NCBI GenBank assembly: GCA_026003195.1
Contig: BPGU01000002.1
Span: 1,116,001 to 1,180,000 of the forward strand
Reading direction: 5' to 3'
Length of the DNA: 64,000 nt
Source of the DNA: Armatimonadota bacterium
GTDB taxonomy: Bacteria > Armatimonadota > HRBIN16
Shown here piece after piece: positions 1 through 64,000 of this stretch (position 1 is the first letter of the stretch; each line of letters opens with the position of its first letter). The notes under the pieces were generated by a model that was given only the letters and a program-made list of their open reading frames with translations, was not told the origin of the DNA and searched no databases. The position numbers and the translations under genes are program-made.

Positions 1-1
1 A

Positions 2-745
2 CGTTTGCTTCCTCGCGCTGAGGAGGAGGTCTCTCGGGCTCTGGAACATGCCTTCCGGCAGATGGGTATCGAGGTATGGCTCTCCTCGCCGGCGGAAAGC
101 GTGGCAGCTAACGACGGCGGCGTACAGGTGCGCCTCGCGGATGGCAGAACGCTAGAGGGCAGCCATGCTTTCATCGCCATCGGCAGGCGGGCGGACCTGT
201 CGCGGTTGAACCTCGAGGCGGCGGGTATACCGTCCACTCCGCAGGGAATACCCGTGAACGAATACCTGCAGTCGCCTGTGGCACACATCTACGCAGCAGG
301 TGACGCGGCGGGACCGCCCTTCACTCTCAATCGTGGCTGGGCACAGGCGCAGGTGGCGGCACGTCATGCGCTGGGGGTGTCCACTCCGCCTTTCCGCCCC
401 GAGCTGGTGGTTGAGGCGGTGTACACGCAACCGCAGGTGGCCCAGGTGGGGATGACTGAAACGCAGACACTTCAGCAAGGGCTAAGCGTCAGGTCGCTCT
501 ACGCCGATTACGCCAGCAACCTGAAAGCGCAGCTGCTGGGCGAAGCTGAGGGCTTCGTGAAGCTGGTGGTAGAGGAGCACACAGGTAGGCTGCTCGGTGG
601 ATCGGCGATCGGTCCGCACGCGGCGGATGTGCTCGCTCCGCTGGCAACGGCGATGACTTTGGGTGGGACGGTGGAGACACTGGCTTCCCTCTACCCTGCC
701 CATCCGACGCTGGTAGAGCTGCTGTACGAGGCGGCGCGGGGGTAG
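2..745 (+). CDS. Dihydrolipoamide dehydrogenase-like flavoprotein, C-terminal part (5' end outside window)
   Basis: This is the C-terminal half of a pyridine nucleotide-disulfide oxidoreductase (dihydrolipoamide dehydrogenase / mercuric reductase class). The frame is open to the window edge, and the first visible residues (LLPRAEEEVS) match the middle of such proteins, so the start lies upstream. Seen in order: the end of the NAD(P)-binding domain with AIGRRAD, the second FAD-binding motif with YAAGDAAG, and the dimerisation domain ending in YPAHPTLVELL, which supplies the His of the His-Glu pair. The N-terminal redox CXXXXC motif is out of view, so the exact substrate cannot be decided. The stop lies 1 bp before the convergent ridA stop. 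Confidence 0.85.
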   Translation, partial: RLLPRAEEEVSRALEHAFRQMGIEVWLSSPAESVAANDGGVQVRLADGRTLEGSHAFIAIGRRADLSRLNLEAAGIPSTPQGIPVNEYLQSPVAHIYAAGDAAGPPFTLNRGWAQAQVAARHALGVSTPPFRPELVVEAVYTQPQVAQVGMTETQTLQQGLSVRSLYADYASNLKAQLLGEAEGFVKLVVEEHTGRLLGGSAIGPHAADVLAPLATAMTLGGTVETLASLYPAHPTLVELLYEAARG

Positions 746-746
746 C

Positions 747-1130
747 CTACCCGACCACCGCCACCGCCTCTATCTCTACCTGCACCCCCCGCGGCAGAGC
801 AGCTACCTGCACGGTGGAGCGAGCGGGCGGGTCGTTCGGGAAGAACTCGGCGTACACGGCGTTCACCGACGCGAACTGCCCCAGGTCGGTCAGGAAGATG
901 GTGGTTTTGACCACATCCTGCAGGGAGGCACCCGCCGCCTGCAGCACCGCCTGCAGGTTGTACAGCACCTGTCGCGCCTGCTCGGCAGCGGTCTCGCCCA
1001 CGATTTCGCCCGTCTGCGGGTGCAGCGGTATCTGCCCCGAAGTGAAGACCATATTGCCCACGCGGATCGCCTGCGAGTAGGGTCCGATTGCTGCCGGGGC
1101 ATTGGCGGTAGTGATAACCTGTTTGGGCAT
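747..1130 (-). CDS. ridA: RidA family reactive enamine/imine deaminase
   Basis: 127-residue cytosolic protein of the RidA/YjgF family, which hydrolyses 2-aminoacrylate and related enamines released by PLP enzymes before they do damage. Family landmarks are present: GPYSQAI near residue 16, FTSGQIP near 29, the substrate carboxylate-binding Arg104 in PPARSTVQVAALP, and Glu119 in VEIEAVA. Length is typical. It is divergent from the HAD phosphatase and separated from it by about 100 bp; GGAGGA lies upstream of the ATG. The Arg implies an active deaminase and not one of the Arg-less family branches. Confidence 0.93.
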   Translation of the reverse strand: MPKQVITTANAPAAIGPYSQAIRVGNMVFTSGQIPLHPQTGEIVGETAAEQARQVLYNLQAVLQAAGASLQDVVKTTIFLTDLGQFASVNAVYAEFFPNDPPARSTVQVAALPRGVQVEIEAVAVVG

Positions 1131-1217
1131 CGTGTGTGTCCTCCTCTTGCGTAATGACAGAGCGGATGTTTTCGATTCGCTGCGCTTATCCTCTTCTCCT
1201 GCTCAGGCGGGGGCTGG

Positions 1218-1223
1218 TATAAT
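1218..1223 (+). promoter_or_regulatory. Extended -10 promoter of the HAD gene; probable leaderless start
   Basis: TGGTATAAT is a perfect TATAAT with the TGn extension, ending 6 bp before the ATG at 1230. Transcription would start at or within a base or two of that ATG, and no Shine-Dalgarno sequence precedes it, so a leaderless mRNA is expected. No good -35 is seen, which is normal for extended -10 promoters. Confidence 0.6.
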
Positions 1224-1229
1224 GCAGAC

Positions 1230-1889
1230 ATGCACACCATTTTCCAGAATGCGCACGCCGTGTTGTTTGACCTCGACGGCACGCTCGTCGAGACGGATAT
1301 TGACTTCTCCAAACTGCGCGCGGCGACCCTGCAACTGATTACGGAGTATGGGATAGATACCCTTCCCCTGCAGCAGCTGGACGTGCTGGGGGCGGTGGAG
1401 CAGGCGGTGCAAACGTTGCGTTCCGCAGGCAGGGAAGAGGACGGTGCGGAGCTGCGCCAGCGTGCCTTCGCCCGACTGCAGGCGATGGAGATGGCTTATT
1501 GCGCCTCGCCCCGTGCCGTGCCGGGCATGTACGACCTGCTGGGTGCGCTGAAGGCGCAGGGCGTACGGATCGGCATCATCACCCGCAACGACCGCGAGGT
1601 CTCCCTGCGCACCCTGAGTGTCCTGCAGATACCTTACGATTCGCTGGTCAGTCGAGACGATGTACCACAGGTGAAGCCCCACCCGCAGCATGTGCTGGTG
1701 GTGCTGGAGAAGTGGGGGATCGCGCCCGCTCACTGCGTCGTGGTGGGCGACTACTGGATGGATGTGGAGGCGGGCAAGGCAGCAGGGTGCCGAACCGTGG
1801 GCATCTGGCGACGGGATGTGCCCATCAACCCCTTCCGCAACCATCCACCCGATGTGCTGGTGAGGGAGCTGCAGGAGCTGCTGGAGTGA
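1230..1889 (+). CDS. HAD-superfamily phosphatase (phosphoglycolate phosphatase-like)
   Basis: 219-residue haloacid dehalogenase-type hydrolase. Motif I is DLDGT with nucleophile Asp14 and acid/base Asp16; the later GDYWMDVEAGKAAG supplies the motif IV acidic residues, and the Lys of VKPHPQH is motif III. The helical cap between motifs I and II fits the C1 subclass of phosphoglycolate phosphatase, beta-phosphoglucomutase and similar enzymes; substrate cannot be read from sequence. The start is the ATG directly behind an extended -10 box, with no ribosome-binding site. It is convergent with the small membrane-protein gene. Confidence 0.85.
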   Translation: MHTIFQNAHAVLFDLDGTLVETDIDFSKLRAATLQLITEYGIDTLPLQQLDVLGAVEQAVQTLRSAGREEDGAELRQRAFARLQAMEMAYCASPRAVPGMYDLLGALKAQGVRIGIITRNDREVSLRTLSVLQIPYDSLVSRDDVPQVKPHPQHVLVVLEKWGIAPAHCVVVGDYWMDVEAGKAAGCRTVGIWRRDVPINPFRNHPPDVLVRELQELLE

Positions 1890-1933
1890 GCCTGCAACGG
1901 TGCGAGCCCTGAACGATGCCAAAAGAGCGAAAC

Positions 1934-1960
1934 GGACACGGCTCGTGTCGAGCCGTGTCC
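1934..1960. terminator. Bidirectional hairpin between convergent genes
   Basis: A perfect 12-bp stem (1934-1945 with 1949-1960) and a 3-nt loop lie between two convergent genes. On the minus strand a short T-run (CTCTTTTGG) follows after several bases; on the plus strand no T-run is seen. It probably acts as a shared terminator or end-protecting hairpin. Confidence 0.6.
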
Positions 1961-1983
1961 ACCGAGAAGTTTGGGCAAAGTGC

Positions 1984-2187
1984 CTAGCGACGGGTGTCCG
2001 CAGCAGGGGGGTAGTCCGGCGTTGGCTTGTAGGACCCCCCCTGTTCCATCCACGGCGGCACGCCCGGGGTGTACTTCACCCCACGAGGCGGACGTGGCGC
2101 ACTGAGATAGTAGTACGCACCGAAGATCAGCGCGATCACGACTACTACCAGCGCAATCGCTACCGCAGGGCTGACCTCTTTTTTCAC
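1984..2187 (-). CDS. Small single-span membrane protein, 67 aa
   Basis: A GTG start with GAGGTGA upstream gives a 67-residue protein. After a short KKE head there is one hydrophobic helix (residues about 8-28), then a Pro-rich polar tail with PPRGVKYTPGVPPW. It follows the prepilin gene by 19 bp on the same strand and is probably co-transcribed with it and the LacI regulator. No catalytic motif is visible. Its position suggests a partner of the prepilin in membrane assembly or anchoring, but that is inference from context. Confidence 0.7.
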   Translation of the reverse strand: MKKEVSPAVAIALVVVVIALIFGAYYYLSAPRPPRGVKYTPGVPPWMEQGGSYKPTPDYPPAADTRR

Positions 2188-2206
2188 CAGTAGTCACCTC
2201 ATGTCG

Positions 2207-2959
2207 CTACTGTCTTTTGTCCCACATGCCGTTGGGCCAGGGTCCGTTGGGTGGGTCGCGCCGTGCCGGGTCGGTGGTCTGGTTGCCGATGGGGCGCGTG
2301 GTCTGGTCACGGCGCATCCACTTCACATGCCCATCGCACATCGCGTAGTTGCTGCCCTGCGAGTGGATAGTGGCTCCACCGCCCTGCATGTTGAACTCGT
2401 CATAATCCCAGAAGACCTCCGTCGCCCAGCCCACGCTCCACTGGTGGTACCAGTTCGGGCGCTCTGCGATGAAGATGGTCGTTGCCGGGCTGACGATGGT
2501 CGATTCCGCAGAGGCGGCAGGCGACATCAGGAAGCTGTAGGAGTTTGCCCCCCATCCCCAATCGGATTCAGGCCAGCGGAAGTTCTGACTGTAGGTCACC
2601 GGGATAGCGGGTTTGGTATTGTCGTTGGCGTCTTGTCCGCGTCCCCAGGCATCGCTGGGGCACTTCCACACCTGCTGGTTCTTCACATAGGGATGAATCT
2701 GCTGGTGCCAGGGCATCCAGGTGGGGTCCCATCCCCATGTCCAGCTGTGCACCTCGTCGTAGTCCTGGGTGTACATCAGCTCGCCCAGCATAATCTGTTT
2801 CATGTTGGACAAGCAGGTGGTCGCGCGCGCTTTTTCCCGAGCCTGTGCGAATACCGGGAAGAGAATCGCCGCCAGAATGGCGATAATGGCGATGACCACG
2901 AGCAGCTCGATCAGAGTAAATGCCTGTCTCTGGTCTCGCCGTTCAGTACTCACTTGCAT
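2207..2959 (-). CDS. Type II secretion/type IV prepilin-like protein with H-X9-DG motif (DUF1559 type)
   Basis: 250-residue pseudopilin-like protein. It has a short basic leader, then [19 protein letters not shown]: a class III prepilin signal with Glu at +5 and cleavage expected before Phe. The usual Gly at -1 is replaced by Ala. The C-terminal part has [12 protein letters not shown], the H-X9-DG motif of prepilin-type processing-associated proteins of Planctomycetes and Armatimonadota. The middle is rich in Trp and aromatics. The ATG is preceded by AGGAGGGAG. The gene lies 30 bp after lacI and 19 bp before the small membrane protein, so it is likely under the LacI-type operator. Such proteins occur in many copies per genome and their exact role is unsettled. 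Confidence 0.88.
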
Positions 2960-2989
2960 GGTCTTTCTCCCTCCTGCTGATGATTTATC

Positions 2990-4036
2990 TCAGCTGGATG
3001 CCGCTACGGGATCCAGCGTGGTTCCGTAGCGAAGTTGCACCGGGATGGCAATGTCGGTGTAGTCTTCGCGTTCTCCGGTGATGTACTGATGCAAGAGGTG
3101 CACGGCGGCTTCCGCCAGCGCGTCCAGGTCCACGTGCACCGAGGCGGCGATATGGCGCGTGGTGGCGGGCCAGTGCAGACCATCATAGCCAATCACGGAG
3201 AGCCTCGCGGGAACCTCTATGCCCAGATGGTCGCAGTCTTCCAGCAAGCGGTATGCCAGCCAGTCGCGCCAGCAGAATATCGCCGTGGGAGGTTCTGGTT
3301 CGTGGAACAGGTGCTCCAGAACCCTTTGTCCCTCGCTCCAGTAGCTGGCGATGCGATGCTCCGGCAGGTCTGCACCGAGCGCGCGAAGATATTGCTGCAG
3401 CAGACGAACGCGCGGGATAGCATCGCGGAAGTGGCTTCCCTCCTCGATCACCGCAGCGATACGCCGATGCCCCAGCGCGACGAGTGTTTCGGCCACCTGT
3501 CTCATTCCGCTTTCCACGTCATCGCGCACGGAGGGCAGGATACCCTCGCTATCGCGGGCGTTGATGAGCACCACCGGCAGACGCGAGCGTCGCAGCAGGG
3601 GCAACAGAGGGTCATCGGGCAGAGGGGCAAACAACAGTAAACCGTCGGCGCGTCCGCCGTTCAGGAAGCGGTAGGTCTCCTCAGGCGGTCGGCTGAAGTC
3701 GCAGTGTACCAGCACATCGTAGCCGAGCTGACCCGCCGCACGCTCGATGGCGGTGGACAGCCTGTCCATGTAGAGGTCGTTTTCGGTGCGCAGGCGGAAC
3801 GCATTGAAGAAGGAGAGAATGTGTGTACGTCCCCTCTGCATCGAGCGCACCAGCAGGTTGGGGCTGTAATCCAGCTCCTGTGCCGCCTCCTTCACGCGCC
3901 GGAGCGTTTCCTCCGAAATGCGGTGCGTGCTGGCTTTGCCGCTGAGCACCAGCGAGGCGGTGGTACGGGAGACACCTGCCCGCTTTGCCACCTCATCGAG
4001 CGTTGCCCGTGTTCTTCTTCGGGACGGAAGGGACAT
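2990..4036 (-). CDS. LacI-family transcriptional regulator
   Basis: 348-residue repressor. The N-terminal helix-turn-helix LDEVAKRAGVSRTTASLVLSGK (about residues 13-34) is followed by the hinge helix region with LDYSPNLLVRSM, then a periplasmic-binding-protein-like sensor domain of about 280 residues (DGLLLFAP, VIGYDG). It probably senses a sugar connected with the divergent GH30 glycosidase. A consensus promoter and an 18-bp palindrome over its transcription start imply autorepression. The downstream prepilin and small membrane protein are close enough to share the transcript. Confidence 0.93.
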   Translation of the reverse strand: MSLPSRRRTRATLDEVAKRAGVSRTTASLVLSGKASTHRISEETLRRVKEAAQELDYSPNLLVRSMQRGRTHILSFFNAFRLRTENDLYMDRLSTAIERAAGQLGYDVLVHCDFSRPPEETYRFLNGGRADGLLLFAPLPDDPLLPLLRRSRLPVVLINARDSEGILPSVRDDVESGMRQVAETLVALGHRRIAAVIEEGSHFRDAIPRVRLLQQYLRALGADLPEHRIASYWSEGQRVLEHLFHEPEPPTAIFCWRDWLAYRLLEDCDHLGIEVPARLSVIGYDGLHWPATTRHIAASVHVDLDALAEAAVHLLHQYITGEREDYTDIAIPVQLRYGTTLDPVAASS

Positions 4037-4048
4037 CCGTTTTCCTCT

Positions 4049-4066
4049 TGCTAAAGTACTTTAGCA
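4049..4066. promoter_or_regulatory. LacI-type operator O1 (perfect palindrome)
   Basis: TGCTAAAGTACTTTAGCA is an 18-bp perfect palindrome covering the predicted transcription start (about 4062) of the lacI gene. Its form, an even palindrome around a central TA step, fits LacI-family operators. Binding here would repress the regulator's own transcript. Confidence 0.8.
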
Positions 4067-4068
4067 CC

Positions 4069-4097
4069 ATTATAACCCGGTATGGCGAGGTTGTCAA
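4069..4097 (-). promoter_or_regulatory. Consensus sigma-70 promoter of the lacI gene
   Basis: On the minus strand TTGACA (4097-4092) and TATAAT (4074-4069) are separated by 17 bp, a perfect consensus promoter. The predicted start falls inside operator O1, giving a leader of about 26 nt. The -35 overlaps a possible plus-strand -35 (TTGTCA at 4091-4096) for the glycosidase, so the two promoters would be back to back. Confidence 0.8.
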
Positions 4098-4103
4098 GAG
4101 GTT

Positions 4104-4121
4104 TGCTAAAGTATTTTAGCG
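4104..4121. promoter_or_regulatory. LacI-type operator O2 (near-palindrome)
   Basis: TGCTAAAGTATTTTAGCG matches O1 at 16 of 18 positions, 55 bp from it (start to start). It lies where the -10 region of the GH30 promoter is expected. A tetrameric or dimer-paired repressor could bridge O1 and O2 at about five helical turns. Confidence 0.75.
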
Positions 4122-4149
4122 AATTTTTGAAAAAAACAGGAGTGACGCG

Positions 4150-5697
4150 GTGCAGAACACGGGCGAGTCAGAAGCGAAGCAACTTGACCTCTTATCTCCA
4201 CTGCGTCACTCCCTGAAAGGGAGAAAGGGTGTGCACATGCTTACGGTAACCGTTCAGCTCAGTACCGGTCGACGTTACCAGCGCATCGAGCATTTTGGGG
4301 CATCGGGCGCATGGAGCATAGACCCCATCGGTAAAGAGTGGACAGAAGCAAACAAGAACGCTCTGGCAGACCTGCTCTTTTCGCGGGAGAAGGGCATCGG
4401 TTTGTCCCTGTGGCGGTTCAACATCGGCGCAGGGGGTGCGCTTACCGACCAGCTCTGGGACCCCTGGCGGGGCGCAGAGGTGTTCAAAGCCTCCGAAGAG
4501 GCAGAGTATGACTGGAGCAAACACGCCGGGCAGCAATGGTTTCTCCGCGCGGCGAAGAAGCGCGGTGTGGAACGGTTCCTTGCCTGCGTGTACAGCCCGC
4601 CCGTGTGGATGACGAAGAACGGACATGCCCACTGCGATAAACAATCCGGCTCCACAAACCTGAAACCGGGGTACGAGAGGCATTTTGCGCGTTTCCTGAC
4701 CGATGTTCTGGAACACTTCGCGAAGGAGGGGTTGCCTTTTCACTCTATCAGCCCGGTCAATGAGCCGAACTGGGAGTGGGAAGGTGGTCAGGAGGGTTGC
4801 CGATACAACAACGAGGACCTGAAGCGGGTGATTCACGCTCTGTACGACGAGATCCGTTCCCGCAAACTGCGTACCGAAATCGTGGTGCCCGAAGCGGGTG
4901 ACCTGGTCTCCCTGCTGGATGACGAATTCTACCGCCGCTGGGCGCGCATGGAGGATCCGAGAGCCGCTTACACTCACGGCAACCGCTCGAAGGGTTGGGG
5001 GATGTATGGTCAGTACATCCGTGAGCTGCTGGGTGATGCCGAGATTCGGCGCAAGGTGGGCAATCGCCTCTGCGCACACTCTTACTGGACCGATTCCAGC
5101 CTGCATCTCTTGAGAGACCTCCGGCGAACCGTACGCGAGAACATAGACCGCTACGCTCCCGGCGCTCAGTACTGGCAGACCGAGTACTGTGTGATGGAGC
5201 ATCATCGGGACCTGGGAATGGACACCGCTCTGCGGGTAGCCAGAGTGATACACTATGACCTGACCGCCGCCAGCGCTTCTGCCTGGCACTGGTGGCTGGC
5301 GGTTTCGCCTTATGATTACAAAGATGGGCTGATATACACCGACTATCGGCATACCGGGCAACAGAACATCCTGCCCTCCAAAACATTGTGGACGCTGGGC
5401 AACTTCAGCCGATTCATTCGCCCGGGCGCAACCCGGGTGCACGCCGAACCTTCGGAAGTGGAAGAGGAGCTGCTGGTTTCCGCTTACGTACAGGCTCGCA
5501 GCCCCCGCCTGATCTGCGTGGTAGTTCATCGTGGCGAAAAGGAAGCTCTGTTGCGACTGGAGTCGGACCGCAACGTGGAGGAGTGGACGCCGTTCATCAC
5601 CTCTGCGGAACACGACCTTGCCCGGCAGCCTGCAGTGAAAGCGAGCAGGGAGTTGCTGATACCACCTCGCAGCGTGGTGACGCTGACCGCCCTGTAA
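4150..5697 (+). CDS. Glycoside hydrolase family 30-like enzyme
   Basis: 515-residue (beta/alpha)8 retaining glycosidase resembling GH30 (glucosylceramidase / endo-beta-1,6-galactanase group). The acid/base is Glu205 in SPVNEPNWEWEGGQEGC; the probable nucleophile is Glu345 in YWQTEYCVMEHH. A C-terminal beta domain follows from about residue 400. No signal peptide is seen, so it is probably cytosolic. The GTG at 4150 has AGGAG 7 bp upstream; an ATG at 4237, 29 codons in and close to the start of the fold, also has a purine-rich site. The divergent lacI gene and two operators point to sugar-controlled expression. The exact substrate is not readable. Confidence 0.85.
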   Translation: MQNTGESEAKQLDLLSPLRHSLKGRKGVHMLTVTVQLSTGRRYQRIEHFGASGAWSIDPIGKEWTEANKNALADLLFSREKGIGLSLWRFNIGAGGALTDQLWDPWRGAEVFKASEEAEYDWSKHAGQQWFLRAAKKRGVERFLACVYSPPVWMTKNGHAHCDKQSGSTNLKPGYERHFARFLTDVLEHFAKEGLPFHSISPVNEPNWEWEGGQEGCRYNNEDLKRVIHALYDEIRSRKLRTEIVVPEAGDLVSLLDDEFYRRWARMEDPRAAYTHGNRSKGWGMYGQYIRELLGDAEIRRKVGNRLCAHSYWTDSSLHLLRDLRRTVRENIDRYAPGAQYWQTEYCVMEHHRDLGMDTALRVARVIHYDLTAASASAWHWWLAVSPYDYKDGLIYTDYRHTGQQNILPSKTLWTLGNFSRFIRPGATRVHAEPSEVEEELLVSAYVQARSPRLICVVVHRGEKEALLRLESDRNVEEWTPFITSAEHDLARQPAVKASRELLIPPRSVVTLTAL

Positions 5698-5731
5698 AAG
5701 CACGCAGGAAATCACCCGATGCGCAGGTAAA

Positions 5732-7018
5732 ATGAGGGTGCAATTCACGGGGGAGGTTTGGAAAGCACTGATGCCCAAGCGCAAGAACGAGGCGGTACCC
5801 AATCCGTCGGAAGAGACGCTGAATCTGCTGGAGCCCGTGCGCGGTATTGCGGATGTGAACGACCCACAGGTGGCGCAAACGGCGAGCCAGCTGCTCAGTC
5901 TGCCGCAGGTAGAGCAGGTTGCTGCAGCGGTGTGGATGGGGAATCAGCCGGAGTATGCGGGGATGCTGGCTTATCTGGTGGGCAAAGCGAGCGTCACGGG
6001 CGCACTGCGGCGGGCGGTCAAGCAGTCGCTCTTCGAACTGCGCCGTCGCGGCGTTCAGGTTTCTCTACCGGCAGAGGAGAAACCGCCTTTGCAAGAAGCC
6101 GCGAGCGTGTCTCAGGCGTGGACGGTGGAGGAGTGTTTTGCAGCAGCGCCCTATCTGCGGCAGGATAGCATTTCCGCCCTGCATCTGCGTTTCTTCATGC
6201 GCCATGTCTCCGGTCAACAAGCGGTTTTTTCCCTGAACGTTACCCCGGCGGGACATCTCTCCTCTGCACGTTTGCTGGAGGGAAAAGTGCGCGATTGGTA
6301 CGAAGAGTGCCTCCGCAGTCCCTATCGCCTCGAGGACGAACGGGAAGCAGCCAGCGACGGGAACGAGTTCGTTTCCGTGCCGGTGGAATGGGCAGTGTGG
6401 CTCGCCAATGAGTGTCGCCAGCGTAACTTTCAGGAGCACGTCCCGATGCCTGCACATGCGGCGTTTTACTGGGGACGGCTCCCCGCGCTCCCCGAGCAGC
6501 CTGTGGCGCATCCGGTGGACAGCCTGCCCGACGTGGAAGCGGGGTGGCTGGTGACCTCTCTGGTGCAAACCGAGCCGCCGTTTCCACTTTCGTTTCATGC
6601 GGTGCGGATGCTGCTACCGTACACGCCTCATCCGGAACAGTTTGCTGCGGAATTCAAAGTGGCGTGGGAAGAGTCGCAGACGCGCATTGTGCTGTCGCCG
6701 CAATCGGAAGAGGAACGGAAACAGCGGCTGAGGGAGAAGCTCTTCCAGAGGTTGTTCCCGGATGAGCGCATTCGCGAGCACCTCCTGTTCATGCTGCCCA
6801 TTCTGGGCAGCATCGCTCTGCTCGGAGGTGACCGTCATGCCGCGCTGTGGTTCAAGGCATTATGGCGCGAGCTGAAGGAGCGACCGGACCGCCCCTTCTG
6901 GAGAACGGAGACTGCCGTTATCCTGACTGGTACGTCCTATCACACGCTCATGGCAGCAGTCGGAATGGAAAAACCACAGGAGGATGGAGAAGATGCTCCA
7001 CAGTCATCGTCGGAATGA
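5732..7018 (+). CDS. Conserved-looking hypothetical protein, 428 aa
   Basis: I do not recognise this protein. It is a soluble protein of about 428 residues with no signal peptide or clear membrane helix. The N-terminal 100 residues look helical (many Ala, Leu, Gln). The middle has WAVWLANECRQRNFQEHV. Near the C-terminus is an Arg/Glu-rich helical stretch (EEERKQRLREKLFQRLFPDE) then a hydrophobic LLFMLPILGSIALLGGD. The start is uncertain: the ATG at 5732 has a weak site, and the ATG at 5771 follows GGGGGAGG at a longer than usual distance. Its end overlaps the next gene by about 25 bp, suggesting co-translation with the lipoprotein hydrolase. Confidence 0.7.
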   Translation: MRVQFTGEVWKALMPKRKNEAVPNPSEETLNLLEPVRGIADVNDPQVAQTASQLLSLPQVEQVAAAVWMGNQPEYAGMLAYLVGKASVTGALRRAVKQSLFELRRRGVQVSLPAEEKPPLQEAASVSQAWTVEECFAAAPYLRQDSISALHLRFFMRHVSGQQAVFSLNVTPAGHLSSARLLEGKVRDWYEECLRSPYRLEDEREAASDGNEFVSVPVEWAVWLANECRQRNFQEHVPMPAHAAFYWGRLPALPEQPVAHPVDSLPDVEAGWLVTSLVQTEPPFPLSFHAVRMLLPYTPHPEQFAAEFKVAWEESQTRIVLSPQSEEERKQRLREKLFQRLFPDERIREHLLFMLPILGSIALLGGDRHAALWFKALWRELKERPDRPFWRTETAVILTGTSYHTLMAAVGMEKPQEDGEDAPQSSSE

Positions 7019-7979
7019 GAGGGTACTGCGCAGCCTGCTTCATGTGAGCGTGTTGCTGATGCTGGTGATGGCAACTATGGGGTGCGCTCGCACTCAGAAC
7101 GCGGAACCCGCGCGGATGTTGCCCTACGAGCAGCTCTACGCTTATGACAGGGACTTGCCTCTCAACGCGGAGGTGCAAGAACAGCAACGCGCAAACGGCT
7201 ACGTCATCCACCGCGTGCAGTACAACAGTGTGCATGACAAGCGCGTGCCCGCATGGTGGTGCGTGCCCACGACGGGAACACCTCCCTACCCGTGCGTCAT
7301 CATCATGCACGGTTACGGCGGCGATAAGAACGGTTTGCAGATGCTGGCGCCTGCTTTTGCAATGCGCGGTATCGCCACACTGGCGATTGACGCGGAGTAC
7401 CACGGCGACCGTAAGCAGACGGGCAGTGATATCCTGAGCCCCTATCTCTATCGCAACCGCGACGCCTTCATCCAGACGGTGATTGACCTGCGTCGCGCCA
7501 TCGACTTCCTGCAGAGCAGACAGGAGATAGACGGTAAGCGCATCGGCTACATCGGGCTGAGCATGGGAGGCATTCTGGGCGGTATACTGGCTGGAGTAGA
7601 CGAGCGCGTACAGGCTCCTATTCTCATCGTGGCTGGTGGGGACTGGGGCTACCTGTTTGCCAACAGCCAGCATCCGAACGCCGTGCAACTGCGTGAGAAG
7701 AACCCCGAGCTGTTCAAGAACCCTCAGAAAATCAACGAGGTAGTGGGTCCGATGGACCCTGTGAACTGGGCAGGACGCATCTCCCCCCGCCCGTTGCTGA
7801 TGATTAACGGCAAGGATGACCAGATTGTGCCCCGAGAGTGTACCGAGCGGCTCTTCGCGGCGGCAAAGGAACCCAAGGAGATTGTGTGGCTGGAGGGAGG
7901 GCACATGCCTCAGCCGGACGCCGTGCTGCGCAAGGTGGATGAGTGGCTGAGCAAGCACCTTTTAGCGACCAAACCCTAG
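6993..7979 (+). CDS. Alpha/beta hydrolase lipoprotein (dienelactone hydrolase/acyl esterase-like)
   Basis: Secreted alpha/beta hydrolase of about 328 residues. The N-terminus has a basic head, a hydrophobic stretch and a lipobox-like MATMGC, so it is probably a lipoprotein. The fold is marked by MHGYGGD (oxyanion region), nucleophile elbow GLSMGG, an acid in GKDDQIVP and the His of GGHMP. AGGAGG ends directly at the ATG of 6984, leaving no spacing, whereas the ATG at 6993 is 9 bp away; I therefore choose 6993. It overlaps the preceding gene. The natural substrate, perhaps an acylated sugar given the nearby glycosidase, is only a guess. Confidence 0.85.
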   Translation: MLHSHRRNERVLRSLLHVSVLLMLVMATMGCARTQNAEPARMLPYEQLYAYDRDLPLNAEVQEQQRANGYVIHRVQYNSVHDKRVPAWWCVPTTGTPPYPCVIIMHGYGGDKNGLQMLAPAFAMRGIATLAIDAEYHGDRKQTGSDILSPYLYRNRDAFIQTVIDLRRAIDFLQSRQEIDGKRIGYIGLSMGGILGGILAGVDERVQAPILIVAGGDWGYLFANSQHPNAVQLREKNPELFKNPQKINEVVGPMDPVNWAGRISPRPLLMINGKDDQIVPRECTERLFAAAKEPKEIVWLEGGHMPQPDAVLRKVDEWLSKHLLATKP

Positions 7980-7985
7980 CAGACC

Positions 7986-8990
7986 ATGGGGGCATCCGGC
8001 GCATCAAAGGTACAGGCGCTTCTTACCTGCTCGCCCGGCTGGAAGATTCACGAGCAGTTTCTGGGACGATGCGAGCAAGACGAACTGGCACGCGAGCGGG
8101 TGGAGTGGACGGTCATCTCTCCGGATGCTATCCGTCCTGAGGCACTGGCGCAGGCGGAGGTGGTGGTGTGCGGGCACTTCGCGCGCGAGTGGCTTGCCCA
8201 TTGCCGCCGCCTGCGCTGGATACAGTTTCTGGGTGCGGGTATCGAGGGTTCTCTGTCTCCCGAGCTGCTGGCAAGCGACATCATCCTGACCAACGCCAGT
8301 GGGGTGCACGCCATTCCCATCGCGGAGCATGTGTTCGGCATGATGCTGATGTTCGCGCGGGGGCTGCACCGTTGCGTGCGCCAGCAGATGCACGCCGAAT
8401 GGAACCGCAACGGCTTCCGCGAGCAGGTGCGCGAGCTGCATGGCGCCACGTTAGGAGTGGTCGGGCTGGGCGCTATTGGCACGGCGGTGGCAGAACGCGG
8501 GAAAGCCTTCGGCATGCGCGTGCTGGCGACGCGTCGACATCCCCAGCGCCGTGCGGGAGCGGTGGACGTTCTGTTGCCCCCCTCGCAGTTGCCTGATTTG
8601 CTGCGTGAGAGCGAATACGTGGTGCTGTGCGTGCCGTTGACGCGCGAAACGCGGCATCTTATCGGCGAGGCGGAACTGCGCCAGATGCGTCGCGACGCTA
8701 TTCTGATCAACATCTCGCGAGGAGCGGTAGTAGACCAACCTGCGTTGATACGCGCCCTGCAGGAGGAGTGGATCGCCGGAGCGGGGCTGGACGTGTTGGA
8801 TCCCGAGCCTCTGCCCACAGATAGTCCTCTGTGGCGTCTGCCGAACGTGGTGATCAGTCCGCACGTATCGGGAGTGACGCCCCATTACGGCACGCGCGCA
8901 GCGGAGATATTCCTGCGCAACCTGCACGCCTTCCTCGCCGGCGACTTCGCCTCGATGGTGAACGTGGTGGATAAACAGGAGGGGTATTGA
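7986..8990 (+). CDS. D-isomer-specific 2-hydroxyacid dehydrogenase
   Basis: 334-residue NAD-dependent dehydrogenase of the D-2-hydroxyacid family (glyoxylate/hydroxypyruvate reductase or phosphoglycerate dehydrogenase-like). The Rossmann motif is GVVGLGAIGTAVAERGKAFG; the active-site Arg is in INISRGAVVD, Glu in DVLDPEPLP and His in ISPHVSG. The catalytic domain is split around the NAD domain, as usual. There is no ACT domain, so it is not the long SerA form. It begins 6 bp after the hydrolase stop, with no strong ribosome site, suggesting translational coupling. It is convergent with fliR. Confidence 0.9.
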   Translation: MGASGASKVQALLTCSPGWKIHEQFLGRCEQDELARERVEWTVISPDAIRPEALAQAEVVVCGHFAREWLAHCRRLRWIQFLGAGIEGSLSPELLASDIILTNASGVHAIPIAEHVFGMMLMFARGLHRCVRQQMHAEWNRNGFREQVRELHGATLGVVGLGAIGTAVAERGKAFGMRVLATRRHPQRRAGAVDVLLPPSQLPDLLRESEYVVLCVPLTRETRHLIGEAELRQMRRDAILINISRGAVVDQPALIRALQEEWIAGAGLDVLDPEPLPTDSPLWRLPNVVISPHVSGVTPHYGTRAAEIFLRNLHAFLAGDFASMVNVVDKQEGY

Positions 8991-9075
8991 ACTGCCCCAC
9001 CCTGCTTTTCCTTACAGAAGTGACCTGATGGCACCGGTCGAAGAGGTACGCGATGCACTGGGCGTGGCAGAAGTA

Positions 9076-9861
9076 TTACCTTGCTATCGCCCTCAACAGG
9101 TTCAACACCTCCTGCGCCGCGATAGGCAAGGTGTTCACGAACACGTTCGCCACCAGCGGCAGCACGATGGCTAAGGTGACCAGCCCCATCGCGATTTTGG
9201 CGGGTGCGCCTACGAAGAACACCGGCATCTGTGGAACCGCACGCGACACGATGGCTAAAGCCGCATCCACCACAATCAATACCGCCGTCGCCGGAGCAGC
9301 GATGCGCAACGCCAGCAGGAATATCTGCGCGATGACGTCGGAAAACACGGGCTGTAAACGTGCGGCGTTCAGCGATACCCCACCGACAGGTACTGCCGCA
9401 AAAGACTCCGCCAGCGCGCCAATCAGCCAGTGGTGGGCGTTCACTTGCAGGTATACCACCATCAGCAAAAGGGTATGGAACTGCGCCAGTAGCGAGGCGG
9501 GGGCAGGTGCGAAAGGATTGATCAGCTGGTAGATGCCGTAGCCCACCTGCATGTCTAGAAACGCCCCCGCCATCTGCACCGCGCTGAAGAAGAGCGACAC
9601 CAGATAGCCGATGAGCATTCCCACCAGCGTTTCGCTCAGCAGGACGCCCACGAGGCTCAGCCAGTCATCGGGTGGTGCACCTACCTTGCCCAGTGCAGAG
9701 GGGGTGAGCGCGAGCGCAAAGGCGGTGCTAAAGCCTAATTTGACGGGCACAGGTACACTGGGGCTGCCGAACACGGGCGCGGTGACCATCAGCCCGGCGA
9801 CCCGAAACAGCACCACCAGAAACGTCCAGAAGAGTTGAGTAGATGCCCAAACAGGGTCCAT
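9076..9861 (-). CDS. fliR: Flagellar export apparatus protein FliR
   Basis: About 261-residue polytopic membrane protein of the flagellar type III export gate. It has hydrophobic segments throughout and the family signatures FRVAGLMVTAPVFGSPSVP near the N-terminus and SLFFSAVQMAGAFLDMQ in the middle. I choose the ATG giving MDPVWAS; an upstream in-frame start would add six residues. It follows fliQ by 4 bp and lies last in a fliP-fliQ-fliR order, the conserved arrangement for the FliP5Q4R1 export channel. Convergent with the dehydrogenase gene. Confidence 0.93.
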   Translation of the reverse strand: MDPVWASTQLFWTFLVVLFRVAGLMVTAPVFGSPSVPVPVKLGFSTAFALALTPSALGKVGAPPDDWLSLVGVLLSETLVGMLIGYLVSLFFSAVQMAGAFLDMQVGYGIYQLINPFAPAPASLLAQFHTLLLMVVYLQVNAHHWLIGALAESFAAVPVGGVSLNAARLQPVFSDVIAQIFLLALRIAAPATAVLIVVDAALAIVSRAVPQMPVFFVGAPAKIAMGLVTLAIVLPLVANVFVNTLPIAAQEVLNLLRAIAR

Positions 9862-9865
9862 CGTC

Positions 9866-10126
9866 CTACTGTGGCACAAAGGAGAAGAGCCGCACCGTGA
9901 ACGCCACCATTGTGGCGAGCATCCAGGGACCGAAAATCACCAGCGCAATCACCACTGCGGCAATCTTGGGCACAAAGGTCAGCGTCACCTCCTGTATCTG
10001 CGTCACCGCCTGAAACAGGCTCACCAGCACCCCTGCTACCATGCCAAATATCAGCACGGGCAGGGCAATCTGCACCAGTACCCATAAGGCTTGTCGTCCG
10101 ACTTCTAACACCTGGGCTTCGGTCAT
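9866..10126 (-). CDS. fliQ: Flagellar export apparatus protein FliQ
   Basis: 86-residue protein with two membrane helices, typical for FliQ. The start giving MTEAQVLEVGRQAL is preferred over one ten codons upstream because AGAGGTG lies just before it and FliQ proteins begin this way. Landmarks are FQAVTQIQEVTLTFVPKI and the second helix ending PWMLATMVAF. FliQ packs around FliP/FliR in the export gate. It lies 4 bp before fliR, but a 200-bp repeat-rich gap separates it from fliP. Confidence 0.93.
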   Translation of the reverse strand: MTEAQVLEVGRQALWVLVQIALPVLIFGMVAGVLVSLFQAVTQIQEVTLTFVPKIAAVVIALVIFGPWMLATMVAFTVRLFSFVPQ

Positions 10127-10150
10127 CTCTGTACACCTCTTTTTATTCAA

Positions 10151-10322
10151 CCTCACCCCTAACCCCTCTCCTGAGAGGAGAGGGGAAGCTCTGCTCTCCC
10201 TTCCCTCGCAGGGAAGGGGGCTGGGGGGTTAGGTCTTCACAGCACATCACGTCAGTACGCTCACTGGCGCAACTACAAACGCCCTTCGCTCCCCCTTCCT
10301 CACAGGGAAGGGGGTTAGGTTC
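10151..10322. repeat. Three-hairpin repeat (MITE/REP-like) inside the fliP-fliQ gap
   Basis: Three perfect hairpins follow each other: 10163-10171 with 10177-10185, 10198-10206 with 10210-10218, and 10291-10299 with 10306-10314. GGGGTTAGGT occurs at 10225-10234 and 10311-10320, and its reverse complement (in CCTCACCCCTAACCCC) begins the element. No ORF lies inside. This is a dispersed-repeat style element; another C-rich/G-rich hairpin of the same flavour is at 16723-16753. In transcript it would form strong stems between fliP and fliQ. Confidence 0.75.
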
Positions 10323-11081
10323 TCACTGAAACCCCGCCGCCAGCGAGCCAATCAACAACGTCCAGCCGTTTGCCAGGATGAACACCAGCAGCTTGAACGG
10401 CAGGGAGATGACAATCGGTGGTAGCATCATCATGCCCATGCTCATCAGCGTGCTGGCGACGAACAGATCGATAATCAGGAACGGGATGTAGATATAAAAG
10501 CCGATGATAAATGCCGTCTTCAGCTCGCTCAGAATGAAAGCAGGGATGACAGTGGTAATCGGCACATCGTCGGGGGTGCGGGGCGGTTGCTTGGGCTTGC
10601 TCAGGTTGATAAACAGCTGCAGGTCTTTCTCATAAGTCTGGCGCAGCATGAAAGCGCGAAGCGGTTTCTCCGCGTTGCTCAGCGCCTGCTGAAAGCTGAT
10701 ACGGTTGTCGAGGTATGGCTGCAGGGCGTTGCGGTTTATGTCATTGAACACGGGCGCCATCACAAAGAAGGTGAGGAACAGGCTGATGCCAATCACCACC
10801 TGATTGGGAGGAATGGTGGGCGTGCCGATGGCAGTGCGCAAGAAAGACAGCACAATGACAATGCGCGTGAAAGCGGTGGTCATGATGAGCAGTGCAGGTG
10901 CGAGTGTAAGCAGGGTCATCAGAATCAGCACTTGCAGGGTGACCGCCACATCTTTGGGGTTCTGTGCGGTGCCCACCTGTACCGAGACGCGCGGCACCGC
11001 TACAGGCATCTGCGCCCATGCACACGATGCCATGCCCATTACCAGTAGGATAAAGAACCAGTTGTGTGCCCTGCGCCACAT
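10323..11081 (-). CDS. fliP: Flagellar export apparatus protein FliP
   Basis: 252-residue export-gate protein. It has an N-terminal cleavable signal (FFILLVMGMASCAWA), then membrane helices and the FliP signature AFTRIVIVLSFLRTAIGTP and PPNQVVIGISLFLTFFVMAPV. The periplasmic loop with FMLRQTYEKDLQLFINL and the C-terminal helices STLMSMGMMMLPPIVISLPFK are also standard. First gene of the fliPQR group. A near match to the sigma-28 -10 lies 24 bp upstream. Confidence 0.95.
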   Translation of the reverse strand: MWRRAHNWFFILLVMGMASCAWAQMPVAVPRVSVQVGTAQNPKDVAVTLQVLILMTLLTLAPALLIMTTAFTRIVIVLSFLRTAIGTPTIPPNQVVIGISLFLTFFVMAPVFNDINRNALQPYLDNRISFQQALSNAEKPLRAFMLRQTYEKDLQLFINLSKPKQPPRTPDDVPITTVIPAFILSELKTAFIIGFYIYIPFLIIDLFVASTLMSMGMMMLPPIVISLPFKLLVFILANGWTLLIGSLAAGFQ

Positions 11082-11104
11082 CGCCCTGAAACCTCGCAGG
11101 GTTA

Positions 11105-11112
11105 TTATCGGA
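11105..11112 (-). promoter_or_regulatory. Possible sigma-28-like -10 element upstream of fliP
   Basis: TCCGATAA on the minus strand matches 7 of 8 bases of the flagellar sigma-28 -10 consensus GCCGATAA, 24 bp before the fliP ATG. No TAAA -35 is seen at the usual 15-bp spacing, so this is weak. An exact GCCGATAA lies before the chemotaxis operon at 28648. Confidence 0.35.
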
Positions 11113-11166
11113 AAAGCGGAGAAAGCACTGGAGGGTTATGACGGTGTAAGTAGAAAGCACATGGTG

Positions 11167-11889
11167 CTACGGTTCTTCCACGTGCTGGCGCAATACGGCT
11201 TTCACGTATTCCGGCACTTCCTTTCCTAACTGCTGCGCCTTCTGCTGTAACCTCTCGAAAACGGCTATTTCCTCTTCGCTCCATACAATATCCAGTCGGC
11301 GGATTTGCCTGAGGGCGATATGCTCATAGTCTTCGGGATACGCCCAGTAGCATTTCCGGCAGACGTCGGGAAGGTGCTCTTCTACCCAATTAGGGCAATG
11401 CTCACATGACCACGACTTCGCACGGTTGCAGGCAGCACACAGGAGCATGAACTCATCGAGGTGTTCTTGAGGTTCCTCCACCTCGCCGGAAATCCCATAG
11501 GGTATCCGATGGTCTACCTGAAGCGCCCGCGCCGGCATCGCGAGCTGGCAGATAGAGCATGTTTCCCCCTGCTTTTGCACGATTGCTTCCTTTATGCGCC
11601 GGGGCACAGATGTTCGTCCGCTGAGACGACGCATCTGGCTCAAGTCACCAAGCTGGTACACACGTATACGCCGTCCCTGTGAGTCTCTGCCCCAACTACG
11701 CTTAAGAGGAATACCCAGTTCGCTCACGTCCCTGGCGGCTCTGGGAGGATGTTCGTAGCCATAAACATTCTGGAGTTGCTCTGTGGTGACCTGTCCATAT
11801 TGCAGGATATGCTCCACCAGCTGACGTGCGCGCTTTGGGGCACGCTCCAGCAGCTTCCTCAGCTCCGCAATCTGCTGCTCTTCAGTCAT
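11167..11889 (-). CDS. HNH endonuclease, probable type II restriction enzyme
   Basis: 240-residue protein. Residues about 20-80 look like a winged-helix DNA-binding domain (VTTEQLQNVYGYEHPPRAARDVSELG). The nuclease domain has zinc-knuckle cysteines Cys111/Cys114 (CSIC) and Cys151/Cys154 (CAAC) around the catalytic Asp126-His127 (LQVDHRIPYG) and an Asn in CNRAKSW. A second Cys set (Cys162/165, Cys177/180) follows. The start overlaps the methyltransferase stop by 4 bp (ATGA). A methyltransferase-nuclease pair in translational coupling is the layout of a type II restriction-modification system; the recognition site is unknown. Confidence 0.82.
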   Translation of the reverse strand: MTEEQQIAELRKLLERAPKRARQLVEHILQYGQVTTEQLQNVYGYEHPPRAARDVSELGIPLKRSWGRDSQGRRIRVYQLGDLSQMRRLSGRTSVPRRIKEAIVQKQGETCSICQLAMPARALQVDHRIPYGISGEVEEPQEHLDEFMLLCAACNRAKSWSCEHCPNWVEEHLPDVCRKCYWAYPEDYEHIALRQIRRLDIVWSEEEIAVFERLQQKAQQLGKEVPEYVKAVLRQHVEEP

Positions 11890-12791
11890 TTGAGTTCAAA
11901 CAGGGCGTACTGGCTTTGTTGACGGTAAGCAATCTCTATCTGCCCGATCCTGTCTACGAGAGCTGGTGAAAGGTACAGCGATTCTACCGTGTATGCTTTG
12001 ATACCGAGTAGCGTTGCCTGTGAGGACCGTCCAGCATGTATCTCCACGCGAACCAGATTCATGTCGGGCGGCAGGGGTCTTCCATAGGTGCGCAAGTCGT
12101 TGCGTCCATCATAACTGAGCAGGTAGGGAATCCCACGCTTGTTCAACTGGCGCAGCCGATCGTGCAGATCGTCGTGATTTATATCCGTGTAGTAGCGCGG
12201 GTCACGTCCAATACAGACCCCTTGATAGGGCGGGTCCATATATACAAGGTCGTCCGGAGACACCCTCTCCAGTACACTCTGGTAGTCCTCGGCGGTGATC
12301 AGCGTTTTGCCGTGCAGCAGTCGGGAAGCTTCCACAATCTGGCGACGCATGGTAACCGGATGCATACCGCGCCTACGGTTATCCGGGCTTTGGTTAAACT
12401 CACCATTTGCATTGTATCGCACTGACGCTTTGACACATCTTGCCAACAGATATAGCAGGTACTCTGGCCGACGTGTCCGGTTAAACTCAGCGCGGATCAT
12501 ATCGTAGAACTCTCGCTCACGTCCCTGTTGCTCTTTCCACAGACCTTCATAGGCTTCGGCTAGCTGCTCTGGACGGTGGATTATGGCGTCCCAAAGGCGC
12601 ATCAGCGGTTCGTTCAGGTCGTTGAGCCAGAATCGATCCGCTCGATAGTGCGCAGCAGCGGCTATGGTGACCGCTGCCGAGCCAGCAAAAGGCTCCACAA
12701 GGCGCGTAACGTGCTTGGGGAAGTAAGCCAGTATCGCCTCGGCGATACCTCTCTTGCTCCCCTGGTATGGTATCGGATGTGGGATGCGCAT
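11886..12791 (-). CDS. D12-class DNA adenine-N6 methyltransferase
   Basis: 301-residue alpha-class (D12/Dam-like) methyltransferase. It starts with IPYQGSKRG, then the SAM-binding VEPFAGSAAV (about residue 33) and the catalytic DPPY in VYMDPPYQGV near residue 192. FYDMIRAEFN and RYNANGEFNQS are typical of the target-recognition and helical regions. Its ATG overlaps the coaX stop (TAATG) and its stop overlaps the HNH start (ATGA). It should protect host DNA from the adjacent nuclease. A longer upstream frame is open but only runs antisense-register through coaX and is not used. Confidence 0.9.
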   Translation of the reverse strand: MRIPHPIPYQGSKRGIAEAILAYFPKHVTRLVEPFAGSAAVTIAAAAHYRADRFWLNDLNEPLMRLWDAIIHRPEQLAEAYEGLWKEQQGREREFYDMIRAEFNRTRRPEYLLYLLARCVKASVRYNANGEFNQSPDNRRRGMHPVTMRRQIVEASRLLHGKTLITAEDYQSVLERVSPDDLVYMDPPYQGVCIGRDPRYYTDINHDDLHDRLRQLNKRGIPYLLSYDGRNDLRTYGRPLPPDMNLVRVEIHAGRSSQATLLGIKAYTVESLYLSPALVDRIGQIEIAYRQQSQYALFELK

Positions 12792-13564
12792 TAGCAACCT
12801 CCGGTGACTCGTTCCCAGATGAGCCTCAACCCCTCCAGAGTCAGCCAGGGGTCTACATGCTGGATGGTGCGGGTTTCGGCGGCGATGCGCTCCGCCAATC
12901 CCCCCGTGGCGATGACCGTTGTGGGGCAGCCCATCTCCTTGTGAATGCGCTCTACCAGCGCGTCGATGGCTCCTGCGTAACCCAGCATGATGCCCGACTG
13001 CATGGCTTCCACCGTCGTACGACCGATCACATGTTCGGGGGCGACCAGCTCGATACGCGGCAGGCGAGCGGCGGTGCGGAACAGCGCCTCCGCCGAGATA
13101 CCGATGCCCGCCATGATACATCCGCCCAGGTACTCGCCCTCTGGGGAAATCACATCCAGAGTGGTCGCCGTGCCAAAGTCCACCACAATCGCAGGTGCAC
13201 CGTACTTGTGGAGAGCCGCCACCGCGTTGACCAGACGGTCTGCACCCACCTCGCGCGGGTCATGATAGCGGATGGGCACGCCCAGTTCCAGTTCGTGCGA
13301 GACGAATATGGGCTCCACGTGGAAGAAACGCCTTGCCATCCCCTGCAGGGCATCGGTCATGGGAGGAACCACGCAGGAGATGATCACACCGCTGATGTTG
13401 TTAGGAGAAAGGGAGGCATACTGGAGCAGATGGGTCATCAGCAATCCGTGTTCATCGGCAGTGCGTTCGCGGTCAGTGCGTACACGCCAGTGTTCGACCA
13501 GTTGCTGTTCCTCGAAGACCCCTACCACAATGTTGGTATTACCCACATCCAGCGCGAGTAGCAT
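12791..13564 (-). CDS. coaX: Type III pantothenate kinase
   Basis: 257-residue ASKHA-fold kinase for the first step of coenzyme A synthesis. Motifs: DVGNTNIVVGVF at the N-terminus (phosphate 1), HDPREVGADRLVNAVAA in the middle with the catalytic Asp, and VVDFGTATTLDV. Type III enzymes use ammonium or potassium and are not feedback-inhibited by CoA. Length is standard. It follows glmM by 4 bp. Its stop codon overlaps the methyltransferase start, so a defence module is coupled to this housekeeping gene. Confidence 0.95.
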   Translation of the reverse strand: MLLALDVGNTNIVVGVFEEQQLVEHWRVRTDRERTADEHGLLMTHLLQYASLSPNNISGVIISCVVPPMTDALQGMARRFFHVEPIFVSHELELGVPIRYHDPREVGADRLVNAVAALHKYGAPAIVVDFGTATTLDVISPEGEYLGGCIMAGIGISAEALFRTAARLPRIELVAPEHVIGRTTVEAMQSGIMLGYAGAIDALVERIHKEMGCPTTVIATGGLAERIAAETRTIQHVDPWLTLEGLRLIWERVTGGC

Positions 13565-13568
13565 ATTG

Positions 13569-14918
13569 TCACTCCTCGGGCGCGCCGCACACCTGCAGCA
13601 CTATCTTCTCCAGTTCATCCGCTGCCTGCTCCATGCGAGCGAGATCGGTCGCCTCCAGCATGATGCGCACTACTGGTTCGGTACCCGAAGGGCGAATGTT
13701 CACCCGTGAGGGGCTACCGAGCTGCTCCAGTGCTCTCGCTTCCACCTCCTGGCCTCGCTCGTACCGCTGCCAGGCATGCTTGTCGCGCACGCGCACGTTG
13801 CGTATCATTTGCGGATACTGGTCCATCACCTGCGCCAGTTCGGAAAGGGGCTTGCCGGTACGCTGCATGAGCGCCAGTACCTGCAAAGCGGTCAACAAGC
13901 CATCTCCGGTAGTGGAGTATTCCGCAAAGATGATATGTCCCGACTGCTCGCCGCCCAGCACGGCATCCATCTGGCGCATCTGCTCGGCGACATAACGGTC
14001 TCCCACTCGGGTACGCTCCATGCGGATACCGTGCCTCTTCATTGCCTCCTCCAGTCCCAGGTTGCTCATGATGGTAGCCACCAGCACATTGTGACGGAGG
14101 CGTCCGGCTTGCTTCAGATAGACTGCGCTCATCGCCAGGATGCGGTCGCCATCTATCTCGTTGCCGTGCTCGTCGCTCAGGATGACCCTGTCCGCATCGC
14201 CGTCAAAAGAGAGCCCTACATCGGCGTGTTGCTCCTGAACAGTCTGACGCATACTCTGAGTATGCAACGAACCGCATCCGGCATTGATGTTGATACCGTC
14301 CGGGCTACAGTGGATGGGGATGACCTCCGCCCCCAACTGCGAGAGCACTCGCGGCGCGATACTGTAAGCGGCACCGTTCGCAGCATCCACCACGACACGC
14401 ATCCCCTTCAGTGAGCACCCCGCGCTGGCAATGAGGTGGGCAATATACTGGTCTATCAGTCCATTGTCACGCTGCACGTTGCCGATGTGTTCCCGGCTGG
14501 CGCGGGGAATACTTTCCCAGTCTCTGATGAGCTCCTCTATCCGGCACTCCAGGTCGTCGGGCAGTTTGTATCCCTCGGTGCCGAAAAACTTGATACCGTT
14601 ATCTTCAAAGGGGTTGTGGGACGCGGAGATGACCGCCCCTGCGTCCCCCTGAGAGTACCTGGTGCAGTAAGCCACCGCAGGGGTAGGCACGATGCCGAGC
14701 AGAATGACCTTCGCCCCGGCGGAGCACAATCCTGCCACCAGAGCCCCCTCGAGCATATCGCCGGACAGACGAGTATCACGCCCCACCAGAACCTGCGGGG
14801 CGTGATTGCCATTGCCCAGAACAGCTGCTGCTGCCATACCCAGCTGCATTGCTAAAAGGGGGGTCAAATCGCGGTTGGCAACGCCGCGCACCCCATCGGT
14901 TCCAAATAGCTCCCCCAT
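13569..14918 (-). CDS. glmM: Phosphoglucosamine mutase
   Basis: 449-residue alpha-D-phosphohexomutase converting glucosamine-6-phosphate to glucosamine-1-phosphate for UDP-GlcNAc and peptidoglycan synthesis. The phosphoserine is Ser100 in ISASHNPFEDNGIKFF; the metal loop is SFDGDADRVI; sugar recognition GGEQSGHI; phosphate-binding RPSGTEPVVR near the end. The N-terminal FGTDGVRG is typical. The ATG shares one base with the grpE stop (TGATG), giving tight coupling. Confidence 0.96.
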   Translation of the reverse strand: MGELFGTDGVRGVANRDLTPLLAMQLGMAAAAVLGNGNHAPQVLVGRDTRLSGDMLEGALVAGLCSAGAKVILLGIVPTPAVAYCTRYSQGDAGAVISASHNPFEDNGIKFFGTEGYKLPDDLECRIEELIRDWESIPRASREHIGNVQRDNGLIDQYIAHLIASAGCSLKGMRVVVDAANGAAYSIAPRVLSQLGAEVIPIHCSPDGININAGCGSLHTQSMRQTVQEQHADVGLSFDGDADRVILSDEHGNEIDGDRILAMSAVYLKQAGRLRHNVLVATIMSNLGLEEAMKRHGIRMERTRVGDRYVAEQMRQMDAVLGGEQSGHIIFAEYSTTGDGLLTALQVLALMQRTGKPLSELAQVMDQYPQMIRNVRVRDKHAWQRYERGQEVEARALEQLGSPSRVNIRPSGTEPVVRIMLEATDLARMEQAADELEKIVLQVCGAPEE

Positions 14919-15520
14919 CAGTTTTTTACCACCTTCACTCGGCTGGGTCGCAGCACTCGCGACTGTATCATGTAGCCGCGTTCCACTTCTTCCAGCACGG
15001 TCTCGTCCGGGTGCTCAGGGCTTTCCACGCGCTGCACCGCCTCGTGGAAGTTGGGGTCAAAAGGTTTGCCGACCGCCTCAATAGGCTGAACGCCCGCCTC
15101 TCGAAGCAGCGATTGTAGCTGCCTGTAAGTCAGCTGCACGCCCTCCAGCAGTTTCTCGAACGACCGACTCTCCTGTGCCGCCTGCAGGGCGCGCTCGAAG
15201 TTGTCCATCACCCGCAACAGACTCCGCAGGAACTCCTCGAGCGCAATGCGGCGGATTTCTTCCATCTCCTGGCGCGTGCGGCGGCGGAAGTTGTCGAAAT
15301 CCGCCATCGTGCGCAAAAGGCTATTGTGTTTCTCCGCAAGCTGCTGTTTCAGCAGCGCGTTCTCCTCTTCCAGTGCGCGCAAGCGCGCCTCCATTTCTGC
15401 AGTGTCCGCCGCAACCGGCTCCCCCGTCGGTTCCGAAGGCATCTCCTTCGGGGCAGCCCGTGTGTGCTCCTGGCGCGCTTCCGATTGCTCCTCAGAACGG
15501 TGATGCGATTTCCGTTTCAT
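14918..15520 (-). CDS. grpE: Nucleotide exchange factor GrpE
   Basis: 200-residue DnaK cochaperone that releases ADP from DnaK. A charged, disordered N-terminus precedes a coiled coil (MEARLRALEEENALLKQQLAEK) and the family core ADFDNFRRRTRQEMEE, then the beta-domain ending FDPNFHEAVQRVES...VLRPSRVKVVKN. I choose the ATG at 15520, which has GGAGAGAG upstream, over one five codons earlier. It follows hrcA by about 35 bp. dnaK and dnaJ do not follow, unlike the usual hrcA-grpE-dnaK-dnaJ order. Confidence 0.94.
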   Translation of the reverse strand: MKRKSHHRSEEQSEARQEHTRAAPKEMPSEPTGEPVAADTAEMEARLRALEEENALLKQQLAEKHNSLLRTMADFDNFRRRTRQEMEEIRRIALEEFLRSLLRVMDNFERALQAAQESRSFEKLLEGVQLTYRQLQSLLREAGVQPIEAVGKPFDPNFHEAVQRVESPEHPDETVLEEVERGYMIQSRVLRPSRVKVVKN

Positions 15521-15554
15521 TCCGTCTCTCTCCATCCTATGGGTAATGCCTCTC

Positions 15555-16607
15555 TCACGAGCTCACACTGATTTGTGTCAGCACGTGCGACAGTGCATTG
15601 GCAATGTATTCGACGGCTGATGTCGCCACTTCGTAGTGCATACGGGTCGGTCCCCACACTGACACCGTGCCTGCAATGCGATCACCTATTCGATAAGAAG
15701 ATGCCACAAAACTGCAACAGCGCATCTCCGGCAGGGGATTCTCTTCACCAATAATCACCTGCACTTTACCCGATGCTTCCACCCTTTGCAGCAGACGCAT
15801 GAGCATCTGCGGACGCTCTAACAGCGAAATCACCGGATACAAGCGCTCCACCTGTCGGAACTCCGGCTGCTCCAGGATATGCTGCAAACCCTCCAGAAAG
15901 ACCTCCTGCTGGCTCAGCGATTCGATGCAGTCCTGCGCTGCCTGTTCTGTCAGCTTCCACACCGGCTCCACAGAGAGCATTTCAGGCGGCACCACCAGAG
16001 GCTCCGCATGGAGCAGTTCACGCACGGGGCGCATGGCATAGCGCTCCTGCAACATCTTGTCCAGAAGAGCCATCTGGTGTTCGCTCAACCGCTCCGGCAC
16101 AGCGATGAGCCGATGCTCCACCTGCCCGCTACTGGCAACCACTACCAGCAGCAGCTTATCGGCAGCAGGCTGAGACAGCAGAATATGGCGTATCGAGACC
16201 ACGTCTGTCTCCGGGGCAGTCGCTACCGAAGCGTAGTGAGTAATCTCCGCAAGCAGGCGACAAGTGGCTTGCAGAAGCCTTTCCACTTCGCCCACCTCCG
16301 GGTTGGTAGGCGAAAACAGGCTGGTCTGACGAGGAGAGAACAATCTGCTGAACGGCACCGGTTTCATCAGGTTCTCCACGTAGTAGCGGTAGCCCAGGTC
16401 AGAAGGGATCCTTCCCGCCGAGACGTGCGGTTGACGCAAGTAGCCCATCTCTGCCATCTCCGCCATCTCGTTGCGCACGGTGGCAGAGCTGACGCGCAAA
16501 CCGTAGCGCTCTACCACTGCCTCCGAACCAACCGGTTCGGCGGTCGCAACGTAGTCCTGCACGACTGCCTGTAAGATGAAGGCTTTGCGTTCATCCAGCC
16601 GGTGCAT
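15555..16607 (-). CDS. hrcA: Heat-inducible transcription repressor HrcA
   Basis: 350-residue repressor of class I heat-shock genes, acting on CIRCE elements with help from GroEL. It has an N-terminal winged helix (ILQAVVQDYVATAEPVGSEAV, VSSATVRNEMAEMAEMGYL), then HVSAGRIPSDLGYRYYV, the HrcA landmark, and a GAF-like dimerisation part; VSVWGPTRMHYE near the C-terminus is also family-typical. The ATG at 16607 has GGGGGAGA upstream; the longer open frame upstream crosses the promoter and is rejected. No CIRCE is visible near it. Confidence 0.95.
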   Translation of the reverse strand: MHRLDERKAFILQAVVQDYVATAEPVGSEAVVERYGLRVSSATVRNEMAEMAEMGYLRQPHVSAGRIPSDLGYRYYVENLMKPVPFSRLFSPRQTSLFSPTNPEVGEVERLLQATCRLLAEITHYASVATAPETDVVSIRHILLSQPAADKLLLVVVASSGQVEHRLIAVPERLSEHQMALLDKMLQERYAMRPVRELLHAEPLVVPPEMLSVEPVWKLTEQAAQDCIESLSQQEVFLEGLQHILEQPEFRQVERLYPVISLLERPQMLMRLLQRVEASGKVQVIIGEENPLPEMRCCSFVASSYRIGDRIAGTVSVWGPTRMHYEVATSAVEYIANALSHVLTQISVSS

Positions 16608-16630
16608 CTTCGTTTCTCCCCCCTTATGTG

Positions 16631-16660
16631 AATATAGCCTTACAAAGGGCTTTTTGTCAA
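16631..16660 (-). promoter_or_regulatory. Promoter of the hrcA-grpE-glmM-coaX-R/M operon
   Basis: Minus strand TTGACA (16660-16655), an 18-bp spacer and TATATT (16636-16631), 24 bp before the hrcA ATG. This looks like a vegetative promoter. No inverted TTAGCACTC/GAGTGCTAA is present around it, so autorepression through CIRCE is not evident. Confidence 0.7.
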
Positions 16661-16722
16661 GTTGACTCGCCCCTATCGATGATGGCAAACGGAATAAAGG
16701 GCTGTAGATAATGCAGGAGAAT

Positions 16723-16753
16723 GCCCCCTCTCCCACAAGCGGGGAGAGGGGGC
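16723..16753 (-). terminator. G/C-rich hairpin after the PKD protein gene
   Basis: A 12-bp C-rich stem (16723-16734) pairs with 16741-16753, 15 bp after the PKD gene stop on the minus strand. It lacks a T-run, so it may be a dispersed-repeat hairpin like those at 10163-10314 and not a classical intrinsic terminator. Confidence 0.45.
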
Positions 16754-16767
16754 GGAGAGTGTTCGGT

Positions 16768-17961
16768 TTACTCGTTGACCGTGACTTTGGTGGTAGCCAC
16801 AAAGGGCTTCTTCAAGCCGTAGATGTCGGTGACGGTGAGGGTGACAATGTACTCGCCCGGCTTGCGGTAGCGAGTCGTCACGACCTTGCCCACCGCATCC
16901 TCCTGAATGCCGTCGCTGGCATCGAAGTCCCACGAATACTTCAGTGGGGTGATACCTGCGCTCGCGCGTGCCTCCAGCCGCACCAAATCGTTGGCGGCAA
17001 CGATTTGTTCCTCACCGGCATCACCGGTGATGGGGGTGGGGTCGGTAGCTACCCGTATCTCACCCAGGTAGAACACGCCATAGGCGTCGCCGAAAACGCG
17101 GAACTCCTTAATCTTTGCATCGGGAGATAATCCCTTAAAGGATCCCAGGGCGACACCAATGGGGAACCACCCTTCCTGGTCGGTCAGAGGCGGCTCGAAG
17201 GGGGCAACCGCCTCGTACTGCTTGCCATCGGTGGTCACCACCACCACACGCATTTGCTTCATTACGCGGGTGGTCATGGTCGGTGCAGTGTAGCCACCCC
17301 GACCACCATATCCATATCCGGGCATCCCCGGCATACCGGGTACGCCGCCCGTGACGCCTCCGGTACGTCGCCCGGTGCCTGTGCCCGGTGCTCCCGGCAC
17401 GCCTCCCATCCCGGGAGGTGCCCCCATCCCGCCGGGGCCCATGGGCGGGCCCGCCATGCCACCCAGCATACCGCCAGCTCTGCCCGCAGCCCGTCCTGCG
17501 CCTGTGGTTGCCGCACCGCCAAGCCTGCCTCCGCGTGCTCCGGCAAGTCCGCCCATTTCGGGTGCACCCATGCCGGGCGGTAGTCCCATACCTGCGCCCC
17601 TGCCATATCCGCCGGTGTACAAACTGCCCGTACCGCGCGGCAATCGAACCTGAAACACCAGGTATGCATTGGGGTCGGTGGCGAAATTGCCCAGGCTGAC
17701 AGGCTGTTGCAGGGCGATGCGCCCTCCCTGATAGAAGCTCTGGGTGACCACCTGCAGAGAGGTGCTGCCAATGTAAACCGCCTCACCCGACTCGCGGATG
17801 TCGCCGCTGCCCCATCCGCTTAACACCAGCCCCGTATCCGCTGGCTTATCTCCTTTGAAGATGATCAGCTCCTGTTGTGCCGATGCCGACAGGCACATCG
17901 CTGTAGCGAACGCCGCCAGCACCACCTGTACGCTTTTTCGCAACCCTCTTGATGTTCGCAC
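16768..17961 (-). CDS. Secreted protein with Gly/Met/Pro-rich linker and C-terminal PKD domain
   Basis: 397-residue exported protein. A signal peptide (VVLAAFATAMCLSASAQ) is followed by a beta-rich domain of about 90 residues, then about 110 residues of low complexity rich in Gly, Met, Pro and Ala (GMGAPPGMGG-like), a second beta-rich part, and a C-terminal PKD-type domain (LKYSWDFDASDG, GEYIVTLTVTD). PKD domains are surface modules for protein or sugar contacts. GTG start with GAGGTGA upstream. It lies 6 bp after ymdB. Function unknown; the linker resembles extracellular matrix-like spacers. Confidence 0.8.
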   Translation of the reverse strand: MRTSRGLRKSVQVVLAAFATAMCLSASAQQELIIFKGDKPADTGLVLSGWGSGDIRESGEAVYIGSTSLQVVTQSFYQGGRIALQQPVSLGNFATDPNAYLVFQVRLPRGTGSLYTGGYGRGAGMGLPPGMGAPEMGGLAGARGGRLGGAATTGAGRAAGRAGGMLGGMAGPPMGPGGMGAPPGMGGVPGAPGTGTGRRTGGVTGGVPGMPGMPGYGYGGRGGYTAPTMTTRVMKQMRVVVVTTDGKQYEAVAPFEPPLTDQEGWFPIGVALGSFKGLSPDAKIKEFRVFGDAYGVFYLGEIRVATDPTPITGDAGEEQIVAANDLVRLEARASAGITPLKYSWDFDASDGIQEDAVGKVVTTRYRKPGEYIVTLTVTDIYGLKKPFVATTKVTVNE

Positions 17962-17967
17962 TTCGGT

Positions 17968-18828
17968 TCACCTCGTTTGCGTAGAGTGCCCTGATTCGGG
18001 TGGTAGCCCTTGCTCAGCACGCAAGATGATGCCGTCTGAGTCAGGCAATGCTTGAAATCGCTGTATCTGGCAGGCACGACCGGTGTCGGCATTGGTCTCT
18101 ACAAACACGCCCTGCACTGCCGGGCGACCGCGTGCCGCCTCGAACTTCACCGGTAACTGCGAGCGGAACTTCTGTACCACCTGCTCCACCTGCATTCCTA
18201 TCACCGAGTCCAGCGCACCACACATGCCCGCGTCGGTAATATACGCCGTTCCCTGCGGCAGGATGCGAGCGTCGGCTGTCTGTACGTGTGTGTGCGTGCC
18301 GATGACCGCACTACATCGTCCGTCCACATACCAGCCAAACGCCTGCGCCTCCGAGGTGGCTTCCGCGTGGAAGTCCACCAGCACCAGCCGGGTGGCACGC
18401 AGTACCTCTTCCAGTATAGCATCTATCGCCCGAAAGGGGCAATCCACCAGGTCCATGAACACCCTTCCGCTGAGGTTGACCACCGCCAGCTGGTGTTCCC
18501 CTGCCGGGTAGATTGCCCATCCACGCCCCGGTGCGCCCGGCGGATAGTTGGCAGGGCGCAGAATACGTGGCTCGGCATCCAGATAGGTGTACACCGCCTT
18601 TTCCTTCCACGCATGATTGCCCGTGGTCAGCACGTCGATGCCGTATCCCAGCAGTTGCGTGGCAATTTCGGCGGTGATGCCGATGCCCCCGGCTGCGTTT
18701 TCCCCGTTAGCAATCACGATGTCGGGGGCAAACTCCTTTTTTAAAAAGGGCAGGCAATGCTGAACCGCGTGGCGCCCTGCTCTGCCCACGATGTCGCCCA
18801 GAAACAGTACACGCACCACGTCGCTCAT
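17968..18828 (-). CDS. ymdB: YmdB-family metallophosphoesterase (cyclic-nucleotide phosphodiesterase)
   Basis: 286-residue calcineurin-like phosphoesterase of the YmdB family, which hydrolyses 2',3'-cyclic (and some 3',5'-cyclic) nucleotides in Bacillus. Metal ligands are visible in [39 protein letters not shown] and [10 protein letters not shown]. Length matches the family. The start overlaps the rny stop by 4 bp (ATGA). The rny-ymdB pair is conserved in many bacteria, linking RNA turnover with removal of cyclic phosphates. Confidence 0.93.
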
Positions 18829-20366
18829 CGCGCGTACTCCACGGCGCGCGTCTCGCGGATGACCGTCACCTTAATCTGTCCGGGATACTCCATCTCCTGC
18901 TCGATCTTGTTCGCGATTTCACGCGCCAAACGCATCGCCTCCAGGTCGTCTACTTGCTCGGGCTTGACGATGAGGCGCACCTCTCGTCCTGCCTGCACAG
19001 CGAACGCCTTCTCGACGCCGGGGAAGGAGTCGGCGATTTTTTCCAAACTCTGTACCCGCTTCACGTAGTTTTCCAGCATTTCACGCCGTGCGCCCGGTCG
19101 CGCTGCCGACAGCGAGTCCGCTATCGCCACAATGAGCGCTTCGATGCTGGCAGGTTCGACATCGAAGTGATGCGCACCCGCCGCGTTTGCCACCTCTTCC
19201 GGCTCACCGTACCGACGCAGGATTTCTATGGTCAGCAGTGCGTGTGGTCCTTCCTGCTCATGGTCTGCCACTTTGCCGATATCGTGCAACAGACCTGCCC
19301 GCTTTGCCAGTGAGACATTCACGCCCAGTTCACTGGCAAGCACGCCGCAGAGATGAGCCACCTCCACACTGTGCGCCAGCACGTTCTGCCCGTAGCTAGT
19401 GCGATAGCGCATCTTCCCCAGCATTTTGACGAGCTCCGGTGCCAATCCGGTTACACCTGTCTCCAGCACCGCGCGCTCACCTGCTTCCCAGATGCGCCGT
19501 TCCACCTCCTCGCGTGCCTTCTCGACGACCTCTTCGATGCGCGCCGGGTGGATTCGTCCGTCCGCGATGAGATTGGTCAGCGCGATACGCGCTACCTCCC
19601 GCCGAATAGGATCAAAGCACGAAAGCACTACCGCTTCCGGCGTGTCGTCGATAATCAGGTCCACGCCTGTCGCAATCTCGAAGGAGCGGATGTTGCGCCC
19701 CTCTCGCCCGATGATGCGCCCCTTCATCTCGTCGCTAGGTAAAGGCACCACCGAGACGGTCGTCTCGGTCACCTGGTCTACGGCACACCGTTGCATGGCG
19801 TCAATCAATATCTCACGAGCGCGCCGCTCCCCTTCACGACGGGCTTCCTCTTCGATCTCGCGAATCAGGTGAGCCGCCTCCTGACGAGCGGTCTCCTCGA
19901 TGCCGCGCAGGAATATCTGCTTCGCCTCTTCCGGGGTCAAGCCGGAGATACGCTGCAGCTCCCGTTGCTGCTGTTCTACCAGAGCCTCTGCTTCGCGGCG
20001 CAGGTTCTCTATCTCTGCTTCTCTGGCAACCAGCTGCCTCTCCCTCCGCTCTACACCCTCCAGGCGCCGGTCAAGGGTCTCTTCCTTATGAGCCAGTCTT
20101 CGCTCTATCCTCTGTATCTCCGCGCGTTTTTCGCGGTTCTCACGTTCCGCCTCGGCGCGGATGCGGTAGGCTTCTTCTTTCGCCTCCAGCACAGCTTCTT
20201 TTTTGATTGCGTCTATCTGCTTGAGTGTCTCCTCGCGCTCTTGCTGTAGTTGAGCAAGACGCGCCTGGACCTCGTTCTCCTTCGGTAGTATCAGCGTTCG
20301 CCATAGGATGAACGTGGCGGCGGCTGCCACCACCAAACCCGTGATGGTACCAATGAATATATCCAT
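18825..20366 (-). CDS. rny: Ribonuclease Y
   Basis: 513-residue membrane-anchored endoribonuclease that starts mRNA decay. One N-terminal membrane helix (residues about 5-22) is followed by a long coiled coil to about residue 200, a KH domain ([29 protein letters not shown]) and an HD domain with [17 protein letters not shown]. Length and order of domains are typical. GGAGG lies upstream of the ATG. Coupled to ymdB; recA lies upstream on the same strand. Confidence 0.96.
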
Positions 20367-20457
20367 GACCTTCTCTCACCTCCAGGCTCGCGGAGGAGTC
20401 CAGAGGATGAGCGAAAGGCTTCGGAAAAGGTTACCCTGTTACCGTTATACAGGTTAA

Positions 20458-21501
20458 TTACTCGACAGCTTCTGCGATTTCCTCTAGGGGAGCTGCAGAG
20501 GCTGTGGGTACCGCTCCCCCCGAACGGATACGGGCTTCAATCTCATCGGCGATGTCGGGGTGTTCCTCCAGAAAAGTGCGAGCGTTTTCCCGCCCCTGCC
20601 CCAGACGGATGTCGCCGTAGGTGAACCAAGTGCCCGATTTGGTAATGATGCCGCTTTCCACACCCAGGTCCAGGATGCCACCCACGCGCGAAATGCCCTT
20701 GCCAAAGAGGATGTCGAACTCCGCTTGCTTGAAGGGAGGAGCCACTTTGTTCTTCACCACCTTCACGCGCGTGCGTGCACCGATGACCTCTGTGCCTTGC
20801 TTGATGGTGTCCACGCGGCGTACTTCCAAACGCACGCTTGCCCAGAACTTCAGCGCACGCCCACCGGGTGTGGTCTCGGGATTGCCGTAGGCAATGCCGA
20901 TTTTCTCACGCAGCTGGTTGATGAAAATCGCTACCGTACCCGTCTTGGACACTGAACCACCGATTTTACGCAGTGCCTGGCTCATCAATCGCGCCTGCAT
21001 CCCCACGTGCGCATCGCCCATATCGCCTTCGATCTCCGCACGGGGAACCAGTGCCGCCACTGAGTCGAGCACGACCACGTCAATCGCGCCGGTGCGAATC
21101 AGTGCGTCCATAATCTCCAGCGCCTCTTCGCCGGTGCCCGGTTGCGAGACGTACAGCTGGTCTATCTGCACGCCTATCGCGCGAGCATACTCGGGGTCCA
21201 GAGCGTGCTCGGCGTCCACGAAAGCACAAATCCCACCACGCTTCTGTGCCTCAGCGATAATCTGCAGGGCGAGGGTGGTTTTGCCCGAAGACTCCGTACC
21301 GTAGATTTCCACAATGCGTCCCCGCGGCACCCCACCAACGCCGATAGCCATATCCAGCGCGATGGAGCCTGTGGGAATGGCTTCAATTTGCATGCGGGCG
21401 GCATCGCCCAGCCGCATGACGGAGCCTTTGCCAAACTGCTTCTCTATCTGAGTCAGCGCCTGTTCCAGAACCTTTTGCTTCTGTGCGGTTTCCACGCGCA
21501 T
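20458..21501 (-). CDS. recA: Recombinase A
   Basis: 347-residue ATP-dependent strand-exchange protein. Walker A is GTESSGKTT; Walker B lies in [13 protein letters not shown]; the DNA-binding loops include [18 protein letters not shown] and [23 protein letters not shown]. No intein. ATG start with AAAGGAG 5 bp upstream. Own promoter 35 bp upstream. No clear LexA box was found, so SOS control by a known motif is not supported. Confidence 0.97.
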
Positions 21502-21535
21502 TCGCTCCTTTACCAGAAGATTGTATACCTAAAGG

Positions 21536-21564
21536 ATTATAGCATATTGCACAAGCCCTGTAAA
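21536..21564 (-). promoter_or_regulatory. recA promoter
   Basis: Minus strand TTTACA (21564-21559), 17-bp spacer, TATAAT (21541-21536). The leader to the recA ATG is about 28 nt and carries AAAGGAG. Confidence 0.75.
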
Positions 21565-21660
21565 GGTGCGGTGGGATTTCTTTTTTCGACGGGGGATGAG
21601 GTTTTCCTCTTTGGAAGTAGGCGCACCCTGAAGGCAACACTCCGTGCGAGCCGAGTCTGT

Positions 21661-21744
21661 GTCCTTGCGAGGGGGGCTCTCCCCCAAAGCAACTCTCCTC
21701 CCTGCAGGAAGAGATTGCTCCGCCGCTGCGCGGCTCGCAAGGAC
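21661..21744. repeat. 84-bp palindromic repeat with 11-bp terminal inverted repeats
   Basis: GTCCTTGCGAG at 21661-21671 and its exact reverse complement at 21734-21744 bound an 84-bp element. Inside are smaller hairpins (GGGGG/CCCCC at the left and a near-palindrome around CCTGCAGG). The right half (about 21713-21744) recurs with changes at 33552-33584. There is no ORF. It is a REP/MITE-type non-coding repeat sitting between the PEP-CTERM gene stop and recA. Confidence 0.75.
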
Positions 21745-21794
21745 GCTCTGTTTCGGCTTTCGGGAGGCTCGTCTCCCGCAAGTTCACAGGTCAC

Positions 21795-22994
21795 TTACAC
21801 TTTGCGTCGGCGCAGGAGCAACCCGGCAACACCGGCTCCGAGAATCGCCAGAGATGCCGGCTCGGGCACTGCCAGATAGATATCCAGGCGGTCTATGGTG
21901 CCTGCAGGAGATGCCGGTGTGTGTCCGCTGACCACAAACAACAACAGCTTGCCGTCCTGCGTTTGATAGGGGAATGCGTTGATGAAGTTGTGCTTGTACT
22001 CGCCGAGGTCTACACCGTCTTCGGTGACGCCCGACCCGTCGATTTGCAGTACTTCCGTACCATCCAGTGTGGTCAGGAACAACCTGTTGGTCTCGGTGGT
22101 CACGGTAGCAGGGCGGCGGTTAAACGCCAGCATGTCGCCCAGTGTGGGAAACACCTGCGAGGCGGGAATATAGCTCACCGTCGCTTCCTGCAAGTTTCCT
22201 TCGTCCACAGAGACAATGGTGGAAAGGGCACTGTAGCTATCCACACCTGTGCGCTCGGCTTTGAAGATGCCATCGTTCGCGTCGTTGGAGGCACGATGGA
22301 TGTACACATCCCCGTTGGGCGCGAAGGCAATGTCACGCAGGAAGGTCGGCGCCACTGCATTGGAGCTGCCCAGCAGTGCTCCGGTTTCCAGGGAAAACCG
22401 CTTGATGGGCTGGGGGGCAGTGGTGTTGAGTGCAGCTAGAGCCAGGCTGGGTCCCGAACCATCATAGCCGGGGTCTATCTCGATAGTATCATAGCGAGCC
22501 ACACCCGCCTCGGTCAACGAGAGAATGCCATCCCCTGCCCAATTGGTCACCAGCGTACCATCCAGGGTGAACTTACGGATGGCGCTATCGGGGCTGCTTC
22601 CCTGGCCGAGCCCGGTTCCCAGATAGAGGAAACCGTTGTGGTACAGCAAACGGGTATCTCTGCCGCCACCCGCTGCCGAGACCGCGATGATTCGGCTGAC
22701 CCCTGGCGTGGCGGAGTTCACCGTGCCGCTGGGCAGGCTCAGTACGTTTTCAATACGCACAACACCTACCGTACCCAGACCGGACTGCGAGCGAAAGCCA
22801 GCCAGATAGGCGTTCGCTCCGTCAAACGTCACATCGATCGCCGCGTCACCTGCTCCGCTGGCAGAGCCATCGAACAGAGCGGACACATTAAAAGCCTTGA
22901 GGTGTTTGAACACCGGCTGTGCTTGCACAGAGGAGAACAGCAGACCTGCTGCGAGAACAAGCACAGCGAGTCGGCAAAGTGCTGAGCGGAACAT
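21795..22994 (-). CDS. PEP-CTERM surface protein
   Basis: 399-residue secreted protein. The ATG at 22994 has AAAGGAGG upstream and begins a signal peptide (CRLAVLVLAAGLLFSSVQAQ). The body looks like a beta-propeller-type repeat of WAGDG-, NGDVYIHR- and DGTEVLQI-like segments. The C-terminus has the sorting signal VPEPASL, a hydrophobic helix and RRRKV, which a PEP-CTERM/exosortase system would process. No exosortase is in the window. A minus-strand TATAAT lies at 23048-23043. Confidence 0.88.
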   Translation of the reverse strand: MFRSALCRLAVLVLAAGLLFSSVQAQPVFKHLKAFNVSALFDGSASGAGDAAIDVTFDGANAYLAGFRSQSGLGTVGVVRIENVLSLPSGTVNSATPGVSRIIAVSAAGGGRDTRLLYHNGFLYLGTGLGQGSSPDSAIRKFTLDGTLVTNWAGDGILSLTEAGVARYDTIEIDPGYDGSGPSLALAALNTTAPQPIKRFSLETGALLGSSNAVAPTFLRDIAFAPNGDVYIHRASNDANDGIFKAERTGVDSYSALSTIVSVDEGNLQEATVSYIPASQVFPTLGDMLAFNRRPATVTTETNRLFLTTLDGTEVLQIDGSGVTEDGVDLGEYKHNFINAFPYQTQDGKLLLFVVSGHTPASPAGTIDRLDIYLAVPEPASLAILGAGVAGLLLRRRKV

Positions 22995-23042
22995 TTCCAG
23001 CCTCCTTTCCTCATGGTTTGTTATATAACGCCGGCGGATATT

Positions 23043-23048
23043 ATTATA
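23043..23048 (-). promoter_or_regulatory. -10 box upstream of the PEP-CTERM gene
   Basis: TATAAT on the minus strand, 48 bp before the ATG of the PEP-CTERM gene. No convincing -35 at 16-18 bp. Confidence 0.45.
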
Positions 23049-23130
23049 GAGGTTATGGTAAAGTAATGCTCCTCGTACTTTTACCGGTTTTTGTGGTGCC
23101 CGAATGGACATTATCCTGGCACTCGTAGCT

Positions 23131-23703
23131 TTAGCTCGTGCTCAGCGGGAACTCCCGCACCGGGGTATACACCGAGCCGTCGGGATGCAGCACACTCTGC
23201 ATCAGCACAAAAGAGTGTACCTCTACCCCTCCCAGCGGCTCGTCGGGCAGAGCTTCGAGGAGCCTCTGAACCACCTGTGCCGGCGGTGGCTCCTTGATCC
23301 GCGCCAGGGTGATATGCGAGCGGAAAGGTTTGTCTTCTGGGACAAAGCCGCGCTGGCGCAGGTCCTGTTCCAGGTGATGTGCCAGATGGTAGAGGGGTTC
23401 CACAGGTTCCTCGACGCCTACCCACAGCACCCTGGCGCGGCGCATGTCGGGGAATACTCCAGCGCCCCGTACCACAAAACGGAAAACGGAATGCCGCTCG
23501 GCGACAGATTGTCCTGCCTCTATCGCCTGTCGCAAGCCCTTCTCGTCCTGTTCACCGAGGAAGCGCAGAGTCAGGTGCAGGTTTTCTGTCTTCACCCATG
23601 AGATGCGCTGTCCCGCCAGCGCACGCTTCATCGCTTCCTGCACCAGCGCAACACGCTGTCTGGTGTGGTCGTCCAGTAATACGGCGAAGAACAGGCGCAT
23701 CAT
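23131..23703 (-). CDS. thpR: RNA 2',3'-cyclic phosphodiesterase
   Basis: 190-residue 2H phosphoesterase (LigT/ThpR, often called 2'-5' RNA ligase). The two catalytic motifs are HLTL in ENLHLTLRFLGE and HITL in FRSHITLARI. It hydrolyses 2',3'-cyclic phosphates on RNA. The start ATG overlaps the cinA stop by 4 bp (ATGA), and cinA-thpR adjacency is common. The longer upstream frame is cinA in another register and is not used. Confidence 0.93.
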   Translation of the reverse strand: MMRLFFAVLLDDHTRQRVALVQEAMKRALAGQRISWVKTENLHLTLRFLGEQDEKGLRQAIEAGQSVAERHSVFRFVVRGAGVFPDMRRARVLWVGVEEPVEPLYHLAHHLEQDLRQRGFVPEDKPFRSHITLARIKEPPPAQVVQRLLEALPDEPLGGVEVHSFVLMQSVLHPDGSVYTPVREFPLSTS

Positions 23704-24935
23704 AACAGCTCCTCTCGCAGCATCACCAGAGCCGCCTGGGACGCGCGCCACTTCACTTCGCTGCGCCTGCCGATGAACCGGTGCTCCGCCACGCGCGTTC
23801 CCTTCTCTGAAGCAACGGCGATATACACCAGTCCTACCGGTTTTTCCGGTGTGCCGCCAGTCGGACCGGCGATGCCCGTTGTGCCGATGCCAAAGTGTGC
23901 ACCGGTGAGGCGACGGATGCCTTCCGCCATCGCCCGGGCGGTGGGTTCGCTGACTGCGCCGTGCTGCTGTAGGGTCTCTTCTGGCACGCCCAGCAACTGT
24001 GTCTTCAGGGCGTTACTGTAGGCGACTACTCCCCCTATCAGGGCTTTGGAGCTGCCGGGCACTTCTGTCAGCCGATGTCCAATCAGCCCGCCGGTGCAGG
24101 ACTCGGCAACTGCCACAGTGGCTTCCTTTGCCCACAGCAACTCCATCACCGCCTGTTCCAGGGTCTGGTCGTCCACCCCATACACCGCACTTCCCAATCG
24201 CTCGCGGATTTGAGCCTCTCTCTCAGCAATCATCGCTTGAGCTTGTTCAGGGGAGGGTGCACTGGCGGTGATGCGCAGATGAACCTCACCTGTTTTCGCA
24301 TAGGGCGCTACAGTGGGATTGGAATCCTCCATCAGATCTTTGATACGGTCTTCCACCAGCGATTCACCCATGCCACACACGCGCAGGATGCGTGACAGGA
24401 TGACCCCCGGCTCACCCCCTGCCCTCTCGCGCAAGTAAGGCAGCACGTGATTCTGAAACATGGGGATCAGTTCCGCAGGAGGACCGGGCAGGGCAATAAT
24501 GGCTTTTCCGTCTTTTTCGGCGACCAGACCGGGCGCGGTGCCGTTGGGGTTGGGCAGCGGGCGAGCACATGCCGGGCGATACGCCTGCCGGAGGATGCTG
24601 TTGACCATCGGGTAGCGACGCTGCTGGAACTTCTGCTGCAGCTCCTGCTGGAGATCATGGTCCAGGATAAGCGGCTCATCCAGCGCAGCAGCGATGCCTT
24701 CGCGCGTCAGGTCATCCATGGTGGGTCCTAAACCGCCAATGGTGATGACCACATCTGCTCGTGAAAGCGCGAGCTGGAGCGTTTGCGTGAGCCGTTCCAG
24801 ATTGTCTCCAACCGTCTGCCGATACAGCACTCTATAACCGACAGAGGGTAGCGCCGCGCTGATAAAGGCAGCGTTGCTATCCACAATCTGCCCCATCAGC
24901 AGCTCTGTACCTACTGAGACGATCTCTGCGATCAT
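23700..24935 (-). CDS. cinA: CinA: competence/damage-inducible protein, NMN deamidase
   Basis: 411-residue two-domain protein. The N-terminal MoCF-like domain ([35 protein letters not shown]) has ADP-ribose/COG1058-type pyrophosphatase features; the C-terminal domain has the PncC nicotinamide mononucleotide deamidase signature [15 protein letters not shown] with the catalytic Ser. It recycles pyridine nucleotides. The start overlaps the acnA stop by 4 bp, and thpR overlaps its end, so the three are one translationally coupled unit. Confidence 0.95.
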
Positions 24936-27631
24936 GATCTTTCACCTTTTGCTATCTGGCGTAGCACCATCGGCAGAATGCCTCCGTGCTTATAGTACTC
25001 CACCTCCACTGGCGTGTCAATGCGTGCGATGGCGTGGAAGCGTTTCTCATTGCCTGTCTCATCGCGGACGACAACAGTGACCTCGCAACGCGGCTGCAGG
25101 TTCTGAAGACCCAGCACCGTATATCTCTCACGACCTGTCAGCCCCAGCGTCTCGCGATTCTCGCCCGGCAGGAACTGCAGAGGCAAGACGCCCATCCCCA
25201 CCAGATTGCTGCGGTGAATGCGCTCGAAGCTCTCCGCCAGCACCGCCTTGACCCCCAGCAGAATCGTACCCTTCGCTGCCCAGTCGCGCGAGGAGCCAGA
25301 TCCATACTCCTTGCCTGCGATCACTATCAGCGGGATGCCTGCCTGCTTGTAGCGCATCGCCGCTTCGTAGATGGGCAGAGTCTCCCCCGAGGGGAAGTGG
25401 ATGGTAATGCCTCCCTCTGTGCCGGGTAGCAAAAGGTTCTTAATGCGGATGTTGGCAAAGGTACCACGCATCATCACCTCGTGGTTGCCGCGCCGCGAGC
25501 CGTAGGAATTGAACTCCTGAGGCTGTACACCGCGTGCTATCAGGTATTGCCCTGCCGGACTGCTCACCGCGATAGAACCAGCGGGAGAGATATGGTCGGT
25601 GGTAATGGAGTCACCGAACACTGCCAGCACGTAAGCATCGTGAATATCGCTGAGCGGCGCGGGCTCAGAGGACAGATTCACGAAGTAGGGTGGCTCCTGG
25701 ATGTAGGTGGAGCTGGGGTTCCAGCTGTACAGCTCGCCCTCAGGTACGGGCAGCTCCTGCCAGAACTTGTCGCCCGCAAACACCCGCGCATACTGCCTGC
25801 GAAACATCTCCGCATCCAGCGATTGCTGAATCTGCTGCCGAATCTCTTCCTGCGAGGGCCAGATGTCCCGCAGGTAGACGGGTTGCCCCTCCTTGTCCAT
25901 GCCCAGTGGTTCATGGTACAGATCGATATGCACCGTGCCTGCCAGCGCGTACGCAACCACCAGCATGGGCGAAGCCAGATAGTTGGCACGCACCACGGGG
26001 TTGATGCGCCCCTCGAAGTTGCGGTTGCCACTGAGCACGGCAGCCACCACCAAGTTGCCTTCTTTGACCGCTGTCGCAATGGGCTCAGGTACGGGACCGC
26101 TATTGCCGATGCATGTGGTGCATCCATAGCCCACCACATGGAACCGCAGCTGCTCCAGGTAGGGTATCAGCCCAGACGCTTGCAGGTAGTCGGTGACCAC
26201 ACGCGAGCCGGGTGCCAGGCTGGTCTTTACCCAGGGCTTCACCTGCAGTCCTTTCTCCACCGCTTTTTTCGCCAGCAAGCCTGCACCAATCATCACTGAG
26301 GGGTTACTGGTGTTGGTGCAGCTGGTGATGGCGGCAATCACCACATCGCCGTGCGTGAGGCTATAGTCCGCCCCTTCTACCGGCGCGCGTCTTTCCACCT
26401 GTGCTTCGCTCAGTTCGAAGCCACGCTCCTTGACAGGTGCTCGCAGACTGATAGCAAAAGACTTCTTCACCTCGCGCAGAGGCACCCGGTCGTGGGGGCG
26501 CTTGGGACCGGCAAGACTGGGTTCTACGCTACTCAGGTCCAGCTCCAGCACGTCGCTAAAGAGAGGCTCGGGAGCATCGTCGGTACGGAACAGCAGGTTC
26601 TCCTTGCAATATCGCTCCGCCAGTTCCACCACCTCATCCGGTCTACCGGTCTGACGCAGGTAGGTGATGGTCTCGGCATCCACCGGGAAAAAGCCCATTG
26701 TTGCGCCGTATTCCGGCGCCATATTCGCCAGGGTAGCGCGGTCGGGCAGACTGAGACGGCTGACACCATCGCCGGTGAATTCTACAAACTTCCCCACGAC
26801 CCCTTTCTGGCGTAGCATCTGCGTGACGGTCAACACCAGGTCTGTAGCAGTGGCTCCTTCAGGAAGTTCACCCGTTAACCGGAAGCCCACCACTTCTGGC
26901 GTCAGCATATAGTAGGGCTGTCCCAGCATCACCGCCTCTGCTTCAATGCCTCCTACACCCCAGCCCAGCACGCCCAGACCGTTGATCATGGTGGTGTGGC
27001 TATCGGTTCCTACCAGCGTGTCAGGATAGGCGGTGAGTGTACCATGGTGCTCGCGCAGATGCACCAGCGGCGAGAGGTACTCCAGATTGACCTGATGCAC
27101 GATACCCATGCCCGGCGGTACGATGCGGAAGTTGCTGAAAGCCGATTGCGCCCAGCGCAAAAAGACATAACGCTCCGCGTTGCGCCGATACTCTATCTCC
27201 ACGTTTTTCTCCACAGCGTCTGGCGTGCCAAACACATCCACCTGCACCGAGTGGTCAATCACCAGGTCCACCGGCACGATGGGGTTAATCTTCATCGGGT
27301 CACCCCCCAGACGCTGCATGGCGGAGCGCATCGCCGCCAGGTCTACCACGGCGGGTACACCGGTGAAATCCTGCATCACCACGCGAGCGGGCATGAAAGC
27401 GATTTCGCGTGCCTCACCGCCGCCAGACCATCGCGCCAGGGCAAGGATGTCTTCTGCAGTGATGATTTCGCCATCCTCATGACGCAACAGGTTCTCCAGC
27501 AGCACGCGAATGGAGTAGGGAAGTCGGTCCAGACCGACGATGCCCTCTCGCTGCAAAGCAGCTAAACGGTAAAAGGTGACCTCACCGGCAGAAGTGTGAA
27601 GCCGATCTTTGGATGAAAAGGTATTTTTCAT
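24932..27631 (-). CDS. acnA: Aconitate hydratase A
   Basis: 899-residue monomeric aconitase isomerising citrate to isocitrate in the TCA cycle. The 4Fe-4S ligands are Cys in [11 protein letters not shown] and the pair in [11 protein letters not shown]. Other landmarks are [21 protein letters not shown] and, in the swivel domain, [13 protein letters not shown]. The ATG at 27631 has GGGGAG upstream and starts the usual KNTFSSKD; a longer in-frame start exists but lacks a site. The operon continues with cinA and thpR. It is divergent from the epimerase gene. Confidence 0.96.
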
Positions 27632-27702
27632 GTGTCGCTCCCCTCGGTCCAGGCTTTCTGTCATATTTTACCAGAACCCTGTATCCCGTCTCCAGATAGT
27701 GC

Positions 27703-27708
27703 TATAAT
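27703..27708 (+). promoter_or_regulatory. -10 box of the epimerase gene
   Basis: TATAAT, 38 bp before the ATG at 27746, with GGAGG between. The -35 region is poor. Confidence 0.45.
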
Positions 27709-27745
27709 ACACAGACGAGACAGAGCGTAGGAGGACGATGCGAAA

Positions 27746-28606
27746 ATGCGTTTGCTGGTCACAGGAAGCAACGGATTCATCGGACAGCAAATGGTGAAAC
27801 GGCTGATCGAGGAAGGATACACCCTTCGCACTTTCGACCGCACCGCTTGTGCCAGCAAAGACTGGGAGCATGTGGCAGGTGACCTGCGCGACGTGTATAC
27901 CGTTCGGAGATTGGTTCAGGGTGTGGACGCAGTGGTTCATCTGGGAGCAATGTCCAGTGACCGTCGCAACGCCGCCGATGAAGTGCTGGCGGTGAACGTG
28001 CAGGGCACATGGAACGTGCTACAAGCGTGTGCAGAGGCGGGTGTTGGGCGTGTGGTCTATTTCTCCAGCATCAACGCGCTGGGTTGTGTCGGCGGGTATC
28101 GTCCGCCGGAGTATCTCCCGCTGGATGACTTCCACCCACGCCATCCGATGACCCCCTACCAGCTGTCCAAGCATCTGGCGGAGGAGGTCTGTCGCAGCTA
28201 TACCGAGCGTTACGGCATCGTGACGATATGCTTCCGTCCCGTTTTCGTGCTCAACACGGCGCAACCATCCCCCTGGTGGCGGCGAGCACCTGCCGAGATG
28301 CGTGCGGAGTGGGGCAAAGATGAGCTGTGGGCATACGTGGACCTTCAGGACGTTTGCGATGCGGTGTTGCTTGCGCTCAAAGTGGATGGCGTTCAGCATG
28401 ACACCTTCTTGTTGAGCGCGAAAGACACCAGCGTCGAAATCCCCACAGCGGAACTGGTGCAGAAGTACTGGTCACATCTGCCCTGGCATGGCGACCTCCA
28501 CGCCTATGTAGCGGAAAACCCCTATCGCGCATTGATTGATACCTCCCATGCCGCTCAGGCACTGGGATGGGAAGCGAAGCGCTCGTGGAGAGATGCTTCG
28601 GGATAG
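27746..28606 (+). CDS. NAD-dependent epimerase/dehydratase (extended SDR)
   Basis: 286-residue extended short-chain dehydrogenase. The cofactor motif is LLVTGSNGFIGQQM; the catalytic pair is YQLSK with a Ser in YFSSINALG. Compared with UDP-glucose 4-epimerases (about 330 residues) it is short, so the substrate may be a smaller sugar or uronate. It stands alone, between divergent acnA and the chemotaxis operon. Confidence 0.88.
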   Translation: MRLLVTGSNGFIGQQMVKRLIEEGYTLRTFDRTACASKDWEHVAGDLRDVYTVRRLVQGVDAVVHLGAMSSDRRNAADEVLAVNVQGTWNVLQACAEAGVGRVVYFSSINALGCVGGYRPPEYLPLDDFHPRHPMTPYQLSKHLAEEVCRSYTERYGIVTICFRPVFVLNTAQPSPWWRRAPAEMRAEWGKDELWAYVDLQDVCDAVLLALKVDGVQHDTFLLSAKDTSVEIPTAELVQKYWSHLPWHGDLHAYVAENPYRALIDTSHAAQALGWEAKRSWRDASG

Positions 28607-28647
28607 TTTCCCCTGGGCTGGGCGCTCTTTAGGAAAAAAAACAAAGT

Positions 28648-28655
28648 GCCGATAA
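28648..28655 (+). promoter_or_regulatory. Sigma-28 (FliA) -10 element of the chemotaxis operon
   Basis: GCCGATAA is identical to the flagellar sigma-28 -10 consensus, 34 bp before the cheC start. A -35 (TAAA) is not clear; TTTAGG lies at about the right distance. The motif matches the gene content downstream, which raises its credibility. Confidence 0.6.
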
Positions 28656-28689
28656 TACGGATAGCCTAACGACAACAGGGATGAAGAGC

Positions 28690-29301
28690 ATGAGCGCCCA
28701 GCCACAATTTGCTCTCAGTCATGAACAGTATGACGCTCTGCGCGAAATCGCCAACATCGGGATGGGCAAAGCCTCTTCGGCACTCGCCGACCTGATTGGT
28801 ACCACCATCCTCATCAGCGTACCGCAGGCGGTTTGCGTATCCATCAGCGACCTTCCGAACGTTTTGCGCGACCCCGAGCAGGTGACCGCAGGTATCTACC
28901 TGCAGGTGACCGGAGAGGTGGCAGGGCACGCCACGTTCATCTTCGAGGTCGGCAGCGCGCATCGTCTTGCAGGGGCACTGCTGGGAATACAGGAGGTGAA
29001 TCTGGATGAAATCACCGCCTCCGCGCTGATGGAAATCGGCAACATCATGCTGAGCGCTTATCTCACCGCCATCAGCGATTTCACCGGGCTACAACTTCTA
29101 CCCAGCCCACCCGTGATGGCAGTGGATATGGGTTGCGCTATCCTCAGTGCGGTTATCGCCAACATGCAGAACCTGGACGATTACGCAGTGACCATTGCTA
29201 CCGATATTTACGATCCCCAGGGGCTGATTTCAGGTACGTTTGTCTTTCTGCCCGAGCCAGGCGGCATTCAGAGAATCCTCGAGTCTATAGGGATGGGTTA
29301 A
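28690..29301 (+). CDS. cheC: Chemotaxis protein CheC (CheY-P phosphatase)
   Basis: 203-residue CheC-family protein. It has both phosphatase helices: REIANIGMGKASSALADLI and LMEIGNIMLSAYLTAI, each with the Glu-x2-Asn catalytic pattern. It removes phosphate from CheY and binds CheD. I choose the ATG at 28690, with AGGG 9 bp upstream; one at 28681 leaves no spacing. First gene of the operon behind a sigma-28-like promoter. Next gene cheD starts 4 bp after the stop. Confidence 0.93.
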   Translation: MSAQPQFALSHEQYDALREIANIGMGKASSALADLIGTTILISVPQAVCVSISDLPNVLRDPEQVTAGIYLQVTGEVAGHATFIFEVGSAHRLAGALLGIQEVNLDEITASALMEIGNIMLSAYLTAISDFTGLQLLPSPPVMAVDMGCAILSAVIANMQNLDDYAVTIATDIYDPQGLISGTFVFLPEPGGIQRILESIGMG

Positions 29302-29305
29302 AAGG

Positions 29306-29833
29306 ATGAGCAGCAATCTCACGGTGGGGATGGGAGAGATACAGGTGGTTCGCGGTGCCGGTCACGTTTTAACCGCTCTGGGATTGGGCTCTTGTATTGG
29401 TGTATGTTTGTATGACCCTTTGACACGGGTGGCGGGCATGGTGCATGTGGTACTCCCCCAGAGTCCAGCGGATAAGAGGGGAGAGTTACCGGGCAAGTTC
29501 GCTGACACTGCGATACCGGCTATTGTGCAGAGCATGGTAGAGATGGGTGCCAGTGCTTCCCGGCTGAAAGCGGCAATCGCAGGAGGGGCACAGCTCTTTC
29601 AGTTTGGGGTGAGCAGCTCGCTGGATGTGGGGGCGCGCAACGCGGAAGCGGTCATCGCCGCCCTGCGGAACGCGGGCATCCCCCTGCTGGCAAAGGACGT
29701 GGGGGGCAGTGTGGGACGCACCCTCCGCCTGGTCTCGGATAATGGACTGGTGGTGGTGCGTACCATCGGCGGCGTAGAGCGCGAACTGGCGGTACTGGGC
29801 AGTATTCTAGCCTCTTCAGGGGTGGCAGCATGA
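29306..29833 (+). CDS. cheD: Chemoreceptor glutamine deamidase CheD
   Basis: 175-residue enzyme that deamidates receptor glutamines. The catalytic Cys30 is in GLGSCIGVCLYD and His47 in VAGMVHVVLP; IAGGAQLFQF and LLAKDVGGSVGRTLRL are other family landmarks. CheC, encoded next to it, binds and inhibits CheD. Its stop overlaps the HDOD gene start (ATGA). Confidence 0.95.
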   Translation: MSSNLTVGMGEIQVVRGAGHVLTALGLGSCIGVCLYDPLTRVAGMVHVVLPQSPADKRGELPGKFADTAIPAIVQSMVEMGASASRLKAAIAGGAQLFQFGVSSSLDVGARNAEAVIAALRNAGIPLLAKDVGGSVGRTLRLVSDNGLVVVRTIGGVERELAVLGSILASSGVAA

Positions 29834-30711
29834 ACGCAACAGGAACTTCCGAAAAACTGCAGCAGCTGGTGCAGACCATTCGGGACCTGCCAGCATTGCC
29901 TGAGGTGGTCGTGCGCGTGATGCGGATGGCGGAAGACCCTCGTTCGGACGCGCAGGGGATCGCGCGGGTGATCGCCACCGACCAGGCGATGGCGGCGCGT
30001 GTGCTCAAGCTCGCCAACTCCGCCTTTTACGGACTGCCACGCCGCGTCAGCACCCTCTCGGAGGCTGTGGTCATTCTGGGTTTCCGCACCATCAAGAACC
30101 TTGCTATCGCGGCATCTACCTTCGAACTGCTCAACCGTGAGATTGCAGGCTACTGGCTGCAGCGCGGGGAGCTCTGGCGGCACTCCCTTGCCTGTGCTAT
30201 CGGCGCACAACTGATCGCCCGAAGGGTGCGGTTACCCGTCTCTGAAGAGGCTTTCGTGGCTGGACTGCTGCATGACATCGGCAAGGTGGCGATTCACCTC
30301 TTCGTCCGCGAACAGTTTGACCAGATTATGGAACGTGCTTTGCAGGACCGCATCCCCTTTGTCGAGGCAGAGCAGGCGGTTCTGGGCTTCAATCATGCGA
30401 TGGCAGGTGGGCTCATCGCGGAGAAGTGGAACCTGCCCCCCCTGCTGGTCTCTGTCATCAAGTATCATCATCAACCGTCCAGCGCACCGGAAAAAGAGCC
30501 GATGATTTCTGTGGTGCATCTTGCTGACCTGCTCTCCATTACGATGGGCATCGGCATTGGCGGAGACGGACTGTATTACACCCTCGAAGAGGGCACGCTG
30601 GCGATGTTTCATCTGGAGCAGGCGGATATCGACGAGCTGTGCGAGCAGATGGTGGACCAGATGGCTCAAGCAGCGAATCTTCAGGAGCAACCGGAGGTCG
30701 CATTGCGGTGA
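29830..30711 (+). CDS. HDOD domain protein
   Basis: 293-residue HDOD-domain (degenerate HD hydrolase) protein. IRDLPALPEVVVRVMRM opens the domain; VLKLANSAFYGLPRRVSTLSEA and VILGFRTIKNLAIA follow; [15 protein letters not shown] keeps an HD pair. HDOD proteins act in signalling, often binding c-di-GMP or partners in motility. It sits in the middle of the operon, overlapping cheD and cheR, so it very likely works with the chemotaxis proteins. The biochemical role is not known. Confidence 0.88.
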   Translation: MNATGTSEKLQQLVQTIRDLPALPEVVVRVMRMAEDPRSDAQGIARVIATDQAMAARVLKLANSAFYGLPRRVSTLSEAVVILGFRTIKNLAIAASTFELLNREIAGYWLQRGELWRHSLACAIGAQLIARRVRLPVSEEAFVAGLLHDIGKVAIHLFVREQFDQIMERALQDRIPFVEAEQAVLGFNHAMAGGLIAEKWNLPPLLVSVIKYHHQPSSAPEKEPMISVVHLADLLSITMGIGIGGDGLYYTLEEGTLAMFHLEQADIDELCEQMVDQMAQAANLQEQPEVALR

Positions 30712-31517
30712 GAGGCACATTCTCTTCGGACGATTACCTGTGGTTCTGTGAACAGGTGCTGCGCCAAACGGGGCTAGACCTGCAGCAGTACAAGCGTCCG
30801 CAGATGGAGCGTCGCTTGCGCTCGATGGCAGAACGTGTGGGCGCGCGAAACCTCGAAGAGTACTGGAGGATACTGGAAAAAGACCGTCAGATCTTCACCC
30901 AGTTTATTGACCGAATCACCATCAATGTGTCCGAGTTGTTTCGCAACCCAGAGAAGTTCGAGGAACTCCGTCAGGTGATACTCCCCGAGATACGTCGTCT
31001 GGGTAGTCCGCTGAAAGTGTGGAGCGCAGGATGCTCGTATGGAGCGGAGCCCTATTCGCTCGCCATTCTGCTAGAGGAGATGCGTCCGCTCAACTACCAT
31101 ATCCTCGCCACCGATGTGGACGAAACCATCCTGAACAAAGCGCGAGAGGGCTACTTTGCCCCCGAAGACATGCGCAACGTGAACGCACAGTGGAAGCAGA
31201 AGTACTTCGTGCAGCAGGATAATCGCTATCAGGTCAAACCCGAGCTGAAACGGAACATTACCTTCCGCAAGCATAACCTGCTGGCAGACCCCTTCGACAG
31301 TGGCTTCCATCTGATTGTCTGTCGAAACGTAGTCATCTATTTTACCGAAGAGGCGAAGGACAGTCTGTACAGGCGGTTTTTCCAGTCTCTGGTGCCCGGC
31401 GGAGTGCTCTTCGTCGGCAGCACAGAGCGCATCTTCAACTATCGGGAACTGGGCTTCGAAATGCCTTTGTCGTTTTTCTACCGCAAGCCTGCGCTCGGCA
31501 TCAGCAGAGCAGCGTAA
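30708..31517 (+). CDS. cheR: Chemoreceptor methyltransferase CheR
   Basis: 269-residue SAM-dependent protein-glutamate O-methyltransferase. The N-terminal helical domain (YLWFCEQVLRQTGLDL) is followed by ITINVSELFRNPEKF, the SAM motif VWSAGCSYGAEPYSLAI, HILATDVDETILNKAREG and IVCRNVVIYFTEEAK. The start is the GTG at 30708, overlapping the HDOD stop (GTGA), with GGAGG 11 bp upstream; this fixes the N-terminus better than a farther in-frame ATG. The receptors are elsewhere. Confidence 0.94.
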   Translation: MRGTFSSDDYLWFCEQVLRQTGLDLQQYKRPQMERRLRSMAERVGARNLEEYWRILEKDRQIFTQFIDRITINVSELFRNPEKFEELRQVILPEIRRLGSPLKVWSAGCSYGAEPYSLAILLEEMRPLNYHILATDVDETILNKAREGYFAPEDMRNVNAQWKQKYFVQQDNRYQVKPELKRNITFRKHNLLADPFDSGFHLIVCRNVVIYFTEEAKDSLYRRFFQSLVPGGVLFVGSTERIFNYRELGFEMPLSFFYRKPALGISRAA

Positions 31518-31560
31518 ACATGGAATAACCCAACAGGAGGAACGCTAAGGGGGAACAGTG

Positions 31561-31926
31561 ATGGGCAAGAGGATACTGGTGACCGATGATGCGCTGTTTA
31601 TGCGCGTCACGCTGAAAAACATTCTCACGCAGCACGGCTACGAGGTCGTGGGTGAAGCGACCAACGGGCGCGAGTCGGTGGAGCTCTACAAGAACCTGAA
31701 ACCCGACCTGGTCACGATGGACATCACCATGCCCGAAATGGACGGTATCAGCGCGGTGCGCGAGATTAAGAAGATTGACCCGGAAGCGCGCATTGTAATG
31801 GTGACCGCCATGGGGCAGAAGAACCTGGTGGTGGAAGCGATTCAGGCAGGTGCGAAGGATTTCATCGTGAAGCCTTTCCAGCCTGAGCGCGTCATCGAGA
31901 GCGTGCAAAAACTGCTGGGCAACTGA
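31561..31926 (+). CDS. cheY: Chemotaxis response regulator CheY
   Basis: 121-residue single receiver domain. Phospho-acceptor Asp54 (TMDITMPEMDG), acidic pocket Asp9/Asp10, Thr82 and Lys104 (VKPF) are all present. It binds the flagellar switch when phosphorylated. Followed by cheX, so two phosphatases (CheC, CheX) for it are in the same operon. The preceding GTG is in frame but the ATG with AGGGGG upstream is preferred. Confidence 0.95.
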   Translation: MGKRILVTDDALFMRVTLKNILTQHGYEVVGEATNGRESVELYKNLKPDLVTMDITMPEMDGISAVREIKKIDPEARIVMVTAMGQKNLVVEAIQAGAKDFIVKPFQPERVIESVQKLLGN

Positions 31927-31939
31927 AAGGGGTCTGAAC

Positions 31940-32410
31940 ATGATGCGCGTCGAGTACATAAACCCGTTTGTCAGCGCCGCATACTCGGTGCTGGAGATGG
32001 TGCTGGGTATTCAGCCGGAGAAGGGGCAGCTGGCGATGCGCCCGGGCATTTTCACCACCCAGCAGTGCAGCATTGTGATGGGCGTCACGGGCAAAGTGGA
32101 AGGTTCAGTCATCTACGGCATGGCTCTGACCACCGCCGACAAGATAGCCTCCCACATGATTGGACAGCCTATCCGCACCTTTGACGCGCTGGCTGCGAGC
32201 GCGATCGCGGAGCTGGGCAACATGATCACGGGTAACGCCGCCGCGTTGCTCGCGGAAAAAGGTTACACCTGTGATATTTCACCTCCCAGTATCATCCGGG
32301 GAAGCAATGTCAAAATCTCCACCGTGAACACGCCCGCGCTGGTAGTACCCATTCTTCTGGGAGACTTTGGCTCTATCGAAATCAACGTCAGCTTGCAGGA
32401 GAGAAAATAA
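31940..32410 (+). CDS. cheX: Chemotaxis phosphatase CheX
   Basis: 156-residue CheX-like dimeric CheY-P phosphatase. It opens with RVEYINPFVSAAYSVLEMVLG and has the phosphatase helix AIAELGNMITGNAA with Glu-x2-Asn. Unlike CheC it has a single active helix. AAAGGGG precedes the start. It is 13 bp after cheY. Confidence 0.93.
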   Translation: MMRVEYINPFVSAAYSVLEMVLGIQPEKGQLAMRPGIFTTQQCSIVMGVTGKVEGSVIYGMALTTADKIASHMIGQPIRTFDALAASAIAELGNMITGNAAALLAEKGYTCDISPPSIIRGSNVKISTVNTPALVVPILLGDFGSIEINVSLQERK

Positions 32411-32411
32411 A

Positions 32412-32591
32412 GTGCGCATCGAAGACCGAGCGGCGATGACGCTTCTGACGTCGATACTGCGCAGCGAACAGCAGGGACAGGAATACCAGGTGAGGATGCT
32501 GCGCAAGACAATGGATGCCCAGCAGCAAACTGGCGAACAACTGGTGCAGATGATCGAGGATGCTGGGAAGCTGCTGGATATCCGAGCATAA
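32412..32591 (+). CDS. YjfB-like putative motility protein
   Basis: 59-residue protein starting with the GTG at 32412, immediately after the cheX stop. The sequence LTSILRSEQQGQEYQVRMLR and TMDAQQQTGEQLVQMIEDAG resembles the small YjfB family of putative motility proteins, with the Gln-rich helix-turn-helix-like pattern. No signal or membrane segment. Its location between cheX and cheW supports a motility link. The role of this family is unknown. Confidence 0.7.
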   Translation: MRIEDRAAMTLLTSILRSEQQGQEYQVRMLRKTMDAQQQTGEQLVQMIEDAGKLLDIRA

Positions 32592-32611
32592 CACCCTGAA
32601 GGAGGTCACCC

Positions 32612-33088
32612 ATGCCTCAGGAGGGACAGAATCTGTATGTGCAGGCGACGGTAGGCGGAGAAAGGGTGGGCTTTCCCGTCACTGCGGTGCGGGAAATCAT
32701 CCACGTTCCGCCCATCTCACGTGTGCCTCGCGCGCCCCGCTGGCTACAGGGTATAGCCGCTTTACGAGGAGCCACCATTCCCATCGTATGCCTTCGAGAG
32801 CGGTTTGGCATGGAGCTGACACCGCCTGACCCGCAGATGCGCGTGGTAGTGGCGGAAGTGTACGGACAGCCGGTAGGTTTCCTGGTGGATAGCGTCAGCA
32901 CGGTGCACCGCTTCGCCAAGGAGGATATCGAACCTCCTACCGCTCTTTTGCTCAACGAGCAGAATAACTACGTGCAGGCTATCGGGCATGACGGCGAAAC
33001 GCTGGTGCTTTTACTGAACCCAGACCGCCTCCTGGAGAAGAAACAGGTGGAACGCCTGAGCCATCTCTCCACGCCACAGGCAGCCTGA
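32612..33088 (+). CDS. cheW: Chemotaxis coupling protein CheW
   Basis: 158-residue CheW. The fold signatures are FPVTAVREIIHVPPISRVPRAP, LQGIAALRGATIPIVCLRERF and FLVDSVSTVHRF. It couples receptors to CheA. Last gene of the operon; cheA and cheB are not in the window. GGAGG precedes the ATG. Confidence 0.95.
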   Translation: MPQEGQNLYVQATVGGERVGFPVTAVREIIHVPPISRVPRAPRWLQGIAALRGATIPIVCLRERFGMELTPPDPQMRVVVAEVYGQPVGFLVDSVSTVHRFAKEDIEPPTALLLNEQNNYVQAIGHDGETLVLLLNPDRLLEKKQVERLSHLSTPQAA

Positions 33089-33113
33089 CGATCGCCCTCT
33101 CTTTCTCCCTCCT

Positions 33114-33128
33114 GCCTGCCCCACAGGC
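33114..33128 (+). terminator. Weak hairpin after the chemotaxis operon
   Basis: GCCTG (33114-33118) and CAGGC (33124-33128) form a short stem 26 bp after the cheW stop, with CCTCC/GGAGG as a possible outer stem. No T-run, so weak. Confidence 0.3.
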
Positions 33129-33167
33129 GGAAGGTGGAGGCTCCATTTCCCTCAGCATCTTGGGCGC

Positions 33168-33332
33168 AAAAAAAACGGCGGGGTAGCTAGCCCCGCCAAA
33201 TGCGCACAGTCTCCCGTGTTCGCTTGTTGTTGTGTAGAGGGTGCTGTTAAGCTTTTCATCATCGCCGCGAGAGAATAACCGGAGCGATGATTGCTGTCTA
33301 TCGCTTATCGTCGCGGCTTGTCCCTCTTTCCG
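33168..33332 (-). ncRNA. Candidate structured small RNA with intrinsic terminator
   Basis: On the minus strand a TATAAT (33344-33339) is followed by about 165 nt without an ORF, ending in a strong intrinsic terminator: stem GGCGGGG/CCCCGCC (33197-33177) then G and eight T (33175-33168). The body folds: AGAGGG (33327-33322) with CCCTCT (33241-33236), GCCGCGA (33317-33311) with TCGCGGC (33270-33264), and AGCGAT (33305-33300) with ATCGCT (33288-33283), making a rod with internal loops. No gene on that strand lies near to need the terminator. Not recognisable to me as tmRNA, SRP RNA, RNase P RNA or a typical 6S RNA. Confidence 0.6.
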
Positions 33333-33551
33333 CCTATTATTATATCATGGCTTTTGTTAAGAAAATGTTAAGGTTGAGATTTTTTGCACAAGAGAATTAC
33401 GAATTCAGGGCATATGGTTTCGCGAGTTCTGACAATATCCTTACTTATTTGTCATAGCGATAGAGAAAAACGGGCGTTCGAGCAGTGCAGATTGTTCTCA
33501 TTTTGACAGTTCGATGATGCTTGAGGGTGAAGCATTAGGCGACCAAAAGGA

Positions 33552-33696
33552 AGGTTGCTTCGGCACGGCGTGCCTCGCAAGGACACGAGAAAACGGCTCG
33601 GCAGGACTTCACCCTCCAGTGCGGTGTCATGCTGCGCGGCAGTGAAGCATCTCAAAGCGCCGTTACAGCAAGATTCTTCGCTTGCGCTGTATGACA
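33552..33696. repeat. Decayed palindromic repeats
   Basis: 33552-33584 resembles the right half of the repeat at 21661-21744, including CTCGCAAGGAC. Next to it, TGTCAT at 33625-33630 and ATGACA at 33691-33696 bound a 72-bp imperfect palindrome (GTGAAGCATCT against AGATTCTTCGC). Neither encodes protein. These are REP/MITE-type elements, probably old. Confidence 0.6.
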
Positions 33697-33979
33697 GCGA
33701 GGCGAGACAGCCTCGGCATCATCCTCAAATCATATTTTGACAAAGCAGTAGAACGCTAAATGTTGCCATAGATCACCCAGCGATTGAGAATCGCGGGCAA
33801 CACCACCATCTTCAGGAAAAGGTCTGACAAAGTAGTAGTCTGACTGGTTTTCGCATCTCGTTTTCTTCATCCATTACGATGGTGATACCAGCGTTTTAAC
33901 GAGAAAACCAGTTAGTCCTGGTCGCTAAATCACCCGGAAAACACTGTCGCCGGTATTGCGCGAAAATTGATTGATATGA
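33697..33979. other. AT-richer non-coding stretch with an inverted repeat
   Basis: No ORF of note. ACTGGTTTTC at 33843-33852 and GAAAACCAGT at 33903-33912 form a 10-bp inverted repeat with 50 bp between. TGACAAAGCAGTAG and TGACAAAGTAGTAG occur about 85 bp apart. I cannot assign a function. Confidence 0.4.
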
Positions 33980-33985
33980 TATAAT
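33980..33985 (+). promoter_or_regulatory. osmC -10 box
   Basis: TATAAT, 33 bp before the osmC ATG, with a possible -35 TTGCGC 18 bp upstream. GGGAGG precedes the start codon. Confidence 0.5.
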
Positions 33986-34018
33986 TAGTCAACAATAGAT
34001 GCACGAGGGAGGACTAGG

Positions 34019-34507
34019 ATGGCACACACCACCGAACCCGTATGGATGCATTTGAGCGCGGACGGAAAGCTGGAGGGCGGAATGCGCACACGCTTGCAGG
34101 TGCGTCACTTTGATCCTTTCTACAGCGACGAACCTCCTTCCTTTGGGGGACAAGATAGCGCTCCGAATCCCATGGAGCTGGTACTCGCAGCTCTCAATGG
34201 CTGTTTGACCGTGATGACGCAGGTGATTGCGCGGGAGAAGGGCATTGACATCCATGGAATCACCCTGCGTGCCGAGGGTTCCCTGGACCTGCGCGGCGCA
34301 ATGGGTGACCCTAGCGTACCACCCTATTTCCGCACGGTGCGCGAAAAGGTGGAGTTGGTTACCTCTGCCTCTGCCGAGCAAGTGCAGGCTTTACAGCAGG
34401 AGGTACAGCGCCGTTGCCCCGTTTACACCCTGCTGAAAGCGGCTGGGGTAGAGGTGCACAGTGAGTGGACTATCTCTGCACCTGTTGCCGAGTCTGCGAC
34501 ACCATAA
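34019..34507 (+). CDS. OsmC family protein (peroxiredoxin-like)
   Basis: 162-residue OsmC/Ohr-superfamily protein. The two conserved cysteines are in NPMELVLAALNGC and in RRCPVYTLL. Such proteins reduce organic hydroperoxides or act on other thiol-reactive stressors. Length and central helix are normal. It stands alone with its own promoter; a small terminator follows. Which subgroup (OsmC, Ohr or YhfA-like) cannot be decided. Confidence 0.9.
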   Translation: MAHTTEPVWMHLSADGKLEGGMRTRLQVRHFDPFYSDEPPSFGGQDSAPNPMELVLAALNGCLTVMTQVIAREKGIDIHGITLRAEGSLDLRGAMGDPSVPPYFRTVREKVELVTSASAEQVQALQQEVQRRCPVYTLLKAAGVEVHSEWTISAPVAESATP

Positions 34508-34532
34508 GAGAGGATGCTGGCACACCCTTTAT

Positions 34533-34554
34533 CCTGCCGCGCAAGCAGGTTTTT
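34533..34554 (+). terminator. Intrinsic terminator of osmC
   Basis: Stem CCTGC/GCAGG (34533-34537 with 34545-34549) followed directly by TTTTT (34550-34554), 26 bp after the stop codon. Confidence 0.55.
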
Positions 34555-34568
34555 CTGTAGAGAGGCAC

Positions 34569-34678
34569 GCTCCGTCGCCACTGTGACCTGCAGGATGTGA
34601 CGGAGCACACCCTTCCCCATAGCCGTATGTGTCACTGTAAGCCGAGAACCAATCACCCGGAGGCAGGGGGAAACAGTG
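34569..34678 (+). other. Structured leader upstream of the GH127 remnant
   Basis: Two nested hairpins: GCTCCGTC (34569-34576) with GACGGAGC (34599-34606), and CACTGT (34633-34638) with ACAGTG (34673-34678), the latter extended by GTGT/ACAC. No known riboswitch consensus was found. It may be the 5' leader of the following gene. Confidence 0.4.
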
Positions 34679-34721
34679 GGCACACCGCGAATCAAAGCGC
34701 AACCGACCGTGGAGGTATCCC

Positions 34722-35300
34722 ATGCCTGCAACGCCCGCTTGCGAGGTTCCCCAGCAGGCTCGCTTTCGCCTGGAAGGCTGGATCGGCGAACGCCCGCAAG
34801 CCAACTTGAATCAGGGGTTGTTGACCGCGCCTATCGCTAATCCGGCGATGTTGCAGATGTTTCGTGACCGCGACTGCCAGCCACGCCGTGCGCTGGTGCC
34901 GTGGGCAGGCGAGTTCGCCGGAAAATATCTCCTCTCCGCTGCTATCGCCGCGCGTCTTCGCCTGGACTTCCGCCTGCATGCCTGGCTGGGCGAACGAGAG
35001 CAGGCGGGGAAGGTATCGCTGTACCGGGGACCGATTTTGCTCGCGTACGACCAGCGTTTCAACGCCATGGACCCCGATGAGGTACCGACGCTCTCCTTAT
35101 CCAGCCTGCGTTATGCGGAGGAGCAGAAAACAGAAACGCCCCCGCCACTCTTGCTGCTTCGCTTCACGGGGACAGACGGGCGTGCTCTGCGATTGTGCGA
35201 CTTTGCCAGCGCGGGCGCAGCAGGTACGGTGTATCGCTCCTGGCTTCCCATGCGGGAAACCGCCCTGCCCGAAGAGATGCGCAGTCCGTTCGCCGTATAG
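34722..35300 (+). pseudogene. GH127-like remnant with the catalytic middle deleted
   Basis: 192-residue frame. Its first half (GWIGERPQANLNQGLL, MLQMFRDRDCQPRRALVPWAGEFAGKYL) looks like the N-terminus of a GH127-type beta-L-arabinofuranosidase. Near residue 80 it passes directly into what looks like a C-terminal beta domain (VSLYRGPILLAYDQRFNAM, DFASAGAAGTVYRSWLP). The several hundred residues carrying the (alpha/alpha)6 barrel and the catalytic and zinc Cys/Glu residues are missing. The frame is intact and GGAGG precedes the ATG, so a short protein may still be made. This reading rests on my memory of the family and needs an alignment. Confidence 0.6.
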
Positions 35301-35301
35301 A

Positions 35302-35331
35302 TTGACCGGAGACCGGTTTTGGTGATACACT
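35302..35331 (+). promoter_or_regulatory. Promoter of the nfeD-slipin operon
   Basis: TTGACC, 18-bp spacer, TACACT. The start would be near 35338, so the nfeD start must lie downstream, supporting the ATG at 35373. ACCGG/CCGGT with T4 inside the spacer could also end the preceding gene's transcript. Confidence 0.5.
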
Positions 35332-35372
35332 ATGGACGGAACCTTCCATTCTGGGAAAGGGACGGATGCAGT

Positions 35373-36689
35373 ATGAGGTCATCATTCCGCTGGTTCAGAA
35401 GGCTGTTGCTCCTGACGCTTCTCGTGTGGGTGGGATTCGCGCTTGCCCAGAAACCCACAGATGTGCCCCCGGTCATTGTCATGCGCATGGAGGGGGTCAT
35501 TGCCCCGCCGAACGCCGAGTACTTCTCGCGCACGCTGCGGATAGCTCGTGAGCGTGGGGCACAACTGCTGGTGGTAGAGATGGACACGCCCGGCGGCTTA
35601 ATGAGCTCGATGGAAGATATTGTGAAGGGAATCCTTGCCAGCGATATTCCGGTGGCGGTGTACGTGTCGCCCTCTGGGGCAAAGGCTGGCTCCGCCGGAG
35701 TGTTCATCACAGTCGCAGCGCATATCGCCGCAATGGCGCCCGGCACCAGCATCGGCGCGGCGCATCCGGTTTCTTCCACTGGCGAAGACATCCCCGGCGC
35801 GATGGAGAAGAAAGTGGTGAACTATGCTGCCTCGTACATCCGCTCCCTGGCGGAGCAACGGGGACGTAACGCCGACTGGGCAGAGATGGCGGTTCGGGAA
35901 AGCGCTGCGATTGGCGAAAAACAGGCTCTGGAAAAGCGCGTGATCGACCTGGTAGCGCCCGATTTGAACACCCTGCTCCGGCAGATAGACGGACGTAGCG
36001 TGAAGCTGCCTCAGCGCACGGTAGTGCTGAGGACGCGCGAGGCACCTATCCAGCGTTCGGAAATGGTATTGAGGGAACGTCTGTTGCACGTTCTGGTCAA
36101 TCCCAATGTGCTGGCTATCCTGGGCGTGCTGGCACTGTACGGGCTGATCGCGGAGATTCAAAACCCTGGAGCCATCTTCCCCGGCGTGATTGGAGCCATC
36201 TCCCTGCTGCTGATGCTCTATGGCTTCTCGGTGCTCCCCGTCTCCTGGGCAGGTATTGCCTTGCTGGTGCTGGCGATTATTCTGTTTATCGCCGACGCTT
36301 TCGCCCCTTCGCACGGCGTGCTGACGCTGGGTGGTGCTATCTCCATGCTGCTGGGACTGCTGATGCTCTTCGAGTCGCCCGACCCAGCCCTGCGAGTCTC
36401 GTGGGTGGTTGCACTCACGTTGACGGGGCTGACATCGCTCTTTTTCGTGTTTATTGTGGCGGCGGGCATCCGCGCGCAACAGGTACGGCGGGTCACCGGC
36501 ATGGAAGCGATGAAGGGCGCGGTGGCTGTGGCGCGTACCGACATCGCTCCACGCGGAAAGATTTTCTATGACGGTGCGTACTGGAACGCCGTCGCCGAAG
36601 GAGAATCCATCAAGGCGGGCGAACGTGTGGTTATCGAAAGGATGGAAGGCTTGACTGCCGTCGTGCGTAAGGAGGAGGGAACGTCATGA
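35373..36689 (+). CDS. nfeD: NfeD/STOPP membrane-bound serine protease (ClpP-class)
   Basis: 438-residue long-form NfeD. A signal/anchor (RLLLLTLLVWVGFALAQ) precedes a ClpP-class protease domain with the catalytic Ser107 in PSGAKAGSAG and a Lys near 147 (AMEKKVVNY), then four or five membrane helices (about residues 235-370) and a C-terminal soluble OB-fold NfeD domain (GKIFYDGAYWNAVAEGESIKAG). In archaea the homologue cleaves the C-terminus of its slipin partner. The next gene is a slipin whose start overlaps the nfeD stop (ATGA). Confidence 0.93.
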   Translation: MRSSFRWFRRLLLLTLLVWVGFALAQKPTDVPPVIVMRMEGVIAPPNAEYFSRTLRIARERGAQLLVVEMDTPGGLMSSMEDIVKGILASDIPVAVYVSPSGAKAGSAGVFITVAAHIAAMAPGTSIGAAHPVSSTGEDIPGAMEKKVVNYAASYIRSLAEQRGRNADWAEMAVRESAAIGEKQALEKRVIDLVAPDLNTLLRQIDGRSVKLPQRTVVLRTREAPIQRSEMVLRERLLHVLVNPNVLAILGVLALYGLIAEIQNPGAIFPGVIGAISLLLMLYGFSVLPVSWAGIALLVLAIILFIADAFAPSHGVLTLGGAISMLLGLLMLFESPDPALRVSWVVALTLTGLTSLFFVFIVAAGIRAQQVRRVTGMEAMKGAVAVARTDIAPRGKIFYDGAYWNAVAEGESIKAGERVVIERMEGLTAVVRKEEGTS

Positions 36690-37507
36690 ACACCATCGAG
36701 CAGCTGCTGGCAAGCGAATCGGGCGCGTTTCTGATTGCACTGGTGATCTTCATCATTCTGGTCATTCGGGCGACGCTGCGCGTGCTGCCGGAATGGGAGC
36801 GTGCCGTTGTGCTGCGACTGGGGCGATTGCTGGGAGTGAAGGGACCCGGCATTATCTTCCTGTTACCATATATCGACCGCCCCATCCGTGTGGATACCCG
36901 ACTGGTCACCATGGACGTGCCGCGCCAGGAGGTCATGACACGCGATAATGTGCCGGTGACCGTCGATGCCATTGTGCTCTTTCGTGTGATAGACCCCGCC
37001 GCGGCGGTTACCAAAATCGAGAACTTCATCCGCACCACCTCGCTCATCTCGCAGACCACTCTGCGAAGCACGCTGGGACAGGCGGAACTGGATGACCTGC
37101 TCTCGCACCGTGACAAGATTAATCAGCAGTTGCAGAGCATTATCGACGAGCAGACCGAACCGTACGGCGTGAAGGTCGTCGCGGTGGAAGTACGCGACGT
37201 GGTACTGCCCGATAGCATGAAGCGGGCAATGGCACGGCAGGCGGAGAGCGAACGCGAACGACGCGCCAAGGTCATCAACGCGGAAGGTGAGTACCAGGCA
37301 GCAGAGCGTCTCGTGCAGGCGGCGCAGATGATGGCCACCCAGCCCGCTGCGCTGCAACTGCGTTATCTGCAAACCATTGCCGAGATGAGCGCACAGAGCA
37401 CCAGCACCACGATTATACCGGTGCCGGTAGACCTGTTGCTGCCGTTTATCCGACAGGCTGGTACACCATCTACACCTCCTGCATCCCAGCCAGCGGGAGG
37501 CGAATAG
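36686..37507 (+). CDS. Slipin / stomatin-like SPFH-domain protein
   Basis: 273-residue SPFH/Band 7 protein. One N-terminal membrane helix (ALVIFIILVIRATLRVLPE) precedes the SPFH domain (ERAVVLRLGRLLGVKGPG, LVTMDVPRQEVMTRDNVPVTVDAIV), a coiled-coil ERERRAKVINAEGEYQAA and a C-terminal hydrophobic patch of TIIPVPVDLLLPFI. It forms membrane microdomains and is the natural partner of the upstream NfeD protease. The C-terminal hydrophobic region is where archaeal STOPP cleaves its slipin. Confidence 0.95.
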   Translation: MNTIEQLLASESGAFLIALVIFIILVIRATLRVLPEWERAVVLRLGRLLGVKGPGIIFLLPYIDRPIRVDTRLVTMDVPRQEVMTRDNVPVTVDAIVLFRVIDPAAAVTKIENFIRTTSLISQTTLRSTLGQAELDDLLSHRDKINQQLQSIIDEQTEPYGVKVVAVEVRDVVLPDSMKRAMARQAESERERRAKVINAEGEYQAAERLVQAAQMMATQPAALQLRYLQTIAEMSAQSTSTTIIPVPVDLLLPFIRQAGTPSTPPASQPAGGE

Positions 37508-37511
37508 TCTG

Positions 37512-38390
37512 ATGACGACCTCGTTGCCGCAGGGCGTCTATACCGCTTTGGTTACACCCTTAACCAAAGCAGGAGAGGTGGACTATCCCCTCTTTCGGAC
37601 ACTGGTAGACTGGCAACGGGAGCAAGGGGTAGTCGGAATGGTAGTGTGCGGCACGACAGGAGAGGGAACCTCGCTGAGCGTGGAAGAGCGAGAACGCGCC
37701 ATTGCTACTGTCCGCGAATGCGCCACCGACCTGAAAGTGATTGCAGCAACCGGTTGTGCCAATCTGCCCGAAACGATTCGCCTTAGCCGCTTTGCCCAGC
37801 AGCAGGGATGCGATGCGATTCTGGTCATCCCACCCTTTTATTACAAGGGAGTGCCGGAGGATGGACTGGTTGCATATTACATGAGGCTGCTGGACGCTGT
37901 GGACATACCGGTTCTGCTCTATCACTATCCCGATCTGGCGGGGGTAGAAATCACTCCTGCTGTAGTGGAAGGACTGCTGGACTATCCCCACCTGATGGGT
38001 TTGAAGGATAGCTCCGGCAACTGGGAGACTCTTCTTTCCTTTCTGCTGCGGTTCCCCCGCCTGCAGATATTTGTGGGGACGGAAAACCTGCTGGCGGACG
38101 CGCTGGCTTCCGGGGCGGCAGGATGTATCTCCGGGTTGGCGAACGCTTTGCCCGAACTGATAGTAGACCTCGATACCGCTTCACGCCGAGGCGAGAACAC
38201 TACCCTTCTCCACGAACGCCTGATGGCGGTGATAGAAGCCATAGACGCCGTACCGTTTGTTTCGGCTATCAAGCAGATATGTGCCTGGCGCGGCTTGCCC
38301 GAAATGGCGGTGCGCCCTCCCCTTCGGGAACTGAACACACAACAGGCAGACACACTGTATCGTGTCTTACGGTCACTGGAAGTGCTGTAA
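37512..38390 (+). CDS. Dihydrodipicolinate synthase/N-acetylneuraminate lyase family aldolase
   Basis: 292-residue TIM-barrel class I aldolase. The Schiff-base Lys165 is in HLMGLKDSSGN, Tyr137 in LLYHYP and Thr48/Thr49 in GTTGEG. The Arg that follows the Tyr in true DapA (YNVPxRTG) is replaced: the sequence is YHYPDLAG, with Leu at the Arg position. I therefore prefer a 2-keto-3-deoxy-sugar or 4-hydroxy-2-oxo-acid aldolase over DapA for lysine. It starts 4 bp after the slipin stop. Followed within 5 bp by a glycosyltransferase. Confidence 0.85.
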   Translation: MTTSLPQGVYTALVTPLTKAGEVDYPLFRTLVDWQREQGVVGMVVCGTTGEGTSLSVEERERAIATVRECATDLKVIAATGCANLPETIRLSRFAQQQGCDAILVIPPFYYKGVPEDGLVAYYMRLLDAVDIPVLLYHYPDLAGVEITPAVVEGLLDYPHLMGLKDSSGNWETLLSFLLRFPRLQIFVGTENLLADALASGAAGCISGLANALPELIVDLDTASRRGENTTLLHERLMAVIEAIDAVPFVSAIKQICAWRGLPEMAVRPPLRELNTQQADTLYRVLRSLEVL

Positions 38391-38394
38391 AGGA

Positions 38395-39528
38395 ATGCGC
38401 ATCGGCATCAACGTGCACCTGCTGTCCACCACACATACCGGTATCCAGCATTATATTCGTGCGCTGGTGCCGGAAATGATTGCGCAGGCGACCTCGCAGG
38501 AGATGGTGCTGTATGGCGAGCCCTCACAGTTGTCACTCCCCGCCAGCAGGCAGGTTCAATGGGTTTCTGCGTCGCGTCCGTTACGTTCGGGGATACAGCG
38601 GGTGCTGTGGGAGCAAACCGTCTTGCCTCGCTTGCTGAGGCGGGACAGGATCGACGTGTTCTTTTCGCCCGCTTTCGTTCTGCCAATACGCTGGGACGGC
38701 GCTGGCGTGGTCACCGTGCACGACCTCAATTTTGAGGTCTCTCCCCAAACCATCCACCCGATACGCCGGGCGTACCTGAGACGCATCACTCGCTGGAGCA
38801 CCCATCGCGCCCGAAAGGTGATCGCTATTTCGCAGTCTACAGCATCCGACCTCGTGAGCCTGTATAGCGTACCCTCTGAGAAGGTGGCGGTTATTCCGTA
38901 CGGTCTGGACTCTCTCTTCACTCCCGAGAACGCCCACACGCTGGAGCCGATGGTCAGACAGCGCTACTCTCTGCCGGAGCGATTTCTGTTGTTTGTGGGC
39001 ACATTAGAACCGCGCAAGAATCTGCCTCGCCTGCTGGATGCGTATGCGCTGGCAAGGCAGCATGCAGACCTTCCGCCTCTGGTGCTGGTGGGCGCGCCCG
39101 GCTGGCAACACGAACGCATCCTGGTACAGGCAAACCGGCTGGGCATTGCTCAGCACCTCGTGTTCGCAGGCTACATCCCGCGCGAGCATCTGCCGGGTGT
39201 ATACGCCGCCGCCTCGGCGCTGCTGTACCCGTCGCTGTATGAAGGGTTTGGACTGCCCCCGCTGGAGGCGATGGGCTGTGGCACGCCGGTACTGGCGTCA
39301 GAAGCCTCCGCGATGCCCGAAGTGGTGGGCGATGGCGGCATACTTGTAGACCCCCACGACGTGCAGGCGATGGCTAAAGGCATTCTGCGTATCACTCAGG
39401 AAGAACCGCTGCGCCAGCAGATAGTAGCACGCGGGCTGGAGCGTGCCCGGCAGTTTCGCTGGGAAGAGGCGGCGCGACGCACGCTGATGCTTATCCGTGA
39501 ACAGGTTCCTTCTCGAAGCCCCCAGTAA
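38395..39528 (+). CDS. Glycosyltransferase family 4-like
   Basis: 377-residue GT-B glycosyltransferase. The N-terminus (GINVHLLSTTHTGIQHYIRAL) is the acceptor domain; FVGTLEPRKNLPRLLDAY and the EX7E-like EGFGLPPLEAMGCGTPV form the nucleotide-sugar domain. The start ATG lies 5 bp after the aldolase stop. Probably works in polysaccharide or glycoprotein synthesis; the sugar is unknown. Confidence 0.92.
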   Translation: MRIGINVHLLSTTHTGIQHYIRALVPEMIAQATSQEMVLYGEPSQLSLPASRQVQWVSASRPLRSGIQRVLWEQTVLPRLLRRDRIDVFFSPAFVLPIRWDGAGVVTVHDLNFEVSPQTIHPIRRAYLRRITRWSTHRARKVIAISQSTASDLVSLYSVPSEKVAVIPYGLDSLFTPENAHTLEPMVRQRYSLPERFLLFVGTLEPRKNLPRLLDAYALARQHADLPPLVLVGAPGWQHERILVQANRLGIAQHLVFAGYIPREHLPGVYAAASALLYPSLYEGFGLPPLEAMGCGTPVLASEASAMPEVVGDGGILVDPHDVQAMAKGILRITQEEPLRQQIVARGLERARQFRWEEAARRTLMLIREQVPSRSPQ

Positions 39529-39586
39529 CCTCCTGCGCCTCGGCGTTGTCCAAAGAGAGGAAAAATACCCTCGGGAGGTCCGCCCG

Positions 39587-41308
39587 ATGAGAGCGACTCT
39601 ACTCGCTGTTTTATGCTGTATGCAGACGATATACTTGCAAGCGATAGCGCAGACCACCGGCATGCGTGATGCACTGGTACAGCTGCCGGTGAAGGAGCTG
39701 GTGGTGTTCAAAGACGGTCACGCCTACGTGATTCACGAGGGAGAGATGCCTACCGATGAACGGGGCAATGTGGTGATGGACTACCTGCCCGCGCCTGTGC
39801 TGGGAACGTTCTGGGCATATTCCGCCACTCCACAGGTGAAATTGCAGGCGGTCGTTGCCGGACAACGCAGAGTTAGTCTGAAGCGTACGGTGATGAGCTT
39901 GCGCGAACTGCTGGAAGCGAATGTGGGCGCCAGGGTGCTGCTCACTGAGGTTTCGGGCACAAAGCATACAGGAGTGATCGTGGGGGTGCCCTTTTGCTCT
40001 GCGGAGGAACTGGAAGCCATCAGCCCGCCGAACACTGGCGATAAGCTGCCCTTGAAGAGCAACATTCTCTTGCTCCGAACAGAGGAAGGTACCAGGGCGA
40101 TGAATCTGGACCGCGTTCTGGACATCACCTTTCTGGGCGACTACGCCACAGTCACCACAGATGCGGATTTCCGTAACCTGCTGACCCTGTACCTGAACTG
40201 GGGCAACCGACAACCTGCAAAACGTGCACGGGTAGGCATGATGTATGTACAGAAGGGCGTGCGCTGGATCCCTCAGTATCGGCTGATACTGGACGGCAAG
40301 GGCGGTGCCCAAATGTTCTTGCAGGCGTCGCTCATCAACGAGCTCACCGACTTCCAGAACGCTGCGGTAGACCTGGTGATTGGCGTGCCTGCCTTCGCCT
40401 ATAAAGATACCCGTGACCCCATTGGGCTGCAACAGACCTTTGCTCAGCTCTCGCCATACTTTCGCACCGACGCAGGCAGGATGCTCTCCAATGCCCTGAT
40501 GACCCAGGCTCCGCGCGTCGAAGGGTTGGCGGGGAGGGAAGGAGCTGCACCTCCACCTCCTGCTCCCGACCTCGGTCCGGAAGTGGCAGGTGCGGGCGCC
40601 AGCGAAGACCTGTTTGTGTTCACGGTGAAAAACGTCTCTCTGCGCAAAGGGGAGCGCATGACACTGCCCGTTGCTGAACACGCGCTGAAGTACAGGGACG
40701 TATACACCCTGTACGTTCCGCCGCTGGGTGGCGTGCCAGCCGAGCAACCGCAGCCGGAGCCGCGTACCGCTGAAGTGCAGTCCGCCCTCGCCGCGCCGAA
40801 GGTGGTTCACCGCGTGCGCCTGACCAATACCACCGAACATCCCTTCACCACCGCACCCGTGCTGCTGTTCAGTGGAGACACTGTGCTGGCTCAGGACACT
40901 ATCACCTACACCCCACGCGGAGGCACTGTAGACATCGCTATCGGCACAGCGGTGAACATTCCGGTCAAGCAAACCGACACCGAGCGGAAACGTACGGCGA
41001 AAGCCGCCACAGTCAGCGGGGTAGACTATACCCTAGTGGAAATGGAGAGCACGCTGACGCTGACGAATCACTCGGAGAAGACGGTGGAGCTGGAGGTCAC
41101 CCGTCAGGTGGTGGGCGAGGTGGACAACACCACTCCCGAGGCACAGGTGAGTAAGCTGACGACGCTGGGGCGTTCCGTCACCGTTGTGGATAGCAGAATC
41201 TACCCGGCTGGAGGTTTGAACCCGCTCAGCCAGATAGTGTGGAAGTTCTCTCTCGCACCGGGCAAGAGCATTGACCTCAAATGCCGATGGCAATATTACA
41301 CCCGATAG
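39587..41308 (+). CDS. Secreted DUF4139-type protein
   Basis: 573-residue exported protein. The ATG at 39587 has GGGAGG upstream and begins a hydrophobic signal (TLLAVLCCMQTIYLQAIAQ). The body is beta-rich with a coiled or linker part in the middle containing Pro/Ala (PPPPAPDLGPEV). The pattern KVVHRVRLTNTTEHPFTTAP, then LTLTNHSEKTVELEVTRQV, matches the DUF4139 type of conserved secreted proteins of unknown role. No enzymatic motif. It stands 58 bp after the glycosyltransferase. Confidence 0.7.
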   Translation: MRATLLAVLCCMQTIYLQAIAQTTGMRDALVQLPVKELVVFKDGHAYVIHEGEMPTDERGNVVMDYLPAPVLGTFWAYSATPQVKLQAVVAGQRRVSLKRTVMSLRELLEANVGARVLLTEVSGTKHTGVIVGVPFCSAEELEAISPPNTGDKLPLKSNILLLRTEEGTRAMNLDRVLDITFLGDYATVTTDADFRNLLTLYLNWGNRQPAKRARVGMMYVQKGVRWIPQYRLILDGKGGAQMFLQASLINELTDFQNAAVDLVIGVPAFAYKDTRDPIGLQQTFAQLSPYFRTDAGRMLSNALMTQAPRVEGLAGREGAAPPPPAPDLGPEVAGAGASEDLFVFTVKNVSLRKGERMTLPVAEHALKYRDVYTLYVPPLGGVPAEQPQPEPRTAEVQSALAAPKVVHRVRLTNTTEHPFTTAPVLLFSGDTVLAQDTITYTPRGGTVDIAIGTAVNIPVKQTDTERKRTAKAATVSGVDYTLVEMESTLTLTNHSEKTVELEVTRQVVGEVDNTTPEAQVSKLTTLGRSVTVVDSRIYPAGGLNPLSQIVWKFSLAPGKSIDLKCRWQYYTR

Positions 41309-41323
41309 CGCGTGGGGTATAAT
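41295..41323 (+). promoter_or_regulatory. Promoter with probable leaderless start, SRPBCC gene
   Basis: ATTACA (41295-41300), 17-bp spacer, TATAAT (41318-41323). The predicted start is about 41330, 3 nt before the ATG at 41333. No ribosome-binding site. Overlaps the end of the DUF4139 gene. Confidence 0.6.
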
Positions 41324-41332
41324 GGAGACACT

Positions 41333-41791
41333 ATGAAACTCTTTCGTTTTGAAGCCGAACAGACCATACCCGCTCCACTGGAAAAGGTGTGGGATTTTTT
41401 CTCCAGCCCTGCTAACCTGAAGGTCATCACGCCGCCCTATATGGGCTTCGATATTCTAACGCCGGTACCGGACAGGATGGAACCGGGCATCATTATTGCC
41501 TATACGGTACGTCCTCTCTTCGGAATCCCGATGTTCTGGGTGACCGAGATCACCCACGTAGAACCGTTGCGCTTTTTCGTGGATGAACAGCGCTTTGGTC
41601 CCTACCGTTTCTGGCATCACAGGCATACCTTCGTGCCGGTGGAGGGCGGCGTGCACATGACCGACCTGGTGTATTATGCCCTGCCGGTTCCGGTGATAGA
41701 CGGCGTTATCGAACGTCTGATAGTTCGTCCACGCATTGAGGAGATTTTTACCTTCCGGCGGCAGAAGATTATCGAGCTGTTCGGGGAGTGA
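41333..41791 (+). CDS. SRPBCC/polyketide-cyclase-like ligand-binding protein
   Basis: 152-residue START-like (SRPBCC) fold. FEAEQTIPAPLEKVWDFFSSPANL opens the domain; the Gly-rich and hydrophobic strands with MTDLVYYALPVPVIDG follow. These bind hydrophobic ligands or act in lipid/quinone metabolism; no catalytic residue is obvious. It is convergent with the transglycosylase gene. Confidence 0.85.
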   Translation: MKLFRFEAEQTIPAPLEKVWDFFSSPANLKVITPPYMGFDILTPVPDRMEPGIIIAYTVRPLFGIPMFWVTEITHVEPLRFFVDEQRFGPYRFWHHRHTFVPVEGGVHMTDLVYYALPVPVIDGVIERLIVRPRIEEIFTFRRQKIIELFGE

Positions 41792-41798
41792 GAGAGGG

Positions 41799-42815
41799 TC
41801 ACTTCATCCCGCACAGCTGCTTGTACAGCTCGATGACCCGCTTCACGTAGGTTTGCGTCTCGCGGTAGGGGGGTACGCCGCCGTATTTGCGCACCGCGCC
41901 GGAGCCAGCGTTATACGCCGCCATCGCGAGGATAATATCGTTCCAGCTCACCGTGCCCTCGCGATAGGCACGACCGCCGGAATAGGTGTTCAGGTGTCCG
42001 TGCAACAGGCGAATCGCGCCCGCCAGGTTCTGCACGGGGTCAAAGGGGTTGTTGACCCCCAGCCCTCGCGCGGTACGTGGCATCAGCTGTCCCAGTCCCA
42101 TTGCTCCCGCTCGCGATACCGCATCAGGGCGAAAGCCTGACTCTGCCAGCACCATCGCCACCACCAGGCGAGGGTCCACACGGTAGTACCAGCTAAAAGC
42201 CAGAATGCTGTTGGTAATGACCTCCACCTGCTGGGGCTTCAGCTTCGGATTGAAGCGTGAAATCGCGCGGGCGTAAGCGTCGTACACCGCGCTATGCCAC
42301 TGCTCGAAGGTGATAACCTGCCCCTGACTGGTGCGTACAGGAGTATTAAACCGGGAAACGAGAGAGCGCGACGCGCGCTGGGGGAGCTGTTTCGCGGCTT
42401 CTTGCTTTTTGCGCTGCTGCGACTCCCACTGCGCGATATCCGCCTCATGCACCGCCTGAATCAGTTCCACACTGCTCAGCCCCACCAGATTATCTTCACC
42501 GATACGAAGGAGCACACGCAGATGCGCACCCAGCTGCTCCTGCAAAGGCTGGGTGACACGGGGACATACCGACACTCCATCCGCAGACTGCAGGACAACT
42601 ACCTGGGAATCGCCGATGCGGCTCACGCCTTTGACAGTAGCGGTGATCTCCACAACCTTACCGCGATACACATCTACGTTCTGCTGCACATAGCTGATCC
42701 CGCCCACAGGCAACGCCTTCAGGCTCTGACGCGCCTTCACGAAGCCCGTCACATCCGCCTGCAGCGGCGTGCTCCAGCAAACCAGCAGTATGGTGCATAC
42801 CCACCAGACGCGCAT
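41799..42815 (-). CDS. Lytic murein transglycosylase (Slt/MltE-like)
   Basis: 338-residue exported peptidoglycan lyase. A signal peptide ([15 protein letters not shown]) precedes an N-terminal beta-domain of unknown type, a Gln/Arg-rich linker and a C-terminal SLT domain with catalytic Glu in [33 protein letters not shown] and [16 protein letters not shown]. It cuts glycan strands between MurNAc and GlcNAc, needed for wall growth or for placing flagella and secretion machines. Confidence 0.93.
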
Positions 42816-42846
42816 CGCTCACTCCTGACCACAACGACCTACAGGG

Positions 42847-45174
42847 TTATTCCATGTTTCGATTTTCGGCAGGAAAGCTCCTGCCTGTGAAGCAGGCGTA
42901 AGTCAGCCATCCCACGGCAATCAGCGCGAAGTAAAGGCATATCCTCAGCAACGCGGGTTCAAAGCGCAGTGTCACAGCCTGTCCCCCCGCGGGCAGCCGC
43001 ACACGCTGGAAGACCTCGTCCATCGGTTCCACCCAGCTTGCAGGTTCCGCCTTCCAGCCCGGGTAGAACGTCTGCATCACGTGCAGCTCCTTCGCGCCTT
43101 CGGGCAGAGCAACCTGCAGACGGTTACACCCTTGCCAGCGGAAGGCACAATCCCGGCCGTCCTCCGTGCGCACCCAGGATCGCGCTCCAACCACCTCGTA
43201 AAGATATCCTTCCGCGCTTCCTGCAATCGGTCGCAGTCCTGGCTCGGCAAGCGGCTGCGTAGCCAGCACCACCCTCACCCCAGCCTCTGCCAGGCGGTCA
43301 GCAGGCGCACGCCAGCCCAGCGCCATGTTGCCGTTCTCCACCGGTGCAGAATCCCTGCCGTTGAGCCTGTCCAGCCAGCGCTTGGTATACAGGGGCATCA
43401 GCGAGTCGTAGATTTGCAGGTCGTATAAGCCCATCACCGTCGCCAGATTGGGCGGTAAAACCGCTTGAGGGGCACGATACAGGCTCCAGCCGCTCTGCAC
43501 GGCGAAGAGACGCCACTTGCCCTCGGTGAGAGACTGCGCCTTTTCCAGCAGGGGAGTTGTCGGATACACGCTTTCGGGCGGAGCGGTCGGATTGTAACCC
43601 ACATCGGCAACCCAGAGACTGCCCAGCACACACGCTGCCAGTACACCCTGAGTCCACCAGTGATTCCACCGCCTCTTATACCCCCAAACCACCACCCCTG
43701 CTCCCATCACAGCCAGCGCGACTCCCTGCAGGAGCACCGGCATTTGTGTACCAAGCCATTCGGGAAAAGCTTCTTCTCCCAGAGCCTGTAGCGTCACCCC
43801 CCGTGCTGCGAACAGGCTGACAGCGAACAGCACGACCAGTGTCCCCACTGCGAGCAACCATTCCTTTCGTGAAGCAGAGGCTAATCTGTCAGCCCCCATC
43901 CCTGCCAGCAGCGCGATACCGAAAGCCCATAGCACCAGCACTCGCGCGGGGGAACCGGTGCCGCTGAAACCGGGCACTCCAAAGTAGAGCAGGGCATTGA
44001 GAGGCGTGCCCAGCGCGAGAAGCATTGCCAGCAGCACCAGCAGCAGGGCATAGACGCGCCACCAGGAGCGAGTGCCCCACGCCCCCAGCACTGCCAGCAG
44101 TAACGCCGGAACACCCATGAAGCAGGCGAACTCGGCGTAGTTGCCCTTGCCCCAGTAAGTGCTGACATCCGGCGTGTCCGTACGTGCAATGCCCGGATGA
44201 CCGAAGAAGTCGGGCAGAAAAAGAGTGATGAGATGGGCACCGGGCATCGCGCTCCCCACGTAAGCCGAGTACCCTTCCGCCGTGGCGGGAGCACGTCGGT
44301 GCGAGAGGCGTGACAGTTCCACAGCAGGCAATACCTGCAGTGCACTCAGCGCGATGGCAAGCGCAAAGGCGAGAATCAAGCTCTTCACCACCATCCACCT
44401 TCCTGTGGGAGAGGAAACAGGGAAGAGGTTTCTTCCTCCCACCTTTGCAGCGATAGCAGAGGACACTGCCACCAGAACCCCTGCCCCTAGCACATAAAAG
44501 GCAATCTGCAGGTGCCCCGCCAGCAGGCAAAGCCCCATGGCCGCCCCCCACCAGGTGGCGCGTTGCACGTCTGGCTGTTGTGCCCAGCGAGCGGCGGCGA
44601 ACACCACCCACGGCAGCCACGAGGCAGTTGCCGGTACGGTGGGCAGGTACTGCCAGGTGACCATCCACAGCGAGAAGGCAAAAGCGATAGCCCCCACCAG
44701 CGCGGAGGCAAATCCTGCGTCCATCTGCCGGCGTAGCAGCAGCCATGTGCCCATTCCTGCCCACCACAGGTGCCACGCAGCAAGCCAGCCAAACGCTTTT
44801 TCCTGCAGCCACACAAAGAGCGCGTTGGGCGGATAGAAAAGCGCAGACTGGCTATTCGCATACAGCGGGTAGCCCATGCCCTGATGGGGGTTCCACAGGG
44901 GCAGCCAGCCCTCTCGCCACATCTTGGCGGTGTACAAACGCCATACGCCGAACTGCGCCGCACCATCCCACATCAGCGGGTTCCAGGGGGGAGGCGTTTC
45001 GGTGGTCAGAGCGCGGTAGGGGTACACATGAAACAACAGGCGGGTAGGAAGCCACACACGCCCGCCTGTCAGTACAGGAAAGAAGAACAACCACCCCAGC
45101 AAAGCCAGAATCAGCCCCGCCAGCGTGGCCTCTCTAAAACTGGAGAAACTGGATCTGTTTAAGCGCGACCTCAT
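42847..45174 (-). CDS. YfhO-like multi-span membrane protein
   Basis: 775-residue protein with about 12 hydrophobic segments in the first two thirds, then a soluble beta-rich C-terminal domain. N-terminal LPTRLLFHVYPYR and WNPHQGMGYPLYANSQSALFYPPNALFVWL resemble YfhO/GT-C-type membrane proteins (glycosyltransferases using lipid-linked sugars). The luminal motif would need checking. Its start overlaps the TPR gene by about 40 bp. Product transferred is unknown. Confidence 0.82.
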   Translation of the reverse strand: MRSRLNRSSFSSFREATLAGLILALLGWLFFFPVLTGGRVWLPTRLLFHVYPYRALTTETPPPWNPLMWDGAAQFGVWRLYTAKMWREGWLPLWNPHQGMGYPLYANSQSALFYPPNALFVWLQEKAFGWLAAWHLWWAGMGTWLLLRRQMDAGFASALVGAIAFAFSLWMVTWQYLPTVPATASWLPWVVFAAARWAQQPDVQRATWWGAAMGLCLLAGHLQIAFYVLGAGVLVAVSSAIAAKVGGRNLFPVSSPTGRWMVVKSLILAFALAIALSALQVLPAVELSRLSHRRAPATAEGYSAYVGSAMPGAHLITLFLPDFFGHPGIARTDTPDVSTYWGKGNYAEFACFMGVPALLLAVLGAWGTRSWWRVYALLLVLLAMLLALGTPLNALLYFGVPGFSGTGSPARVLVLWAFGIALLAGMGADRLASASRKEWLLAVGTLVVLFAVSLFAARGVTLQALGEEAFPEWLGTQMPVLLQGVALAVMGAGVVVWGYKRRWNHWWTQGVLAACVLGSLWVADVGYNPTAPPESVYPTTPLLEKAQSLTEGKWRLFAVQSGWSLYRAPQAVLPPNLATVMGLYDLQIYDSLMPLYTKRWLDRLNGRDSAPVENGNMALGWRAPADRLAEAGVRVVLATQPLAEPGLRPIAGSAEGYLYEVVGARSWVRTEDGRDCAFRWQGCNRLQVALPEGAKELHVMQTFYPGWKAEPASWVEPMDEVFQRVRLPAGGQAVTLRFEPALLRICLYFALIAVGWLTYACFTGRSFPAENRNME

Positions 45175-45487
45175 TGGCTGGGTCTTGGCGCAACACCTCC
45201 TCGAACTGCGCCTTCGCTTCCTCGTACATGCCGAGCATGGCGTAGGTGAGCGCGAGGTCGTTGCGGATTACGACGTTTCTTCCATCTATCTGTACAGCGC
45301 GCTCTAACTCTGCTAACGACTGTTCGAACTCCCCGATAAACCCCAGCACCAGCCCGAGCTGGTGATGCGCCTCCGCGTTGTTCGGAGCCAGCTGCACCGC
45401 CTGCCGCAGCTCCGCCAGAGCCTCGTCGTACTGCCCGTTGATTTTATACGCGACGCCGCGCTCGATATGGGATTGCACATCCCCCAT
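45134..45487 (-). CDS. Small TPR protein
   Basis: 117-residue protein with about three tetratricopeptide repeats (AYKINGQYDEALAELRQAVQ, GFIGEFEQSLAELERAVQ, AMLGMYEEAKAQFEEVLR). The ATG at 45487 has GGAGG upstream; a longer in-frame frame runs through a good promoter and is rejected. Cytosolic, no signal. Probably a protein-protein adaptor. It is coupled to the YfhO-like gene by overlap. Confidence 0.8.
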   Translation of the reverse strand: MGDVQSHIERGVAYKINGQYDEALAELRQAVQLAPNNAEAHHQLGLVLGFIGEFEQSLAELERAVQIDGRNVVIRNDLALTYAMLGMYEEAKAQFEEVLRQDPANEVALKQIQFLQF

Positions 45488-45605
45488 AGCCCGGTAGCCC
45501 TCCAGTTTCAGGTGTGCTTCATCGTTGATGTCCGTGACATCACTGACATGACAAAGATGAATCCTTTTCTCCGCTACCCCATCCTCGAGCGATAGCGTCA
45601 CCGAA

Positions 45606-45634
45606 AGTATAGCAGTTTTCGACCACAAAAGCAA
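45606..45634 (-). promoter_or_regulatory. Promoter of the TPR-YfhO unit
   Basis: Minus strand TTGCTT, 17-bp spacer, TATACT (45611-45606). The predicted start is near 45599, giving a 110-nt leader to the ATG at 45487. Confidence 0.55.
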
Positions 45635-45654
45635 GATGCATTTTGTATGGTAGA

Positions 45655-46998
45655 TTACTCTTCGCTCAGAGCCCTCCGCATTGCCTGCACAAACTCGTCC
45701 ATCTCCTGACGGGTGCGCCTTTCGGTGACCGCTATCAGCAGGTGGTGTTCGCGCCCCTGCTCATAACGGCTCAGCGGCAACCCTGCCAGATAATCGGGCA
45801 ACAAAGCCTGCACCACCTCTTCCGCAGGGCGTGGCAAGCTCAACACAAACTCCTTGAAGAAGCGTGCCTGTGGGTACACCAGCTGAACGCCTGGCAGTTC
45901 CGTCAGCCGCTTTGCGAGGTAGTGCGCCTTTTGCAGGCACAGGTTTGCCACATGGCGCAGCCCCTGTTTGCCCATAGCACTGAGATACACTGCTGCCGCC
46001 AATGCCATCAATGCCTCGTTGGTGCAGATGTTCGAGGTCGCCCGCTCACGGCGGATATCCTGCTCGCGGGTGCGCAGGGTCATCACAAACCCTCGCCTGC
46101 CCTCCACGTCCACCGTCTCTCCGATGATGCGCCCGGGCAGGCGTCGAACATACTCCTCTTGGCACGCATAGAACCCCAGCAACGGACCTCCGAAGCCCAT
46201 CGGCAACCCCAGAGGCTGTCCCTCGCCCACCACCACGTCCACGCCATACTCCCCCGGCGGTTTCAGAATGCCCAGCGCAATGGGGTCTACCGCCACAATG
46301 GCGAGCGCGCCGTGCTCGTGTGCCAGGGCAGTCAGATCTGCCATCGGCTCCAGGTTTCCGTAGAAGTTCGGGTTTTGCCACAACACGCACGCCGCGTGCT
46401 CGGCAATGGGCGAGTCCAGCAGGGTCACACCTTCCTCGCCACAGGGGATCTCCTGCACCTCCAGGTCGGCGGCTGTCGCGTAGGTACGCACCACGTGGCG
46501 ATAGTGGGGATGGACGCTGCGCGAGATGACGATGCACCTGCGCCCTGTGTGATGCCATGCCATCAGCGCGGCTTCCGCGAGCGCAGTGGCGCCGTCGTAC
46601 ATCGAGGCGTTGCTTACCGGCATACCGGTCAGCTGGCATATCATCGTCTGGTACTCAAACATCGCCTGCAGGATGCCCTGGCTCACCTCGGGCTGATAGG
46701 GCGTGTACGCGGTGAGAAACTCGCCGCGTGAGAGGATGGCTTCAATGACCGCCGGCGCGAAATGGTCGTAGATTCCTGCTCCCAAAAAGGGGATACACTT
46801 CGATGTATCTATGTTCTGTGACGCAAGGCGTTGCATGTGCGCCTGCAGGGTGATTTCGTCCATCCCTTTCGGCAGGTTCAGCAAGCCCCGGAAGCGCACC
46901 TGCTCGGGGATATCGGCGAACAGCTCTTCGATGCTTGTGACGCCGATGGCGCGAAGCATCTTCTCGCGGTCGGCATCGGTGTGCGGAATGTAGGTCAT
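45655..46998 (-). CDS. gcvPA: Glycine dehydrogenase (decarboxylating) subunit 1
   Basis: 447-residue alpha subunit of the split P-protein of the glycine cleavage system. Landmarks are YIPHTDADREKMLRAIG, FLGAGIYDHFAPAVIEAIL, YTPYQPEVSQGILQAMFEYQT and the C-terminal part with EFVLSLPRP. The PLP-binding Lys belongs to the other subunit (GcvPB), whose gene is not here. The start overlaps gcvH (ATGA). Confidence 0.96.
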   Translation of the reverse strand: MTYIPHTDADREKMLRAIGVTSIEELFADIPEQVRFRGLLNLPKGMDEITLQAHMQRLASQNIDTSKCIPFLGAGIYDHFAPAVIEAILSRGEFLTAYTPYQPEVSQGILQAMFEYQTMICQLTGMPVSNASMYDGATALAEAALMAWHHTGRRCIVISRSVHPHYRHVVRTYATAADLEVQEIPCGEEGVTLLDSPIAEHAACVLWQNPNFYGNLEPMADLTALAHEHGALAIVAVDPIALGILKPPGEYGVDVVVGEGQPLGLPMGFGGPLLGFYACQEEYVRRLPGRIIGETVDVEGRRGFVMTLRTREQDIRRERATSNICTNEALMALAAAVYLSAMGKQGLRHVANLCLQKAHYLAKRLTELPGVQLVYPQARFFKEFVLSLPRPAEEVVQALLPDYLAGLPLSRYEQGREHHLLIAVTERRTRQEMDEFVQAMRRALSEE

Positions 46999-47387
46999 GC
47001 CTTTTGACGCTCCTCGATGTATGCCGCGTATTGTTCAGCGGTGAGCAGGTTGTCTACCTCGGATGGGTCTGCCAGCTGCACCTTGATCAGCCATCCTTCG
47101 CCGTACGGGTCTTCGTTCAGTATCTCTGACCGCTGGGTCACCGCAGAGTTTGTCTCGAGGACCTCTCCTGCTATCGGTGCATACAGGTCTGCCACAGCCT
47201 TCACCGACTCCACCGTGCCGAACATCTCCTCTGCCTGCAGCACCCGCCCTGGCTCCGGCAGCTCCACGTACACAATGTCGCCCAGCTCGGACTGAGCATA
47301 ATCGGTAATGCCAATGGTGGCGACATTGCCCTCCACACGCACCCACTCGTCGGTTTTAGAATATCGTAAATCACCCGGAATGTGCAT
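46995..47387 (-). CDS. gcvH: Glycine cleavage system H protein
   Basis: 130-residue lipoyl carrier. The lipoate attachment Lys63 is in GTVESVKAVADLYAPI. It shuttles the aminomethyl group between P-, T- and L-proteins. The ATG has GGAGGTGG upstream. The L protein could be the dehydrogenase at the left end of the window, but that is speculation. Confidence 0.97.
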   Translation of the reverse strand: MHIPGDLRYSKTDEWVRVEGNVATIGITDYAQSELGDIVYVELPEPGRVLQAEEMFGTVESVKAVADLYAPIAGEVLETNSAVTQRSEILNEDPYGEGWLIKVQLADPSEVDNLLTAEQYAAYIEERQKA

Positions 47388-47404
47388 ATTCCACCTCCAT
47401 GCTT

Positions 47405-48493
47405 TTATACGTGATTGACGAACCTTCTGGACACGATGCGCGCAGGTACGGTTCTGCCACGCATGTCTACCTGCACCTCGTTGCCCATCCTGGAGTGTTC
47501 GCTGCTCACAAACGCCATGGCGATGCTTTTCTCCAGCGTAGGTGAGAAGGTTCCACTGGTTATTTCGCCAACGGTTTGCCCGTTTACCTGCACGGGATAC
47601 CCCTGTCGCGCCACCATGCGCCCTTCTACTTCCAGTCCTACCAGCTTGCGGGCAGCGCCCTGCTCCCGAACGCGGCGGATAACCTCTGCCCCGATAAACT
47701 GTTTACTTTTGCTGACCACCCAGCCCAGCCCCGCCTCGATGGGGTTGATGTGTTCGTTCAGCTCGTGACCGTATAGAGGGTATCCTGCCTCGATGCGCAG
47801 CACGTCCCTCGCGCCCAGTCCACAGGGCACGACCCCCGCTTCGTACAGGGCGTTCCACAGCGGTTCCGCCGCCGAGGCGTCGAGAATCAGCTCCACGCCG
47901 TCCTCGCCTGTATAACCGGTGCGCGCCACAAGCACCTCGTTCCCGCGCCAGTGAACGGTGGCAACGTGGAAGCGAGGCAGTGGTGTCAGGTCGTGCGCGA
48001 GCAGATGACCAACTAGTTCCAACGCCTTCGGGCCCTGTACGGCGATCATGGCGGTTTGTGTGGTAGCGTCCTCCAGCGATACCGACGAGGGGAAGTGTTG
48101 CAGCATCCACGCCCGGTCCTTATCCGCATTGGCGGCGTTGACAACGACCAGAAAGTGGTTGGCGGCGAGGCGGTAGACGATGATGTCGTCGAGAACGCCA
48201 CCCTGCGGGTTGGTGAGGAGCGAGTACTGTGCCGCGCCGTCGCTCAAGGCGGAAACGTCGTTCGTGGTCAGCGTATCCAGCGCAGGGATGACATCATCTC
48301 CCCACAAGTGGAATCTGCCCATGTGGCTGATGTCGAACATACCCACGTTTTCACGCACGGCACGCGCTTCCTGCATAATGCCGCTGTACTGCACGGGCAT
48401 CCACCATCCTGCAAACTCCACCATGCGCGCCCCCATGCGAGGATGCACTTCCGCAAGGGGGGTGCGTCGAAGTTCACTCTCTTGTGTCGCCAT
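47405..48493 (-). CDS. gcvT: Aminomethyltransferase (glycine cleavage T protein)
   Basis: 362-residue tetrahydrofolate-dependent T protein. MVEFAGWWMPVQYSGIMQEA, VGMFDISHMGRF and LARTGYTGEDGVELI are family landmarks; the C-terminal barrel has GEITSGTFSPTLEKSIAMAFV. Makes 5,10-methylene-THF. AGGAGGGG precedes its ATG, which lies inside the 3' end of the DUF2993 gene. Confidence 0.97.
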   Translation of the reverse strand: MATQESELRRTPLAEVHPRMGARMVEFAGWWMPVQYSGIMQEARAVRENVGMFDISHMGRFHLWGDDVIPALDTLTTNDVSALSDGAAQYSLLTNPQGGVLDDIIVYRLAANHFLVVVNAANADKDRAWMLQHFPSSVSLEDATTQTAMIAVQGPKALELVGHLLAHDLTPLPRFHVATVHWRGNEVLVARTGYTGEDGVELILDASAAEPLWNALYEAGVVPCGLGARDVLRIEAGYPLYGHELNEHINPIEAGLGWVVSKSKQFIGAEVIRRVREQGAARKLVGLEVEGRMVARQGYPVQVNGQTVGEITSGTFSPTLEKSIAMAFVSSEHSRMGNEVQVDMRGRTVPARIVSRRFVNHV

Positions 48494-49325
48494 GGACCCC
48501 TCCTGTATCCCGAGGCGGCACCGTTGCCCGCCCGACCAGTTTCACCAGACCCTCTTCCTGCTCGACACGCTCTATGAGGAACGCCGAGCCCAGATTCAGA
48601 TCAAGCTCCACATCCAGCACCGGGTTCAACGCAGCGATCACCTTTTGCACCACAGCAGGGGGAAGGTTTTCACCTTCCACGCTCACCTGCGCGTCCTCTA
48701 TCACTATTTGCCGACCGTTGCGCACCGCCACGCGCCCCCTTGCCTCAAAGCGCCACGCGGTCAGCAACACCGCCAGCTCGCCAGTGATATATATCGCCGA
48801 GGAGGTTACCCGCACACGCGGAGATTGCACTCCCGGCAAGCGACGCCTCACGAACTCGGTCAACCCCTCTTCATCCAGGGTAACGCGCCCCTCTCCCCAG
48901 CCTGCCCCAAACAGGCGGATTCGCAGGCGAAAAGCCGCCTCTCTCGAATCCAGAGACACGTGGGGTATCGTTGCCTCCAGGCGACGGATAGGAAAACCCC
49001 TCAGCGAAAACCTTTCCAGCACAATCTGCACGCTTTCCGCTTGTCCCCGCCAGACAGGTATGGGTGGTTCGGTCCAGAAAGGCATTTGCGAGGCACGAAA
49101 CCCTGAAGCCTGTACACGGATGGTATCCGCTCTCGCCAGCAACACACCCAATGCGCCCCACCTGGGCTGAATCTGCACCTGCACCTGCCCGCTGCCACCC
49201 AGCTGCCTCAAGATGTGTCGTTCCGCAGAACGTTCCAGCCGACGGGTGTACTCTTTGGCTCCACCAACAATCAGCAGAAACGTCAGGGCGATTTCCACCA
49301 ACCGTCGCCCATCAATCGCTATCAC
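48474..49325 (-). CDS. DUF2993-type (LmeA-like) lipid-binding domain protein
   Basis: 283-residue protein. From the GTG at 49325 it starts with a hydrophobic N-terminal segment (VEIALTFLLIVGGA) and then a long beta-rich body of the DUF2993 type (LmeA-like, tubular lipid-binding), with SGFRAS and TVPPRDTGG near the end. It overlaps the small gene before it by 14 bp and gcvT by 20 bp. Its role in the operon is unknown; it may be membrane- or periplasm-associated. A start further in is possible. Confidence 0.65.
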   Translation of the reverse strand: MIAIDGRRLVEIALTFLLIVGGAKEYTRRLERSAERHILRQLGGSGQVQVQIQPRWGALGVLLARADTIRVQASGFRASQMPFWTEPPIPVWRGQAESVQIVLERFSLRGFPIRRLEATIPHVSLDSREAAFRLRIRLFGAGWGEGRVTLDEEGLTEFVRRRLPGVQSPRVRVTSSAIYITGELAVLLTAWRFEARGRVAVRNGRQIVIEDAQVSVEGENLPPAVVQKVIAALNPVLDVELDLNLGSAFLIERVEQEEGLVKLVGRATVPPRDTGGVHGDTRE

Positions 49326-49431
49326 GCCCCTGTCTGAAGTCCCTAGACAGGATACGGTAAAAACAGTATACCAGCAGCACAGTAAAGAACGTCCACGCAC
49401 TCAACATGAACACCCAGCCTTGCCAGTTCAT
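49312..49431 (-). CDS. 39-aa small membrane protein, MetS-like NSS transporter subunit candidate
   Basis: MNWQGWVFMLSAWTFFTVLL begins a 39-residue protein with one membrane helix (about residues 5-26) and a basic/polar tail (YRILSRDFRQGRDSD). The ATG overlaps the transporter stop (ATGA), and GGAGG lies upstream, so it is translationally coupled. In Corynebacterium MetP, also an NSS transporter, a small subunit MetS is needed for transport; size, topology and place here fit that pattern. Sequence similarity to MetS could not be tested. Confidence 0.7.
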   Translation of the reverse strand: MNWQGWVFMLSAWTFFTVLLVYCFYRILSRDFRQGRDSD

Positions 49432-51101
49432 TCGGGTAGCACCTCCGCACGCTGCATACTCTTCCGCACATTCCACGCATACCAGACGGCGTACAGCTGC
49501 ACCAGAAAGATTAGCAAGACGAAACCACGCACCATCCAGATATGCCAGCCTACCTGTAGACCCGCCGCCTCAAGTGGACGGGTGAAAAGAACGCCTGTCA
49601 GGAGCGGGTGAAGCACGTTTTCGTAGAGCCACGTGCCCAGTATCGCCAGAAGGAAGAAGGGTGTCACGTACTTCGCGCAGTAGTAGAAGAAGCGCGGCAC
49701 GCGCAATAGCGCCCCTTCATGCATCTCCTGCCACACCTTATCCGCCCCGAAAATCCACATCAGGATGACCACTTCAATCAGCGCCATCAGTGGTGGACCA
49801 AAGGTGCTCGACCAGAAATCGTACACATCTACTCCACCGTTAATCCAGATGGCGAACTGCGCACCAATCAGCCACAGAAGCCCCATCGCGGCAACAGCGC
49901 GAGTACGGCTCAAACCGAACTCGTCTTCGAGGAAGGCTACGATAGGCTGACACATCGCCACGATGGAAGTGAGTGCCGCGAAGAACAGCAGCAGGAACCA
50001 CAGGAAGCCCAGTATGTTGCCCGCGGGCAGGAAGCTGAAGATAGCGGGCATGGACACAAAGCCCAGATAGAAGCTACCCTTGGTAGCGATCATCTGCGCT
50101 GCTGCCACCCCGAAGAAAGCCGACGCCGCGGGCAACGCGATAGACGCGCCCAACACGACTTCGGCGAAGCTGTTCGAGGCGGTGGTGGAAAGACCGGTGA
50201 GCGTCACGTCGTCTTTCTGGCGCAGATAGGACGCATAACACTGAATAGCACCCATGCCCAGGCTGAGCGAGAAAAACACCTGTCCCGCTGCAGCCAGCCA
50301 GGTTTTGGAGTCCAGCAGCACGAAAATCTGCCTGCCGTCGCGTTCCACAAACCACTTGGGCTCCCACAGGAAAGCAATGCCATCCATCACCCCGTATTCC
50401 CGGGATACCGGATAGCCCAGAGTAAACACGCGCACGACAAGACCTACAGCCAGAACGAACAAAAGCGGCATCGCGATTTTTGCCAGCGCCTCGATGCCTC
50501 GCGAGACACCGCGCGCCATTAACCACAGAGTGAGCACATACACCGCTGCGAAAATCACCAGGGTAAACGCTTCGGGACGAAGAAACACACTGCCGTCTGC
50601 TGCGCCGGTATACCTCCCTAAAAACTCATTATAAGGATCCAGCACCGTTTGCGAAATCTCATCGGCGCTCATCCCTTCGTGCAGCTGGATTTTCGAGACG
50701 TGCGGGGTCTGCCCGAGCAGGGTTTTAATACTGTATCCCAACGTCCACGAGCCGATGTAGGAGTAGTAGAACAGAATGAGGGTGGGAATAAACAGCCCCA
50801 GCACGCCCAGGTACTTGGCGATAGGATGTTTCCACATGAGCTGAAACATGGCAGGGGTCGTACCATGTCCGCGCACGCCTCCGTAGCGCCCCTGCGTCCA
50901 CTCCAACCACATCAGTGGAATTGCCATGAACAACAGGCAGATGAAGTAGGGAATGAGAAAAGCCCCACCGCCGTTTGCGGCTGCCTGCCCAGGAAAACGC
51001 AGGAAGTTCCCTAATCCGATGGCGTTACCTGCCATCGCCAAAACCAGCCCAACACGAGTTCCCCAATGTTCGCGTTTTTCCCCATTACCGTTCTTCGTCA
51101 T
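49428..51101 (-). CDS. Sodium-dependent NSS-family amino acid transporter
   Basis: 557-residue neurotransmitter:sodium symporter. The N-terminal helix with GLVLAMAGNAIGLGNFLRFP carries the sodium- and substrate-contact residues of the LeuT fold; GKRE-like tail and about 12 membrane helices follow. It brings in an amino acid with Na+. Because the genes downstream are a small subunit, DUF2993, gcvT, gcvH and gcvPA, the substrate may be glycine or a related amino acid, by inference. Confidence 0.9.
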   Translation of the reverse strand: MTKNGNGEKREHWGTRVGLVLAMAGNAIGLGNFLRFPGQAAANGGGAFLIPYFICLLFMAIPLMWLEWTQGRYGGVRGHGTTPAMFQLMWKHPIAKYLGVLGLFIPTLILFYYSYIGSWTLGYSIKTLLGQTPHVSKIQLHEGMSADEISQTVLDPYNEFLGRYTGAADGSVFLRPEAFTLVIFAAVYVLTLWLMARGVSRGIEALAKIAMPLLFVLAVGLVVRVFTLGYPVSREYGVMDGIAFLWEPKWFVERDGRQIFVLLDSKTWLAAAGQVFFSLSLGMGAIQCYASYLRQKDDVTLTGLSTTASNSFAEVVLGASIALPAASAFFGVAAAQMIATKGSFYLGFVSMPAIFSFLPAGNILGFLWFLLLFFAALTSIVAMCQPIVAFLEDEFGLSRTRAVAAMGLLWLIGAQFAIWINGGVDVYDFWSSTFGPPLMALIEVVILMWIFGADKVWQEMHEGALLRVPRFFYYCAKYVTPFFLLAILGTWLYENVLHPLLTGVLFTRPLEAAGLQVGWHIWMVRGFVLLIFLVQLYAVWYAWNVRKSMQRAEVLPE

Positions 51102-51186
51102 GCGCTTGCGCTGCCTCCGTGAGTGTGCTGAATCTCGCTGGTGTTCTCCATATTTTACCCTCTTACGGACGGATTCCTGTAGCGTT

Positions 51187-53163
51187 TCAAAACGCCGTGC
51201 TCAGTTGAACCACTGCCACACCGCCTCGCTCCTTGTCGCTGCCCAGCAGGGAGTAGGATGCTACCCCCTTTGCATCATAAAAGATTGCCTGGTAGAGGGC
51301 GCGCAGCATGGTATCCCGGCTCAGGTCGTATTGCACGCCGAAGGTCGCATAGTGCTCTATGGGCTTGCCCGGTGCGGATAGCCCTGCCCCCGGATTGAAG
51401 CGCTGGGTGTCCTTCAGATTCCACATCGCCCCCTCGTAGGTCAGGCTGAATCCCCAGCGGGGAAGGGCTTGCCATTGCGCGTGCACTACCAGATGGAGCA
51501 CTTCGTCATCTGTGCCGAAGCCTGCGGGAGGAGCGGCTTTGCCCGTGCCGGTGTAGAAACCACTGCGCGCATCCACCGCCACATTGCCGATGCGTGTCCG
51601 CAGTCCCGCATCCACGCCGCGCAGGTCGGTGGGGTTATGCCAGTAGCCGATGCGTCCCCAGTAGCCGGGTGGCGCAAAATACGGGCGGAAGTCACGATAG
51701 CCCAGCCATATCAGCGCGTCTTTGCCTGCACTGTACTGAACCCTTGCCAGAAACGCCCAGTTGTCCTTATTTAACCGGTTATCGCCATGATGTAACAGGT
51801 CACTTTGCGAATAGACGGCGGCGATATTCCACCGCTCGGAGGGCGAAAAGTTCGCCTGCCATCCCCACACGTTCACCTGGTTCACGGTTCCGAAGACGGT
51901 GGGTACATCCTGCCAGGCGTCCAGGGTGAGAAATTGCACTCCCAGACTGAAGGCTCTGCCCAGTCTGACAGTGGCGGAAGCGCCTGCGCTGTGCCGGGCG
52001 TGGACAATGCCGTAAGGAATGCGGTTAGGACGCTGACGCAGCGGGCTGCCCGGCTGGAACAGGTTGACCGCGTCGTTGCCTGCGGATACACGCATGAAAT
52101 CGGCTAGAAGGTTGGTGTTCACTGCGTTATGCCGGGCGGCGTAGAGCATCAGACTCACCAGGTCGGTATCCATCTGGAACTGGAGACCATCCATGCTGTA
52201 GTAGCCGTTATCGTAGCGAGGGAGCAGGGTGTATACATCCAGGTCAGGGCGCCACAGGGTGAGCGGAGTCATGCGGTTCTCTATCCTGCCTATCGCCACA
52301 CTGCCCTGCCTGCCGAAAAGAGAGAAGGGCAAACGCACGTTCGCTTTCCACAAGAGGAAATCCGTAGCGCCCGGAGCGCGTGAGACACCCGGCGCGAACT
52401 GCGAGGCGGAGCCAAAGTAGGTTAGAAGGTTTCCCACCACCAGGGCAGCCTCCGCGCGCACCCCCGGCGACAGTTCGCTACGCACCTGCAGGCTCAACTC
52501 CTGTGTGGCGTGCACGTTGTTTAACAACCCACCCCGCAAAGCATAACCGTTCTGGTCCACGGCGCCTTTGCTATCGATGCCGTGTGCGCCTCGCCCGATC
52601 ATATCCAGCGTGCCACTCACCTGTGCCCGCTGGCGTATCCTTTGCTCCATCGAGCGAATCTGGCTCTCGGTTCCTGAAATCTCGGAGCGCAGACGACGCA
52701 CGTCTTCGCCCAGCGCCTGCAAGTCCCGTCCGAACTCCTCCAGCAGCTGGTTCAAGATACGCATCTGCTCTTCCAGCCTGCGCAGTCGCTCCGCCGTGTT
52801 CTCGGGAATCTGCTTCAGCTTCTCCCTGTCGGCGGCAAAAGTATCGGTATCAACGACGGGGGGAGGAGTGATTGTTGGAGGAGGGGGCAGCAGAATGCGC
52901 TGTCGGAGTTCGTCCCTCAAATCGTTGACACGGCTTCTGACCTCTTGAAGGGCATCGCGCAGCGCCACAGCAAACTCGTAGCGCGTGACCGGCGACTGAC
53001 CGCGAAAAGAGCCGTCGGGGTATCCCTTCAAGATGCCCTGCCGGATAAGCGTTTGAACCGCTTCGTACGCCCAGTGTCCGGGGGGAACGTCTTGCTGGGC
53101 GAAAGCGGAAACGCACAGCCCCAGAGCGATTACCAGAGCCACAGGCGGCACAAGACGATTCAC
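51187..53163 (-). CDS. SLH-domain porin-like outer-membrane protein
   Basis: 658-residue protein. A signal peptide (VALVIALGLCVSAFAQ) is followed by one SLH domain (DVPPGHWAYEAVQTLIRQGILKGYPDGSFRGQSPVTRYEFAVALRDAL), a coiled-coil (about residues 100-180, ENTAERLRRLEEQMRILNQL) and a beta-barrel-like C-terminus of alternating strands ending with Phe (VVQLSTAF). This is the layout of SLH-porins (OmpM/OprB-like), which hold the outer membrane to the wall. GTG start with AGGAGGT upstream. The next gene upstream is a paralogue. Confidence 0.9.
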   Translation of the reverse strand: MNRLVPPVALVIALGLCVSAFAQQDVPPGHWAYEAVQTLIRQGILKGYPDGSFRGQSPVTRYEFAVALRDALQEVRSRVNDLRDELRQRILLPPPPTITPPPVVDTDTFAADREKLKQIPENTAERLRRLEEQMRILNQLLEEFGRDLQALGEDVRRLRSEISGTESQIRSMEQRIRQRAQVSGTLDMIGRGAHGIDSKGAVDQNGYALRGGLLNNVHATQELSLQVRSELSPGVRAEAALVVGNLLTYFGSASQFAPGVSRAPGATDFLLWKANVRLPFSLFGRQGSVAIGRIENRMTPLTLWRPDLDVYTLLPRYDNGYYSMDGLQFQMDTDLVSLMLYAARHNAVNTNLLADFMRVSAGNDAVNLFQPGSPLRQRPNRIPYGIVHARHSAGASATVRLGRAFSLGVQFLTLDAWQDVPTVFGTVNQVNVWGWQANFSPSERWNIAAVYSQSDLLHHGDNRLNKDNWAFLARVQYSAGKDALIWLGYRDFRPYFAPPGYWGRIGYWHNPTDLRGVDAGLRTRIGNVAVDARSGFYTGTGKAAPPAGFGTDDEVLHLVVHAQWQALPRWGFSLTYEGAMWNLKDTQRFNPGAGLSAPGKPIEHYATFGVQYDLSRDTMLRALYQAIFYDAKGVASYSLLGSDKERGGVAVVQLSTAF

Positions 53164-53261
53164 GAGTGCACCTCCTGTCGTGATAAAGAATCCGGTGAAA
53201 CATGGATTCGGCAGAACGTGCAGGAGTCCTGCCACGATACAAACGTCGGCGCATCCCAACG

Positions 53262-53290
53262 AAAAACCCCCTCCGGCAAGCCGGAGGGGG
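53262..53290 (-). terminator. Intrinsic terminator of the upstream SLH porin
   Basis: Minus strand: stem CCCCCTCCGGC/GCCGGAGGGGG (53290-53280 with 53277-53267), 2-nt loop, then TTTTT (53266-53262), 20 bp after the 53310 stop. Strong. Confidence 0.85.
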
Positions 53291-53309
53291 TTGATGGTGC
53301 GACTTCAGG

Positions 53310-55241
53310 TTAGAACTTCACGCTGAACTGCGCCACTGCTACACCAGCGCGGGCTTTGTCGTCGCCCGGGATCACACGCCATGGGACCACACCCTTGGCG
53401 TTGAAGTCCACGACCTGGTAGAGCAGTTTGAGCAGCGCGTTGTCGCTCACCTTGTAGTCCACGCCCAGCGTGACGTAGTTCTCCGTCGGCTTGGCGCCGG
53501 CAGCGGAGGTCTTGAGGTTCCACAGAACGCCCTCGTAGGAGACGTTCAGGTTCAGCTTCTCGGTGGCGTTCCACAGCACGCCGGCGGCGACGTGAGTGAT
53601 CTCGTCGTCCTTACCAACGAAGCTCGCTGGGCGATTGCTGCCCTTGTAGAAGCCGCCCTTCGCATCGATGGCGAACGAACCCAGCTTCCATGCCAGGGCG
53701 ACGTCCGCGCCCTTAATGTCGGTGGGGTTGTGCCAGTAGCCGATGCGTCCCCAATAGCCGGGGGCGGCGAAGTACGGGCGCACCTCACGATAGCCTGCGC
53801 TCAGCGACAGGTTCTCGCTGAAGGTATAACCCACACCCACCAGCAGCGCCCAGTTGTCTTTGTTGTTGACATTGCTCTCCTGCAGCAGCAGGTCGCTCTG
53901 GGCGTAGTCAGCGGTGATGGTCAGGCGGTCGATCAGGTTCGCCTTCAGGTGACCGCCGTACACGTTCAGGCGGTTCACGTTGCCGAACGGGGCGACCGCA
54001 GTGGTGCCCAGCTTCGCGGTGATGACTTCACCGCTCAGGCTCACCTTCTCACCCAGGTTCACGTCCACGGTTGCACCTGCGCTACTATCGAACGCGCCGA
54101 TGCCCGCCACCGTCGCCACCGCGGGGTGAGCAGCAGCGATGTTCGGAGTCGCGCCGATGCCACCATTGAGCGACATGAAGTTCGTGCCGTTGTTGGTGTT
54201 CACGTTGCTGTTGCGTGCGGCGAACAGCCCGATTTGCACCGAGCCGAAGCCCACCGCCGCCTTCACACCGTCCATGCTGTAGTAGCCGTTGTCGTAGCGA
54301 TCGATGGTGGTGTAGACGTCCACATCAGGTCGCCACAGGGTCAACGGGTTGACGCGGTTCTCGAAGCGACCGATGGTCAGGTTCACCTCGGTGCCGAACA
54401 CACTAATCGGCGCGTTAACCGCGGCTTTCCACAGCACGATGTCGGTGTTGGTCGCTGCCGGGCGAGCACCAAACTGCGATGCCGAGCCCAGGTAAGGCAA
54501 CCAGTTGCCGACCACCAGGCTCACATCGGCAGAAGCGGTGTCGCTGAGCTTGCTGCTGATGTTCAGCCCCAGCTCATGCAGCACATCAATGTTGCCCAGC
54601 AAGCCACCGGGGGCGGTCGGCTGCGCATTGAGGTCGATCGCGGTGCGGTTGTCGATGCTGTTGGTGCCGCGTACCACGAAGGTCACGTCACCGCTGAGGC
54701 GGAACCGCTTCATCTCTTCCTCGATCGCCTCGACGCGCTTGCGCAGGTTGGCGAGGTCGCGCTTGGCGGATTCCACATCCACGCCCAGCGAAGCCATCTC
54801 ATCCTGGAACTCTGTGGCGAGGCGGTTGATTCGCGCCATCGCCTCTTCCAGCCTCTGCAGCCGTTCGGCGGTGTCCGCAGGAATCTTGGCGAGCTTGTCT
54901 TTCTCCTCGCGGGTGTAGGTTTCACCTTCGCGAGGGGGCTGCGCGGGTTGCGTGGGGCCAGTGGCAGGTCCCCTCGGGATCTGCGCGCGGACCTCATCGA
55001 TCTGCTGCCGAACCGCGGCGAGCGCATCGCGGATAGCGATGGCGAACTCGTACCGCGTCACCGGCGCCTTGCCCTTAAACGTCCCATCCGGGTAGCCCTT
55101 CAGCACACCGAGGTCAAACAGCTCCTCGATGGCGTCATAAGCCCAGTGCCCGGGCGGAACATCGGGGGGCACCTGTGCCCAGGCGTTGCCAGCGAAGGTG
55201 ATCGCGATGGCGACACCCAAGCCGATCCACAGACGTTTCAT
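53310..55241 (-). CDS. SLH-domain porin-like outer-membrane protein (paralogue)
   Basis: 643-residue protein with the same plan: signal peptide (LGVAIAITFAGNAWAQ), SLH domain (DVPPGHWAYDAIEELFDLGVLKGYPDGTFKGKAPVTRYEFAIAIRDAL), coiled coil (TAERLQRLEEAMARINRLATEFQDEMASL) and C-terminal barrel ending VAQFSVKF. The shared block YWGRIGYWHNPTD shows it is a tandem duplicate of the downstream gene. It has a strong promoter and a long structured leader, suggesting high or regulated expression. Probably an abundant general porin. Confidence 0.92.
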   Translation of the reverse strand: MKRLWIGLGVAIAITFAGNAWAQVPPDVPPGHWAYDAIEELFDLGVLKGYPDGTFKGKAPVTRYEFAIAIRDALAAVRQQIDEVRAQIPRGPATGPTQPAQPPREGETYTREEKDKLAKIPADTAERLQRLEEAMARINRLATEFQDEMASLGVDVESAKRDLANLRKRVEAIEEEMKRFRLSGDVTFVVRGTNSIDNRTAIDLNAQPTAPGGLLGNIDVLHELGLNISSKLSDTASADVSLVVGNWLPYLGSASQFGARPAATNTDIVLWKAAVNAPISVFGTEVNLTIGRFENRVNPLTLWRPDVDVYTTIDRYDNGYYSMDGVKAAVGFGSVQIGLFAARNSNVNTNNGTNFMSLNGGIGATPNIAAAHPAVATVAGIGAFDSSAGATVDVNLGEKVSLSGEVITAKLGTTAVAPFGNVNRLNVYGGHLKANLIDRLTITADYAQSDLLLQESNVNNKDNWALLVGVGYTFSENLSLSAGYREVRPYFAAPGYWGRIGYWHNPTDIKGADVALAWKLGSFAIDAKGGFYKGSNRPASFVGKDDEITHVAAGVLWNATEKLNLNVSYEGVLWNLKTSAAGAKPTENYVTLGVDYKVSDNALLKLLYQVVDFNAKGVVPWRVIPGDDKARAGVAVAQFSVKF

Positions 55242-55283
55242 CGTACCCTCCTCCTTGTTCCTTGATGGAAGTGTACCGTACCG

Positions 55284-55451
55284 TTCGGAGCACTCACTTC
55301 CCGGAACAGAGAGGGCTTGCCTTTCGGCTGGGGAAGTTCGTTTCGCGGAGCCTCCAGGGTTACCTCCGGCGCACGCCTCCCTTCCACCTCAGGCGCTCTC
55401 CTGTTCCTCTCAGGGAGTGCCCCGATATATGCATTCACCGCTTTCGCGGTG
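55284..55451 (-). promoter_or_regulatory. Structured 5' leader RNA of the SLH porin gene
   Basis: The minus-strand leader (about 55470-55242) can fold into concentric stems: a 9-bp outer helix (GGGGCACTC 55423-55415 with GAGTGCTCC 55295-55287, one GU) and an 11-bp inner helix (GGAACAG/CTGTTCC 55407-55401 with 55309-55303, plus AGAG/CTCT 55399-55396 with 55313-55310). They enclose a multibranch loop with three hairpins: CGCCT/AGGCG (55395-55391, 55378-55374), CGGAG/CTCCG (55368-55364, 55350-55346) and GCC-GAAA-GGC (55328-55319). A GNRA-capped hairpin CACCGC/GCGGTG (55451-55436) stands upstream. No ORF of note. No known riboswitch class recognised. Confidence 0.65.
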
Positions 55452-55476
55452 GAAATGCCATACCGAGTTCAGTACT

Positions 55477-55505
55477 ACTATACCACGACCTTGCGCAAAC
55501 GTCAA
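55477..55505 (-). promoter_or_regulatory. Strong promoter of the SLH porin
   Basis: Minus strand TTGACG (55505-55500), 17-bp spacer, TATAGT (55482-55477). Predicted start near 55470, giving a leader of about 229 nt to the ATG at 55241. Confidence 0.8.
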
Positions 55506-55657
55506 GAAGCTTACCCGTGATTTTGCTGAAAAAGTTGTTTTTCTGCACTTTCTCCGTCGTGATTTTCCATTTTTACGGACGGAGCGAGAGCGATTTCGGT
55601 TATCATGATGTTGGTCGTTTTCGCCGAATATCTTAGCGGAGGAGAGTTCTCACGCCT

Positions 55658-56575
55658 ATGCGACGGGTGATAGAATGCGTGCCCAATTTCAGCGAGGGAC
55701 GCAACAACGAGACCATCCACGCGCTGGCACAAGCCGTGCGCGAGGTAGCTGGCGTTCGTCTGGTAAACGTTTCGGCAGACCCCGACCATCACCGCACGGT
55801 GCTAACCTTTCTGGGAGAACCTGCGCCGGTGGCAGAAGCTGCCTTCCGCTGTGCACAGATAGCGGTAGAGCGGATAGACCTGCGTCGCCACCAGGGAGTG
55901 CATCCGCGTATCGGCGCGGTGGATGTGATGCCTTTTATCCCGCTCAGACACGTGTCAATGTCCGAGTGCGCGCAGATTGCCCGCGCAGTGGGCTACCGCA
56001 TCGCACGCGAGCTGGAGGTTCCGGTGTACTTCTACGAGCACGCCGCGCTACCCGGTAGACCATCAGACCTGCCGACCATCCGTCGGGGAGGCTTTGAGAA
56101 GTGGGTGGGGCGACCGCTGACGGGTGACCGTGCGCCGGATGCTGGTCCTGCGTTTCTCCATCCCATAGCAGGCGCGGCGATAGTGGGCGCACGAACATCC
56201 CTCATCGCTTTCAACATCAATCTGGATACCGACCGCGTGGAGGTCGCACAGCACATCGCCCGCACCATTCGACGGGAACGAGAACATGTCCCGCAGTTGG
56301 CGGGAGTACGTTCGTTGGGGCTGTTCCTTGCCTCGCGGGGCATCGCACAGGTGTCTTTGAACCTGACACAACCCGACCGGAGTCCGCTCTGGTGGGTGAC
56401 GGAGTATGTGCGTCGGCTCGCGGCGGAACAGGGCGTGCGCGTACTGGAAACGGAGCTGGTAGGGGTCGTGCCGGCTTCTGTCATCGCCGAAGTCGCTGCG
56501 CATTCTCTGCAAAACCCTGCTTTGAGCGAGGAGCATATTCTGGATCTGTGGCTGGACCCTGAATGGAATCCCTGA
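55658..56575 (+). CDS. ftcD: Glutamate formimidoyltransferase
   Basis: 305-residue formiminotransferase that moves the formimino group between N-formiminoglutamate and tetrahydrofolate in histidine breakdown. The N-terminus RRVIECVPNFSEGRN is typical; catalytic His82 is in RRHQGVHPRIGAVDV. It is the formiminotransferase part only, without the cyclodeaminase domain. The region between 55506 and 55657 before it shows no clear promoter. Its end overlaps the next gene by 13 bp. Confidence 0.94.
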   Translation: MRRVIECVPNFSEGRNNETIHALAQAVREVAGVRLVNVSADPDHHRTVLTFLGEPAPVAEAAFRCAQIAVERIDLRRHQGVHPRIGAVDVMPFIPLRHVSMSECAQIARAVGYRIARELEVPVYFYEHAALPGRPSDLPTIRRGGFEKWVGRPLTGDRAPDAGPAFLHPIAGAAIVGARTSLIAFNINLDTDRVEVAQHIARTIRREREHVPQLAGVRSLGLFLASRGIAQVSLNLTQPDRSPLWWVTEYVRRLAAEQGVRVLETELVGVVPASVIAEVAAHSLQNPALSEEHILDLWLDPEWNP

Positions 56576-58563
56576 GCATCTCACAACTGGCACTGAGGCT
56601 CGTGCTGGCGCTGGCGGTGGTTGTCTGGGGGTGGTATACCCCGCCGCTGCAGCAACTCATCACGGGCATCGCGGGAGGGGTATTGCTTCTGGCGGCAATG
56701 AAGCAGAAGAGCCGATTGGCAGCCTGTGCAGATGTGCTGGCAGTATCCGCTCTGCAGGCATATTCCCCGCTGTGGCTACCGCTCAGTGCGTGGGTTGTTG
56801 CTGTTCATCGTAGGTATGCACGCTGGTTATCCCTGTTGCTGATACCGGCTCCTTTCATCTATGGATGGCGGGCAGACAGCAACTTCCTGGTGTGGGCGGC
56901 ACTCTATGGAGCACTGTGGCTGTATCTGGGTTTCTCGCTGGCGGAACAACCAGAAGGTGAAGAAGAGGAATACTTCCTTTTACCTCTGCCCGAAGACCTG
57001 CGTGAGCAGTGGGAACAGGAGCGCGAGGCGCACCGACAACTACGTTATCAGTATCAGCAACTGGTAGCTGCCCATCGCGAACGGATGGCACAACAACAGG
57101 CGGAACGCGCTCGCATCCATATCCTGCGGGCAGCCCTTCTGGCAGATGAGGTGAGCGAGGTAGCGCGACGCATCGTCTCAGTGCTGTGCGAGTATACCGG
57201 CGCAGGCGAGGCTGCAGTATGGGTTTTTGAGCGATACCGTTCTGCCCTGCGGCTGGAGCATCCCCGCAGCGCCGACCTGCCTGCTCATATTCCTCTCTCC
57301 GTGCCTTCCCACTCGCAGGACAGGGATATGTCTCTCCGCACGGCGATCCAGCAGTTCAGGGCTGCTCTCCAACCGTCGCTGGGCGAGGGTGTGCAGGCGT
57401 TCCTGCTTTCCGATGAACAGGGAATCGTGGGGGGAGTAGCGCTGTATGGCTGGGGGCAAGCGGAAGAGGAGACGGGCATCCGCGAGCGGTTTCAGCAGAC
57501 GCAGGACGCGGTCGCTCTGGCTCTGCGTCAGGCGGTGCAGTGGAATACACTGCAGCAGGAAAACCGCACCTTGCGCGCGCTTTATGAGATTGGGCGACTG
57601 TTTCTCGTGTCTTCTTCCGTAGAAGATTCCGCCCGAAAGTTTATCTCTGTGGTGTCGGAACTGCTTTCTGCTCCGTTTGTCACGCTGTATCTTCGCCAGC
57701 AGGATACAGGCGCGTTTCAGATTGCCGCCTCAGTCGGTGACCCCATCCGGTTGATGGAGCAAGAGGGAGAAGCAGAAGGAGGCATTGCTGCCTGGATAGC
57801 GCAACAGGCTCGTCCGCTTTACGTTCCTCGTACCTCCGCAGAACCCAGGCTGATTCGCCACACTTCCAAACGGATATTTGCCAGCCTGATCGGAGCGCCT
57901 CTGTCGGTGCGTAGGCGCGTGGAGGGCGTGCTGCTTGTCGCGCATCCCACACCCGGCTATTTCGGCGAGCATCACGTCGAGCAGGCAGTGTCTGCTGCCA
58001 ATCAGTTCGCGCAGGTGATGGAGGTCTCGCACCTGACTCGCTCGGTGGGATTGCTGGCACTGACCGACGGCTTAACCGGTATGTTCAACCGACGGTACCT
58101 GGAGGTCCGGCTGGACGAAGAGATACACCGCAGCCAGCGATATGGAAAGCGGTTCAGCCTGATTCTGGTGGATGTAGACCACTTCAAGCAGATTAACGAC
58201 ACCTGGGGTCATGCCACAGGGGATATGGTGCTGCAAGAGGTGAGCCGCAGGCTGGCGGAGAACCTGCGAGAAACGGAAATGGTCTTCCGGTATGGTGGTG
58301 AAGAGTTCTGTATCCTTCTCCCAGAGACCACTCTCCAGCGTGCGGTGGTGGTGGCGCAGCGATTACGCGAGGCGGTGGACAGTCGTCCCTTTACCACCGC
58401 TGATGGCACTACAGCCTTCCGGGTGACCCTGAGCGCAGGAGTGGCAGAATATCCCACTCATGGTTCCGAGAAGAAGGCTCTGCTCGCTGCTGCCGACCAT
58501 GCCCTTTACCTGGCAAAACAGCGCGGGCGCAACCGGGTAGAGCAGTTGCCTCCTGCCGCCTGA
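56563..58563 (+). CDS. Membrane-anchored GAF-GGDEF diguanylate cyclase
   Basis: 666-residue protein. N-terminal hydrophobic helices (residues about 8-120) form a membrane part; a coiled coil (EQEREAHRQLRYQYQQLV) follows, then one or two GAF-like domains (about 180-480) and a C-terminal GGDEF domain. The active motif is RYGGEEF, with GLTGMFNRRYLEVRLDEE and VDVDHFKQINDTWGHATGD before it. The inhibitory site five residues before is R-x-x-E and not R-x-x-D, so product inhibition may be weak. It makes c-di-GMP. Confidence 0.9.
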   Translation: MESLSISQLALRLVLALAVVVWGWYTPPLQQLITGIAGGVLLLAAMKQKSRLAACADVLAVSALQAYSPLWLPLSAWVVAVHRRYARWLSLLLIPAPFIYGWRADSNFLVWAALYGALWLYLGFSLAEQPEGEEEEYFLLPLPEDLREQWEQEREAHRQLRYQYQQLVAAHRERMAQQQAERARIHILRAALLADEVSEVARRIVSVLCEYTGAGEAAVWVFERYRSALRLEHPRSADLPAHIPLSVPSHSQDRDMSLRTAIQQFRAALQPSLGEGVQAFLLSDEQGIVGGVALYGWGQAEEETGIRERFQQTQDAVALALRQAVQWNTLQQENRTLRALYEIGRLFLVSSSVEDSARKFISVVSELLSAPFVTLYLRQQDTGAFQIAASVGDPIRLMEQEGEAEGGIAAWIAQQARPLYVPRTSAEPRLIRHTSKRIFASLIGAPLSVRRRVEGVLLVAHPTPGYFGEHHVEQAVSAANQFAQVMEVSHLTRSVGLLALTDGLTGMFNRRYLEVRLDEEIHRSQRYGKRFSLILVDVDHFKQINDTWGHATGDMVLQEVSRRLAENLRETEMVFRYGGEEFCILLPETTLQRAVVVAQRLREAVDSRPFTTADGTTAFRVTLSAGVAEYPTHGSEKKALLAAADHALYLAKQRGRNRVEQLPPAA

Positions 58564-58569
58564 GCACCA

Positions 58570-59154
58570 TCAAGGCGCAATCTCTTCCAGGGCAACCAGC
58601 TTCGCGCCTTTGCTCTGCATCTCTGCCAGAGCCTTTTCGCTATCGCCCGGCTGTACATCGACGCCTCGTACCGCGTCCTTCAGTACCAGCACTTCGAACC
58701 CGCGCTCCAGCGCGCCCAGCACCGATGCCCGCACGCAATAGTCGGTTGCTAGCCCGCCCACCACCAGCCGCTGGACGCCTTTTGCCCGCAGCAGATCCTC
58801 TAGGGGCGTGCCCTCCTCCGTTCGGGCGTCGAACGCGGAATAGGCGTCCTCATTTTCGCCCATCCCTTTAGACACGATGATGGCGTCATCAGGCAGGCGT
58901 AAATCGGGATGAAAAGCCGCGCCTTCTGTGTTTTGCACGCAATGTACAGGCCACTGCCCACCGTACGCTGCGAAGTGCGTACTCTTTTCAGGATGCCAGT
59001 CCCGCGAGGCAATGATAGGGGTACCCGCCTGCCGGAGCCTTTCGATGGCGCGGTTGAGCACAGGCACGACCTGGTCACCCTCCGGTACGGGCAACGCACC
59101 GCCCGGGCAGAAGTCGTTTTGCACATCCACAATCAGCAAAGCGGTATCCGCCAT
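58570..59154 (-). CDS. pncA: Nicotinamidase/pyrazinamidase (isochorismatase family)
   Basis: 194-residue zinc-dependent amidase turning nicotinamide into nicotinate for NAD recycling. Catalytic triad Asp10, Lys96, Cys140 (ATDYC); metal ligands Asp52, His54 (SRDWHP) and His71. All are present. It is convergent with the GGDEF gene, with 6 bp between stops. Together with cinA (NMN deamidase) it supports an active pyridine salvage route. Confidence 0.96.
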   Translation of the reverse strand: MADTALLIVDVQNDFCPGGALPVPEGDQVVPVLNRAIERLRQAGTPIIASRDWHPEKSTHFAAYGGQWPVHCVQNTEGAAFHPDLRLPDDAIIVSKGMGENEDAYSAFDARTEEGTPLEDLLRAKGVQRLVVGGLATDYCVRASVLGALERGFEVLVLKDAVRGVDVQPGDSEKALAEMQSKGAKLVALEEIAP

Positions 59155-59215
59155 GTTCTCACCTCCCGGATATGTATTGTGTCACACTCTCCTTGAGCGA
59201 TGCAACTCTGGCACA

Positions 59216-59245
59216 TTGACATCTGTACGGCAAAGCTGCTATGCT
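59216..59245 (+). promoter_or_regulatory. Promoter of the GH57 gene
   Basis: TTGACA (59216-59221), 18-bp spacer, TATGCT (59240-59245). AAGGAGG lies 7 bp before the TTG start. Confidence 0.6.
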
Positions 59246-59283
59246 AGCAGCAACCGCAGGGCAAGCGCAAGGAGGCTTGAGAC

Positions 59284-61023
59284 TTGGAAAACGCACGACC
59301 ATTAGGCTACTTTGCCTTTGTACTTCACTCACACATCCCGTATGTGCTGGCGCACGGGCGCAGTCCGCACGGGATGGACTGGCTGTCGGAAAGCGCAGCG
59401 GAGACCTATATCCCGCTGTTGAACACCTGTTACCGCCTGATCAAGGAGGGTATCTCACCGCAGTTTACTATTGGCATTACGCCCGTACTGGCAGAGCAGC
59501 TGGTACAACCTGCTTTCGCTGCCGAGTTTGAAGCGTGGCTGAAGGATAAAATCGCTGCCGCAGAGATGAACCGCAAAGAGTTTCTGAGTGAGAAAAAGCT
59601 GGGCATGGCGGCACTTGCGGAGTACTGGTATCAGTTTTTTACCAGAACTTTAACCGATTTCCGCGAGCGATACCGTTCGGATATCATTGGGGCGTTCCGC
59701 GACCTGCAGGATTCCGGGCACGTTGAAATCCTCACCAGTGCAGCCACGCATGGCTACCTTCCCCTGCTGGGCACCGACGAGGCGGTGCAGGCGCAGGTCA
59801 AACAGGGAGTGCAGACCTACAAACGACTATTCGGCAGAGCACCACGAGGGTTCTGGCTGCCGGAATGCGCCTACCGCCCCCGCTATCGCTGGAACTATCC
59901 GGTGGATTTCGAAGGCAAGCCTTCCGAACCCTGGCTGCGCAAAGGCGTGGAGGAAATCCTGGCGGAAAACGGCATCGAATACTTCTTTATCGACTCACAC
60001 CTGCTGCGGGGTGGTGAAGCGATAGGGGTGTACGCCGAGCGATTCAAGCCCCTGCGCGAGCTGTGGGAGCAGTTCAGCGTGCAGTACCGCCCAGAAGAGA
60101 CCGAAAAGACGCCTTACAGCGTGTACCTGGTGAACTCCTCCGGAGAACCCAAGCCGCCCGTTGCCGTCTTCACACGCGACCCGCGCACCGGTGTGCAGGT
60201 GTGGAGCGCGGACTCCGGCTACCCGGGCGATGAGTACTACCTGGAGTTCCACAAGAAGCTGCCGCCGGGGGGGTTGCGCTACTGGCGCATCTCCAGACCC
60301 AAGAACGATCTGGGCAAGAAGCAGCCCTACGAACTGGCGAAGGCGTTTGAACGTATTCAGGAACATGCCAAACACTTCGTAGACCTTGCGCATCAAGTGC
60401 TGAGCGAACATGTGCAGTCCACTGGTCAAAGCGGTATCATCACTGCCATGTACGACACCGAACTGTACGGGCACTGGTGGTTTGAAGGTCCGGAGTGGCT
60501 GTACTGGGTACGCCGGGGAATGGAGGCGCATCCCGAAATCCACCCTATTACCTGCAGCAGATACCTGCATCTCCACCCACCGCAAACGGTGGTGCAACTC
60601 CCCGAAGGTTCGTGGGGTGAGGGCGGCTATCACTGGGTGTGGCTGAACGAGTGGACAGAATGGACCTGGAAGCGCATTTACCCTGCAGAGCGCGAGATGG
60701 TGCGCCTGGCAAGGCAGTACGGTGACAACCCCAGGGTGCAGACTATCCTGAAGCAAATCGCCCGCGAACTGCTCTTGCTGCAGTCCTCCGACTGGCAGTT
60801 TCTCATCAGCACATGGTCCGCACGAGACTACGCCGAGCTGAGAGCACAATGGCACGCCGACCGCTTCCAGATGCTGGTGCACCTGCTGGAACGGGTCGCG
60901 CGAGGCGAGGAACCCGCCCCCGAAGAGTGGGGCGCGCTGGGCGAGGCGGAGGAACGCGACAACATCTTTCCCGATATCGAGCCCAAATGGTGGGCGCAAC
61001 TAGAGTTTCCTCCCAACGAGTAG
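59284..61023 (+). CDS. GH57 family enzyme, 1,4-alpha-glucan branching enzyme-like
   Basis: 579-residue GH57 retaining enzyme. N-terminal FVLHSHIPYVLAHG, catalytic nucleophile Glu194 in GFWLPECAYRP and acid/base Asp391 in MYDTELYGHWWFEGPEWL fit the branching-enzyme group, as does the C-terminal helical region (WQFLISTWSARDYAE...HADRFQML). It makes alpha-1,6 branches in glycogen. TTG start with AAGGAGG 7 bp upstream; no better start is in frame. No signal, so cytosolic. Confidence 0.88.
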   Translation: MENARPLGYFAFVLHSHIPYVLAHGRSPHGMDWLSESAAETYIPLLNTCYRLIKEGISPQFTIGITPVLAEQLVQPAFAAEFEAWLKDKIAAAEMNRKEFLSEKKLGMAALAEYWYQFFTRTLTDFRERYRSDIIGAFRDLQDSGHVEILTSAATHGYLPLLGTDEAVQAQVKQGVQTYKRLFGRAPRGFWLPECAYRPRYRWNYPVDFEGKPSEPWLRKGVEEILAENGIEYFFIDSHLLRGGEAIGVYAERFKPLRELWEQFSVQYRPEETEKTPYSVYLVNSSGEPKPPVAVFTRDPRTGVQVWSADSGYPGDEYYLEFHKKLPPGGLRYWRISRPKNDLGKKQPYELAKAFERIQEHAKHFVDLAHQVLSEHVQSTGQSGIITAMYDTELYGHWWFEGPEWLYWVRRGMEAHPEIHPITCSRYLHLHPPQTVVQLPEGSWGEGGYHWVWLNEWTEWTWKRIYPAEREMVRLARQYGDNPRVQTILKQIARELLLLQSSDWQFLISTWSARDYAELRAQWHADRFQMLVHLLERVARGEEPAPEEWGALGEAEERDNIFPDIEPKWWAQLEFPPNE

Positions 61024-61050
61024 AACGGGATTCACAGGCAACTGAGAGCT

Positions 61051-62493
61051 ATGGGAGCGCCGTACGCAGAAGATAAGCAACCCGGTTTGCGCCAGATTCC
61101 CGCTGTATCGCGCCTGCTGCAGCACAAGCAGCTACAAGAGGCGATAGCCACACACGGGCGCGAACTGGTTGTGGAATGTGCTCGTGAGGTGCTGGCTCGG
61201 CTGCGCGAGCGCCTGCAGCAAGGCGCAGTCATCCCGACCGACATGCCATCGGTAGTGCGTGAAATCTTGCAGGCAGTGGAGCGTTGGCGCACACCCACCC
61301 TGCGCCGCGTCATCAATGCCACAGGAGTGGTGCTGCACACCGGACTGGGGAGGGCTGTGCTGGCGGAAGCGGCTCGCAGGGCGGTAGCAGAGGTGGCACA
61401 GGGGCATTCGATGCTAGAGATTGACCGCGAAACCGGCGAGCGGGGCGACCGCATCGAGCATGTGCGCGAACTGCTTTGCCGACTGACCGGCGCAGAGGAT
61501 GCCACCGTGGTCAACAACAACGCGGGAGCGGTGTTGCTGGCGGTCACTGTGCTGGCGCAGGGCAAACAGGTCCTCATCTCGCGGGGGCAGCTGGTGGAAA
61601 TCGGAGGGGCGTTTCGGATGCCCGATATCATTGCCCAGAGCGGTGCAAGGCTGGTAGAGGTCGGAACGACCAACCGCACGCGCCTGTCGGACTACGAGCA
61701 AGCGATTACCCCCGATACCGCCCTTTTGCTGCGATGCCACCCGAGCAACTTCCGCATGGTGGGCTTTACCGAAGAGGTATCCGCTGCCGAACTGGCTGAT
61801 CTGGCGCATCGGCATGGGCTGGCAGTGCTGGACGACGTGGGCAGTGGGTGTCTGGTGGACACCGCGCAGTTTGGACTGGAGCACGAACCTACCCTGCAGG
61901 AAAGCGTGCAGGCAGGGTGCGATGTGGTCACCTGCAGCGGTGACAAACTGCTGGGCGGACCGCAGGCAGGCATCATCCTGGGGCGCAAGCATCTCGTGCA
62001 GCGTATTCGCAAGCATCCACTGCATCGCGCTTTGCGCGTGGACAAGCTGACGCTAGCCGCGCTGGAAGCCACTCTGCGTCTCTACCTGAACTCCGAGCAG
62101 GCGCTCTGCGAGATTCCCACCCTGCGCGCGCTGGCAATATCTGCGGATGAAATTCGGCGCAGGGCCAGGCGGTTGAGACGGAGATTGCAGGCGGTGTTGC
62201 CCACAGAGAGGGTGACGGTGCGCTTGCGGGAGGGAATGTCCGCTGTTGGTGGGGGAAGCCTGCCCGGCCAGCAGCTGCCCACTACTCTGGTCTGCCTGCA
62301 ACCTTTACAGGGTAGCGCACAGCAGCTGGCACGTGCTTTGCGCTGGCAGGAACCCGCCGTCTTCGCGCGTATCGAGCAGGATGAGGTGGTGATCGACCCA
62401 CGCACTCTACTGGAAGACGAGCTGGACGTTCTGGTAAAGGTTGTCACGCAAGCAGTGAATCCATGTGTGGAGGGTAAAGCGAACGATGCATGA
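61051..62493 (+). CDS. selA: L-seryl-tRNA(Sec) selenium transferase
   Basis: 480-residue PLP enzyme converting Ser-tRNA(Sec) to Sec-tRNA(Sec). The PLP Lys299 is in TCSGDKLLGGPQAGII; RRVINATGVVLHTGLGRA and NNNAGAVLLA are other SelA landmarks. N-terminal helical domain present. selB, selC and selD are not in the window, and no in-frame UGA of a selenoprotein was noticed here. Its stop overlaps the next gene by 8 bp. Confidence 0.93.
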   Translation: MGAPYAEDKQPGLRQIPAVSRLLQHKQLQEAIATHGRELVVECAREVLARLRERLQQGAVIPTDMPSVVREILQAVERWRTPTLRRVINATGVVLHTGLGRAVLAEAARRAVAEVAQGHSMLEIDRETGERGDRIEHVRELLCRLTGAEDATVVNNNAGAVLLAVTVLAQGKQVLISRGQLVEIGGAFRMPDIIAQSGARLVEVGTTNRTRLSDYEQAITPDTALLLRCHPSNFRMVGFTEEVSAAELADLAHRHGLAVLDDVGSGCLVDTAQFGLEHEPTLQESVQAGCDVVTCSGDKLLGGPQAGIILGRKHLVQRIRKHPLHRALRVDKLTLAALEATLRLYLNSEQALCEIPTLRALAISADEIRRRARRLRRRLQAVLPTERVTVRLREGMSAVGGGSLPGQQLPTTLVCLQPLQGSAQQLARALRWQEPAVFARIEQDEVVIDPRTLLEDELDVLVKVVTQAVNPCVEGKANDA

Positions 62494-63067
62494 TGCAGTC
62501 AATCGGGCTGTGAACGATACGGTAAAAGCTCTCGTGCGCGTCGCGGCAATGCGTGAGAAAGGAGCAGACCGGCATAGCGCACGGGTAGCAGTTCTGGCGG
62601 TAGCCACTGGAGAAAAGATGGGCATGAGCGAGGAGCAGCTGCTGGTGCTTCGCCGCGCGGCGGAACTGCATGACATCGGCAAGGTGGCGATTTCAGAGAG
62701 TATCCTGTGTAAATTGGGGCGTCTTACAGAAGAGGAACTGAAGATTATGCGCGAGCACGCTACACTCGCTCTGGAGATACTGGGTGCTATCCCCTCCCTT
62801 CAGTCCACTCTTCCCTTGATTAAACATCACCATGAGCGCTGGGACGGTACCGGCTACCCGGATGGACTGGCTGGCGAGGAGATACCGCTGGGTGCGCGCA
62901 TTATCGCCGTTGCCGAAGCCTACGACATCCTGACGCAGGGCGCACCCTGGAAAGAGCCTCTCAGTATTGAGGAGGCAAAAGCGGAAATCCAGCGCTGTGC
63001 AGGCTCGCAGTTTGACCCCCGGGTGGTGGATGCGTTCTTGCAGGTATGTGACCTGATGTGCGATTGA
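62486..63067 (+). CDS. HD-GYP domain protein, c-di-GMP phosphodiesterase-like
   Basis: 193-residue stand-alone HD-GYP domain. The HD pair is in [15 protein letters not shown]; the HHERWDGTGYPDGLAG motif carries the GYP signature; RIIAVAEAYDIL and QFDPRVVDAFL complete the domain. It probably breaks down c-di-GMP or pGpG, opposing the nearby GGDEF protein. The start at 62486 overlaps selA. No receiver or sensor domain is attached. Confidence 0.9.
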   Translation: MHDAVNRAVNDTVKALVRVAAMREKGADRHSARVAVLAVATGEKMGMSEEQLLVLRRAAELHDIGKVAISESILCKLGRLTEEELKIMREHATLALEILGAIPSLQSTLPLIKHHHERWDGTGYPDGLAGEEIPLGARIIAVAEAYDILTQGAPWKEPLSIEEAKAEIQRCAGSQFDPRVVDAFLQVCDLMCD

Positions 63068-63084
63068 AAGGTAGCCTCCCCGCA

Positions 63085-63114
63085 TTGCGCGAGTGCAGAC
63101 GGAAGGGCTATAAT
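63085..63114 (+). promoter_or_regulatory. Promoter of the terminal glycosyltransferase
   Basis: TTGCGC, 18-bp spacer, TATAAT (63109-63114), 24 bp before the ATG at 63138. Confidence 0.5.
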
Positions 63115-63137
63115 ATCGAGCGAGGGTCCATCCGACC

Positions 63138-64000
63138 ATGAAGATGCACGATTCGGCGAAAAAGTGGCGCGTGCTCCAGGTGGTGTCCAGCTCGGCAACA
63201 TCCGGTGCCGAGCGGCATTTGGTACTCCTTTCCAGAACCCTTCAACAGCAGGGACATTATGTGGTCACCGTTTGCCCCCCGCATAACTGGCTTCCTCAAG
63301 AGCTGCAACGCGCAGGAGTGAACACCTTTCCCTTACCGATGCGCGGTGCAGGTTCGGCAATGACTCTGTGGCGTCTGGCGCGCGTGGTGCGGGAACACCG
63401 GATAGATATCATCCACACCCACCTCACTCGCGCTGCGTACTACGGTCTGCTGCTGGGATTGCTGACGCGCAAGCCAGTGGTCTCCACGGTGCATGTGTTC
63501 ACCTCCGACCCCGCCTACCGCTGGCTCTCGCGTCTGGGCAACCCTCTGATCGCCGTTTCGGAAGCGGTCAGGCGGTGGCTTATTGAGTATGGCGTACCTG
63601 CCAGCGAGGTGCAGACCGTCTACAACGCCACGGACTTTGTCTCCCTGAATGGCGCCAATGCGAACGCACCGCTGGAGGTACGGAGCGAGTTTGGTCTGCC
63701 TTCCACCAGCAAAATCATCGGCGTTTTTGCCAAAGTGACCCCCATCAAAGGGCAGGACCTGTTGCTGGAGGCTTTGCCACAGGTATTGCACTCCCATCCT
63801 GACGTGTATGTGCTGTTCGTCGGTAGTATACGCCCGGCGTACCCAGCAGAGGGCGAAAGAGTTGGGAATATATCGTCACGTTGTCTTCACCGGGCTGCGC
63901 GCGGACGTTGCTCGCTTGATGCAGGCAGTCGATGTGGTCACGCTTCCCTCACGTTCGGAAACCTTCGGTCTGGCAGTACTGGAGGCCATGGCGCTGGGCA
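63138..64000 (+). CDS. Glycosyltransferase family 4, frameshifted and cut by the window end
   Basis: The first 235 or so residues are the N-terminal and linker parts of a GT4 enzyme (VVSSSATSGAERHLVLLSRTL, IDIIHTHLTRAAYYG, FAKVTPIKGQDLLLEAL). At 63842-63844 an extra C shifts the frame: removing one restores AYQQRAKELGIYRHVVFTGL and the EX7E motif in SRSETFGLAVLEAMALG in the downstream frame. Without the correction the frame stays open to the end but reads nonsense. It is either a sequencing/assembly error or a real lesion. The 3' end is outside the window. Confidence 0.75.
   Translation, partial: MKMHDSAKKWRVLQVVSSSATSGAERHLVLLSRTLQQQGHYVVTVCPPHNWLPQELQRAGVNTFPLPMRGAGSAMTLWRLARVVREHRIDIIHTHLTRAAYYGLLLGLLTRKPVVSTVHVFTSDPAYRWLSRLGNPLIAVSEAVRRWLIEYGVPASEVQTVYNATDFVSLNGANANAPLEVRSEFGLPSTSKIIGVFAKVTPIKGQDLLLEALPQVLHSHPDVYVLFVGSIRPAYPAEGERVGNISSRCLHRAARGRCSLDAGSRCGHASLTFGNLRSGSTGGHGAG

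Follow-up and report, generated by a model that had tools for sequence, protein, structure and literature searches.

INTRODUCTION

Several described systems come close to the leader reported here. The slpA mRNA of Thermus thermophilus encodes an SLH-type envelope protein and has a long regulated leader, so that its likeness to our locus, by description only, is that of a long leader on the mRNA of such a protein. In translational riboswitches and r-protein-type leaders, a strand pairs exclusively with either the sensor domain or the SD. CsrA recognizes the consensus ACA-R-GGA in a hairpin loop, and in Proteobacteria it is sigma-E and sRNAs that do the corresponding regulatory job for the outer membrane. 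Upstream of SLH-protein genes, a riboswitch candidate named the SLH motif has been described, with 80 reported examples in Synergistaceae such as Thermovirga lienii, Clostridia, and Negativicutes, ~60% of them before SLH genes (Stav et al. 2019, PMC6429828). The paper on OmpM structure and function places OmpM1 and OmpM2 among the most abundant outer membrane proteins of Veillonella parvula and is silent on any UTR, leader, or operon (PMC10628300).

Here, we analyzed the 5' leader of an SLH porin gene in a 64-kb stretch of DNA (the window, i.e., the whole stretch) from a genome placed in Armatimonadota, in the group of bacterium HR16. In its predicted strand exchange, this leader resembles the riboswitches and r-protein leaders, but its sensor is a small hairpin common to a putative regulon of outer membrane proteins (OMPs). 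The control of OMPs in diderm Terrabacteria is largely unknown, and a short, searchable hairpin is a direct handle on it: it predicts which genes form the regulon, could serve as bait in the search for their regulator, and is relevant to the age of outer-membrane regulation.

RESULTS AND DISCUSSION

A conserved leader precedes the SLH porin gene

The product of the porin gene (Table 1) carries an SLH domain (PF00395) plus weak barrel matches, and its SLH region resembles the S-layer/OmpM-type (SlpA-type) chains 8bys, 8bym, and 7zgx of the PDB. A preliminary description of this DNA had proposed a strong promoter, about 229 nt of non-coding leader, and a GNRA-capped upstream hairpin, and all three are confirmed. 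The promoter at 55505-55477 is the only promoter-like site on the minus strand of 53000-57500, and TTGACGTTTG and TCGTGGTATAGT are invariant across the ten species of the genus leader alignment. The leader ends at an ATG at 55241, and the hairpin (55458-55431) has a GAAA loop and shows compensatory changes at two pairs among the genus leaders. The same description had assigned the leader to no known riboswitch or leader class; accordingly, no Rfam 15 regulatory-RNA family matches the window or the Armatimonadota and Negativicutes leaders at or above its gathering score.

Table 1. Features of the porin locus (window coordinates)
Feature	Position	Strand	Basis or remark
Promoter TTGACG-17-TATAGT, TG before the -10 (extended -10)	55477..55505	-	Hexamers invariant in ten species
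5' leader of SLH porin mRNA, ~229 nt	55242..55471	-	Fold energy, genus conservation
5' hairpin GCAUU-CCACCGC-GAAA-GCGGUG-AAUGC, GNRA loop	55431..55458	-	Near invariant in genus
Rod domain (P1, P2, P3-P8), 139 nt	55286..55424	-	Covariation; model R2
P1 CGGGGCACUC/GAGUGCUCCG	55424-55415 with 55295-55286	-	
P2 GGAACAG[G]AGAG/CUCUCUGUUCC, 11 bp, one bulge	55407-55396 with 55313-55303	-	
P2 3' strand CUCUCUGUUCC	55303..55313	-	Pairs with 55407-55396 or, alternatively, with SD region 55261-55245
GGAAGUG in P1/P2 internal loop	55295..55301	-	Complementary to CACUUCC
Apical hairpin GGAG-GUAACCCUGGAGG-CUCC, GNAAC..GG class member	55347..55367	-	Best R1 match in window
Anti-SD arm GUACACUUCC	55267..55276	-	UACACUUCC invariant in genus
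SD region GGAACAAGGAGGAGGGU	55245..55261	-	
SLH porin (OmpM-type) gene, 643 aa, SLH domain + barrel	53310..55241	-	PF00395

The leader is kept before the same porin in all ten genus genomes (G000-G009), and most of these leaders are 81-92% identical to that of the window. Their most constant parts are the promoter hexamers, the 5' GNRA hairpin, the tip AGGUAACC.UGG..GGCUCC, the arm UACACUUCC, and the SD region. The MFE of the leader is -100.8 kcal/mol, compared with -80.1 ± 4.5 for shuffled sequences (z -4.6).

The rod domain covaries within the genus

To assess the rod, we used a sequence-only alignment of the ten genus leaders (A4), in which 86% of the cells of the proposed structure are paired. 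We found 13 pairs changed on both sides, compared with 3.6 ± 1.6 in shuffles; none of 500 shuffles reached 13, and slid controls gave at most 3. The covariation score was 0.178, against 0.115 ± 0.011 for the shuffles. Pairing is weakest in helices P3 and P4, at 52 and 62% of cells. Hence, the covariation across homologous leaders that had been named as the test of this leader is present, and the two nested long-range helices proposed earlier are recovered as P1 and P2. Altogether, the fold energy, the conservation within the genus, and the covariation above shuffles agree with the earlier claim of structure beyond chance and support the leader being a structured, selected RNA.

The proposal that these helices enclose three hairpins stands in part. 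The third (tip) hairpin is real, but the other two merge into a single long rod, which is favored by the MFE folds of all ten species; the two small hairpins are possibly an alternative fold at P3/P4. The rod model (R2) finds all ten genus species; its match to L091, a porin leader of another family, is full-length but weak (E 0.017). The model also gives a weak score to the antisense strand of the leader, because the leader is a long near-palindrome. The strands of the P1/P2 internal loop are unsuitable for a k-turn, which was considered there and rejected by eye.

The apical hairpin defines a class in Armatimonadota

The functionally informative part of the leader is its apical hairpin, a conserved unit that the preliminary description overlooked. 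The class to which it belongs has the consensus (S)AG-GNAAC-n-GG-nn(A)-CU(S). SLH porins are present in 194 of 201 Armatimonadota genomes, and among 80 of their leaders the expression AGGNAACn(2-3)GG..[AG][CT]T occurs in 43, compared with a mean of 0.175 in shuffles (no more than 2 in any of 200 shuffled sets) and with none on the antisense strand; since the expression was chosen after the sequences had been seen, this count alone is no blind test. A genome-wide search of 61 genomes gave 34 matches to the pattern versus 17 to its reverse; of the 34, 18 are followed by SLH porins and 2 by members of a further secreted, barrel-like family. Covariation is strong for stem pairs that the searched pattern does not include, with a score of 0.531, compared with 0.156 ± 0.029 in shuffles and at most 0.174 in slid controls; with 74 sequences, the stem score is 0.573. 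The loop looks more invariant than it is, since the training set was chosen partly with the pattern.

Beyond this short hairpin with its loop of 12-13 nt, the leaders differ between families. About 100 nt of transcript precede the hairpin in the window and several other families. The window hairpin is a divergent member with a 13-nt loop; a MAFFT alignment that took in loops of this length (A6) could not gap the loop and did not serve for the model.

The window genome also has a second copy. A 178-aa barrel is encoded by every one of the ten genus genomes (OMP2; OMP_b-brl E 4e-4, below the cut-off), and the hairpin GGUAGCAG-GCAACGCGGAAGA-CUGCUGCC or a variant of it is present in the eight full OMP2 leaders read. 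There, it begins a few bases past TATAAT and ends ~30-45 nt before the start codon. In the window genome (G000), the gene lies at C3:402842-403375, with the hairpin in its leader.

The hairpin recurs before OMP genes in a second phylum

Model R1 was trained on 35 hairpins from other Armatimonadota families, with none from the genus of the window; its E-values are rough owing to short calibration. Its best match in the window is at 55374-55340 (16.8 bits, E 0.016; E 9e-5 within the leader). In the 201 Armatimonadota genomes, R1 gave 78 matches at E<=0.01, of which 63 precede SLH porins, 5 precede other barrel or YjbH-like proteins, 2 are at contig ends, and 8 are without an obvious OMP gene. 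For the 43 matches outside the training set, the corresponding numbers are 30, 3, 2, and 8.

The cleanest independent test of the class is the search of Negativicutes, another phylum, with a model trained only on Armatimonadota. Matches at E<=0.1 were found in 74 of 80 genomes, many of which have several below 0.005, compared with 13 of 98 Cyanobacteria and 10 of 81 Bacilli, both about chance. Of 29 top loci read (L279-L307), 20 were automatically flagged as OmpM, and L290 is OmpM from an internal start; the remainder are seven barrel-like proteins without SLH and one locus at a contig edge. Three of five such non-SLH proteins tested have Porin_4 matches. In Selenomonas and Succiniclasticum, each of the 4-5 tandem ompM genes has its own hairpin, 59-76 nt before the start codon. 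The occurrence of the hairpin before OMP genes in at least two phyla points to a shared, largely unstudied system of OMP control at the RNA level.

Outside these sets, hairpins lie 78-89 nt before SLH porins at three cyanobacterial loci (L308, L313, and L317), although the phylum as a whole is near chance, and an SLH porin likewise follows a Riflebacteria match (L274, E 0.125). In one Selenomonas genome, the gene downstream of the hairpin (L266, G206:C4:57967-58000) encodes a HAD IIIB acid phosphatase that seems to carry a signal peptide. Several Armatimonadota families have it before small secreted proteins (YjbH-like or similar, ~230-260 aa; L201, L225, L227, L230, L142, L143, L223, and L234) that start with GLIETPDD or GLPLNPTAQIP and mostly lack a Pfam assignment.

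These contexts invite comparison with the SLH motif. Both RNAs lie upstream of SLH-protein genes, as do 63 of the 78 strong Armatimonadota R1 matches and most of the top Negativicutes matches. The motif has been described ahead of SLH genes and of genes with no known function (PMC6429828), whereas the hairpin class also precedes clear non-SLH barrels and extends to Armatimonadota and to nearly all sampled Negativicutes. Judged by description and gene context, the two may be the same RNA, as is likely for the Negativicutes copies in particular. This suggests that the sparsely described SLH motif may concern outer membrane proteins rather than S-layers.

The linker is predicted to pair with the hairpin flank or with the SD

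Complementarity predicts two alternative partners for the sequence between hairpin and SD. For the P2 3' strand CUCUCUGUUCC of the window, the possible partners are GGAACAG.GAGAG in P2 and GGAACAAGGAGGAGGG at the SD (about -19 kcal/mol). Likewise, both the SD and the GGAAGUG in the P1/P2 internal loop are complementary to the invariant arm CACUUCC, and its pairing with GGAAGUG would be a possible pseudoknot or anti-anti-SD. Pairing of the linker with the 5' flank of the hairpin reached p<0.1 in 46/54 Armatimonadota, 10/10 genus, and 22/33 Negativicutes leaders, and linker-SD complementarity did so in 22/54, 8/10, and 23/33, respectively, where 10% is expected. The linker bases involved in the two pairings overlap. 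Furthermore, the two species in which P2 has changed most (G008 and G001) are exactly those that lack GGAAC before the SD, and ensemble folding gives SD pairing of 0.76-0.95 in all ten species. The predicted arrangement is that of a translational SD switch, in which an anti-SD strand pairs with either the sensor domain or the SD.

Translational control and its alternatives

On balance, we lean toward the leader being a cis-acting translational control element of an OMP regulon, read by a putative trans-acting factor. Stability, translation, and ligand binding had been suggested as its mode of action; among these, translation is best supported, because of the predicted, mutually exclusive anti-SD pairing. 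The sensor would be the tip hairpin with its conserved GNAAC..GG loop, common to SLH-porin and other barrel leaders of Armatimonadota and Negativicutes. As judged from complementarity, pairing of the linker with the hairpin 5' flank would complete the domain and leave the SD free, and pairing with the SD instead would block it; in the window, the arm ACUUCC and the P2 3' strand (CUCUCUGUUCC) would act as the switching strands. The loop would be recognized by a trans-acting factor, for which an RNA-binding protein is the likeliest candidate; this factor would shift the balance, and OMP synthesis would thereby be set together with the envelope state.

In favor of translational control of an OMP regulon are the conservation and covariation of the leader, the hairpin class, the predominance of SLH porins behind the Armatimonadota R1 matches, the cross-phylum R1 test with its controls near chance, the second copy before OMP2, the per-gene copies in tandem ompM, the linker-SD complementarity, and the coincidence of the missing GGAAC with a changed P2. 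Against it, many Armatimonadota leaders show no significant anti-SD signal, the SD pairing is predicted, the window hairpin is divergent, and of the two candidate partners, several motif-bearing families lack CsrA and several lack Hfq. Since OMP2 leaders leave too little room for an elaborate switch and the anti-SD signal is often not significant, the hairpin may act on mRNA stability.

One form of such an effect would be a 5' stabilizer, i.e., a hairpin near the transcript start that, alone or protein-bound, shields abundant OMP mRNAs from RNases with no switching. The start of the OMP2 hairpin just after the -10 box and the high abundance of OmpM1 and OmpM2 in V. parvula (PMC10628300) are in line with it. 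However, the position of the hairpin well inside the transcript in the window and several other families is not, and plain stability needs neither a conserved loop nor an anti-SD segment, so we regard this explanation as unlikely. We hold a metabolite or ion riboswitch to be similarly improbable. Here, the hairpin and its flanks would be an aptamer for an envelope-related small molecule and would open or close the SD, which would agree with the SD/anti-SD layout and with the proposal of the SLH motif as a riboswitch candidate in the published description (PMC6429828). Yet only the short hairpin is shared across taxa, the rest of the leader varying by family, and the linked genes have a common location, the outer membrane, rather than a common metabolic pathway.

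Still less probable is a binding site for CsrA or for an Hfq-assisted sRNA. With CsrA/RsmA-binding hairpins, the class shares a loop with ACA.GG(A); the base after GG is A in 74 of 97 loops, and CsrA is encoded in 34 of 61 relatives, including 9 of the 10 genus genomes. In contrast to a CsrA site, the other 23 loops have other bases, GGT and GGC being tolerated, and the additional upstream GNAAC is equally conserved. Moreover, csrA does not accompany the site everywhere: no CsrA gene was found in the motif-bearing families f4, f8, f13, f23, and f25, and no Hfq gene in f3, f8, f25, and part of f4. Many of the genomes are MAGs, so absence was judged by its repetition within families. Because several motif-bearing families lack each of them, CsrA and Hfq both fail as universal partners and were rejected as such. 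Finally, an incidental structure, in which GC-rich thermophile sequence folds well and is conserved through close kinship, fits the high identity of most genus leaders but is highly improbable given the double compensatory changes, the comparison with shuffles, the cross-phylum hairpin, and the control groups near chance.

Building on the translational reading, we further propose, with appreciably less than even confidence, that the GNAAC..GG hairpin marks an outer-membrane regulon that is under post-transcriptional control and ancestral to the diderm Terrabacteria, in which one RNA-binding factor would read the loop and coordinate the synthesis of OmpM tethers and further barrels in Armatimonadota, Negativicutes, and perhaps some Cyanobacteria and Riflebacteria. 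If so, this factor would fill the role that sigma-E and sRNAs have in Proteobacteria.

Other features of the locus and of related leaders

A second SLH porin gene, 44% identical to the first, lies 3' of it at 51187-53259 (-), and a strong terminator-like hairpin separates the two (53292-53265, -). No GNAAC hairpin lies ahead of the second gene. Taken together, these features suggest that the second porin may depend on read-through.

Some porin leaders of families f17, f5, f35, and their relatives (L066, L071, L074, L079, L085, L086, L100, L106, and L124) have an extra conserved domain of ~95 nt upstream of the hairpin domain, GCUAUCACACU..CAGCGCAGG..GAAAGGAGGUG..CCUUGA..CCUGUGAGUGCUG..GUGAUAGCAUAG. 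Its AAAGGAGGUG resembles a full SD with no conserved uORF after it; an upstream ORF in the sister leaders with AAAGGAGGUG..CCUUGA was rejected by eye because the frame is not conserved. Near the porin locus of the window, a GAF-GGDEF diguanylate cyclase gene lies on the opposite strand (56563-58563, +).
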